The notes below the pieces were generated by a model that searched no databases, had not been told where the DNA came from, and saw nothing but the letters and a program-made list of their open reading frames with translations. Positions 1 through 64,000 of a stretch of 64,000 nt of DNA are shown here, piece by piece. Every line of letters begins with the position of its first letter. The first letter of the stretch is position 1. This stretch comes from Ceratodon purpureus (Eukaryota; Streptophyta; Bryopsida; Pseudoditrichales; Ditrichaceae): contig CM026433.1 of the NCBI GenBank assembly GCA_014871385.1, positions 7,041,528 through 7,105,527 on the forward strand, in the 5' to 3' direction. A program made the translations under genes and the position numbers.

Positions 1-1
1 T

Positions 2-874
2 AACAACAAGAGGCAGTATGGCGAGACCCAGCCCCGGTTCAAATGTTTGAGCTGTGGAGATTTCTTCCAGATGCACTTGGAGGGAGGAGTTTTGGTGGCC
101 ATCGAGACGAGCAGGAAGAGGTCACGCAATCTGAATGCAAATGAAGTCGCCAATATGCCAGGCACATTGGTTAAGGCTGCCGAGGGTGAAGGTGCAGATG
201 GATACTACATGGGTGCAAATGCAGATTTCATCGAGGCTGGTGGCATAGTTGAGAATACTGAGATTGATGCGGTTGGAAATAATACCGAGGACGTTGATGA
301 TGGTGATATAGATTATCTTGTTTCCGTTGTTGACTCTATTGTGGCGGCTGGTGGTTGTACGTGCGAGGATTGTGTTGCTGCATATATCAAAGCAGCCAGT
401 GGTGTCGACAGCTGGGCAACAGTTGATGAGGCTTGTACAACTGGGCCTTCTGCAAACCAGATTCCAGTTGAGCACACGAACTACGGTCTCTTGGACCTGA
501 TCACCATGCCGGAGGGTGATGACCTGATCCTTGTGCCCAATGAGTGGGATGAGCTGAATTCCTTGGACCTCACCATGCCGGAGGGTGATGACCTCCTTGT
601 GCCCAACGAGTGGGACGAACTGAATTCCTTGGACCTCACCATGCCGGAGGGTGATGACCTCCCTGTGCCCAATGAGGGGGATGAACTGAAGTCCTTGCTT
701 GAGCCTGTCAATGACTCAGTGGACCAAGATTGCGATCCGGAAACGTTAAACATAGATTCCTATGTCGAGGAGTTGGAGAATATCCTGGGAGACGACTCGG
801 ATGATGTCGATGACGGTTGCACAGACATGCCAAATCCATGGGCACTCTGGGATTCTGAAGTGGTGCTACAATAA
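2..874 (+). CDS. Dof-like zinc-finger protein, 3' part only
   Basis: The frame is open from base 2 to the TAA at 872-874, so the gene enters from the left edge and its start is missing. The first codons give NN-x5-QPR-x2-C-x2-C (the cysteine codons start at 44 and 53), then a GG pair and a basic RKRSR stretch. That order matches the second half of a plant Dof zinc finger (CX2C-X21-CX2C), a DNA-binding domain of nuclear transcription factors. The usual YW after the last cysteine pair is replaced by FF, and the spacing is not exact, so this is a divergent member or a look-alike. The rest is about 250 acidic residues with an internal repeat, as in an activation region. The first CX2C lies outside the window. 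What is seen is the half finger and the acidic tail; the transcription-factor role is inferred. Confidence 0.5.
   Translation, partial: NNKRQYGETQPRFKCLSCGDFFQMHLEGGVLVAIETSRKRSRNLNANEVANMPGTLVKAAEGEGADGYYMGANADFIEAGGIVENTEIDAVGNNTEDVDDGDIDYLVSVVDSIVAAGGCTCEDCVAAYIKAASGVDSWATVDEACTTGPSANQIPVEHTNYGLLDLITMPEGDDLILVPNEWDELNSLDLTMPEGDDLLVPNEWDELNSLDLTMPEGDDLPVPNEGDELKSLLEPVNDSVDQDCDPETLNIDSYVEELENILGDDSDDVDDGCTDMPNPWALWDSEVVLQ
491..694 (+). repeat. In-frame tandem repeat in the acidic tail (3 units)
   Basis: Three consecutive units occupy 491-562 (72 bp), 563-628 (66 bp) and 629-694 (66 bp). Each encodes LDL-TMPEGDDL-VPNE-DEL-S. The first unit carries two extra isoleucine codons and the third has diverged (W to G, N to K). 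All lengths are multiples of three, so the frame is kept. Confidence 0.9.
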
Positions 875-3238
875 TTTTGTCACCCACTGCCACTGGAAAG
901 CTACAAACAGTACTCACTGGAGAGTGAGTGAGTCTGGAGGGAAACCATGATCATATGGCGCCTAAGTTGATGTCAAGATTGCAAAACATTGATGACAAAT
1001 TCAATCTTGAGTACGGTGGACTCCTGAAGCAAAAACAATGAACAGTTACCCTTGGAAGGTTGACAAACTAGTCTGTCTAACAATTTATTTTCAGATTCAT
1101 CTGTATGCACTAAGTCTATAAATCCAATGACAGCACTTGCTTTGTAGTGCATTCAGGTTTCCTTCCTGCAGACAGCTCTTGAATTGTACTAGAACTTTCA
1201 AGCGAATGTACTAGACAAAAGCTTCCAGGAATTGTAGTAACTGTGAATAATCCAAGTGGGCTTACAAGCACGGCAAGAACTCAAACAGTTTAGACATGGT
1301 CATGATCAAATAGAAGTTTACTAAGTTGGTTAGAGATCATAATTCTTGAAAATGTCACAGTCCTTCTCAAATTGTATAGTAGCCCATGTAAATCAAAAGA
1401 CATGATCCGGGTCACTTTGTCACTGTAGAGCTCTGAACAACAAATTATGGCTGAATCCATGTAACTTCAAAGTTTCTAGTTTGAAATGAAATTGGAGGTC
1501 CAGCTCTTCTTTTCATCTTTGGTGGTTGGTTACAATTACCATTTACAATTTAGAGCTAGACTTGTTAGTTGTGACCACCCAATCAATGCAATCATGATAA
1601 TTGGGTGAATTTTGATTTAGTTCTAATTCATGAAGAATTAGATTTCCAACTCAATTCTGATAACTAGGAGATATGTTGGAATTCTTAGAAATGTAATGAT
1701 GAATGTAAAAAGTGTTTATAAATAAAAATTATATACTTTTATTTACTAGATGTGTTATTTTTTACTTATGGAAGATGATTGTTTGTAGATTTTTTTTGAA
1801 GTTTAGGGTTGAGGTTTTGATTTTTTTAAATTCAATGAAACTAGTAGATTCGTTCAATTATTTGGAACCCTGCTTGTAGATGTAGGCAATTTGATGAGCC
1901 CACTCTAAGTGAATATATACTCCCTGGTGACTGGGTTCTAAGGAAGAAAACAAAGTTCTTTCAAACTATTATTCTCTGACATGGGCCACCTTGGAAAAAC
2001 ATTGCTACACTTGTGTCACGGACATATAATCTACATCACCTTGTCGAAGGCTAAAACTTTTGTTGGATCTTCTAGAACTTATCTAAGATCTTATAGATTG
2101 GATTTGCATTGACCTTTGTGAGCTCTTAAAATATATTCGTATAATATCCTTAATCACATGTTCAATACTTCTAGCTATGGAGTCTGCTCTGCAGAGAAAT
2201 GTTTGTTGCCTACTGTCTTGTTGCAGCTACAAGTGACTCTGTATGTTCCCAGTCATCACAAACAAATTCGTTCTTTTGGCAGGCTCTTTCTCGCCTTTCT
2301 TGAAGACACATCACTTAAAGGTGTCGGCAGTTGCCTGCGAAAGAGACACCGAGAACTAGAAAGGTGGGGACAGCCGGGGTCAGGTCAGGAAAGGAACTCA
2401 GCACGAGAAACAGTGATACGGTGCGGGTAATACTGCAATAAAGTCTCGACCTGCAACTCCAACTGCAAGCCGGGGTTTTTTTTTCTTTGTTCCAAACAAA
2501 TTGACCGTGGCTTACAAGTGCAACAACTACATATTGACCGTGGTGATTTAACTAGTTTTCTACAGCTAAGAAGGCCAGGTTTTCGTAAATCATTCAGATT
2601 CAAACCTCGCCCTGGAAGCTTTACTTAGTGGCAGCTTCTCTATTTGCAACTATTTTCAGCACATTCTTTGTCAACACAGGCAAGCAGTGAATTCATGGGA
2701 ATCTGTTGAGATTTTGGAAAATTTCTATTCATTTCAAACTGCACTAGTGAAGGATCTTGTGTACAGTTCTGTCGCGGATTGGCAACAGTTGATTGTTTCC
2801 ACACACTGAGCTAATGTTTTCATCTCCTGAGTTACGACATGTTCTACATTGTGAGGTGTTCAATTTCACCTCCCTATCTCACTCACGTGGGTGGCCACCG
2901 AAGCCTGTCTCAAATTTGTCTACAAATTTTAAAAGAACAGTGACCCCCATCACCATTCCAGTGGGTTACCTCTACTTGAGCTTGAGACAGTGCAGGGTTA
3001 AAGACCTTCTAGCAACCTAGGGCGTGGTCCTAAACGTCGATAACACTCTTAGATGCCCAAAATATCCTAGGACATGGATTGTGGTGGCTGTAGTCCCTGG
3101 TGTTAGCACTGCACTAGGTAAAATCCACCCATGATCTCATATCTTACAACACTTGTACCCAATCGAGCACTAGCCTTCAAGCGCAGATGGTCGATGTCCA
3201 GAGATTACGTCCACAGTTATCGATCGCATTGCAGACGA
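875..3238. other. Intergenic, no gene seen
   Basis: This interval is AT-rich with T-runs and only short ORFs (2158-2430, 2793-3020) that lack family similarity or splice support. It should hold the 3' UTR of the Dof-like gene and, at its right end, the 3' UTR of the minus-strand peroxidase. Confidence 0.5.
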
Positions 3239-4555
3239 CTAATTGACGTAGCCGCAGCGCTGGCGGATCTGGCCCTGGGAGCCCTCGAGGGTCGAGATCT
3301 GGCTCATCTTCACCATGGCCTGCGTGAACTTGGGGAAGAAGTTGGCGTTGTTGCTGCTCTCCAGCACCAGGGGCCGCGTCCGGGTGTCCTCGTACAGCAC
3401 CTGGTCTGATGTTAGCAGGCCTGTGCGCTTCGCCAGGTTTTTGTAGTACTGCGCGTCGAACGTCGCGCTTGTGCCAGAGTCCAGGTCGAACTTGCGCTTC
3501 GTCGACCCGCGCTCGCGGCACTTCTTCTTCAGCTTGGCTGCGAAGTCCTTGGGCAGGAGCGGGTCCACCCCGGATGGACTCGGGTAGTCGTAGATCCGGT
3601 TGTCGATGTGCACGCAGGCGGCTTCGCCGATGGTGTGAGCGCCGGAGAGGATGACCATGTCGTCGCGCGTCAGGCCCTGCTTCCCGAAGTTGGCTGTCAG
3701 CTGGTTCACGTCCATTTGGGCCCCGGGGAGGTTGCTGGATGCCTCCGACGCGAGCGAGACGGTCCCGTCGCGGCGGCCTGCGGGCACTTCCCAGCCTGGT
3801 CCCCCGACCATCTTCACGCTGTCCCGCGCTGCGAACGCGAGGATGTCCGCGCATGACACGACGCCCGGGCAGAGTTTTTCCACCGCGGCCTTGGCGGCGT
3901 CGATGGCGCCGAAGCCTTCGAGGCGAGCGTTGACAGGAGCCGTTCTCTCGGTGCCGGATCCTTGCAGGAGCACGGACCCATCGCAGCCCTGCATATCATA
4001 TAGAACACATCCCACACCCCGTTAATTTGCAGCCAATGGAGAAATGTCATGAATACTGATGTCGGACTTCACAACCAATACAATCTGAATCGATTACTCA
4101 AGCTTGATCTGAAAAGCAATTGAGCTCTCGAAGTCAATCGACTTATCACATAAATGAGCTGCATTAGTCAGTCAAGTGCTTCAACTGGTGAAATGCTACC
4201 CGATAATGAGAATACTGTCGTTCACAAAAGAGACTATGAACTTTCACCACTTCGAGCATTCAACGGAACTGAAATTAGAGTGTGGAGTACTGACGCGAAC
4301 GAAGCAGTCGTGGAAGTGGAGGCGAAGCAGAACCGGAGGCAGATCCGGGTCATTGGCATGGAGCTGCTGCAATGTGCCGTAAATCGTCTCCTCGGCCTTC
4401 GGGCAGCTGTTGTCGTAGAAGCCAGTCTGCAGAGCACTCACTTCTCCAGCGGCCATGACTGACAAAATCATGACAACAAGCAATGCTGTCATCGTCGATA
4501 CACAGCTTCTCGCTGGACTGAGCATCTCAGCTGCTATGGTCGATGAGAATGTCAA
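3239..4555 (-). CDS. Class III secretory peroxidase (2 exons)
   Basis: Exons are complement 4295-4555 and 3239-3988, with a 306-bp phase-0 intron at the classical place between DCFVR and GCDGS. The product is 336 aa, normal for the family. It is a haem peroxidase of the secretory pathway and cell wall, using H2O2 to oxidise phenolics. The N-terminus has a hydrophobic signal segment (TALLVVMILSVMAAGEVSA). Distal Arg78 and His82 sit in LRLHFHDCF, proximal His205 in SGAHTIG, and the C-terminus is IRQRCGYVN. The paired cysteines of the family are present. ATGs at codons 11 and 22 are alternative starts that also keep the signal peptide; the first ATG is used by convention. All catalytic residues are intact. 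The MULE left end begins about 0.76 kb upstream of its start codon. Confidence 0.93.
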
Positions 4556-4662
4556 TGCGGGGGTTGAGCCCTGTGACCCTGTCCACTGTGAGCGGAAGGA
4601 CGCTCAGTATTGGAACCTGTGGAATGCTATCGTGCTGTGTCCAATGACTTCGAGGAGTTGCA

Positions 4663-4670
4663 TATTTATA
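4663..4670 (-). promoter_or_regulatory. TATA box of the peroxidase gene
   Basis: The minus strand reads TATAAATA here, about 110 bases upstream of the peroxidase start codon, a normal distance for a plant core promoter plus a short 5' UTR. It is the only TATA-like motif I noted between the start codon and the transposon. Confidence 0.5.
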
Positions 4671-5309
4671 TGTGTGTCGGACTGGAGTATTACTTTGGAG
4701 GAGGGCGGAGGTTGGACTCAGTGCTGAAGCCACTGTAAACTTCGTTTAAAAATCACCTCAATTACCAAAGTTCTTTTTCTTTTTTCTTTTTTCTTTTTAT
4801 TTTATTCACTAAAATTTATCAGCTTAGCACGATCAGATTCGTGGCAGAAATCGAGTCACTCCTTCAATTTTGCATGGTGCTTGCAATGCAGTCTGGGTTG
4901 TGTTTTTGGACAATAATATCGTTCTTCAGGGTGTGTCTTCCTTCCACCGAGGGAGTTCACATTTTCCTCGAAGCCAACTTGTTCATTAATTGCAAGATTA
5001 AAGTGTAAGTGGTATAAGTGTATGTGTCTTGAACACCGTAGATGAGCATGATCTGATTTCACCGCAATGGCTCACAGCAGACTTGTGCAGCTCGAAGCGC
5101 CAATTAAACCAGTGACGTCATTGGTTTACAATCAAACTTTCAATTTCAGTGAAGCGAGACTTGCCATCTCATTTCAATTCATGCATGAACACTAAAAGCA
5201 TACCTAGTGAACCAAATTTAGGTGGATACTTGAAAAGTTAACTTGGAACTTTCAGTACCCGGACTTTGCACTTAATTCGAAAGACTGTCTGCGGAAAGGC
5301 TTTGGAAGG
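4671..5309. other. Upstream region of the peroxidase gene
   Basis: No ORF of interest. It contains a pyrimidine-rich TTTTTCT stretch (about 4770-4805). It ends at the target duplication of the MULE, so it is the remaining native promoter of the peroxidase. Confidence 0.45.
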
Positions 5310-5318
5310 GTTTTGGAA
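5310..5318. repeat. Left 9-bp target-site duplication of the MULE
   Basis: GTTTTGGAA lies directly before the left terminal repeat and recurs exactly after the right one at 13249-13257. The border could shift by one base (10-bp duplication). A 9-11-bp duplication is typical of the Mutator superfamily. Confidence 0.9.
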
Positions 5319-5666
5319 GGATCGCCGTATTCTAGTGCTACGAGCCTCCTGCGGAAGCCTCGCGCGGGCTGCGCTGCCCCGCGGGCAGCCCGAGACTCCC
5401 CTCCCCTCGAGACCCCCCCCCGCGGGGTCTTCCCAGTCCCGGTCCCCGACCCGCGAGACGCCCTCGACGGCGTTTCCTCGTCCGTCTGCTCCGTCCCCGT
5501 CCGGGCCCACCACCTCGCCACGTCACCCCTCCAGCGCACCCCTGCCCAGCACCCCCCTCTCCCCCCGTGCCCTAGCGCGGTCATTGCGTCTCCTCCCCGC
5601 CGCCGTGATGCGGAGCTGCTGCTCGCCGTGACTCTGCGACAGCACTGTGCGGAGCGCATGCTGTCC
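5319..5666 (+). repeat. Left terminal inverted repeat of the MULE
   Basis: 348 bp, very GC-rich, matching the inverse of 12902-13248 with one C/T difference and a 9-C versus 8-C run. After the main repeat a further 17-bp block (5671-5687) matches inverted 12865-12881, offset by a short unrelated insert. The 5' leader of the accessory gene must start in or beside this repeat. Confidence 0.95.
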
Positions 5667-5916
5667 TGGGAGGCGCCGTCCTGGTTCATGGTGCAATTAC
5701 TGCAGGTTTGGTGTAGAACGTCTAGTCGAGGCGCTCTGCTGCGAGTGCATTGAAGACGATCCTCAGCATGCCGGCGGAGCTGGGCTCTTAGGGTTCCCGG
5801 ACTCCCTCCAAGGTAGTCATTCGCTCCTGCATTGGCGTCGTAGAGTTCACGTTCGTCTTCTCGCAGCATCAGCAGTGACTACTTCAAGGCGTACCAGCAC
5901 CCACATTGTCGAAGCC

Positions 5917-8900
5917 ATGGCGCATCGTGTAAGTTGGTCATTACCTTCGTTGTTCTTTACTATAGTTACTGCTGCGATGGTCGTAGTCTTTGCTTGAATT
6001 GTTGTCCCTGTTTCGCTGCAATGCTGGGCATCGGTGACAGGTCAGGTCATCGGGTTCATGTCCTTCGAAGCTGCGTGTAATTGTGAAGTTTAGGTCTACA
6101 TGCTGTCGTCGTCACGTGTCGTTGTTGATTGGTAGTAGACGCATGTCGTCTACGTGATTTTGGAGTTGTTGTTGTAGTCATAGGTTGCTGGAAATGTGGT
6201 ATTTTAGTAATAAAGTTGGTGTTACAGGACGGGGATCGGGTCATCGTCGACCTGTCCAAGAAGAGTTATTCAGAGGCAGTCGACTACCTCCGGAGTCAGG
6301 CCACCGTACTCGACTACAACGCCATCGGTGTGAAGGGTCGGGAAATCCTCAACAATGCAGCTCCTGGCGTCGTCCCCGGGGTAAGCTGCTCTTACTGTAT
6401 GGCTGTCTTTTCATGATCTCATTCGTCCTGGGCATGTTCCCGAATTCTTAGTTGAGCATTGGCCCGTATTCTTCTTTGTGCAGCTGACGGTGAAGAATAG
6501 GAAGGGAGAGTTGGAGAGTGTCATACTCTGTACGACGGTGTGGACGGATAAGGAGAGGATGAGGGAGGCGTATACACAATCAGAATTCGACTGGTTGGTT
6601 GTAGAAGTCAACTCCTTGTGGCGTCGCAAGCACAGGACGGTGAAGATGAAGGCGAAGCGGATTCCTTTCTTTTGTAGGTTATGTAACAGGGACATGGTGG
6701 ACAAGAGCGAGCTGGCTTGGCATCGTCAGCAAGATCTGTGCACTGTCTACGACTCTGGGAAGGATGGACCGCAGAAGATGTTCCCTGTGAACGGAGCCAA
6801 GGGGAATTCTGAGATTGCAGCGGTTTTCAGGAAGTATAACCTGAAACTTCCATGGCAGAGCGGAGGGAAAGGAGGGGACAGACCGGAGGACGAGCCATCG
6901 GTGGAGGAGCCGGAGGAGGAGATGGTGCTAATCAGCAGCAGCGCATCCAGCGGGGATAGCGCGTACATGTCCCATCCGCCCATGAAGAGGAGGAAAGACG
7001 ATCCTACAATCGCTGAGCAGATTCAGGAGATCAAGAGGAAGAAAAGGGAGGACGCGGAGAAGGAGACTGCTACCAGTGATAGGAAGGGTAAAGGGCCGGC
7101 ATTGGAGAACAGGACGGGAGGGAAATCCGGGGCGCAGAAGACTCCTGTGCAGTCTAGGGCGGGTACCCCATCCCGTTCAGTGCCACCGAGACGGTTCAGA
7201 GGGGATTCGGAGTCGCCAAGGACGCCTGCTGACAGAGTTCGGCCGATTGCAAATCCGAAACCGCTTGACAGCATGCCTCCTCCGACGCTGGATGCTCGGG
7301 CCGATGTGGAGCGACAGCTGCTCCTGAAGTCGGTCGCCAAGTTTCCGGACACACTATTTGGCGATCCACCGAAGAAGCCCGGAAAACCCCCTGGTCTCTA
7401 CAGTCTTGTAGAGCAGACCGGGGACGTGATCGACTTGGAGCTGCTCACGGACGTGGACAAAGCGAAGGGAGCTATCCTGACCCTCCATGCAAATGGTACA
7501 TTGGGACGCAAGGTCTTCAACGCTTGGGGTGTCTTCTCCATAGACCCCGCAATTCGGGTAAGTTCTCCGTCCCTGTCCAGTGAGTGTCCATGTTAAATAC
7601 TTAGCGTATGTATGCGGTATCCCTGCTGACTGATTCCGTCGTTGGTATAGGACGGTCTTCCCATGCCTGTGTACGAAGCCGCGAAGATGTGCATTGAAGC
7701 TTTCCGTCAGCGTCATGAGGTTGCCATGAGGATGGAGATTGATCAGTTTATCGCGCACCACCAAAACGTCAGGCAGTACCAAGAGGATGAGGACACTTGG
7801 AAGTCGCAGAGGGAAGGAGTGCTTGCGGGCAGGAGGGCCTGGGTCAGTGCAGCGTTGGAGAGGTACGACAGGAATGTACTGTTGCAGGCAGAGGCATTGA
7901 AGTGGAACTGGAGTCCTCTCTTCATGCGATTACTCCAGAAGCCTGCCCCAGGTTTCTTGACTTTGCCTTGTCGCCACACCGAAGAAGAGTTCCAGAATAT
8001 CCTTACCTGGATACGTAGTGAGTGTCGTAGTCAGGACGAGGAAGTGGAGGCCCCTCCTTTTGTTAGAGCTCTGAAGCTGTTCAGCAGGCGGGAAAACGGT
8101 GTTGAGGCCCCCATGATCTGTCCGAGGGTTGGAATTACATCCCAATTCCTCTATGACAGGATGCAGCAGGTTAAGTTCGCAATGAAGGACTTGCCCACGG
8201 TCGGTCTTCTGCTCTTCCCCTCAATGGACACGAGATCTGATGACTTCAAGGCATTTTGCGATGTGACAGCCTCGGGAGCAGGATTCGAGGAGCAGGTCAA
8301 GGTCGGGGAGGTCTGGATGCGGAAGTGCTTTTGGCGGGCATGCAAAGATATGCTGGCGTTGGACAAAGAGGACGACCTCAGAGTCCTATGGCTGGAGGCT
8401 TCCAAGGCGAGGCGTGACAAGGCCCTGGAGGACTTCTGGCGTATCATGTTGCTACGCGAGGGGGTTGATTTGGGGTATGCCTTGGGGTGCCTCGACTGGA
8501 CAGGGGAGTGGAAGATTGTGCCCGCAAACGTAATTCAGGCCATGACAACGCTGCGGGACCTCTCCATTCAGTTCTGCAGGGACCAGTTGAGACCGTGGAC
8601 AGGACAGCAGCCCGAGGAGAGGGGGACTACATTGGCCGACCTTGAGGGTCTGGACATAGGAGGGGAGTTCGGGGCGTCCCAGGTACTCTGTACCATGGAG
8701 GCGCTAGGGAGGGTTGGCGAACTGGAGGATGACCAAGAGAAGGAAGAAAAAGAGGACGAAGGTTTTATGACGGTCTCTAGGAAGATTGGGGACGGTTCGC
8801 CTAAGCGTATGGATCTGCAGCCGCTGAAGGAGAGTGGTCAGACATCGGACATTCAGGACGTAAGCGGCTACAACCCCAATGACAGCAGTTCGGCTTCCGT

Positions 8901-8946
8901 GTGTCCATACACAGGGGAAGTGGTTGCCTTGGGACGGGAAGAGTAG
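5917..8946 (+). CDS. MULE accessory gene, unknown 844-aa C2HC-finger protein (4 exons)
   Basis: Exons are 5917-5928, 6228-6380, 6484-7557 and 7651-8946. All three introns are phase 0 with GTAAGT/GTAAGC donors and CAG/TAG acceptors, and the model ends in TAG. The start codon has a good context (GCCATGG); the first exon codes only MAHR. I do not recognise the family. A C-x2-C-x12-H-x5-C finger lies at residues 119-141. Basic clusters near 223-226 (KRRK) and 238-245 (KRKKRE) look like nuclear localisation signals. A Pro/Ser/charged, probably disordered linker covers about 183-330, and the C-terminal half (about 345-750) looks globular, with many Trp, Cys and Arg. The tail is acidic and Ser-rich. 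Its place opposite the transposase is that of mudrB in MuDR, but I see no likeness to MURB. A role in transposition or in evading silencing is only inference. Confidence 0.82.
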
Positions 8947-9624
8947 AGTAGCGCTTTCGGTAGGACGTTAGAACCAGACGGGGACAGTGACGTGCAGACA
9001 CCGAGGGGCTTATGGCACCGAACGGGAATTTTTGTAAATGGTGGTAACATTTGTAGGGACAAGGACTTTCTGATGACCCTTCGTAAATGTTTTGCCATGC
9101 TTTGTGTTTTTCTTCATGTTCGTTAAAAAATGCTTGGACTGTCAAAAGAATACAGAAGTTCAGGAGAGTGAAAACCAGGGACAGGTTCTCACGGAATTTA
9201 AGATAAAAATTAAAAGAAAAGAAAAACGACGGGAAATAAATTAAACAAAAAGGTAAACCTAATGATGAAAAAAATAAAAAAATAAAAAGGAATTAAAAGA
9301 TATTGAAAAAAAAAAAAAAATCAAATATAATGAAAGGGAAAAATTAAACAATTAAAAAAATAAAGGAAAATGAAGAGTACAAGAAAAAATAAAATGAAGA
9401 AAGAATAAAATAAACTGTAATTAAAAAAAATCATAAAAAAATAAAATATAAAAGGACGCGGTAAATTCGCGTCTCGTACACAGGATGGCTACCACCTACA
9501 TTGGCAGGACGCGCGAGTGAAGGAATTTCAGAGCTGAGCAAGAATTAACAATAGGACGGTTGCTGTGTCCCGACCCTGTCCTATGTAGTACACAGTACCC
9601 GTCCTCTACTACTGTATCCTGTTC
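8947..9624. other. A-rich spacer between the convergent MULE genes
   Basis: Largely A-runs on the plus strand (about 9190-9450) with no gene. It lies between the two stop codons and should hold the 3' UTRs and poly(A) signals of both convergent genes, for example several AATAAA-like motifs. Confidence 0.5.
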
Positions 9625-12600
9625 CTAGCCATTCTGCTCGACCTTTCTTTTCTTCCCTACGTTACCGCCCTTGTGTCTTGACCTTTCTAAGAAACTTGGA
9701 TGTCGTCGTGTGTTGTTGTCACACTCCCCTGGTGCGAACCGTGGTTGAGAGAGGGGATGTAATAACCCAGCTTCAGCCTTAGCCTGACGATCGAAGATCT
9801 TCCCCTTCATAGAACGCACCTGCGCTAGTGCAAACACTGTGAGTGATCTGTCCTTTGTCACCAAGTCTTGAATCTCTGCAAGCTCGGCTATAAAATCACG
9901 GTACTGACCGTTTGGACCACTTCCCTGAGTCCGGGCAGTTTCGTCCAGAGGAGCGTCCTCCCCAGCAACCACTGTCCTACTACCCTTAAACGCATCAATA
10001 TGGGAAGTGTCCATACCCGATTCAATAGTCCCCTTCAGCGTACCACAATGCCTTATAATGAGGGCGTCCTCGATGTCCGGATGTAGACACTTGAAAACCT
10101 TAACAGCGTGTTTACAGATGTTACCTCTCTTTCCCATTGGACAGTCGCATTGTGCCCAAACTGAATCAGGACACGTCACTGTCCACACTGCTGGGAAATT
10201 ATTCACAGATAGCACCAGAGCAATGTCCAACTTCTCAGGATAGATGAGGACGTTATCATGGGGGATCTCCCGCGCTCTAAGTACTGCCCCTGCAACAATC
10301 CCTTCCGCCTTTCTGTTTTTTATGAAACCGTAAAGCTTACATTGGACGCCATACCAGTAGTGCGTCAGTACGTCCCCCACAAGATGGTAGACCAACCAGT
10401 CCATACGACGTCCTGTGAGCTTCTGTCTTGTCTGCACCAAGATGGACTTCAAGTTAGCGTGATAGGATTCTACAGCAGCATTGGTGTCCTGGCCGCAATG
10501 TGGGAAATTCCTGTTCGCAGTAACCCACATGGCAGTTTTCCCACTCCAAGTCTCTTCGAAGTACGAGACGAAGGCTTCTGCAGCAGGAAATTTTTCACGA
10601 AGTAATCCTATCTTCACCTTCGCTCTCTGCACAGCTATATCACCTTCAACCAAATCAGGGGAGTACATTATTTCCTCCACAGCGTTCAGAACCTGGACAC
10701 GCAGGACGTCGTCCTTGATCTTCTGGACAGCGTTTTCTTTCCAAGCCTTCCTCACATGCCATAAGCACAGCATTATGGGCAGTCCAGGCCAAACAGTCCT
10801 GGAAGAAACACAAAAAAGTCGGTTGAGAGTATGAAAATGGACAGAGTAAAAGACACATAATTTAAATGTGACCGTCAAACGAGGACCACGGGGGAGGAGG
10901 GGAAGTACCCGATTGCGTTTATCTCCGCCTGAGCATTGTCTACGATAAAAGATCCAGGCTCCCAATCTGGATGTGCAGCCTTGCAGCGATCATTAAGTTT
11001 TTCAAGCCAAGGCTTGACGTCCTTCTCCTTTGATTTGCCGACAAGAATGAATGCAACTGGTATACCATTCTCCCACTCGTCAAATACCATGACAGTGTAC
11101 AGCGGATACTGCAGATATTTAAAACAGAACTCAGAAGATTAAAGTACAGTCCAGGACGCATGGAATTCCTCCAAACATTTGAGTCCATGACGGCAGATAC
11201 TACCCTGTATAAGAAACACGGAAAACGGAAATGCTGCGGAATACAAATATGATACATCATACCTTCGGTTCATTAGTTCCAAATGTCGCGTCCATTGCAA
11301 CCTGCCTCTTATGTCCATATCGAAGCATCATTTCTAGCTGCCAAGGTGTCTGAATACCAAGGCAGAATGGTAATTCCTCCTCCTCAGCAGTAGGGGCATC
11401 TGCATTTAAATTGATGTTACCAAATTCGTGGTAATGGAAAACACTGTCTTCATTCTCTTCTGTCCACATGCGGACACTCAAAGGGTCTTTGACGTGCTTC
11501 TGCCATAATTGAGATGCTCTCTTTTTGCTCAAATTGTAAACATCATCAGGCATAATGAATGTGTCTCTACTACAGGGCCTGTTATCTTTGGCGCACTCCC
11601 ATACTTCCTTCTTGTGGATGGCCATTACCTGTGCAGGCGAGAATCCCTGTGCTAACATGGTCCTAATCCAATTTCTTGTTCTCCAGGACAGCCTTGCACC
11701 TAAGGCATGTCTAAATCCTGCGAAGCTACTACCATGACAGGGCTTTCCCTGACTATTGACATGATTCATGTTATGGTATTGTATTTCACAGAGGGTGCTG
11801 TCCATGTACAATTGTTTTGCTACGAAATTGCACTGGCACCCTCGTTTTGAAGTCATACCTGCTTGAACCCTGCTAGCTCGACGGATCCTCCCAGGCCCGA
11901 CCTTTGCTGGAACAGGAATGCCGTCCTGGAATGGAGCATGCTTATCCTCATCGTCTGAATTATCTGAATCCTCTTCTAGAACTTCAACAGAAACCTGGGG
12001 AGGCAGTGGTCGTTTAGCACCCTTAAGTCTCTTTGCTTCAGCAGCGGCAAACTTCGCTGCTTCCTTTGCGGCCTTCTTTTCCTGCTTCTCAACTCGCTTT
12101 CTAGCATTCTTCTGATTCGTTGACAATTTCTTCTTTACAGCACTAGCAAATATTTTATCAACCTCGTTCTTGACTTCCTCTGTCCTGTCAAGAGGGCCGT
12201 ACTCGCAGTGAAACCTGTACCATGCCAGGTCCAATTATGAAAACAGATGTATTAGAACCCTAAAAAATAAATCAGTCTAATTAAGCCCGTCCTGGGCTCT
12301 GGTAAGAAGTCAGACATCAGATCTAAGTCCCTGGAACTGATATGAAACATATTCACAGAAGTGGAGCAAATCAGACTTACTTAATTTTCTGCAGGAAACT
12401 AGTTTCCTTCGGATTCTCAGCTTGACCGGCCTTGTGTCCTAGGCTGGGGACCTCATTGAAGGTGCACGGGAAATCCCTCATGCTCTGCTCACCCTCGACA
12501 AAATCCCCTAGCCGATCCCACGGAATAATCGCACGAAATGTTTCCCTGAGCCTACCACGTCCATTATTTGTCCTCCCTTCCCAAGCGATGTCTGTTCTGT

Positions 12601-12826
12601 CGAAAGGCCCATCTGGTGGGATCTGCAACCTAGCACGGAGTTTCTGCAGAGTAACATCCCGTACCCTGGCCCCCCCACTCGCCCTGGACGCCCTCTTCTC
12701 AATCGCCTGTATACCATCCTCATCATCTCCGTCCTCGGCATCGGAACATCGTAGGCATCCAGTACCTTCGAACTCCAATGTGAAGGGATCCTGATCCGCA
12801 GCAAGGTCGACCACGTCGACCTCCAT
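9625..12826 (-). CDS. Mutator-like transposase, DDE + SWIM zinc finger (4 exons)
   Basis: Exons are complement 12381-12826, 11263-12214, 10909-11108 and 9625-10798; intron phases 2, 0 and 2 close in frame to give 923 aa. The protein catalyses excision and integration of the element in the nucleus. The order is: an acidic N-terminus; a Lys/Ala-rich coiled segment; a Cys/His cluster (RGCQC ... YHNMNH) like the zinc-binding DNA-recognition module of MULEs; then the catalytic core. Core residues are Asp457 (MDATFGTN), Asp523 (FIVDNAQ) and Glu643 (TNAAVESYH), with the family CxxH at Cys544/His547. A SWIM finger C-x-C...C-x-H follows at 750-763, and the end is basic. No frameshift or stop is seen, so the enzyme should be functional. 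Its start lies 75 bp inside the right TIR, which probably supplies the promoter. Confidence 0.93.
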
Positions 12827-12901
12827 GGCGACTTCCAGTACGACACAGCGCTACGTGGACATTCGAACCAGGACGGCGCCTGCTTGCGCAGGAGCACCGG
12901 G

Positions 12902-13248
12902 GGACAGCATGCGCTCCGCACAGTGCTGTCGCAGAGTCACGGCGAGCAGCAGCTCCGCATCACGGCGGCGGGGAGGAGACGCAATGACCGCGCTAGGGCA
13001 CGGGGGGAGAGGGGGGTGCTGGGCAGGGGTGCGCTGGAGGGGTGACGTGGCGAGGTGGTGGGCCCGGACGGGGACGGAGCAGACGGACGAGGAAACACCG
13101 TCGAGGGCGTCTCGCGGGTCGGGGACCGGGACTGGGAAGACCCCGCGGGGGGGGTCTCGAGGGGAGGGGAGTCTCGGGCTGCCCGCGGGGCAGCGCAGCC
13201 CGCGCGAGGCTTCCGCAGGAGGCTCGTAGCACTAGAATACGGCGATCC
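12902..13248 (-). repeat. Right terminal inverted repeat of the MULE
   Basis: 347 bp, the inverted partner of 5319-5666. An additional 17-bp match lies just inside at 12865-12881. The transposase start codon (12826-12824) is immediately internal to it. Confidence 0.95.
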
Positions 13249-13257
13249 GTTTTGGAA
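13249..13257. repeat. Right 9-bp target-site duplication of the MULE
   Basis: GTTTTGGAA, identical to 5310-5318. Confidence 0.9.
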
Positions 13258-15235
13258 GAGGCTTCTACTATTAAATTGGGTTTGTTTTCAAAACCGAGGA
13301 TCAGTTGTGTTACCCGAAGGCTTGCTGGCATGTGTTGCAACCAAGTTCGACCTCCGACATTTCAGTCTGCGCTCCGACACTTTCTTCAACTTTCTTTCCT
13401 CTCCTCCCGCTGCTTCACTGACAACTCTTTTTGCGCTTCCGCCAGGGTATAGGATTCAGCCTCATGAGTCTTGCGTTTTCAAATTCCTGGACTTGGTTCC
13501 ACACGGTGCATTTTCCTTTCACCACGCCTTCCGGTGTCTTCTGTACAGTACAATTTTAGTACTGGCATCTCGGAGTTCGCATTATTACGTACTACGGTTA
13601 AAGTGCATAACTCGTCGATCCTGAAGCCACGTAGTTTGATGAACACTATTAATCCAACCGCCCTACCTCGATTATCTTCGACATGCATTCTCGTCAGGAA
13701 CGATCACGGCCTAAGACCCATTAATCTGCTTCTTTTCCTTGAATTATTTCCAAGAGCCATTATATGGAAAAAGTTCCTCTGCGTGGGAGAAGCCATGCAA
13801 GGCCAGAACAGACCCCGCCCAGCAATAAATGATTGACCTAAACTGGGTGCACAAGGCAGGCTGGCATGTTGTGTTGCCTTTGTCCAGGATCATCATCATT
13901 CGGGCAAACATCCATGCTGCTACATACTCGACACGTAAGTCTTTGGAGGCGCATTCGAGCAAGCCAGTGGTCCACACCGATGGGCAAGTCCCTATTTTGG
14001 ATCCTCCATTCTTGAAATTGTATCACATCCTTGTAGATTCAGCTCCTGGTCGGCTACTAGTTACTTCTTCTTCCTGCCTGATTGATCTACCATCCTGAAA
14101 TTCTTTAAGTTAGCCATGGAGGCCAGTGAATAGAAGCACCGTAGGTGCTGCTACTTAAAGAGTTGAACTCATGAGTGACCCCGCTCATCATGCTCTCACA
14201 ATTTGCCGTATAGCAGTGACTCTGAAGTTGTCAAATGTTTGCCAGAATGAACGCGATCGTAAGAGCGACCAAGAAGACATGGAATCCTAAAGTGTAATGT
14301 TTAAATCATGTATCTGTCCCTCGAGAACCAGTTTATTGTTATGTATAAACAAGGCGTACGAGTCTCAATGGACTTCTAGTATAGACTCCTGGAAACGAAT
14401 AAGCAAAAACAAATGTGCATGTTGTGGAGTACATAAACTGAAGCGGCCCCTTCTTGTGAAAACGTGGAGAGAAGTCCGAAGGTCAAGCTTAGAAGAATAT
14501 GATGGGAAGGAGTATGGAGCAAAATTTGTAGATTCAGCGAGCTGGTTTTTCTCAAATCACAAGGAAAGGAATTCAGGCAGAGTCGCAGAGAAGAGGATTG
14601 AACACAATTGTGATACCATAAAGAATTTCATACACTCGGCTATTCATACGGAGACACAATATCACCACAACAGTATTATCTTCATTCAAATACGCAAAAC
14701 GCACCACGAAACAGTATTTATCCCCAAGAAGGGAACGTAGGTCGGTAATCATCCTTTTTTTTTAAAACCCCTAAACTAACAGATCATGGGTCATCCAACA
14801 TAGTATACATGATACAAGCTTGTGATCACATTACAAACAAGAGCAAATGCACTGCGAACTCGTCATCAAACACGGCATGTAGGATTCTCTCCACCTCGTC
14901 CCCCATACAGAAGGTAGGTGCCCCAGTCAACTCTGTCGCCGTTGCCGAGGTAGGCGTCATAGCACTGAGGAGGAACAGTGGCCCAAGTAGTGGCCCCAGA
15001 TAGCCCGGTGGTAGGAACATGATACCAAAGATTGTCGTTCCTGTTCTGCCACACAACGTTTCGCAGGTATGCGGCACCCAATTCATTAGAGTATTTCCCT
15101 GTGCCCATGTGGGTATTCGTCACCCGGCCGTTGGTGACGATCGGGTGGTGTTTTTCAGAATGAAGACACCCGCTTCATTTTGAAAAACAACCAAAAGATG
15201 TAAAGTAGACAGAGGAAAGAAATGTTGTTGACTAA
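13258..15235. other. Region without a confident gene
   Basis: Several ORFs of 60-150 codons overlap on both strands, for example 13744-13977 (-), 14297-14740 (+) and 14866-15123 (-). None shows a family motif, and I could not chain them with convincing splice sites. The minus frame at 14866-15123 is moderately protein-like (Trp/Tyr-rich) and might be an exon downstream of the hydrophobic ORF at 15236-15493. Confidence 0.35.
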
Positions 15236-15493
15236 CTAGTTAGCTGCAAAGGAAAACCAACCAAGCTCTGCAAAGGCAACGACTTTGTAAACAAGAGCAC
15301 CCCCCAGATGAAAACCCAATATAAGAAACATTACAGCGATGATCAGAAAAGATGACGCCTTCCGCACCGCCGAACTCAAATGCTTCACCTCCTTCATTGG
15401 ATCCGCGCCTTTCGAGGGCATGATTGCCAGAGTGCCGACCACCAGGACCGCAACCGAGAAAGCGAACGCTTGTGAAACAACCATGAAGAACAT
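15236..15493 (-). CDS. Possible exon of a membrane protein, unknown
   Basis: This 85-codon minus-strand frame holds two clear hydrophobic segments (FFMVVSQAFAFSVAVLVVG and SSFLIIAVMFLILGFHLGGA) separated by a short basic/polar loop. The frame stays open upstream of the first ATG for at least 15 codons, so the start is uncertain. It ends in a stop at 15236-15238 soon after the second segment. It may be one exon of a larger membrane protein continuing into 14866-15123, or a relic. I do not recognise the family. The hydrophobic pattern is seen; coding status is a guess. Confidence 0.3.
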   Translation of the reverse strand: MFFMVVSQAFAFSVAVLVVGTLAIMPSKGADPMKEVKHLSSAVRKASSFLIIAVMFLILGFHLGGALVYKVVAFAELGWFSFAAN

Positions 15494-16699
15494 CGCAGTC
15501 AGCTTCGTTCCATCCTCGGCCTCCGCATGCGAGTAAAAACTTGCGGCCTCGACGTCAGTGGGTTAGATAGTGTTAGCTATCTATGCCTGAAGGATTTAGA
15601 ATGTGTTATCCTCTTTCTCTCTTGTACCATAGTTCGGCTCGGCCTTTGGCGCTGTGCGCCTAAGTTGGAACAGGTTGGTTTTCTTATGCAACTCAGGAAA
15701 GGTTGCAACTAAAAGATTAAATACCGGAGATGAAGCAATAGATCGAGTCTGCCAAGAGTGAACTCTCCCTTTGTCAAGGAGTTAGACTTTCAGATTTGAG
15801 TAGGTTGAACCTTCTTCCATGTAGTATAGATTCTTACTGATTCTCAGGGTAGAGCCCAATTCAGAGTCCTGTACTGTCTGATGACTGTGGCAGCAATCAT
15901 GTATGATACCGAAAATCCAATCACGAAGGTGAGGAAATTTAACCCAGCCTGAGTCACGCATTGTCTCGTCTCTCCGAGAATTACTTCTTTTGAGGAACAC
16001 ATTACACGTTAAGTGAATGCTTACTTCGGGACATTTATTTCGTTTGTAGAGCTATGGGTTGAGAGACTCAGTGGTTACAGAATCTGCATACTGGTGCCAA
16101 TGTGCAGAAGACTCTCTGCCTACATTTTGTATGCACATCAACTGATCAGGTAAGGAGATGAGAACAGCGCCACCATGGTGACGTGAAACCTGAAATAGGC
16201 TAACCATAATGGCTGTTAGCCACCACACTGAAAACAATCACAACCGCTTCTACCTTGTGACGTGCTGATCGTTTGGCGGTGGTGCAATACTACTCGGTGC
16301 CATCACAATTATATTTCTTATGCTTGAGCTTAATCTCCACTTCGTGTGTATTTGGATTGGGTTCATAGCCCTGTACTGTCAATGCTTGGCGCCCAAGTAA
16401 TAGTGATGGCTTGTGCTTCACGTCACTTAATTATCCCATTGCTTTTGCATTACACTGGCTTCAGTGCAGACTACAAAAGGGCACTCGCCCATTCTAAAAT
16501 CCACCACTCTATTCAACTACAGTCTCCACAGAACTCTGTGCGCTTGTGCCTTGAAGGAGATTGTAAGAGTTCCAGAATTGGTTGGTTTCAAATACGAAGT
16601 GGGACAACGACAAATTCTTTTGACTGCTTGTGTGAAGGCAGCTTAGAGTTTCAGAACATGTTGCTTCGAAGCTGATTGAAGGGAACCGATCGAAGAGAG
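15494..16699. other. Intergenic, no gene seen
   Basis: Only short ORFs on both strands (for example 15782-16000 and 16052-16237 on minus, 16346-16675 on plus), none with family likeness. Confidence 0.4.
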
Positions 16700-16777
16700 C
16701 CGCACTCTGATCATCACCAAAGTGTGAGCATAATTTTGCCGCACTTTGATTATCACCAAAGTGTGAGTTTAATTTTT
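16700..16777 (+). repeat. Two tandem 39-bp units, each a small hairpin
   Basis: Copies at 16700-16738 and 16739-16777 share CCGCACT-TGAT-ATCACCAAAG. In the second copy CACTTTG and CAAAGTG can pair as a stem; the first copy has a one-base change in the stem. The pair sits 26 bp upstream of the small ORF at 16804. Confidence 0.7.
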
Positions 16778-16803
16778 TACTACTATTTTACAGCTCCATC
16801 AAT

Positions 16804-17034
16804 ATGGCCACCATGCTGACTCCTACAAGGGTGGAATGCAAAGTAGCAGAGATCCTCAGGAAGAAAGTGAGGTCTACAATGGAGAGCATCGAAGGCATGT
16901 TGGACGCCTTCCAGCAGGAGCTTGTGCTCAATGCTACCCACCCTGCCCGCAAGGATTACAAGGATCAAAGTCTCCAAGCAACCATGAACACAAGCGTAGC
17001 AAAGAGTTCGTCCCAACTATTGGTAATGCTTTGA
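16804..17034 (+). CDS. Hypothetical small protein or first exon, unknown
   Basis: A 76-codon frame starts at an ATG in good context (AATATGGCC). Its product is predicted helical and charged through about residue 55 (ECKVAEILRKKVRSTMESI ...), which is protein-like composition. The last codons overlap a possible donor (TTGGTAATG at about 17019), so it could also be the first exon of a longer gene, but no matching downstream exon was found. No family recognised. It lies directly downstream of the paired hairpin repeats. Confidence 0.3.
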   Translation: MATMLTPTRVECKVAEILRKKVRSTMESIEGMLDAFQQELVLNATHPARKDYKDQSLQATMNTSVAKSSSQLLVML

Positions 17035-19105
17035 AACCAGTTGAAGACGTTTATGTATAACTGTATTCAAACCTTTTAAATTTTGATTCAAATTTTTTAA
17101 GATGGAAAAACCTATCTTGCTTGAGTTCACGTTTAACTTGGGGAATCCCTGGGTCTTTCTGCTTCACATGGCCTCGTAGATACAATTTTAACCTAAACTG
17201 AAAGTCTGGTAATTTTACCAAAATGCTAGAATAGCTGTACATAATTTAGTCCGGCACCCCAAACGTTAATGAGTCCTCTAAACTTGAGAACAACCTTGAC
17301 AATTGTAATTCAATCTCTATCAATTTTCTATACTGTATATAATTCTAAGCATCTATATTTCTGCGTACAGTGTCTGTAGGACTATAAGTATCCAACTTTT
17401 GTATTAACAGCGAGTCCGTATTGGACTGAAGTATTTGCAAAGAGAGTCACAGGTTGTCCATTATTCAGAAAAAGATTGCACCCACTTCACATACTTTGCC
17501 AAAGTTTGTTCACCTATTCTGTTAAGTTTACACTTCCTTTCGAAGGTGTTACGTAGCCCGCAATCAGGGTCAATTTGAACAACTACTGTTTAAAGTGTTG
17601 TGTCTGTCAGCAGCAATGCTTCTTTCACTCATCACCGAGGTCATGTGTGATGTTTTCCTTGTGCGCATTAGCGTGCCAAATGGCTGGAGATACTGGAACT
17701 AACAATTAATACTTCCATCTTCATTTCAACTCTTGCCAATGGATTTGTATCTGCATGTGTCATCCTAATCTCTTCTATCAAAGCAGAAACACATGTATGA
17801 AGGTAATCAAGGTAAGCAGCTTCGGAACTGAAATCCTTCAGGCTAGCTATCTGGATTTTATCTCTCAGAGTTTAGATTCTGTGACAATTTATACGTTGTG
17901 GTGTAAATACCACTTCAATTGTAGGTGTACTGGTAATTGGCCTTCCACGACCAACTTGCTAGTACAGTAGATAGATAGCAGGCTTGTTCATAATAATTCT
18001 AATTAAAAAAAAATGGAAAAATTTGGAAATTTCTAAGGTGGAAAAACGAAAATATGATAAATTCATTTTTGTGATACTTGTCTATTTTTTAGTCCATTTA
18101 AAGTAATTTTTAATATTTTTGGAAAAATAAAATACTTAAAATTTTGATTTTTGGAAGACAAACCTTATTATTCCAAAAAGATAAATATATGTTTAAGCCT
18201 GAACAAATCTATTGACATACGATAGTGGGTGGAGAATCCAGTAGATTACTGATACTTGTCTTTGGAGGTTTGCAATTATCAGCAAAGTTAGTTGAGAAAG
18301 GCTCTTTGAAAGATGCAGAAAAGAGTGCATTGGAGGTATGTAAGGGTGACAAAAATGAAGCCTTGGAGAAACTTTGTAGTGGTTAAAATATGTCAAAATA
18401 TACTAAAATGTTTATTGAAGTGTTTAGGCTTGGTCGTACATTTTGGATTATATAGGTACTTGGCAACCTACTTTCTTTGCCACAACTTGCTCCATGGTTT
18501 ATAGAAGTGACTACTGTAAAATGAAATTCATCTTTTATTTGGTTTCATATAGACCTTTTGATATCTTAGTACCACATCACTAGCATGAACATTTTGAAAT
18601 ATTATGGATTGTTTTGTCATTTGTCCAATTTAGGCACCAACATAAACAAGTCTTTACAACACATTAATATTTGATGCTAACACATTAATATTTGATGCTT
18701 TTATATTTTATAAATCTTGGTTTTATATACATAAATTGAATATCATGCATGAAATCACATAATTCAAACATTGAGGTGATAAGCCTTAGATATGCACTTT
18801 GTAATAGGCTTTAGCCATACATCAATATTCATTAAAAAAAGTTTTGCCAAGAGTTCTGCTAATTTAACTTACAAATCCACATTTAAAACAACATCTAAAC
18901 AACATTCATAAAACTATTCCAATCTTTCAGCCATATGCATAGGAGAATTCAATAGCACCTAAAGTGTCATTGAATTCATGACACATTCTAATAAAACGAG
19001 TCATTGGTGTTTTACCAATTGTGGGTACCAAAAAATATCCCAAGGGTCATTCAGTCTATGACACTTGGTAGATGATGTTGAAAATGTTCAAAATTATAGG
19101 CAAGT
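17035..19105. other. AT-rich intergenic DNA with one dispersed repeat
   Basis: No gene seen apart from the repeat at 17959-18190. Short ORFs (17755-17970, 18193-18396, 18313-18504) are unsupported. The right end should be the 3' UTR of the CFAP73-like gene. Confidence 0.45.
17959..18190 (+). repeat. Dispersed AT-rich repeat, copy A
   Basis: Shares scattered blocks with 24101-24396 (same strand) and 28123-28381 (opposite strand): a GCAGGCTTG-like start, then CCATTTAAAGTAATTTTTA, then GACAAACCTTATT. It is the shortest copy and lacks the terminal GGTGTTACGGTA. Confidence 0.6.
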
Positions 19106-21466
19106 TCATCCCCCCTTTGGCGTAGGATTTCTTCCATATGTTCCCTTGTATAACTTTTGAATGTAATTTAGATCAGTAACAAAGTCTGAAACCATATCTA
19201 GGTTCTTGATAGGATTGTCCTGCAATGGTCGGCTGATAACTGAAACCTGGTCAATTCGGAAAAATAAATTCTCTGCTGCCATACAAATCTGTCATTCAGA
19301 CAACCATCCTCCATTGTCAAAAAATGCACCACCTTCCACAACTTCAAGAACAGATAAATATAAAAAAGAAACAGCAAATTAAACCCACTTCATCAAGTTG
19401 ATTATTTACCTGGCTCCGCGCAAGAGTTCTAGCAGCAGCCATTTGAAGCATTTGGTCAATTTGAAGCTGCAATTGAGACGTCTCTAGCTTTTTTTGCTCC
19501 ACAAACTGTTTTGTCATACTCACCTCATTGTTGAGGGTCATGATTTCATTTGCCGTAGACTTTTTATAATTTTGAAACTCTGCTCTCAGCTCATCATTGT
19601 GTTCTGTGCACATTGCGAGGTGCTCCTTCAAATCCTGCCGACTTGCATCAAGGGTGGCATGCCTATCAAAAACCATCCAAAAGAAGCATGTCCTTTGAAG
19701 TTAGTAAATCGCCAACCTGTAGAATTTTATTACCTTCACATGTGGTGGGTGTCTTATGGATGGAATTTCAGGAACTAAGAATTTTAATCTTCCATTGCAA
19801 GCTACCAAGCTTTTAGATTTCTCTTTGATTCACAGCAAAACTTTCATATAAAGAACTTGGCCTCTTAGTCCTAAATCAAGAGGCCTATTCCTTTGCAATT
19901 TTAATTGTTTTAATAAGATCCAAAATTATTATTGAGATTGCCATATTCATTAAATTGCCTAATCTTGTTACACTAGTCGCCACACTATTCAACTGAATTG
20001 AGAAACTCAATTGAAATCACACTGCTTGAGCGGCCAATATAATCAAGATAAGCCAATTTAATGAATATAATGTTTCATGTTTGCAACAACCAATTGAATT
20101 ATTGAAGTAGGACTTTTATAAATGCATTATTTGTATTTCTGAAGTAATCTAGATAACAGTCATGAAGTAATGTAGATAACAGTAATCTAGATACAATTTC
20201 ATATTTTGGATCAAAGTATTCAATCTCAAAGCCATGCTATAGATCATAACCTGATCATGAGATCATTGATTTCGTGGTATTGAGTAGCTTTTTCAACAAC
20301 ACTTTCCAAATATTTCTGATACATCATCAACCTATCCAAATTGGCAAGTGTTGCACTCCGATGAAGTTTCAACTTGAGCAAAGCCTCCTCCAATTGTATA
20401 ATCTCTTGTTCCTGCCAACAATGAGATATGTATGTGTATCACAATGCAACACTATTGCAGACCAAAATTCTTGCATCAAGGAAGAAAACGAAGTTTTATA
20501 ACTTCCAATAAGTGAAATTATGGCATTGAATTATGATTCCATATATAACTTTGATTACTTCTCACGTTTACCACACAAGAAAAAATTCATCAACCAATCT
20601 TTTGTTAAAAGAAAATCAATGTTTGAAAATCAAATTCACCTTCTCTAAACGTGATTTTATCTCATCAGCTGATTTCTTCTCAGCCCGTTTTTTCTTGACT
20701 GCATTTTCCTGGGCAATCAAGCACATCAGGTCATTCACAGATCACATACTTATTCATAAAAAGTAATACTTGATAGTCTGCTACAAATTTTGGGTTTATA
20801 ATGTGCCTCAACAATTCTTAGAAACATTAATAGAAAATAAATTATTCGTTGTTGTGACTTTATCGGAAAAAGGTAGTCCACATATAAAAGGCACCATTTG
20901 CAACATGTTGAAAAATATTGAACTTGTTGGGAAAAATTAAACCTGTAAGAATCGTGAAAATCCAATAAGTGATTCTTGCAATTTGAGATCTTTGTCACGC
21001 AAATCATCTTCTCGCTTTTGTAGAATTTCTTCCTTCCTTCCTTAAATCCGTCATGCATTCCACAAACCATACTACTTAAGAATTGAACATTAAAATTTAT
21101 TTGTGTAATATTAAAGTTTTACAAATCTATCCAGTTTTAGTTTTTTGACTATTAAAACACTCTACTTGAATTTGAGAAGGAAAATTTGTGCATGACTTTG
21201 AAAATAGCCTAGAACTTGAGCTTTTGAACAATATTCAACTATGCAACATACTGTGCACATTCTACTTTTTGTCGCTCTAATTCTTCGTGCACCAAGTGCA
21301 TGAGACGGCGCTTTTCAAGCAAACGAGTAGCAGGCAATGCTTTGTCTAATTGGCCAGCTCCAATTGGAAGCAAGGTGGGCGGTGGAGTCCCTTCTCTCTC
21401 CTCCTTCTCCCGAGCCTCTCGCTCAGCCTTTGTCTCTTTCATTGCAGCTTTGGTAGATTGTGCCAT
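19106..21466 (-). CDS. CFAP73: CFAP73/CCDC42-family flagellar coiled-coil protein (6 exons)
   Basis: Exons are complement 21252-21466, 20943-21036, 20640-20708, 20251-20411, 19410-19662 and 19106-19288. Phases 2, 0, 0, 2, 0 close in frame to give 324 aa, the usual size for CFAP73 or CCDC42. After a charged N-terminus comes ATRLLEKRR, then the DUF4200-type block DDLRDKDLKLQESLIGFSRF and the KKKRAEKKSADE basic stretch. Heptad-rich helices follow to the end. In algae and animals this family forms the MIA complex that positions inner dynein arms on motile axonemes, or acts in sperm tails. A plant that keeps it should have motile sperm. The start is the first true ATG; a TTG-initiated frame five codons upstream is ignored. 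CFAP73 versus CCDC42 assignment is not certain. Confidence 0.88.
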
Positions 21467-23779
21467 TGTAATATATTTCAATATACGGAAAATCTGTCAG
21501 CGCATCTGATTAGACTTTATCATGCCCATATCACTACACATTCTCCCGTAATTGATCACCTTGTCCGATTCATACGTTTTGAAAGAATTTTGTTTGTAAA
21601 TTTGAAGGAAATAGATATCCATCTACTGATCCACAGACCATCCAAACTTTGCAGCTTATTCTTTGATTGCAGTTATAGATGATATCTTCAACACCATCAT
21701 CTTCATCTTCAAGTGGGTTGTTTCATCTCACAATTTATCCCGCAGATTTTTATCCGTTGATTTGAGTAAGTGATTGAAAATTCAAAGATGATCCAATTTC
21801 TACATGATTTTGGCTCTCGCACTCTTTTGAGCAGTTCTTTCCTCAGCCTTCAACAATCTTTCTCCATGGAAGCTTTGTGAATGTGAAATCTTGCATTGTG
21901 GGATGTCAATAATGCATTTGATCTTTGTGTGATGTTGCTTTTCTACCCAAGTCCTGAAACTAAAACTTCTGCAGTACAGGCATCTGTTTTCAATAAAATG
22001 GAAATTTGAATATCAATGAATTGAATACAAAATGATGGAATATTCTTTGGATGATTATGAATTTTGTTAAGGAAAAATGTTGAATTAAATAATTATTAAC
22101 CATCATTATTCTTTAGAATAAAAAAAAATAGATGACAATCATAGGAGATCATCTATATTCAATTTTAGGTGGACTTGATTCTTTACAAACAAGTTTACAA
22201 AAAGCTTGATCAAACTGTCTTAACCTAATACACGGTTTACTTAAGGAAATGCACTAAATAGAACATACAATTGGCTTTAAATATTTTTGTATATTTAGAC
22301 TATGCTATACTAAAATATGTTGTAGTTAAATTTAAGCCCTAAAAGGCACCATGTGTCAATATTTAATAACTTGGATGAATGAATTTTCAAAGATATGAGC
22401 TTTCTTCATCCCAAGTCCAATTTCAATGAATTTTGTGAAGTAATCTTTGTATTAAAGCCTAGTTTTTGTGATAGAACTTTCAACTCAATCTAAGGTATTT
22501 TTGAAGATTTGGCAATCATACTAATACTAGATTATTTTTTATTTTGGATTCTTTTCGGTTGTCAGAATAATCCAAAACATCGGCCTTCTTGACAATGCAA
22601 GGTCATTGATAGATACTCTAATCTTTTAGCATCATAATTTTTTATACTACTGTAGTGTGTATTTAACCTCCTAAAGCACCAATATGCTTCTTAAATGGAG
22701 TTTTGAAGATAAAAATAAATAAAAATAAAAGCCATTACGAAGTATCATTTGAAAGAGTGGTTTATAGATAATGTACACAAATAAGTTGTAGAGTTTGAAT
22801 TTTACATCCTATCCATAGTTATATTTATTGTAATATTAGTAATATTCTTTAATAACCCTATAATATTCTATATAAGCTAAAAATATTAAAAAATTAGAAT
22901 TTAGTTATAATAAGATATTTATAAACCAATATTGAAACTTGTTGAAATGGATTTTAATTGATATAGTTTTTTAGGTTTGATCACTAATCAACTCTACAAA
23001 TACTTTGAGAAAAAATCATGGTTATCGTTGAATAATATGTCCATTAAAAGAAATTTACATTAGGTTTCATTTAGAAATCCACGTGGAATTGGTTTATACC
23101 TAGCATATTAAAGGGATGAATAAACGAATACAATGACATAATTTTATTAATAATATATGTACATTGGGATAGTAGACATTTGTGGTCTATAGTGATTGAT
23201 ATGCCACCACTTGACCGAAAAAATGTCAAAATAATAGTGGTTCTATAAAGATGTGATTATAAACCTTAATTGTCACTGCATCCAAGTTTTGGACTCTTTT
23301 TGTTTTGTAAAGGTTGGGCCTTTTAGCATTGAGAAGCCAAATTACATATATATGTACGTATATGTATGTATGTACATAAATAATGATTTTATTTTGTACA
23401 AATGTCTACTTAAGATGATTTGAAACAAGTTTTTGGTTAAAATTTATTTATATCACAAAAGATTTAGAAATACAAATTTAATTTATCAATACCTACAATC
23501 TAATTTAAGATTTTTGATATTTAAAAATTTTAAGACCATATCCACAAGGTTTTGAATATCCAACTTTGATCTAGGTCATCTACAGAAAGCGTACTAAAAA
23601 ATAGATGGTTAAGGTTTCCAAATTGAATTCCAAATTAGAAAATTCATAAATGAGAAAAATGTTACTCAATAATTTTAAGCCACTTGGAGATATCCCATTC
23701 TGAATATAGCACTGGACATTTGGATAAGCAAGACCAAAATTGTGACAAGCTTCTATGTTATGGATCTCGTTATATTCTT
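21467..23779. other. AT-rich intergenic DNA, no gene seen
   Basis: Long T- and A-rich stretches with only short ORFs. The left part is the upstream region of the CFAP73-like gene. A short alternating TATG/TGTA tract lies near 23344-23380. Confidence 0.45.
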
Positions 23780-24019
23780 CCATCGAGCGTGGCTCGGTTC
23801 CCAGGTTCAGCGGGGGGCCAATTTTCTATCCCTACCCGTTTTAGGGCCTTATGGTCTTTTTTGTTTTTTTTGGCTAAATTCGGGTCCAGAGGCTCTAAAT
23901 TACTCTATGGAGGTCTACTTGAAATCAGGAGGACCCCACTAAAGCAAATAATAGGAATAGAGATTTTCCCCACCCCTCCCACCTCCTTCGGAACCTGGCC
24001 TCCGAGCCACGCTCGATGG
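23780..24019. mobile_element. Foldback (MITE-like) element, 240 bp
   Basis: The ends 23780-23808 and 23991-24019 are imperfect inverted repeats: CCATCGAGCGTGGCTCGG on the left pairs with CCGAGCCACGCTCGATGG on the right, 26 of 29 positions overall. The GC-rich arms contrast with AT-rich surroundings. I found no clear flanking duplication, so the mobile-element class is undecided. It lies just before copy B of the dispersed repeat. Confidence 0.6.
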
Positions 24020-24100
24020 GGGGACTTTAACACATCCCTATATTATGACAAAGTGTTTAGCCACCAAAAGCTTGGATCATCATTTTGGATGTGGACGGCC

Positions 24101-24396
24101 TACTATTGTAGTACCATAGCAAGTTTGCCCAAAAATAATTCTAAAAAAAAAAAAAAAAAAAAACATTAACAAAATATAAAACTACAAAGATACAAAATTG
24201 ATTATAGAATATACTAGTTTTGTAATATTTTGTTATTTTTGAGCCATTTAAAGTATTTTTATTGATTTTTTGCTAAAGAAAGAAAACTAAGAAACTCACT
24301 TTATGATAGACAAACCTTATTCTTTCAAAAAAAATAAAAAATGTTTGGCAAGTGACAAACCTACTTTGGTGTTACGGTACCTCTCCCATATTTTCA
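24101..24396 (+). repeat. Dispersed AT-rich repeat, copy B
   Basis: Includes an A-run (about 24139-24162), the block TTTGTAATATTTTGTTATTT, CCATTTAAAGTATTTTTA, GACAAACCTTATTCTTTC and the terminal CTTTGGTGTTACGGTA. All of these recur in inverted order in copy C. Confidence 0.65.
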
Positions 24397-26201
24397 TTAC
24401 CAAATCAAATTCATAAGGAAATGGTCTTTGTTACGGCTGCATGTAGGGAAAGCGTGAACAAGCAAACAAAAGCAATGCTGCCTCTGACTAGCAGGTACCA
24501 TGTCAATTTAATTCTTTTACTGAATAATAATTGTGGGTATGAATGACAAGAAAGCATGGGTGAGGTGCTAGTTGTAGATTCGCGCATGCAGATGCAAAGC
24601 CATCCTGGTTTGTTTTGAGCAAACACATGTACATTCTCACATTGTCCTTTAAGCTGCATGACAATAACAACATGGATTTATAAATTAGGAACTTAATTTA
24701 AAATGCAAATGTGAGTAGGATGACATTTTCTAGGCATAACAAAGCCACAATATGGTAGAGGACAAGATTTGGATAATGCAGAACATCCTACTTAAGCTAC
24801 CGAGGCTAGATATGATTTTATTTATTTTTAATTAAAATTAAAATCTAAAAAAAAAAATCTTTGAAAGAAGGGGTTTTACCAAGGAATGCAATTTTTTATT
24901 TTTTATTTTTAAAAAAAATTATGTTTAACGATGTAATCAATACATTTTTTTATTTTGCCAAAAAAATTCCTGATCCAGCATTCCTCTGTAGGTTCCCCCC
25001 TAACCAGAAGATGCGGTTTAAATTTCCACTTGCTATTATATCTTAGTAGCTACATGGAGAATGTTATACTTTTGAATATTTTTTGTTTTTTCTAGAACTA
25101 AAATATGCACCAACTCCAATTTCTTGGAATTTTCAAATAGTTTTTAAAATCACTTTAAATTCTAATAGCAAGAAAATGGAATTTCATTTTGAAATTAAGA
25201 ATACGCACTTGTAAAAGTAGGCATAAATCCCTTAAGGAAAATAGTCCTAGAATGGGCTTTTAAAAATCTAGAGGAAGTTCTTATGATATCAAGTTTGAAT
25301 GAAATTTTTTGAAATTTTTTCAGACGTAAAGATTTACAAGAGCTTTGTAAGAATATAATTTATTCTTGCACTAGACCTTGGAAAAAGTATTCATGATACC
25401 TGAAGTGGGTTTTCCTACTTCTCGGGCGGCTCCAAGATTTTGCTACAACCATTAACTATCTTTGGAAATTTTATACAATTAACTAACATGATATTCTTTG
25501 AGTATTTCAAAAAGGAAAATATTTGATGGTAAAAAATATGATTCCATAAGGAGTCAAATTTTTCTCACCCTTTTTCATTAAGATGCAGAAACAAATTTGA
25601 TAATCTTATAAAAGATAGAGTTTTTTTTCTTCTTTTTAAATATTTTTCTGAACTACAGGAATAGACATAAGTCTTTGTTTTGACCATATGGATTCACCTT
25701 CTATAACAATCTAGTTCAACACAAAAATAAGATAAGTATTAACAATAGCATAAACTTTTGTTTTTTTCACAATTTTTTCACAATGCTTCACTCGTTTGCA
25801 ACCTCTAAATTTTGGTGTACAAGTAACTAACTTCATGTAAACCATATTAATACATAACCTCCAACTTTTGTGGTGAAAAAATTTGATACAAAGAGAAGTC
25901 AATGTCTGCTAATCTTATTTGAATAGGATTATAAAAAACAATGTTTTTTATTTCAAACTCTATATTCTTACAATTCATGTTGTCAAGTTTAGTGAGATTT
26001 GCTTGCTTGATCTTTAAGTAATTTTAAGCAATATCTTACGGTTGGAGATGCAAAGAAAACTCTTATTTGGTTTTTTTGCTCTTTGATCTAGAAATTATAA
26101 TTTTGGAATGTTTTTGGTGAGAAATAACCAAGGTATTTTAGGAGTTAAGAGTAGTATGCATCATCTAAGTCTTACTTGTTTGTTTACTATTGCCTCCTAA
26201 C
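24397..26201. other. AT-rich intergenic DNA, no gene seen
   Basis: Dominated by A/T homopolymers; the short ORFs (24352-24546, 25711-25902) show no family likeness. Confidence 0.45.
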
Positions 26202-27259
26202 TTAACCCCTAAAGCATGAACTCAACAGTTTTGGTATGATTTTGGGTCCGGTCAGGCTCCGTATGAGTCAAATTTTATCGGATGTGGTTATAACTTTGGC
26301 ACAACATGGGAAATTGTCATATCTTTCTAACAAGACCAAATTTTACTTTCATCGGGCCTGTAGTTAAGAAATAATTCGTGTTTAAAGATCAAAATTCAAT
26401 CCAGGGCAGCTCGGGCAGGTTTAAAGTAGTGTACCAAATCTGTGACACTCTACAGTAACTTCCAAATGATCCTTTCTAAAATCGTTTCACAATTTTTTTT
26501 AAAACTTGATTTCAAAAAATCTAACCGTAGGATCTTGTTCAAAGCCATCCAATTAGTCTACATTCAAAGTTTTGTAAAGTTTGACCTAATGGATCTTGAG
26601 ATATATTCAGTCAAAGTTCCAATTTTTATAAAAAAATTCAAACAGCTTCGTCACCCATTTTTCCTTCACCATTTTCTCATCCTAAACCACAGTACTGTAT
26701 ATGCTGTAAAATTCAGATCTATTTTGGATTTATTTATTCTTTGAATTTTTTTCCTCTAAAATTTCTTTTTCCATACAAATGTATGTATACACAGTTCGGA
26801 TTTCAAAAAATAGATGATCTTCTTAGGCATTTGTAGTGTGGAAAAAGAGCCATTTCATTTGACTCCCGTCACTGGAAATGTGGTTTTCCAATGCTTCTGT
26901 GTGTTGTATTGTCTTCAATTTTTTTGAGCATACTCCCAACTCACTTTAGAATCCAAAACTGAAGAGCCTCCAACCACACGATCTCCAAAAATTGGTTGTT
27001 TCACTCTCCAAAGGGAGGTTGTCCTTGCCGGGCAGTACCAAAAAAAACTTTTTTCTCAAGTTCAAACTTTATGATCTTCCAAACGGCAAGAAGTTACAAT
27101 CTAAAATTTTGTGTACACATACATGTACAAGTTAGGTACTAGATCCTACGGTTAGATTCTTTAAAATACGTTTAAATTTGCATAATTTTGCCTTGAACTA
27201 AAACAGGGCAGAATTGAGGTAGAATTTGGGATTTTATGGCCAAATGCTTTAGGGGTTAA
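26202..27259. mobile_element. TTAA-flanked inverted-repeat element, copy 1 (piggyBac-like signature)
   Basis: The element is 26206-27255 with TTAA on each side (26202-26205, 27256-27259). Its ends are perfect inverted repeats CCCCTAAAGCAT; with flanks the match is 17 bp. TTAA duplications plus CCC-starting ends are the piggyBac signature. A second, inner inverted pair (TCTAACCGTAGGATCT near 26519 and its inverse near 27144) suggests a long imperfect stem. No transposase ORF is present, so it would be non-autonomous. Blocks of its right half recur in the element at 61815-62685. Confidence 0.5.
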
Positions 27260-28122
27260 GGTGACGTGACTATTGTAGTCTAGCAGCACCTTAGATAGAG
27301 TTTTGCCCAAGAATTAATTTAATTATATTTGGCTGAACCCAACAGCGTAATCCGCAGACTGATATGAAGATCCATGCAGAAATGATCTGCAATGATAGAT
27401 TTACTGCATGAGCAAAAAGTATCTGCAGTGATTTCGTATCTCACTCGTAAACTGTAGGTTGCAACTTCAAGCTACAATGCAAGGCTCACAAATTGTAGTC
27501 CATGAGAGCTAACTTATCCTGAAAAGTGTCAATCAAACATGGATTTCAATTTTCAAATCACAAGAGAATCAGTTCCCGGAGTGATTCAGGGGCATCATTC
27601 ACACATGCCCGGTATCGTATGGGTACTCCTACATTGGCACCCAAATGTCGACTTGTTCAGCATCACATGTCTACAAAAGTGTTCCTCCTAGACATCACAG
27701 TGCTCGGTTTCCAGAGTAAAGAGTCGGCCAAATAAAAAGGTGATATGGAAGGGGCTATGTGAAGGCGGTGGTGGGTCATTTCTCAGAAGAAAGCACGGGG
27801 GTTGGCAAACCTTGTGTCTGATTTCATTTGTTCCGAAAAATATATATAAATAAATAAAGTTTTCTGTCTGATTATTTCCAAGCTATGAATTTCAGTTGTT
27901 TGCTACAGTATCATCAAAGAAAAAATAGACCATGCATCAGAAACAAATGAAAAATTGCTCGGACATATTGCTCCTTTATACTGAAAAGATAAAAAGATGA
28001 AGAAACAAGAAACCTGTCACTGCTTTTCAAAATGAAGGTCATAACAGTCTTCAAATTTCTAATGCAAACTTGAAATGGAGGTATTTGTATGTAGATAGCA
28101 ACAATGCCCCATGCTACATCCT
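27260..28122. other. Intergenic, no gene seen
   Basis: Short ORFs only (27526-27735 plus, 27914-28201 minus), none with family likeness. Confidence 0.4.
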
Positions 28123-28381
28123 TTACCGTAACACCAAAGCAGATTTGCCACGTGGTACACAAGTATTTATTTTTATTTATTTGAAAAAAAATAAGGTTCA
28201 CTTCTCAAAAATTAATTTTCTTCATTTTTTTAAAAATATTAAAAATTATCTTAAATAGCTTAGAAATAACAAAATATCACAAAAAGAACTATTCAATTTT
28301 TGTTTTTTGTCTCCATTTTAATTTTTTCCGTTTTTTCTATTTTTAGTTTTTTGGGATGAGCCTGCTATGATACTAGGGTAG
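28123..28381 (-). repeat. Dispersed AT-rich repeat, copy C (inverted)
   Basis: On the minus strand it reads TAGTATCATAGCAGGCTCAT, then TTTTGTGATATTTTGTTATT, GTGAACCTTATTTTT and CTTTGGTGTTACGGTA, the same order as copy B. Confidence 0.65.
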
Positions 28382-28835
28382 TGTCTGTGAAACAATCTTC
28401 TGCACTGTAGTACTTTACTCATTCGAAGCTCTCTTCTCCATGAAAACCACTTCCATTTTGCCACATCCTCACTAGAAAACTAACATTGTAGATCCACTAT
28501 TTTCGTCTTTGTTATGCCATGATACAGTTCCGTTTGTACACATATGATATCTGTAGTAAAACCCCAGTGATTGAGTCTAACTCACTTTAGCATCTCCACC
28601 CTCGTGACACGTAACATGCTCCTCACCCATACTGTAATTCACCCACCATAAAAAAAATCCACTCGTCCCCCACATCCCGTCTAGTATTATTCACGCGGAA
28701 CACGGTCCACCCCATTAATTACACACTCCAATCCCCAACTCTGCATCCCCCAACCGTGTTTGTGCAACACACCAATATCCAATCCTATGCCTCAACTCGT
28801 CTTCCCCATCTCATACATTCCCTCCCCACAACCCC

Positions 28836-29230
28836 ACATTAAAAAAATACCCACAATCCCCATTAAAAAACACCAACACCCAAATGAATGTAATCCACCA
28901 GCCCCAATTAAAAAAACTCACAACCCCATTTAATAAACCCAACTCACCCAATAAAAAACCCCACAACCCCATTAAAGAAAACCCAACATCCAAATTAAAA
29001 AAATCCACCAACTTCAATAAAAAGAAACCGACAACCCATTTAAAGAACCCAACACCCAAATAAAAAAAACCCACCATCCCATAAAAAAATCCAACATCCC
29101 CCTTAAAAAAACCCACCTCCTTTTAAAGAAAAAAACTAACATCCTTCACAAGAAAAATCCAATAAAAAACCCACCACCCCAATAAAAAAATAGAGTGGCC
29201 AATCCACCATAAAATACTCAACACCCCACA
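28836..29230. repeat. Degenerate tandem array, C-blocks alternating with A-runs
   Basis: Units of roughly 18-21 bp read AACCC-A-CA-CCCCATTAAAAAA on the plus strand and repeat about twenty times with drift. On the minus strand this makes a long frame of VGFF-type repeats (28811-29116) that I take as an artefact of the array. Confidence 0.7.
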
Positions 29231-30158
29231 AAAAACACAAAAAAACTGCTACTCATCAGTGCCCACAATACGCCAAAGGAAAAAACATATTTTACTTCAC
29301 CTCCAGATAAACACCCCAGTAAAAGACAAATAACAACCCCATTCACTGCGAACGCGGTTCCCCGCTCCGCTCAGTCCAAAACCTCGCCCAAACCAAATCA
29401 CCCCATTCCTAGATCCCGATTCCTAGATCCCACCACCAAACCCCAACATCTCAAACCAAATCTATGTGCCGTGTGGATGTAGTGTTCTAGATTTCGGATT
29501 GGGATGTAGGGAGAGGGGAGATGGGGTAGTGGAGCGGAGAGGAGTCGCGAAGTGCGTCTGAGCGCGGAGAGAGAGAGAGAGAGGGAGCGAGAGCAAGCGC
29601 GGAGAGACAAGCGCGTCGGAGCTGATTGTTGGTGGAGGTCGAGGTCGAGGACGAGGTCGAGGTGGTGGGAGCCAGCGTGCGCCGTGGGGCAACACCGGGG
29701 CCGCAGCGCAGATAAAGAGATCGATCCTCCTTCTCAGGTCTGGGAGTTTTTCTTGTCATTTTGCTCATCGGAGACGGGAGACGGGAGATACGGGAGACGG
29801 GGGGAGCGCGTGGAGCGGGTGGGGAGGGTTTGGAGATTGCGTTTCAGGGCGCGGCGAGGGGAGGGGAGGTGGTGTGCGGGGGTTATGTGAGTGTGGGAGA
29901 GGGGTTTGGAGGGAGTTCGGGGTTGCGGGGTGGGAATTTGGTGGCATTGGGGGGGCTAGGGTTTGAGGGGTGGGGGGTAGGGTTGTGAGGGGGGAGGATT
30001 TGAGGAATTGAGATGGTGGAGCGGGAGTGATTGGAGGGGATTAGATGTGAGAATGTGTCTGGATGCCGCGGCGAGACGGGGCCGCAGTTGTGGGGTTGTG
30101 TTGTGTGAGAGTGGGTTTTGGAGGTAGGGGAGTGTGAAGGGGGGAGGGGAGGGGAGAG
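29231..30158 (+). promoter_or_regulatory. Upstream region and GA/G-rich leader of the MAPKK gene
   Basis: The base composition switches from AT-rich to purine-rich near 29500. A GA tract lies at 29565-29583, followed by GGA/GGGG-rich DNA up to the start codon. GA-rich leaders are common in plant 5' regions. Transcription start not determined. Confidence 0.45.
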
Positions 30159-31289
30159 ATGGCTGCGGCGAATGATAGGAGGAGTAGGGGGATGGGATTG
30201 TCGTTGAATTTGCCGTCGCGGCAGTCGCCACGGCCGCCACCGGTGCCACAGCCATTGCCGCTGCCTCCGCCGTCGTTGGATGAGAGCAGGTATAGCAGGG
30301 GGAGCAACAATCCGGGGAGCAATCCGGGGAGCAATCCGGGGGGCAATCTGGGGGGGAATCCGGTGAGCAGGGGGTTGAGTGGAGGGGTGTATCACGGGCA
30401 TCACGGGGGAGCGCAATTGCCACAGAATAGGGATGTGGTGTTGGCTGATCTGGAGAAGATTGGGGTGCTGGGGGCGGGGAGTGGCGGGAAGGTGTACAAG
30501 GTGCGGCATCGGTGGACGGGGAAGGAGTACGCGCTGAAGATCATCCAGGAGAAGCACGAGCTGGCGGTGCGGAGGCAGATCATGCGGGAGATGGATATTC
30601 TGCGGTCGTCCAAGTCGCAGCATCTGGTAGAATGCTACGGGGTTTTTGACAGAGGGGGTGAAATTTCGTTCGTGTTGGAGTACATGGACGGGGGCACGCT
30701 CGCCGATGTGTTGAAGTATCACAAGAAGATTGGTGAGCGCTACTTGGCGGAGGTGACGAAGCAGGTTCTGTTGGGGTTGCTGTACCTTCACAAGCACAAA
30801 ATTGTGCATCGGGACATCAAGCCTTCCAATTTGCTTCTCAATCGGAAGCAGGAGGTGAAAATTGCGGATTTCGGAGTGAGCACTGTGTTGGCTAATACTC
30901 TAGCGCAGTGTAACTCGTTTGTGGGGACTTGTGCGTACATGAGTCCTGAGCGGTTCGATCCGGACGGGAACGGAGGAGAGTATGGATACGCAGCTGATAT
31001 TTGGAGCCTTGGGCTGACCCTCTTGGAATGCGCTATTGGGCGGTTCCCGTGCCTAAAACCTGGCGAGAAGCCTGACTGGCCAACCTTGATGTATGCTATA
31101 TGCTGGGGAGAGCCACCTTCGCCACCAGCGGATGCTTCTCCCGAGTTCCAAAACTTCATCATCAATTGCTTGCAGAAGAATTCAAACAGCCGGCCTTCAG
31201 CTGAGATGTTGTTAAATCATCCCTTTGTCAGAAGATACGAGGGGCAGCCTGGTGTTATCTCAGAATTGTTGCAAGGTTTGGTGTTGTGA
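30159..31289 (+). CDS. MKK: MAP kinase kinase, MKK4/5-type (intronless)
   Basis: 376 aa, uninterrupted, as usual for plant group C/D MAPKKs. It phosphorylates a MAPK on its TEY loop in stress and developmental cascades. The N-terminus has a MAPK docking site (RRSRGMGLSLNLP, residues 7-19), followed by a Pro-rich and an Asn/Gly-repeat linker. Kinase landmarks: P-loop GAGSGG 105-110, Lys127, HRDIKPSN 218-225 with Asp219, DFG 237-239, and SPER 262-265. The activation loop has the plant S/T-x5-S/T spacing, Ser241 and Thr247, followed by CNSFVGT. All catalytic residues are present, so it should be active. The ATG follows a purine-rich leader and is the first in frame. Group C (MKK4/5) fits better than group D (MKK7/9) from the docking site, but this was not tested by phylogeny. 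Confidence 0.95.
   Translation: MAAANDRRSRGMGLSLNLPSRQSPRPPPVPQPLPLPPPSLDESRYSRGSNNPGSNPGSNPGGNLGGNPVSRGLSGGVYHGHHGGAQLPQNRDVVLADLEKIGVLGAGSGGKVYKVRHRWTGKEYALKIIQEKHELAVRRQIMREMDILRSSKSQHLVECYGVFDRGGEISFVLEYMDGGTLADVLKYHKKIGERYLAEVTKQVLLGLLYLHKHKIVHRDIKPSNLLLNRKQEVKIADFGVSTVLANTLAQCNSFVGTCAYMSPERFDPDGNGGEYGYAADIWSLGLTLLECAIGRFPCLKPGEKPDWPTLMYAICWGEPPSPPADASPEFQNFIINCLQKNSNSRPSAEMLLNHPFVRRYEGQPGVISELLQGLVL
30303..30362 (+). repeat. In-frame 12-bp repeats (NPGS/NPGG) in the MAPKK linker
   Basis: Repeats of AGCAATCCGGGG encode SNPG-type tetrapeptides at about residues 49-68. Copy number could vary between strains without breaking the frame. Confidence 0.75.
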
Positions 31290-32899
31290 CCACATCAGAA
31301 ACTGTGATAGGTGGTTTTTTTTTTCTATTTTTTAATTTAAAACTTCTAGATGTTGTAGAGGAACCCTCTCTGCCTAAAGGTTAGGTCTGGGTATACCGAA
31401 GAGAAACTGAACAGATCATCGGGATCACTCAAGACTCGTAAGACTTGACTCCCCGATCGCAACTCTCTTCTAGAATCCGGCCTTCATTTGTCAATACCAG
31501 GCATATTTCTTCCTTTTACATCAATGGTCATGGCAGGGAGACGAGTTGACATTACTTTCTTTGGTTTGGTAATTTTGTTGTACTTTTCAAATTAGTAAAA
31601 AAGGTACAATCAATACATGATTCCTTCAATAAACCTTCTTTGTGTCATGGGAAAGTCTGTATGCACCTTGCAACAAGACATTAACAGTCTGGTCGCCGAT
31701 TATGTTTTGCCTCAACTTTTCTATCTGTACGATGTCGGTTGTCTCTATTATAGTTCTTTGAATTCTGACCTACCAATTTTCAATGCGGACACCTCATGTA
31801 GAAACCTTGCAGATTTTGTCAATGCCTGTGTTGTTCCTTGTATGTCTCTATTGACTCGGAGCTGTTTCTTGTATGTCTCAAGGCTTTGGCATGGTCTGAT
31901 CCGTCTAAGGGTACAACTTCTGTTTTTTGAAACTTGATATGGTTATTGGTAGCGATGTATCTTTCATGTCTCAAGTTGTTGGCATGGTCTGATCAGTTTC
32001 AGTGGAAGTGTATAACTTATGCTTTTTGAATCGATTGGTTTTTAACATGAATTGCTTTGGTTTCGAGTCACTTCAAGTTGCGATGAAGGATGATCGTTCT
32101 GCCTACAGAAAGGGCGAGTAAAACTTCGTTTGATGTATTTTCACTGAATTGTCCAGTGTTAGATCGAACGGTCACAACGACATTGTACTTGCTTTGCGGT
32201 TGGTTTCAGCTGGCTGCGAATTAACTTGGACTTCGAACAGAACTTCTCTTGTTCCCAGCATTGCATTACTGAATTCAAGTGCAAGTGGATTTTGATCACT
32301 TCATTAGTCTGTGCACCATCTCCTTGGTATCAACACAAGATGCGATGCACTTACCGATCTGATCACAGATAGGTTACTAAATTCATGTCACGTGGGAAGA
32401 TAAGAGATAAGTGCTGTATAAGCCTCCAGTGCCCAACGTGACGGACGTTCTCTTCGTGGCAGTACCTTAAGATTCCAGGTTCGATAACGCGGACCTGGAA
32501 AGTAATGTGAGAAAGCGTTGCACATATAATTTCACCTCTGCGTGTCTTGACGTGCCTCCTGCATTTGGGTTTCCCCCAACCAGGATTTGTCATGCTGACA
32601 ACGCACTTGTATCTATTGCAATGATAATTTCAATTATTTTATTGCAGCTATGGCATGCTCATTGCTCACATTGAGGTTCCGCCACCAGAGACATCCTGTT
32701 GGTGATAACACTTCTGTCCGCTTGAACTATTCGCAGCCTGTCAGAGAATCATGCTACTCATCACGCCGAATCAGGCATCACATAATGAAGATCCAGGTAT
32801 GAAGGCCAGGGCTGACTCATGTCATTACGTCATTTCTGTACTTCCGAAGCATATGTTGTCGACCCCTCTTGTCACGAATGTACCGTTTCAGATGATTAG
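31290..32899. other. 3' UTR of the MAPKK and intergenic DNA
   Basis: No gene seen. The ORF at 31617-31937 has no family likeness and lies where the MAPKK 3' UTR is expected. Confidence 0.45.
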
Positions 32900-33062
32900 C
32901 GTCACAGAATGTGTGCGTGATTGAATCTCTGCCTCGAAGTCCGTGCCGGAACAAACCAGCTCCTGGATAGCCAGCCAAGCGTCCCCATCCAATCCGAAAC
33001 CACCATTCCCTCGAATCTAAACTGACCACTAAACAGTCTTTTGCAGAAGAATGCACTCGTCG
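32900..33062 (-). pseudogene. Glycoside hydrolase family 3 fragment (relic)
   Basis: The minus strand encodes LFSGQFRFEGMVVSDWMGT, which matches the nucleophile region of GH3 beta-glucosidases (general form: leader, F-[DE]-G-x-V-x-S-D-W-x-G-T, where the Asp of SDW is the nucleophile). Right after GTLG the likeness continues in another frame as AIQELVCSGTDFEAE, in the position of the family's A-x-x-x-A-G-x-D-x-E-M-P segment, which implies a one-base frameshift. A possible splice acceptor precedes the block, but no flanking GH3 exons were found. So this is probably a decayed exon. It sits downstream of the HTATIP2-like gene on the same strand. Confidence 0.42.
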
Positions 33063-33174
33063 AGAAATCAGGATCATCACCAACAATGCAAAGCAAGTAC
33101 AACTTGAAGTTGATCATGACTAGGTCAAGCCACCAGTTCGAAGGTGAGTCAGTGATGCAAAATCCATACCAATT

Positions 33175-34325
33175 TTATTTTATTTTATTTACTTTCGGAT
33201 CCAACTTCAGCATCTCCAAGTTGCTGTAGGAAGTAACTCTAGGCGTTCCAGCAAAAATTCTCTCCTCCGCTGCCAATCTCATGTTCCGGGCCACACACCC
33301 AAACTCAACTGCTGCCCTTCCACAGGTGATGAAATTCAGCGGCTTCGCCAGCACCTGTATACTCTCTCCGAAATATGCCACCTCTCTAGGCTTCTGCCCA
33401 GGCTCTAGAGTCAAGATCGCCGGCCGGAAGATGGACAGCTGAGTGAACCCCAAAGCCCGGAGATCATCCTCCAGCTTGCCCTTCACCCTCACTGATGCAA
33501 ACCACGACTTGGACGACACCCCAGGTGCGGTGACCACGGCAAAGTGCGTTGGGATGTCTGGGTTTGCCTCCTTGTAGAGACGAGCCGCTTGGAGAGGATA
33601 ATGGTGGTCAATCTTCTCCAGATTTGCCACGCTGCCTGCCAGGGCGGAGCTCGTGCCCATGGTGGACAAGCCCACGTTGTGTCCCTTGAAAAGAGAGGCA
33701 TGCTCCTGGAGGTTGTCGAAGTCGACAACGTGCTGCTCCAACTTCTCCTTCCCCTCGCCGTCGTATTCCACAGGACGGCGTCCCAAAGTTACCACACGAT
33801 TGAATCTGGGCGACTTTGCTAGCTCCTCCACCAACCTTCTACCAACCATTCCTATGCCAAAAAAAATATATCGTCACCTCCAGCTTCAAACAGTGGTATT
33901 GCCGTTACTTGAGGTAATTGTGACTAAACCATCTACTAATGCACTAGAACAAAAGGACTTCTACACTGAGCATGTTCAATCAAATGTGGCCAACTTCACT
34001 CAGAATTCCACTTTAGCTTGAGGGAATAAGTCCCTCTTTTCTACTAGACTTGCTGCTAGTTGAATCTCTGATCAGCATATTACTCTAGCTGATATATTTA
34101 AGATATCTGATCAGCATCACTCTAGCTTATTAACAGTGATAAAGATCTGATAAGCTCTGATCAGACACCTATGTTTTAACGTTGTAAGGCTCAGAGAGGT
34201 TAGAGTGAATTGGTAATCCATAACCACGTGCTAGTAAAAGTGTTATGAAAAGTGGGGTTACCTGTGCCTCCAACGATGAAAGCCGACATGGGTTGATCGT
34301 TGCCGGAATCTTTCTCGTCTGCCAT
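33175..34325 (-). CDS. HTATIP2: HTATIP2/TIP30-like atypical short-chain dehydrogenase (2 exons)
   Basis: Exons are complement 34262-34325 and 33175-33851, intron phase 1; product 246 aa, close to human HTATIP2 (242 aa). It is an NAD(P)-binding Rossmann protein. The dinucleotide motif GGTGMVG is at residues 19-25 and is split by the intron, followed by the TLGRRP motif. LSTMGT, HFAVVTAPG and SVRVKGKLE then mark the atypical-SDR fold. At the usual YxxxK site the Lys is kept (145) but the Tyr is Ser (141), so classic dehydrogenase catalysis is doubtful. FRPAIL follows, as in the family. The start is the first ATG in the short exon 1. Family role in plants is poorly known; cofactor binding is likely, the reaction is not. 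Confidence 0.88.
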
Positions 34326-36894
34326 GGCTGCCTCAGGACACGAGTACAGGGAAATCAATCGATCAATCACAACTGATGGAAATGTTAGCTGTCGCCGGGG
34401 GATCTGTGAATGTATATGAGGCGTGTCTACCTTGACAAGCAAGCCAAGTGTGTCATGTGACGTCTGCCTTGACAATCAAGCCAGGCATCTCGAATGACGT
34501 CCATTCAATTGGCAGAGCTGAGAATAGCTTGGAAGTTGCGAGGAGGATTTCCATGGAACGACAGCTACAGTCAAAAGCTTTGTTGAGTGAGAAATTTAGA
34601 CAGTGGACAAGAACTTGAAGAGGAGAAGAACTTCAGAAGTGTATTTTTGTTTTACTTCCAAAATCTGCCTGCCAATTGATAGTTCAATTTTACAGTAAAG
34701 TACGAAAATGACTCGGATTGGGCAGGAAAGTCGTTTTGATTTATGGTCTTTTTTAACGAATCGAGAGTCAAAATAGAGAATACATGGAGATTTGGAATAT
34801 TAGAGTTATTTGCGAAGTTCATTTAACTCGCACAGTGTTGATCTGTGGGTGAAGTTTTGGTTATTGCATAATTGTTGTTTGAGTTCTTATTGGGCAACAA
34901 ATAGTACATGCTGGAAAATTTAGTGCGATCTTTAGTAAAGAATCACTATTGAATCGATTGGGTTTCGGAGCAAACTTTTGCATGAACCCGCGAGGGAGGA
35001 TGGGAAGAATCACAACGAGGCTATTTCTGAGTACAATAATTCATATGGAAATGCATGTCGTTAGTAACTTCAGCAACGCTCTTGCTTGGTTTCTGTTTTT
35101 CTCTTCCATGCATCAAGGTGGGCTTGACTGGAAGAACTCCAGAACTTGGAAGGAATTCCAGAGTGGCACTGAACTAAAGTCTTTAGTAACCCATTTGCTC
35201 CTTGGATTGTTAGACGGAAAGAGTTCAAAACCGATTCACGATAAAGACGTGCATTTCATGTTCATGACGCATCAAAAATCAGTGCAAAGAACAAAGGCAA
35301 CTTTTCACACACGTCCAACAATGGCCTTGCACCTTTAAAATACCTCGCAATAATTAGAACCACATTCAAGAACATCTTCAAGGTGATGTTCATGGACACG
35401 TACGATGCTCATAGATAACCATGAAGGTTGAACGACTCTTCTAATTAAGCACATAGATACCATCTTCAAATTCAGCAGGATCCTAGTACAAAGAGCAGAA
35501 ACGGAACCAAATATTAGACAAAACAGACATATAACAGTTTAAGTGTGTAAAGCAGCAAATTCAGGTCAAAGCCAAAGGGTGTCAAATATCTGAGCAATCA
35601 ACCAAAACGTGCAAAGAAAGAACAATTCTGATGGAGAAGCCGGATTTGTTTCATTAAATCAATTTTCATAAATACAAATGCCAAAGTTGTAAATTCTTAG
35701 TCAGATATTGTTTCTATCTGGCAACCTTTAACTATTACAGAGTTCAAGAGGCTCCTAAGTACTTTGAGTAAATCACCAGAGTCCTGTCCACGTCAAAAAG
35801 GCACATCTTGTTAAACAGGCAATATGATGAAGCAAAAACTGTTGCAAGTGGCTCAAGAGAGCAGGTTTACAAATGATTTCTAGGTTGTTAAAACGGATGT
35901 TCACTTCTCATTCAGATAACCTGAAACAAGCACCTTGGGTAACCCACACTGGCTTCACAAAGTTGATCTTGAAGGTGCACATTTGAGTCTTACAGGTTTG
36001 TAAAACGAAGTCAATAGTAATACAAATGCTTCAGTGATAACTCAACTTGGAGACAAGTGAAATGGACTGAACAATGAATTGCTATTCGATGTAATTATGA
36101 GCACAATTCAGGTCAATTCATACGCAATGAAATAAACTGAGCACTTACCTCTTTATATCGCTGTCACTTAACTTCAAGCCTTCAAAGCTCTGCACAAGGA
36201 AACAATAAACTCAGCAACAAATAGCTGATATCAATACCCAGCAATGCCTACTTACATTTAAGATGAGTACCCCGGACTGAGTGGTTCAATACGCAAAGAG
36301 CAGCATAGACGATTAGGACGCATGGGAAATCCGTTCAATATCTCGGTCCGTATATTAATATGTTGACAAAATACATGATTGGTGTCCACAAATCATGGAT
36401 CACCATTTAAGGTCTATCTACGAGTGATACTACACCAGCACATGCAGTTGAAACCTGCACTAATTGTATGCAGAATGTGAGACCCCTAAACATATGTATG
36501 GGCTTCGTCTCTACACAATTCTGCACATCACGAAATACGAGACATTTCATGAGCATGGATATATTAAACTGGCTGACCTGATACATCAGTGGATAAATCC
36601 GAATTTCGCAGTTTCAATCACGTCGCAAAACACACCGATCTGGTCTAGCGAGAGGCAGAGACCCATGCTTCCATGTCCAGAGAAAGATATGTTCCAGAGT
36701 ATCTCCTCATGAAAGACTTCTCCTATGTTCTATAGGTACGGAAGGCCATGTTCGCACATAGAATGCACTCTGGTCCATCCAACCTAGTGGGATGGCAGGA
36801 ACAGACTACTGACTAAGAAAGCCCTATTGTACACATTTTCCAGCAGTTATTGTTCATAGCTTGGTTCGCAGAAGGGTTAAAACCACGGAAGGAG
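34326..36894. other. Intergenic DNA with some splice-like signals on the minus strand
   Basis: No confident gene. The ORF at 34949-35338 (+) shows no family. On the minus strand, 36148-36190 is bounded by GTGCAG and GTAAGTG and can read SFEGLKLSDSDIK, and near 35490-35449 an acceptor is followed by DPAEFEDGIYVLN and a stop. These two do not join in phase directly. They may be 3' UTR exons of YAK1 or pieces of an unrecognised gene. Confidence 0.35.
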
Positions 36895-44644
<7,750 letters not shown>

Positions 44645-47110
44645 GATGCCTAGTGCAGAGAATCTAGCAGCAAGTCTGGACCTAAAGCAACCTTTCGTTC
44701 TCCACCAATTATAGCCAGGAATCCACCAAATCCTGGTGTGATCAAAGCACAGCCCTCGCTCATATCAATCCACGATGGCGTATCCACGGTGATTCTGCCC
44801 CGCTGACAATCTCGTTCGTATGTCAAACTCCAAATCCTCCTCAATTCTCCAAATAATAGACAGCACATGCACCGAACACTAAGAGATTAAACCTTCTTCC
44901 GTTTCCTATTTTGCTCTTCTCCCCCTTCCTGTAAACCCGCGCCAATGATTCACAATATTAGTGGACATCCGATGACTGCACCCCCAACCGAAAAGCCATA
45001 AAGATGCGTTTATTTGGCGTAAAGCCGTGCATATAAATCCTACTAACCCAACCCCTCTGTCCAACTCGCTAGCCTCAAATGTGACAGCACCAGAAAGACA
45101 TAAGAAACAGGCATTAGGCCCATCCTATCCTACTTGACAAAAAGGGAATCAAACCACTGAATCAGCGTCCCAAAGCCGGTGCACCATCCCAAACTCTGAA
45201 CCTACATAATTCACCGCTTACTGTTCTACTGCAACTCCCTGACATCATACCTATAGTCGCAAACTGGTTGGCAATCGCTTAATCTAGAAGACATTGCAAG
45301 AGTGCTCGACCCACAAACAAGAAGTAATATAAACAATCACGGAAGCAAGCACGTCTCAACCAGAACCCGAGAAAACCACAAGATCGTTTCCCAAAGTCCT
45401 ACTCTTCCACGTCTCAATTGCCAGGGACATGGAACCGAGAGAGATAACCCAGGAACCGGAACGATTAAAAGCGAATAAAACTGATCGCATCTACGTTACG
45501 ACAGTGATAACGTGAAGGGCTAAACAACTGGGTAGTAAGCGAATGAGATTGCACCAACCTACATTACAACACACTACACAAACTCCATCTCCAACACGCG
45601 AAACTTTCCAAACCATGAGGAATTTCCGACACTCTCACTTCACCCTCGAGGTTTAACAGAACCCCGTCACCCGGACAACTAAAACGACAACGAACTGTTC
45701 TCTTACCATCCCTGCACTCCCAATTGGCAGGGGTTTAAGATCACCAAACCACCCCCAATGATGTCCCCATTTGTCCGCTACCCTAACGACACCGCACTAC
45801 ATCCCAGATGATACCTTCCCTCCCACATCATCCACTCGAAATTCCGCCTCATATAAGCGCCTCGGGAGTACGCTTATGAGTGCATGCACGCCCAGTCGCC
45901 GTACTCCGAACCATCCAAACAGGCCACCATTCCCGAAAATTCCAACGAAATGCATTATTCTCCAAAAAAACGAAAAATCCAAAACCGGCTAACCTTCACC
46001 GCATCAATCCCTCTCTCCTCCTCACGCACTTCTCATCTCCTCTCCTCTCCTCTCATCCTCGTAACCAATACCTCTCACACGAAAACGCAAACTCCAACTC
46101 CACACACACACAATCCGCCGGGGAATCATCACTCGTCGAATTCTCTGCACGCTCTCTCTCTCTCTCGGTCGCTCTCTCTTGCGCTTTCGCTCTCTCTTTC
46201 TCTCACTCTATCTCTCTATGCGAGAAGTGACGGCACCATACCGGAAAAGCAGAGCGTGACATGCATCCGCAGCATAACCGAATTCACGCCGCGGTCGAGC
46301 GCCATTAAACACAAACACACACATACACACACGCTAGAATCGTTCTCCACGTGACGGAACCGGCGCTCACCGCGGGATGATAATCTTCAGGTGAACCGGG
46401 AGGTAATCGGACGCCCGGAGAGCCATCGGCAATGAGAGGCGATGCGAGGCGAGGGAGGCGAGGGAGGTGAGGTCGAGGAGGTCGAGCGGGCTCAATTCGG
46501 CACGGGAGGAGGCGCGGCGGGGCTCGTCGGGTAGCGGCGGGCGTGGGGCGGAGGCGGCGCGGGTCGGGGGGGCGCGGAGAGCAGCGAGGCGGACGCCCAT
46601 GGCGCAGGAAGCAGGCGGGGCGGAGGTCCGTGCGCCATCGCCATAGCTCGCTCCTCTCCTCCTCGTCGTCTCCGTTTCTTCTCCGACCAAACCTTCTCTC
46701 TCTCTCGTCTCCCCGGGAACACGCTCCTCATCCATCACCCATCCAACCCTCGCCCGTTCCTCATCCGTCTCTACTCAAATTTCACTACGTTCATCATATT
46801 TTCGTTTGATATTCATCTGAGTGTCGTTGAGGGAACCACTTCCCGGGATTCGAGAACGCGCTCTTCGTCTGGGGATCGTCTCGGGAGGTGGTTCCGGGAG
46901 GGCGGTGTTCGTCCGGGTATCTACCGGATTTATCCCTGGTGTTGGGTGGGTATAATCTAGGTTTTGGAGGGTATTGGTATGGGTATGGGGCTGTTCATCC
47001 AGGATCTCGCGTGGAGGGTGGTGAGAGGTTCCGGGGGCGTGGGAGGGCGCTTCGTCTACGCTTCATGTTGAAGGGATTTGCTTCGGGGGACCCGCGGACT
47101 TAGAGCTGTT
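44645..47110 (-). promoter_or_regulatory. Upstream region of YAK1 with a possible extra 5' exon
   Basis: A minus-strand open frame (46738-46371) ends at a strong donor (CCGCG, then GTGAGC). An acceptor at 44664-44665 (GCTAG) begins a segment that reads in frame through FSALGI into the YAK1 start codon. So a 5' exon of about 370 bp is possible, either UTR or an N-terminal extension of about 130 aa. The GC-rich block at 46380-46740 resembles a promoter/first-exon region. The stretch 44900-45900 holds nothing else I can support. Confidence 0.4.
46140..46216. repeat. Imperfect CT microsatellite
   Basis: CTCTCT runs interrupted by GG, TTGCG and TTT; a short CA-rich tract follows at about 46311-46331. 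It creates low-complexity Ser/Leu ORFs that I do not accept as genes. Confidence 0.8.
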
Positions 47111-49939
47111 CCGGTTGCCGTTTTTAGTACCCTATTTCCGTGAAGCCCGTTCGTGTTTTGCTTTTTCTGTGTTTGGATGTGTGTTTCTCATGGGTAAGGG
47201 ATAAGTGTCGTTTTTGTAGGTGATTTATGATTAGATTTGAAAAAAATTAGGTGTTTGAAAGTGTTTGGAATCATATTGACCAAAAATTGGATTAGAAGAG
47301 TAGATTTGTGGATGTTGTATGTGATTTTTGAAAAAAGTTTATAAGTTGTGGATGAGTATTTGTTGTGAAACCTTGTTCATTCGATGTTAGGGTAAATTCT
47401 TTTGTTCATTTGGTATTGTGGGAATGGATTTTAGAATGGTTCTTCTTTTATACTTACTTCATTTGATGTTAATGAAAATACGGAAAAGATTATATCTGGT
47501 AGTGTACATAGTATTTTGTATGATAAGTTATTTTCTATAGGTGATATTATTCAAAACTCATTGGGTTGTTTGGGCTTTTGAAGACATTTAACATTGGTGA
47601 TATTGCCATAAATTTTATGATTAGTGATGATTAAATTAATTACAATTGGTTATACTGATTACCATTTTAAGTGTGATTTTCACTCAATCTTCCCCAAAAA
47701 AATTATGAATAAAATGCAATGAACCTATATCAATACACAGTTAGATTTGGTGCAAATCACACAAATTAGATGACCAAGTTACAGGTTGGGTTTCTACGAA
47801 GTAGGCTTAGACCCAAATAAAATTTCAGATACTTGAAGGTTGGGTACCACCACATGAATTGTGATTAATTCCAAAAACATAGAAATATTCCCAGCTGCCT
47901 TGGAAAATTCCCAGTTCCCTCAGTTCCCTGACTCAGCCCCCCAAACCTCAACTCAAAAACCTACAAGGAATCAACTACACCCTCCACCATCTAATACCCA
48001 ATTGCTCAAAAAACCCAAAACCCAAACCCAAACCCAAACCCGACAATCACACACATAATCTCCATAACCCCCATAATCACATGCATATGCTAATACAGGC
48101 AAAACCCACTTCCACACAGAGTTGCGATTCCCCCACCACTGTTGCGATTATTCTGATTCTGATTTGTGCGAGATTTCATTCGGCCTCCTCCCAAGTTAGA
48201 ATGGTGATACCTACCACACCTAACCCCAACTTGTAGTGCACTTTGCCTCCGGCTTTGGAATCTTGGATTGTGTAATCCAGTAAAGTCTGGATGGTACATG
48301 GGGTGACAATCAGGTTGTAAGATTGAGTAATTCCAAGAGATTCATGACGATGGGTTTCTTTTTGTTCGAGTTTGGGATGGGTTAATGCAGTTGAATATGA
48401 TGTTGATGTGGCGCCTGTGGAGATGGGGGACTGTTTTATTTTGGACGTTGCTTCCGAGTACAGGAGATGCTTTTGATGGTTTTGAGGCATGGTGGGTGGA
48501 TTGATTGGGGTGCGGTTTTGGGAGGTGCATGAATGGGGTTGGAGCGTGATGGTGATGTTGATGCTTGACCAAAGGGTGTTTCTCTTTTTTTTTCTTCTCA
48601 TATCAAAAGTCTGTTTTTTACCTTCATGTTTTCACTCTGTAGATTTTATTTTATTTTCTTGCTCTTCTTAGAGAATATTGAGAGAACGTCAAAGACATTC
48701 AATTTCACCCCTCCTTGATTATTTAAATCAATCTGTATCATTATCCAAAAGATGCTTATAAGAAAATGCTCTTCTGATTGTTATGTTTTTTCTCATTTTA
48801 CGGATGACAATGTGAGTCTAAAAATCAAGAATTCAAAGTGACGTATTTCCTTTGACATACATTATCAAAAATAACATAAATGGACAATGATTTAGGGGAA
48901 TTTGTGAATGTTATCAAATTAGTCAACTTCCAATAAAATTCTAATTTTTTATGTCTATTTCTCACTCAATATAGATTCTTTTTACAAGCAATTCTAGTGA
49001 ATTATTAATGCAATTCAACCATTTGTTGTAATCAATGCGTTTTATAAAACATTTACAAAGATTTTAGTATAATACAAATTATATAGTTCAATATACTTTT
49101 GGCATTATAATAAAAATTTACTTTATCAATGAATAAATAGATTAGTTCAATGAACAAAATTAAAAAATAACTACGAACACAAAGAAAACTATATTGTAGA
49201 TGGCATTGAAGTAGAAAATATCAGATACTTCAATAATATGATGAATATAGAAATGACAAATAAAAGTCTACATGATGATTACGTCAATTTAAAAAACCTT
49301 AACCATGAAAAAACTCAAATGATGGTAACCTGTAGTTCTCAAGAACCAAAAGTAAGTGGCTTTGGTTTGCTCTGGACATGAAGGAATGTTACCATTGTGG
49401 GGCATAGGCACACTCGAAGATCTAGTATTATTAGCCTTGTCTCTTCCTTTGATTACAGTTCAAGAGCTTTAAGCCGGTGCTTTCATTTTGAACTTATTCA
49501 AAAGCATGTTTAATTTCTATTTGTGAGCTTCGTACTTTTGTGTTTCGTGTTTTACGGTATTACGGTAGTTTCAAACATTTGTACGTATTGTCTTGAAACT
49601 TTGTAATTGTTACGAAATTGACACTTTGTAACTGTATTTCTTACTACAATTCATAACTATATTTATAAATGACTAATTTATTTTTATCTAAAATATATAC
49701 AATATTATCTAACAACTTTTACTTTTAAATCTACTTTCAAATTCGGTTTTAAAATTAAAAACTTTTATTATCTTTTTACTTTAGCTTCATTATATAAGAT
49801 TCATCACATAAGATTGTTTTATATTATTCAAAATATAAGGCTTGTGATTATCCTCAACGATCTTCCATATTTTTTTTACTGAAATAAATTCATCCCTTAA
49901 AGTGAAAGAAGTTGACATTTTTACGTGAGTTATTACACA
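47111..49939. other. AT-rich intergenic DNA, no gene seen
   Basis: Mostly A/T-rich. A short run of CCCAAA units lies at 48011-48041; it is not the plant telomere unit CCCTAAA. ORFs near 48090-48601 overlap on opposing frames and have no family likeness. Confidence 0.45.
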
Positions 49940-51161
49940 ATGGCCTTCAATGCTGCATTATGGAGTCAACTCCCTTTAGAAGTTGTTGAACAAGTATTGG
50001 CTTTCCTACCAATGCCGGATTTGTGTAGATATTGCACTACATGCAAAATATGGAATGAGCTCATCAACAACTCCGCCTTCAGTGTACTACATATGCGCAA
50101 TAGAAACCTTTTATAGAAATACATTCTATTACCACTTCCATTCAAATAGGACATAGAGGGTATGTGGATGGGAGCCAAGTATTGTGTTTCCTTGACATTA
50201 GCTCAAAGAAATGGTACTTGTTGAAACCTCGTGATGCTCTTGAAACGTCATTTCTATTTGACCCTCAACACTTTCAAATTGTGGCGATGGATGGAGGTCT
50301 TGTGCTTCTCGAAGCTCTCAAGGGAGCTTCTATACTATGTCATCATGAAAGTGGTTGTACACAACTATGTTTGTGGAATCCTATAAAGGACATGAAGATT
50401 ATATTGCCATGTGTCCCAAATCATGACAGTGCTTCATTCATAAATTTTGTTGTTGATGACATTGTCGGAACTTTCAAGGTATTTATTATGTCAAGACGAT
50501 ATTGGGACAATTGTGTGGTGGGCATATATGATTCCGTTATAAAGGAGTGGAAGACCTCAAGCAAACTTGAAATGAACAATATAAGCATCTGTTCTATCCT
50601 ACAAAGTATTCTATTTCAAAATCTTTTATACATTTTATATTTTGCGTATGATGAAATTCACAGTTCACGTGGACACTATGAATTATGGAGGTACAACCAT
50701 GTTGAAGATATTTGGGAAAGATTGCATTTTATAGAGGGTTGCTTTGCCGAATGTAGTTACATCGAATATAGAGTGATTGGACAATTTGTTGTAAGTTGCA
50801 ACCGTCTTTTTGCGACGTATTGGAATAACTCACAAGGTATATTTGAAGTGCTTGAAATTGATATCCAAAGAAGGTCCACGAAGGTATTGTTGACATGGAC
50901 AAGAACGCACATATTGAGAATTTTTGATATATGTGTCAATGTATTTTATAATTATCTTGCCATATATATTATCGGTTTCAATAAGTCCCTCATGCTTGTG
51001 TCCATTTTATCAAGAAATATTGTTATTTTTGATGTAGAAACAAAAAAAAAACCTATTTTGATTGGCCTCAACTTCCTTTGAGAAAATTAAGGGTGGAAGA
51101 GGAGAGTTATTCATTGATGGGGAAGCAAATGGACTTTCTTCTTCCTGGTATTGATAAGTAA
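49940..51161 (+). pseudogene. F-box protein gene, broken by two frameshifts
   Basis: The first frame starts with ATG at 49940 and encodes an F-box (WSQLPLEVVEQVLAFLPMPD ... WNELI), the SKP1-binding motif of SCF ubiquitin ligases. That frame stops at 50116. From about 50104 a different frame stays open to 51081 and has the body of the same protein type: YVDGSQVLCFLD, KWYLLKPRD and a kelch-like substrate region. Near the A10 run at about 51042-51051 the frame changes again, and the natural C-terminus (WPQLPLRKLRVEEESYS ...) runs to the TAA at 51159-51161. So two single-base-scale shifts are needed. Either it is a young pseudogene, or the homopolymer shift is a sequence error and the first is a tiny intron. 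No other stop codons were seen in the body, so decay is recent. Confidence 0.75.
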
Positions 51162-52783
51162 CCAATTATGTAACTTGATGTAGACTTTATTCTCTATATA
51201 ATAAAATGCTTATTTTATAGGCCCTTGTATCACAATGTATCTTGATATATTTACTTCCTATGTTATTTACTGTAGCTTAGCATATATATTTTGGAAAAAT
51301 CCACAAATGAGGGCATTTGTCCTTAGAGTGCTCTAAAAACTGCATTATATTGATAGTTGACCCATGAGAGTCAAGACTTCCGAGTATTCTAAAATCTACA
51401 AGTATGATTTGTCTATAACACAATTTTCATGCTCATGGTAAGACCACGGTAGGTGAGATCTATGTGATTGAATGATACAAATTCATTGAATGCCACTATG
51501 TTATTTTTTAGGATTAAAAAAAACGCATCTAATGATTTCCTAATGTATACTAGTGTGGAATTGGATTCATTAACTTCAAGATATTATAGTTCCTTAATTT
51601 ACTCCAAGATGGAATCAAAGCTCCTACCTAGAAGGCAAGGCCCATCAAAAGATCAATAGTTGCAAATGACCTTGCAACAACTCATGACTACACCATTAAA
51701 CAATAGTGCCACAGTTCAAAATGGAATAAATTAGTTCATAATATGTAGTAGTACCAGCTTTTGATCCCAATGCAATATGCCCTTCCTGAAAGGACAGGGC
51801 CCAACAAATCACTTGTTTCTGTCTACAGGGGGTGAATCATTCACTTCAAAACACAAATCTTAATAAAACAAGGATGGAGGCTCCCACTGTTCATCCTTTT
51901 AGAATCTCTAACACCGATATAAACCCCATTTTTTTATAACCTGAAAAAAAAACCAATGTATTGGACATTTTTAAAGTATACCCACATAGCAATTGTAAAG
52001 CACATCCTTTTATGTTCCTTAACATGGGTGAAATGTCCTTTCCGTTTTTATGATTTTGGCGTGTGCACAAATTAAACATATTTTGCTTCAAGGGAATCGA
52101 AGATTGCAACTGCTTCTCGAAGATTGCAACTACTTCACAGGAGATTCCAATAACAAGCACATGAAAAGTTATATATTTTATCAGTTCTCAGGAAAGGGTC
52201 TCGTGATCATTGCATACCCCACATGCAACAAAAATTGGCCAGCTTCGAGTCAGAACGGCAATCATATTGCTGAGTCATCAAACTGGTTGCACAAAATATA
52301 GATCAAGGGTGACTAAGCAGATGCTGTAACTTGGGAACCATTCCATTACAAAGATAATCGAGTCAGAGGGAAAATTAAAAGGATGCTGAAATTATTGGGC
52401 CTCATCTGCCCAATAGAGCCAGGATGAATGGGTCCAAATAACAATATAACCTGTGGATGCTCTGGTGAGGTTCTAGTCTTTTGAATCTGGCTACCTCATT
52501 GGTTCTTCGGAAATGTATCTTTAACTGATTTGCATCACCATAAGGCAGAGTATTGAGTGAATTTGTGATTTGAAAACATTATGCTCTTCCCTCAAAGGGC
52601 TCAGTGGTATATTGGTTGGTCATTGGGAATAGAAATGGGATGAATTGGTGTTCGGAGCTGCGGTGTTATTGCCTTTGCATAACCAAATGAGGTAACTACT
52701 GTAGAGGACTCATTTAAGGAAATGCAGTACCGGTATGCAGAACCTTGAGGACGTAGTCTGGTAATCTGATAGTTCTTGCTAAA
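51162..52783. other. Intergenic DNA and 3' UTR of the S5 gene, no gene seen
   Basis: Short ORFs (51468-51659, 51891-52160, 52050-52301) show no family likeness. Confidence 0.45.
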
Positions 52784-55420
52784 CTATGCATGATGTGTAA
52801 CACGTTCACGCCCTTCTCGTTCTGCAGCCTCCTCAGGAGTTTCAATCTGGAGGAAAAAAATTAATTAAGTATTTCGCTTATTTCAAGGACTGACAAAGGG
52901 GACCGACAAGCAGCTCCTACACTCTTTCAAAGATCAAAATCTGCAGAATTCAAGGTCAACGCGCCCGCCAAATAATTTGTAAATCTGCTTGCCTGAAGCA
53001 AACAGCAGAGTACCAGAAACGGGGCAACAAATAAAGGAATCACTCTTACCTCACTCAAAGCCTGGAAAACAGCTTTAACAGTGTTATGAGGATGTCTTGA
53101 ACCCACAACCTGCAGCATGTGATTTAGCACGGTATAAAGATACGATAATATCGTACGAAATTGCGTCTCATATTGCCACACGGAAATTTAAATGAACTTT
53201 ACTTCCAAATAACTCAATGCACTTTCGGGAAAAAGATATAGGAACGTACCTTCGACTTCACATTTTTAAAGCCGGCTAAGCGTAAAATGCCCCCGACTGT
53301 ATGGCTGGCCCTCATCCCGGTACCCGAGAGAGCTGGCCACAAATAAATCTGTAACCCAAAAAAAAACTCTCGATGAGAGACCAGGTAAACTCGAGAGAAG
53401 CAAGGTTATAGTGTGTAGCCAAAACCAAATAACTATTAAATCTAGATAAAACTCAACGCAGCAGAAGGAATCATACAACATCTTCCTCACAAAACTAAGG
53501 TAGGCACAGCAGAGTATTATGGTATCATATCTCCAATATCCAGTGCATTTATCTCTCGCTCTCTTGTCTCAGAACATACATACCTTGGTCTGGCCATACT
53601 TGGAGTGTTTCTCATGAAAGACCGTGTGGCCATCAAATCTTTCAAAATAATGCAGATTGCGTAAAGCCCGTGCATAAGCCTGGTCCAATTTCAAAGAATG
53701 GTCAATACCAGCTTGAAGGTCACAATAGACTAGATGACTGACCAAGTTGAAAGAAAGTTACGTCGATCGACCTTCTTGAGAATTGACGTTACAGTCAAAG
53801 CAAAATGACCCACAAGCCCGGCAGTAATTTACTCAATTGCAAAGCGAGAAATAAAACAAAACCTTATCAACGGCTGCTGATACTTCAGCTGACTTGCCCT
53901 TTCCATATCCAGCAACACCATCACCATTCCCGCAAATTACCAGTGCGGTAAAATTTAAAATTCCTCCTCCCTGTAGTACAAGTAATTCCAAACTTAGATT
54001 CCATTCACAAGCAGCCTCCTAGGTCACCCTGTATGAGCACGTTGCAACATGATTTCCTAAGGAATAAATGGAAAGAGATCTCAAATTCGCAGTTCGCATT
54101 ACTAAAATTCAAACCTCTGACTTAAAGTATGAAGCTTGAGATCACAGTTCACGGCAATGTGACGACATGATAACCTTTCGAAACGCCTGATCAGAATGAA
54201 TGGCAGACAATGTGAATCCTAGAAAGAATTTTCGATGGCCAAAACCTTCCTAGTGCAAAAAGGAGGACGCAATCAGGATAATTACCTTAGTCACTTTGCA
54301 TGTTCGATTGACATCAACGACCTTCATGGTAAAGCCCTGAATTGCATGAAGAATCAACACCCATTAGACTTTCAAATTTACTTCCGACTCTTCAACAAAT
54401 TTAAACGAAGCTAGGGCCAGTGCAGTAATATCTAACCTGCTTCCGAGGCCTTCCTTCAGTTTCCGTATTACGAATCTTCAGAGCTTTCTGTAATATAAAG
54501 CGTTGCTTCCTACGCGGAGCATTCTGCAGCTCAAGTTCCAAGCTCGAAAGCTTGCGAGGCTGACTCTCAGCGACAATCTCATTGGCATCATCATCCTCAA
54601 GTGACTCATCATCGAGCTCTTCCTCAATATCAACTTCCTTCGGTCTGAGAAGAGGCTCCTTCTTAGGACCCGCAGCATAATTGTCTGTAACAAAACAGAG
54701 ATGTGTTTTTAATCAATAAATTCCAAACACCACCAATCGAGACATTCCTACACGCAGTAATTTACATCCGCCAGTAAAAATTCACCATCACTAACTGCAA
54801 AATCCAGAAAAAAACCTCCTCCAGTCCGTAAAATAACCCAATCATCACCATCTTCCCAAAATAAAGCTGTGACCCGTAAACAAACCAAACCAAAGACGTC
54901 AAACCTCACCTGAATCAGAAGCAGCTCGAAGAGACAATGAACTTGTCGAAACGCCCTGATCAACAATCAACCATCCAATCACCATATGAATGCCACGAAC
55001 AAAAAATTCCCAAATTAATACACCGTAATCTCTCTCTCTTTCTCCCAATTCACATCCAAAACTTCAACGAAACAAGAAAAAATCGACATCACTCCAAATT
55101 CCCCCAAAAAATCTCCACTAACACCAAAACCCTAATTACCTAACTACAGGGCAACCTCGGAGAAAAACACCACAAAACACACGCACCATTCTCTGCTGCG
55201 CGAAGCCAGTCACCGGATTCAGCAGCTGCGAGGCCGATCCTCCGAGAGGCCTCCAGCAAACATCCCTGGCAAGCGCTGTCTGTGTTGACACCCAGTGAGA
55301 GTGACCTGCATTGCGCCATGCGGAAGTGGATTCCGGGGCAGTTTGTTGCGGTGGAGACGAGGCTGGTGCTCGGATCCTGTGCAGGGCGCGCCACAGGCGC
55401 TGTCCCCTGGCGCTCCACAT
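52784..55420 (-). CDS. uS5m: Mitochondrial ribosomal protein S5 (uS5m), 9 exons
   Basis: Exons are complement 55187-55420, 54910-54955, 54684-54437, 54286-54336, 53863-53970, 53584-53679, 53250-53348, 53050-53109 and 52784-52846, giving 334 aa in frame. The first exon is Arg/Ala/Ser-rich, almost without acidic residues (MWSARGQRLWRALHRIRAPA), which is a mitochondrial presequence. An acidic linker follows. Then comes the S5 N-terminal RNA-binding fold: FTMKVVDVNRTCKVTKGGGI, NFTALVICGNGDGVAGYGKG, and FHEKHSKYGQTKIYLWPA. The C-terminal fold is GTGMRASHTVGGILRLAGF, NVKSKVVGSRHPHNTVKAVF. It is a small-subunit protein near the decoding site. The first donor (GTGCGT) is non-canonical at some positions; others are ordinary. 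Mitochondrial rather than plastid is inferred from the presequence and linker. Confidence 0.92.
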
Positions 55421-56770
55421 CGCGGTGGAGTTGCAGTGTGGGTGGGTTCGGGGGATTTTGTCACGCCATCGCCATTTGGTTTTGTGCTTTCGTGGTTTTC
55501 TGTCTGTCTCTGGGTTTAGGGTTTTGGAGTTTGGATTTAGCGTTCGTCGTATCCAGGTCCCCAAATCCGCCGGAATCAGGTCTCAAGCCACAGGTGGTCG
55601 CAGTGAGGTCTTAAACGGGAAGTTGGGGTGCTGAGTAGAGTTTACTTCGTAGTTACTCATTTTATAGTTTGATTGGGCATGTGATTAGAGAGAGAATTCC
55701 GAGAAAGGTGGAGAGTATTCATAGAACGAAGATTCAAAATGAGATGAGGTTATTCTTGCTTTATAGAAAAGAGAGGTGTAGATTAGTCACAATGGTTGTA
55801 ATGAGGTCTCAAACGTGGCATGAAAGCATAAGAGGCAATTGCAACTTAATGAACAAATATTTTTAAGTACATGTGAAATCTTTCTCATCCTTCTTTTAGT
55901 TTGAAGTGGGCCTTACATAAGATGCCCATTGTAGGAATGAACGCCTCATGATCCATGTCTTTGCATGTTTTGTAATATCTACCATGATTCTAAATTCAAT
56001 TATGAGTTTTTTATGGTACTATTCTCCTTCAAGTATAAATAGGGTTCAGATTTAGAACTTGATACATGAAGTAAAAGTTGTTGCATCATATCTAATTCTC
56101 TGCACCTCTACCATCACTCTATCAACTAAGCATGAAACCTCCATTATCACTCTATCAAATAGGCATTAAATGAATCAAGAAGCAATACAACATGCATTTT
56201 ATGAGGCATATATTATTACCATGAATGATTTGAATGTTCCATATATCAAGATTCCATTATATTCCAAGGTGGTTGTTCACATCTTCAATGTTTTCCTTCA
56301 TTTATTTATTTAGATTTAAGTTCTTTATATATATATATATATATATTTTTTTTATTTTTTTATCTTCATTAATTTTATTCACCTTAAAAAGTAGTGCCAA
56401 TTACCATAACAGCTTTTTGAGCATCTTAGAAGCAAATTTAACGCATTATACCATCTGCATTGACCTGTGAAAGGGACAGATGAAGATGAAGAGTTCCAGG
56501 CTTGTGACCGAAATAAGTTGCATTTCTGAATCAAGTGTGTATAGTCAAATAATAAATCACGCAACAATAACAACGTTAACGGTATCATAGCTTCTCTAGA
56601 ATTATACACCAGTTGGACTTATCATAGAAGTGGTCAACAAGTCTTGCACCCTGTACCTTGGATGCCAACCTATCACCACAAAGAAAATTTTAATCAGTGC
56701 GCTTAAAAAGAATGCAAAGATGTACTGAGGATTTGGGTTTTGTCACGAAACTCACTGCCCCACTGCCTCC
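55421..56770. other. Intergenic DNA with a TA microsatellite
   Basis: The left part is the upstream region of uS5m. A TA run lies at 56324-56346. No gene seen; ORFs at 55282-55634 are antisense or upstream shadows of the uS5m first exon. Confidence 0.45.
56324..56346. repeat. TA microsatellite
   Basis: About eleven TA units followed by a T-run. Confidence 0.9.
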
Positions 56771-59700
56771 TTAAACATCAAAAGCAATGGGAGAAACATT
56801 AAAAGCACAAGGAACTACAGATTTATCAAGTATCACAACAGTGCATGTCCTGATTGTTTCAGAAAGTGAAGGCAAGGAACGGTACCTTTGTAGTTCTCCT
56901 TCAACAAAACAATGATAATAGCGATTGTACACCAAAGCACGTTTGACATCGTCTTTCTTCGCCAGCCCATCAGCGAGAGCTGCAGCTGATGCACCTCCTA
57001 TTTCTGCTCTATGATATGGGAGGTGCCAGGGCACAAAATACTCCTGCTGCTCTGCCTCGCCAACTATACCAGCATCTGAACTCAAGGACTCATCTCCGAC
57101 GTCCTGTTGTGGGGTATCAGCCTCACCCACGCTTCGGCCCAACTGTGCTGCCTCCAGCACAGTGTCTTTAGGCGTGTTTTCACATGGATTCGCTGAGGAA
57201 ATCTGGCTTTCTCCTTCGTTAATGCTCTTGAGGGAATTTATTGACAAGTTCCTTTGGAAAGTGGTCCCTGTATCAGCAACCCACTCTTCCGTGTACTTAC
57301 AAGTTAACGGTGTCCACTTGGTCAGTAATTTCTTGTCTTCTTGTTCCACAGCCCACACTGTAAAAAGAACTCTGCCTTTCGGGCGAACAACTCTGAGCAA
57401 CTCTTCTATAGCACGTATCCTTCGCTCCTCATTGCTCAAATGATGCAAGACCGCAATGGAAATGCCAGCATCGCAGAATCCCGTTCTATGTGGCAAGTGT
57501 AATGCATCTGCCACAAATACTTCATGACCGTGCTGCGCACAGATACCTATCAAAGGAGGGCTGATGTCGCATCCAACAAAAAAACAATTCTTGTTGAATC
57601 CTAAGTACTTTCCATTCCCACACCCAGCATCAGCAACGACCGAGCCAGGTTCCAATGACTCCAAAAATAATGCCACTTTTGGCCATTTTGCAAATCTTGT
57701 ATCACTAAAATGAGGAGCGATAGCATTGTACACCTTGTGCACATAGCGCTTTTCAATTTCAGGAGTAGCTGCATTGAAGTGCTTCGGTTGGCTGCCCGTC
57801 TCCACAGGTATGTAGGGGATCTCGTTGCTGAAATCCCCCTCTTCAGGGGAATCTACAGATGCGTATCCTTTTGTTCCCTCGTCAATTGAACAGCGAGAAC
57901 TGTCAAGAGCAAGCGTACGAGTATCTGACAATTGAGAGTCACAGTGCTCAATGAAAGTGCAACTACAAGGACCTGGCCTCACCTGCCAACACAAAACAAG
58001 TGATCAGTCATTGCTATATAAATAAGGGTGACACTAATTCCAGAGTACCTAGATAAAAAATACGATTAGTTTCAACTCCTACGATTAGTTTCAACTCCTA
58101 CGATTAGTTTCAACTCTTATGACAGCGTGAGCATTTTCGGAGTTAAGGAGAAAAATTCTACAAATAAAAAAAATAGAAAGCCAGATATAACACGTACCTT
58201 CCTGAAAGTGAAAGAAACTCGTCGAGTGCCTCGATCTAATACTTGGCCATTCACATTGTCAATCTGTAGACAGACGTCCACGTCTCGAGTTATGTACAAC
58301 TGAATACATTCCTGTTCAAATTAGAATCAAATAGACATGCTGAACGCAAGTGTACCAAATTGCACTACTCTTGTAATCAATGAAAGATGAAAACAGTACC
58401 TTGTGATGAGGTATGTAGTGATGCCAGGCATAACGTGCCTCCCCAGACAAAATCAGCAGTGATCTCTGAGGGAGAAAAAGAGCCTTGCGGATCACCTCTA
58501 CTGATTTATTCGGTAAACAATCATCCTTCTGCCCATTCATTGATTCGGAGTTTCCGTACGATTCATCTCTCATATCTTCGTTGTCATCCGCCGGGGAATC
58601 ACCTCTATTGATATACTTCCGGAACTCCATTATACAAGGGCCACCCAGCGACAGAGAGAGAATGGAGCCCTCAAATGCTGAATGTGTGTCAATGTGCGGC
58701 GAGAGTCCAACACCCCTTGGATACTCGTTCACCTGTAAATATCAGGACATCATAAACCCATAAGGACTTACATGCACTAGCCAACTGACACTGCTACTGA
58801 CATAATGTTAAAAGATTGAGAGATTTGTTAAAATACAAATCCTTAACAGGCTAAAACAGGAAAATGTGCATACTTACGGTAAGTTGATCAAATGGAAGGG
58901 TTGGCTCTTTGGCATTTCTAATGTCGGGAACCAAAGAAATCTTCTTGAGAACTGGCTCCGAAACTGACGGTAGCTCTCCAAGTCTCTGAGTCAAGTCCAC
59001 ATTCCTAGTCTGTAAAAAATGCACACAACCATAAGAGAGCTACACTTAAGGGGTGATTGCAGCTTCTAAAAAGAGCAGAAAGAGGACAGAAATGAATGCT
59101 AACAACGACAGCCACTTGCGCGCAAATAAAATGAATTATCGAAATAACAAGGAGGATTCATCCGCATGAGAAACTCAAAATTTATTGGCACATTTTGAGT
59201 ATAGTGAATTATTCATTCGAAGAATACTGCAATAAAGAAGATACAAATTCTTGTAAACACAGACAGTGAAAGACTACCCCTGCACATGGTACACAAGAAA
59301 GAGGTAAATTAAGGACCTTATACAAAAACTCGTACCCATAGTGCTGTACCCTCCTTTTCGCAAGGGTTTGCCAGGGCCTCTCATCCACCTCGTGCAACAG
59401 CTCCTGCAAAGAAAATTCGAAAATAAATCTTCTAATCACATTAATTATCATAGTTCATAACCCAACACTTCTAACTCAGCAGAAACATAAAGTACGAAAG
59501 ACTTCAATGAGAAAGTGTTCAGTTAAGGACCTGTTCTTCTTCTGAAGTGATAAAGTCAGTGTATAACGTAAGCCCTGGTATACCAACATCCACACTTGAC
59601 ATGGAAACCACAACCTGTTCTCCTGCCTAGAACACAAGCCACTATCCACGGTGAGTCTTCTGAGCGGGTTCTTGGTGATCAAGGTTTTAAATTAATTCCA

Positions 59701-60217
59701 GTTCCATAGCTCGAAGACAAACATGTGCTCACTTTGCAACAATAGAATAGACATACCAATCATCCATTCCAGAGTAGCCAAATATAGAGTGACTTGGATG
59801 ATCTTGAATGGTTAAGATTCAAATGAATCAATTACTTCTTATTAAGATTAACACATCTGGACAAAGTGATGAGTAAAGTGGCAAACTCACAGAGGGCTGC
59901 GTCTGCGGCACAGCATGTTGAATAACCATCACCCGACCTTCAAGAGCATCACATGCCACTGAATTCCACGCACCACGGGCAGCAACCGCGTTATCAACAC
60001 TGTCATACGAAACGTACACCCTCGATCCGCTGGTACCAGCTGGTTGCACATTCACAACAGGACCAAAAACTTCGAACGCTTTCTTAATATCACTATATGA
60101 TATTCCCACAGCTGGCCCGCAGTTCGCCACGTACAAATACGCCGTCGGCACCCCATGTGCTGGCTTGCCGAATGTGATCTGTGGCATTTCCTCCATGCTG
60201 TAGTTTTCCATTCTCAT
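56771..60217 (-). CDS. ALKBH8: ALKBH8 homologue: RRM + AlkB + TRM9 methyltransferase (7 exons)
   Basis: Exons are complement 59891-60217, 59531-59626, 59317-59403, 58878-59009, 58400-58732, 58198-58311 and 56771-57982, all phase 0; product 766 aa. It modifies wobble uridine in tRNA: the methyltransferase makes mcm5U (with TRM112) and the AlkB domain hydroxylates it. An RRM (AYLYVANCG ... SRVYVSYDS) spans about 19-105. AlkB carries HID at 227-229, the second His in YAWHHYIPHH, and RRVSFTFRK for 2-oxoglutarate. The sequence runs straight on through VRPGPCSCTF-EHCDSQ into the methyltransferase: DAGCGNGK at 481-488, ISIAVLHHLS, and the TRM9-type end YFVPWHLPYH with NRYYHCFVEGEL. All catalytic residues seen are intact. 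AlkB end and methyltransferase share one exon, so the fusion is not a model artefact. Confidence 0.95.
58062..58118. repeat. Three tandem 19-bp units in the last ALKBH8 intron
   Basis: ACGATTAGTTTCAACTCCT is repeated at 58062-58080 and 58081-58099, and with one change (CTT) at 58100-58118, inside the intron 57983-58197. Confidence 0.9.
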
Positions 60218-61194
60218 TCACACGAGGTCTTCCCAATCTGTTCGATGCAGGAAGAGATAGTTCACCAATAATACACAGTTCAAAAATCCCACACTCTACA
60301 CAAGGGATGTCTAGGACAGTGCTGTAGCTAGATTAACACATTAAGAGACGATGACTGACGCGCTGCAAAAGTCCTAAATCTAAAGAGAAATGCAAGCCAA
60401 TAACCAAACTATTCCTGAATCATAAATACCTACTAAATTCAACACCGAACCAGTCGAACAGGGTCCAAATTTCCAGAATACTACACTCAACCCCCTTGAT
60501 TCAAAATCCCCAAGTTCTAATACACGTAAAAGCCAAAACCTTACAAATGCAGCTCGTGTGTAATTTCCTCAGCCGAGCTTCACAGACAGAATCGGACAAA
60601 TCAAATGAGGAGATTCAAATGCCATCCGCAATTCTGCTCCATATTCTACCCTGTTGCATAAAAACCCAGTCCTTAATTCAGAAACAAACACCAACGTCTG
60701 TGAATTTGCACCAAAACCTCTTAAAACCCTTAAACCCTAAACAGAACTCACATGTCCAAAACCCTAAAACCGCGATTCATGTCAATCCACTCAATCAAGA
60801 GAAACCCATCCATACTGTAAACAATTCTAGTACAGAATGCACACAGAAATCAAAAAACCCAAACGACAGACGCGACATACAGAGCTGAGATCAGAAAGCT
60901 GCAGAAACTTCGATACTGAAGCTCTAAACACGCCGTGAAAGATGGATAGTGGAGCTAAAAGAATTGGGTAACTTGGCAGGGAAGTACGTTAAGGTTAAGA
61001 AGCGGGAATCGCACCTTCGGCACCAAGAATGTGAGAAATTTGTGCAAGAAATTTGTTGAAGGATGGGAGTTGATGGTGTTGGCATGTCTGCAGAAACGGC
61101 GACGATGGCCCATTGGACGAAAGTTTTGGTTCGACGAGAAGATGGGTTTTGTCGTCCGGGTTGTTTTGGTGTAGTTTTCATGGTGTGGAGTTTG
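60218..61194 (-). promoter_or_regulatory. Upstream region of ALKBH8
   Basis: No gene seen. Plus- and minus-strand ORFs (60496-60888, 60924-61181) lack family likeness; the latter may be part of the ALKBH8 5' leader. Confidence 0.4.
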
Positions 61195-61292
61195 TTGGAT
61201 TTTGTGTGTTGGATTTTGTGAGTTGGATTTTGTGTGTTGGATTTTGTGTGTTGGATTTTGTGTGTTGGATTTTGTGAGTTGGATTTTGGGTA
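61195..61292. repeat. 14-bp minisatellite, seven units
   Basis: TTGGATTTTGTGTG or TTGGATTTTGTGAG repeated without gaps; the last unit ends GGGTA. The alternation TG/AG/TG/TG/TG/AG suggests segmental duplication of units. Confidence 0.92.
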
Positions 61293-61814
61293 GTGGGAGG
61301 TTAGTTTTGGAGGTTAGTTTCTTGTTGGAGGAGCGAGTAGGGTCTTAGTTTCGAGTTTCGTGAGGTTGTGATGTTGATTAGAAAGACGGGTTATGTTTTG
61401 AATGATTAGTGAGAAGGATATTAGGAAAAGAGATTGATAGAAAATGAACAAAAAATGGTAATTTATGTGAATTTTGTCTTTTTTACTTTGAAGGTGAGAA
61501 GTTGTGGAGAAACTCGTAAGGGCTATGAATTATCGTTGAGAAGTCAACATTTGGAATTCAATGGTTTTGGATATAGTGCAAAGTTAGGAAGTGCAACAAA
61601 GTAAAGTGTTTTTTTATTTAGAAATTTCTAAATGTGGCTTCTATTCAGTAGTTGCGAGAATTTTGGCCAACTGACTTCCGAATTTTGAATTAGGCCCCCC
61701 TCTTGAGATGAAATTGAAGAAATTGTAAGCTTATGAAATAAAAATATTGTTCGTGTCATTTCTTCCTTTCTCCTCTATAGGACTAAAATAAATTCAATTA
61801 TAAAGCAACATTCT

Positions 61815-62685
61815 TTAACCCCTAAAGGACAATCATCCACATTTGGGCTTTTTTGGAATTTGGGCATGTACCTATGAATGCAATTTACATCGGGATTTTC
61901 TGAAATTTTTATTGAAGGTGGGCCGTTCGGAGATCTTTGTGTGCATATTTTTATTTTTCAATTCCGACATCCGGATCAAAAGTTATGAAGGTTTAAGTGT
62001 CAAACGCTGCTCGTTGGGCAGTTGCTGAAATTTTCTAAGCCACTGTGAATGCAACAAATTCTGCCCAAAATTGCCCAAAATTGCGAAAATCTGCGAAAAT
62101 CTGCCCAAAGACAAAACTTTGAAATTCCACCAAAAATTGAGATTTTAATATTTTTCAAAAATAAAAAATTTCTATGTATAGAGAAGGCAGTAGAGCATGT
62201 TTCCACCGTTCGGATTTTTAATCCAATTTTTTTTCATATGCTATTTTTATTGCCCAAAAACGGCCTTTGTTTGTGAATTTCAGTATACCCCCTAGCGGAA
62301 AATGATTTTTTTGGCAACCTTCCACAAATTTTTTGAATATAATTTTTTTTAACACAATTAGCTAACTTAGTCTTCTTTGACGTGCATCAAAACCCCCAAA
62401 ATCCAGAAAGCAAAAAAATGGTTTTTTGAGCCTTCAAAACTCTGCTGATCCCTTTTTGCGCAGGGGAAAAAAACTTGTTTTTCAGCTTTGAACAATATGA
62501 TCTTGCAATTGGTGAAGAATGAGTGTGTGAGATTTGGTGGAAATGTAGACATAGAAGTCAGCTAAAAGATCTTACGGTTAGATGTACTAAAAAAGACCCT
62601 AAGTTTTCAGAATTCACCTTGCTTTGAAGAGGGGCTGTTTTGAGGCAGTTTTGATGAAATATACCCTCAGAACTATAGGGGTTAA
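61815..62685. mobile_element. TTAA-flanked inverted-repeat element, copy 2
   Basis: The element is 61819-62681 with TTAA at 61815-61818 and 62682-62685, and CCCCTA at both ends in inverse orientation. Its right half shares ordered blocks with copy 1 (26202-27259): ATCTAACCGTA-GATCT, CAAGATCATA-TGTTCAAA-like and a run of T after AAAAA-AAG. The two are therefore diverged members of one family. No transposase is encoded. Confidence 0.45.
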
Positions 62686-64000
62686 TTTTTTTCAATTTTA
62701 AAGTCTTCCATTGGTTGAGATTTCTTTCTTCAAGGCTTCTCACCTTTAATGTGAAAAGGCCATAATAGAAAATGACACATTAGATGCTTTTCTTGGATGT
62801 AAGCAAATCTTAGGAAATTGATAGACATTAATAACTATTTCAAAAATTTACTTGGTATCCTTATAAAAAATATCTTCTGAAGTACATTAGAATTTGTAAA
62901 TAGGACCCAATTAAAACATAGTTTATTAGTAATACTTGCACCAATCCTGTAAAAGGTTTACCTTAAAGTTAATTGTTCCCCATATTTCACCCAATCCACT
63001 CTTCTCCTTTTCATACAATGGTACAAAGAAATGAATCAAGATTTCTCCATCCCCATATTCCTACGAGTAATTTGGAATCAAGTTCTTCTTGTTAACAAAG
63101 CAGCAATGTTTGTGATTTGAACGTCTTTGTCATTGATTTCATATCATATTCGTTCAAATATTACCATGCCACTTCAGCTATGCAAACCAATGAACTTAAA
63201 AGAGGGAGTAATGCAGGACTCCTAAATCACCGGCCAGCGCGTGCTACGCATGAGTTCCCATATTATTTGAGCTGAAGGTGGATAATTATTTATAAATATG
63301 ACACACAAGATCGACTTCTATCAAGCACAAACCATATCCGCATGTGTAATAAACCATTCTACAATATCATAAGCGAAGCAAAAGTCTACCAGAAATACAA
63401 ACAGTTGAAAAATTGTGATATTTACAAAGCTCGCATTGACTCCGAGCACGCCGCGCTCACTGTATCTGTAAGCTTTGAAGAAACCATCTAAGTTAGCCTA
63501 GACAAGATAGCAGTAGAAATAGGCTGATATCACTGTGAGGCTACTCAGTTGATACGTGATCTCCTGGTGCTGATGCATGAGTTAATGCATGACGGTAGAG
63601 TTAGACAAGGAACTGGTATTGGCGTCTCATATCACTACTCAAACTAAGGAGCTAGTCATCATCACGAGAAGCCTAAGGTTCCAGGAACGGTGATCCATCT
63701 CATATTAGATATGATATTGTTCAATCAACTGATATGGAGTGGCTTCCGAGCAGCGAGTACTGTCATGTAAACAGGTGCTGGTACAAACATATCAAATGCA
63801 GCCGAGCTCGATAACACCTCCAACACTTCCTTACTGATCCTGTCCTTTTCCAAGTCCAGACATAACGCTTTGCATTTTGTATGCCATTCGTAAATGAGAA
63901 AGCTGAGGATGAATCACAAATGAAGACTGCTCCAGTACCCTCTTGAATGAGATCGTTCGACAAAAAAGGGGAGAAAACCGTTAATCGTATTTCATATCCT
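62686..64000. other. Intergenic DNA to the window edge, no gene seen
   Basis: Short ORFs only, including 63763-63963 on the minus strand, with no family likeness. A gene starting beyond the edge cannot be excluded. Confidence 0.4.

What the first reader, a model, noticed from the sequence alone, without database searches (positions are those of the whole stretch)
5310..13257. Intact, apparently autonomous two-gene MULE with convergent transposase and accessory gene
Exact 9-bp duplication, 348/347-bp TIRs with only two differences, and two multi-exon genes that both close in frame. The layout copies maize MuDR (two convergent genes starting at the TIRs), yet the second gene is unrelated to MURB as far as I can read. 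A complete, young, potentially active Mutator element in a probable bryophyte would be a useful system.
Basis: partly seen in the sequence, partly recalled or inferred. Interest (0 to 1): 0.88.

Follow-up and report, generated by a model that had tools for sequence, protein, structure and literature searches.

The report
Two-gene jumping element in a moss
This is a complete two-gene Mutator-type jumping gene in what is probably a moss genome, one of many copies in which the transposase sits beside the same unknown zinc-finger partner gene, which makes the role of such partner genes testable.

Summary
A 7,930-bp element (5319-13248) has 348/347-bp terminal inverted repeats with two differences and an exact 9-bp target duplication. 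Two convergent four-exon gene models close in frame: an 844-aa accessory protein and a 923-aa transposase with MULE and SWIM domains. Of 22 family copies read to both ends, 18 have perfect 9-bp duplications. Six genomic places match the joined flanks over at least 273 of 281 bases at 91-96%; of three read, one carries a single exact GTTTTGGAA, a paralogous empty site. Four of 18 aligned copies keep both genes open; between diverged intact copies dN/dS is 0.08-0.16 for both genes. The accessory is not a private addition: 83 of 107 scored transposase matches have a convergent accessory match within 10 kb (shuffle mean 0.2), including 68 of 71 in a group only 48-52% identical. So this is one member of a deep two-gene MULE group with a conserved C2HC zinc-finger partner without Pfam match. 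Expression, activity and the partner's function remain unproven.

The parts
5310..5318 (.). 9-bp target site duplication, left copy (GTTTTGGAA)
   Evidence: single copy at the empty site L046
5319..5666 (+). left terminal inverted repeat, 348 bp, terminus GGATCGCCGTAT
   Evidence: 40 matches in the genome, 40 of 69 candidates scored
5917..5928 (+). accessory gene exon 1 (ATG about 250 bp inside the inner edge of the left TIR)
   Evidence: starts with Met in 18 of 18 copies in the alignment
6228..6380 (+). accessory gene exon 2
6484..7557 (+). accessory gene exon 3: C2HC zinc finger, low-complexity basic linker, conserved block before the splice site
   Evidence: P0022, P0024 and P0025 read on into the intron at the same place (by eye)
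6673..6741 (+). C2HC zinc-finger motif C-x2-C-x12-H-x5-C of the accessory protein
   Evidence: motif found in 17 of the 18 aligned copies (not L013; L028 has a stop inside it) and in deep-group L043; profile A2 matches PRDM9 fingers weakly, E 0.0014
7651..8946 (+). accessory gene exon 4 (conserved; predicted helical at low confidence) with stop codon
9190..9460 (.). A-rich tract between the two facing 3' ends; identity to L009/L010 changes between about 8.8 and 9.8 kb
9625..10798 (-). transposase exon 4: catalytic E region (by eye), SWIM zinc finger, C-terminus
10909..11108 (-). transposase exon 3: part of the MULE domain, second catalytic D (by eye)
11263..12214 (-). transposase exon 2: first catalytic D (by eye, AMDATF)
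12381..12826 (-). transposase exon 1 (ATG about 76 bp inside the inner edge of the right TIR)
12902..13248 (-). right terminal inverted repeat, 347 bp
13249..13257 (.). 9-bp target site duplication, right copy

Best explanation
A complete cut-and-paste Mutator-like element of a deep group that, wherever it could be scored or read, nearly always pairs a SWIM-type MULE transposase with one conserved C2HC zinc-finger accessory protein, the two genes converging from opposite ends. Shown from sequence: structure, 9-bp duplication, empty site, other copies, conserved exon structure, purifying selection on both genes, and side-by-side occurrence across diverged groups. Inferred: transcription starts in or near each TIR, the transposase cuts at the TIRs and joins the element to a 9-bp staggered target, and the accessory is a trans-acting DNA-binding helper. 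My estimate of its role: about 50% a transposition or insertion cofactor (in the manner of MURB or MutB), about 35% an anti-silencing factor (in the manner of VANC), the rest something else. The confidence below is for the structural part of the statement, not for the role.
For: Anatomy. Spliced transposase: MULE 55.7 bits (cut-off 27.6), ZSWIM1-3 RNaseH-like 35.2 (27.2), SWIM 20.2 (19.6). Copies; 18 of 22 elements read to both ends have perfect 9-bp duplications. Paralogous empty site. Selection: accessory dN/dS 0.152 (WIN-L009), 0.083 (WIN-L011), 0.088 (L009-L011); transposase 0.159, 0.094, 0.094 for the same pairs. Deep-group accessory exon 4: 0.064-0.083 in five pairs among L035-L038, two synonymous and no other changes for L035-L036, 0.23-0.33 in the four pairs with L039 (few changes per pair). 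Pairing: 83 of 107 transposase matches, 68 of 71 in the deep group, shuffle mean 0.175 and maximum 2 of 200. L043, read directly, has both genes in the same order and orientation with the same zinc finger.
Against: No RNA, protein or transposition data. Most copies are broken: both genes open in 4 of 18 under the projected model. In L043 about 30 transposase residues before the catalytic E find no match, so that copy looks damaged. TIRs of the deep group were not read: L043 ends short of its far end and the search for its TIR did not complete. In the close group only 15 of 36 transposase rows found an accessory in the table, though the accessory was read directly beside several of the rest. 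No fold is assigned to the accessory (pLDDT 43 and 40), and its zinc finger rests on a motif and a weak profile match in which no single stretch passed on its own.
Confidence: 0.85

Rival explanations
1. The accessory is chiefly an anti-silencing protein, like VANC of Arabidopsis VANDAL elements, that binds element DNA and removes methylation; it is not part of the transposition reaction.
For: A separate gene with a putative DNA-binding finger that evolves faster than the transposase (WIN-L011 dN 0.072 against 0.035; L043 34-41% identity against 45-69% per matched piece). VANC is likewise less conserved than VANA (passages of PMC5735166).
Against: VANC proteins show DUF1985 and DUF287 (figure legend), while this protein has no Pfam match. 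I did not look for short repeated target motifs in the non-coding parts of the elements, so the rival is not really tested.
Confidence: 0.35
2. The accessory is a host gene fragment captured by chance (Pack-MULE-like passenger) with no role for the element.
For: MULEs often capture host genes (section 3 of PMC6446971).
Against: It lies in the same orientation beside transposases that differ by half their residues, is under purifying selection and keeps its splice sites. No Pfam family matches it; I made no dedicated search for a host paralogue.
Confidence: 0.03
3. The window copy is intact by chance but immobile: a silenced or dead element whose genes are open only because it inserted recently.
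For: Only 4 of 18 copies have both genes open; TIR identity does not track integrity (L021); there is no expression evidence.
Against: Purifying selection between intact copies shows that the lineage moved with working genes; two deep-group copies differ by only two synonymous changes in accessory exon 4 (L035-L036).
Confidence: 0.25

Closest known systems
MuDR (maize Mutator; mudrA and mudrB)
   Same: TIR element with a transposase gene and a second gene transcribed in the opposite direction (section 3 of PMC6446971; passages of PMC9168764; convergence from the TIRs is recalled).
   Different: Different host; the accessory here is an 844-aa C2HC zinc-finger protein without Pfam match; no MURB sequence was compared; the pairing recurs at more than 80 places in one genome.
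Abermu elements of grasses (type II: ORFR opposite to the transposase)
   Same: Type II has two ORFs, the second (ORFR) in opposite direction, of unknown function and without similarity to MURB (passages of PMC9168764).
   Different: The barley form is over 8 kb with three ORFs, and some members lack ORFR; here the partner is found across groups whose transposases share about 50% identity. Homology to ORFR not tested.
VANDAL elements of Arabidopsis (VANDAL21/Hiun: vanA, vanB, vanC)
   Same: MULE with an accessory protein that evolves faster than the transposase (passages of PMC5735166).
   Different: Hiun carries three genes and VANC shows DUF1985 and DUF287; here two genes and no Pfam domain in the accessory.
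Mutyl of the yeast Yarrowia lipolytica (MutB)
   Same: Two-gene MULE whose second protein is said to have a DNA-binding role (section 3 of PMC6446971).
   Different: 22-bp TIRs and a fungal host (Table 1); the paper's text says same orientation, its Table 1 antisense. No sequence compared.
SWIM-type MULE proteins of Ceratodon, Adiantum and Riccia (P0004-P0008)
   Same: Relatives of the transposase at 29-42% identity with the MULE and ZSWIM1-3 domains.
   Different: Named only hypothetical or SWIM-type proteins; whether those elements carry the accessory was not testable here.

Membership tests
Mutator superfamily (MULE) | 8-11 bp target site duplication | tested here: met
   9 bp, perfect in 18 of 22 elements read to both ends; empty site
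Mutator superfamily (MULE) | MULE transposase domain | tested here: met
   PF10551 55.7 bits against cut-off 27.6
Mutator superfamily (MULE) | DDE catalytic residues | tested here: inconclusive
   D, D and E picked by eye in AMDATF, IVDNAQAE and AAVESYH (sequence); the assignment is recalled, not computed
Mutator superfamily (MULE) | zinc-finger DNA-binding motif, often SWIM | tested here: met
   PF04434 20.2 bits against cut-off 19.6
Mutator superfamily (MULE) | long terminal inverted repeats | tested here: met
   348/347 bp
MuDR type with two convergent genes | transposase and second gene facing each other from opposite ends | tested here: met
MuDR type with two convergent genes | second gene homologous to mudrB | not tested
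   no MURB sequence was fetched; the accessory has no Pfam match
VANDAL | accessory VANC with DUF1985 or DUF287 | tested here: not met
   no Pfam family at E up to 1 for the spliced accessory; that the library holds both DUF models is assumed
Abermu | homologous ORFR | not tested
   no ORFR sequence at hand
Autonomous active element | transcription and transposition shown | not testable with these tools
   only open genes, selection and copy comparison

The most novel reading that the evidence does not exclude
In mosses a whole clade of MULEs uses an obligatory two-part system: a SWIM-type transposase and a dedicated C2HC zinc-finger partner that diverge together as cognate pairs, inherited as one convergent unit through divergence down to about 50% transposase identity. 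The partner would decide where or whether insertion happens, or keep the element unsilenced, and its specificity would be clade-specific.
Probability: 0.4. Interest if true: 0.75.

Novelty: new variant of a known kind. Interest (0 to 1): 0.6.

Why it matters
Additional genes of MULEs are often assumed to be acquired from the host, and the function of most is unknown (section 3 of PMC6446971). Here one accessory family sits beside one transposase group at more than 80 places in a single genome, with purifying selection and intact copies. That gives a natural series of candidate cognate pairs for asking what accessory proteins do (insertion or anti-silencing) in a plant with a haploid main generation. 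It also gives a candidate mobile element with a known empty site.

Tried and rejected
The full-length accessory query found nothing at E up to 0.001 among 7,811 candidates; a query of its C-terminal 486 residues found 13, probably because most relatives on record are single-exon pieces below the length limit of the first search. Pattern scans of prokaryote and viral contigs found no relative of the accessory (215 and 391 stretches matched a short pattern, none confirmed). AlphaFold models of the two main accessory exons were too poor for a fold search (pLDDT 43 and 40), so none was run. PDB sequence search of exon 4 and of its profile found nothing. TIR identity as an insertion clock was rejected: cut-and-paste movement does not make the two TIRs identical at insertion (recalled), and L021 has identical TIRs with neither gene open. 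Recent capture of a host gene was rejected because of the deep pairing. Rfam found nothing in the window.

Unexplained: synonymous divergence differs between the two halves of the same pair of elements. For WIN-L009, dS is 0.292 for the accessory and 0.070 for the transposase; for WIN-L011, 0.862 and 0.369. Identity to L009/L010 changes around the A-rich tract. Trees of the two halves recover the same clusters in the close family but place L020-L022 differently. Exchange of halves and different rates are both possible; not resolved.
Full report
CHECK OF THE OBSERVATION. The element spans window 5319-13248 (7,930 bp) between two copies of GTTTTGGAA (5310-5318, 13249-13257). The TIRs are 348 and 347 bp with one indel and one substitution (one search finds the same arms). 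Joining GT-AG exons gives an 844-aa accessory protein on the + strand and a 923-aa transposase on the - strand, both closing in frame. Joining the transposase exons raises the Pfam MULE score from 25.3 bits in the best single exon to 55.7, with ZSWIM1-3 RNaseH-like 35.2 and SWIM 20.2, each above its cut-off. The start codons lie about 250 bp (accessory) and 76 bp (transposase) inside the inner TIR edges, and the two genes end 678 bp apart, facing each other.

HOST. The window lies at G000:C13:7041528-7105527 in a genome of 362,488,568 bp and 151 contigs, with one contig of 110.5 Mb. Relatives of both proteins occur in Ceratodon purpureus (P0004; P0023, locus M758_UG146300 on a 112-Mb contig). 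The best place for P0023 in G000 is only 62% identical, which neither shows nor excludes the species. A direct test (P0004 against G000) did not complete.

OTHER COPIES. The TIR gives 40 matches, 40 of 69 candidates scored, many in pairs about 8 kb apart. I fetched 26 stretches. With the window they represent 24 insertions: 18 complete elements including the window copy, which were aligned; two more full-length ones (L031, L032); one 6.4-kb copy with internal deletions (L029); one split by a nested insertion (L024+L034+L025); and two with one end only inside the fetched stretch (L023, L030). L030 may itself be split, since one search lists a transposase match about 4 kb beyond it. Of the 22 with both ends, 18 have a perfect 9-bp duplication; L028, L029 and the split copy have two mismatches and L032 six. 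All 18 aligned elements carry both genes, some with lost pieces (L013, L015). In the alignment, 214 of 216 splice sites are GT or AG (exceptions in L013 and L027), after using a donor 4 bases upstream in nine copies of one subfamily. Under that projected model the accessory is open in 5 of 18, the transposase in 7 of 18, and both in 4 of 18: the window copy, L009, L011 and L019. A projected model can call a truly intact copy broken; in another alignment exon 1 of L021 and L022 was placed differently. L031 and L032 have a broken accessory under projection; the L032 transposase is open.

EMPTY SITES. The joined flanks (281 bases) match six places over at least 273 bases at 91-96% and six more at 75-76%; the window's own flanks match as two separate halves. 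Three of the six were read: L046 (C13:10365643-10365922) has the unbroken sequence with a single exact GTTTTGGAA; L044 and L045 are unbroken with two differences inside the nine bases. The element therefore inserted into one copy of a dispersed repeat, 793 bp upstream of what I take for the start codon of a class III peroxidase (Pfam peroxidase 242.5 bits for the ORF at 3239-4021; first exon and start at 4525 by eye). These are paralogous empty sites, not alleles.

SELECTION. Nei-Gojobori dN/dS for the accessory is 0.152 (WIN-L009), 0.083 (WIN-L011) and 0.088 (L009-L011); for the transposase 0.159, 0.094 and 0.094 in the same pairs and 0.114-0.120 in the three pairs of these with L012. Two very close pairs gave 0.213 (accessory L018-L019) and 0.455 (transposase L017-L019) on few changes. 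Pairs between subfamilies are saturated at synonymous sites and were not used. Only copies with open frames entered these counts.

THE ACCESSORY IS A LARGE FAMILY BESIDE THE TRANSPOSASE. P0023, 37% identical to the window's exon 4 in the alignment, matches 133 places in the genome (132 of 347 candidates scored); 81 of the 133 rows have no stop in the match. Most rows are outside the 24 insertions above. The transposase's exon 4 gives 107 rows (106 of 807 candidates scored), so both tables are capped. Of the 107, 83 have an accessory row within 10 kb in convergent orientation (median gap 2.0 kb), one has an accessory in another orientation, and 23 have none in the table. Two hundred shuffles of position and strand gave a mean of 0.175 and a maximum of 2. 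In the close group 15 of 36 rows are paired; the rest include copies where I read the accessory directly (L014, L015, L016, L021, L028), so the cap and the remote query explain at least part. In the deep group (48-52% identity, 71 rows) 68 are paired. Seen from the other side, 85 of 133 accessory rows have a convergent transposase in the table and 48 do not. Rows are matches, not elements; a few elements give two rows. L043, one of those 48, contains both genes when read: accessory pieces 34-41% and transposase pieces 45-69% identical, same order, convergent, same zinc finger. About 30 residues of its transposase before the catalytic E find no match, so this copy looks damaged, which may be why it was missing. 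Deep-group accessory exon 4 is also constrained: dN/dS 0.064-0.083 in five pairs among L035-L038, two synonymous and no other changes for L035-L036, and 0.23-0.33 in the four pairs with L039, all on small numbers of changes.

WHAT THE ACCESSORY LOOKS LIKE. A C2HC motif C-x2-C-x12-H-x5-C, a basic low-complexity linker, a conserved block that ends at the exon 3 splice site, and a conserved exon 4 predicted helical at low confidence. Relatives from unnamed short contigs, probably metagenomic, share 44-94% identity in exon 4 (P0013-P0021), and those of exon 3 (P0022, P0024, P0025) read on into the intron at the same place. A profile of exon 3 matches PRDM9 finger chains weakly (E 0.0014 and 0.0017; no single stretch passed on its own). 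No Pfam match and no relative confirmed in prokaryote or viral contigs.

MECHANISM. Inferred from MULE biology: the transposase binds the TIRs, cuts, and joins the element to a 9-bp staggered target. The accessory is most likely a DNA-binding helper. In maize MURB is needed for new insertions (passages of PMC9168764; section 3 of PMC6446971) and in Arabidopsis VANC counteracts silencing (passages of PMC5735166; start of the abstract of PMC10398659 in the listing). My data fit either role; neither was tested.

NOVELTY. Convergent or oppositely transcribed second genes unrelated to MURB are known in MULEs (Abermu). New here, as far as I can tell, are the accessory family itself, the probable moss host and the recurrent pairing across a deep group. 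My searches of the open-paper library listed no title or abstract start that describes a two-gene MULE family in a moss. Of the papers cited I saw: PMC6446971 outline, sections 3 and 6 and passages; PMC9168764, PMC5735166 and PMC10856949 passages only; PMC10398659 the listing only. Subscription papers and repeat databases are not covered.

Noticed in passing
   Followed up: partly
L035 (C2) and L036 (C9): Deep-group copies whose accessory exon 4 differs by only two synonymous changes, each with a convergent transposase row nearby: a sign of recent movement outside the window's subfamily.
   Followed up: partly
5161-5318 and 13258-13380: The insertion lies in a dispersed repeat with 12 other matches in the genome; the nature of that repeat was not studied.
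   Followed up: partly
8800-9800: Identity to L009/L010 changes from about 90% on the accessory side to about 98% on the transposase side, with a fourfold difference in dS for WIN-L009; possible exchange of halves between elements.
   Followed up: partly
528-725: Three tandem copies of a 66-base unit, the second and third 95% and 65% identical to the first.
   Followed up: no
18086-18147, 24218-24290, 28205-28284: Inverted repeat arms 75-76% complementary in an AT-rich stretch; possibly remains of another mobile element.
   Followed up: no
30138-31289 and 56771-58003: Protein kinase ORF (Pkinase 229 bits) and methyltransferase ORF (52.5 bits), ordinary neighbouring genes.
   Followed up: no
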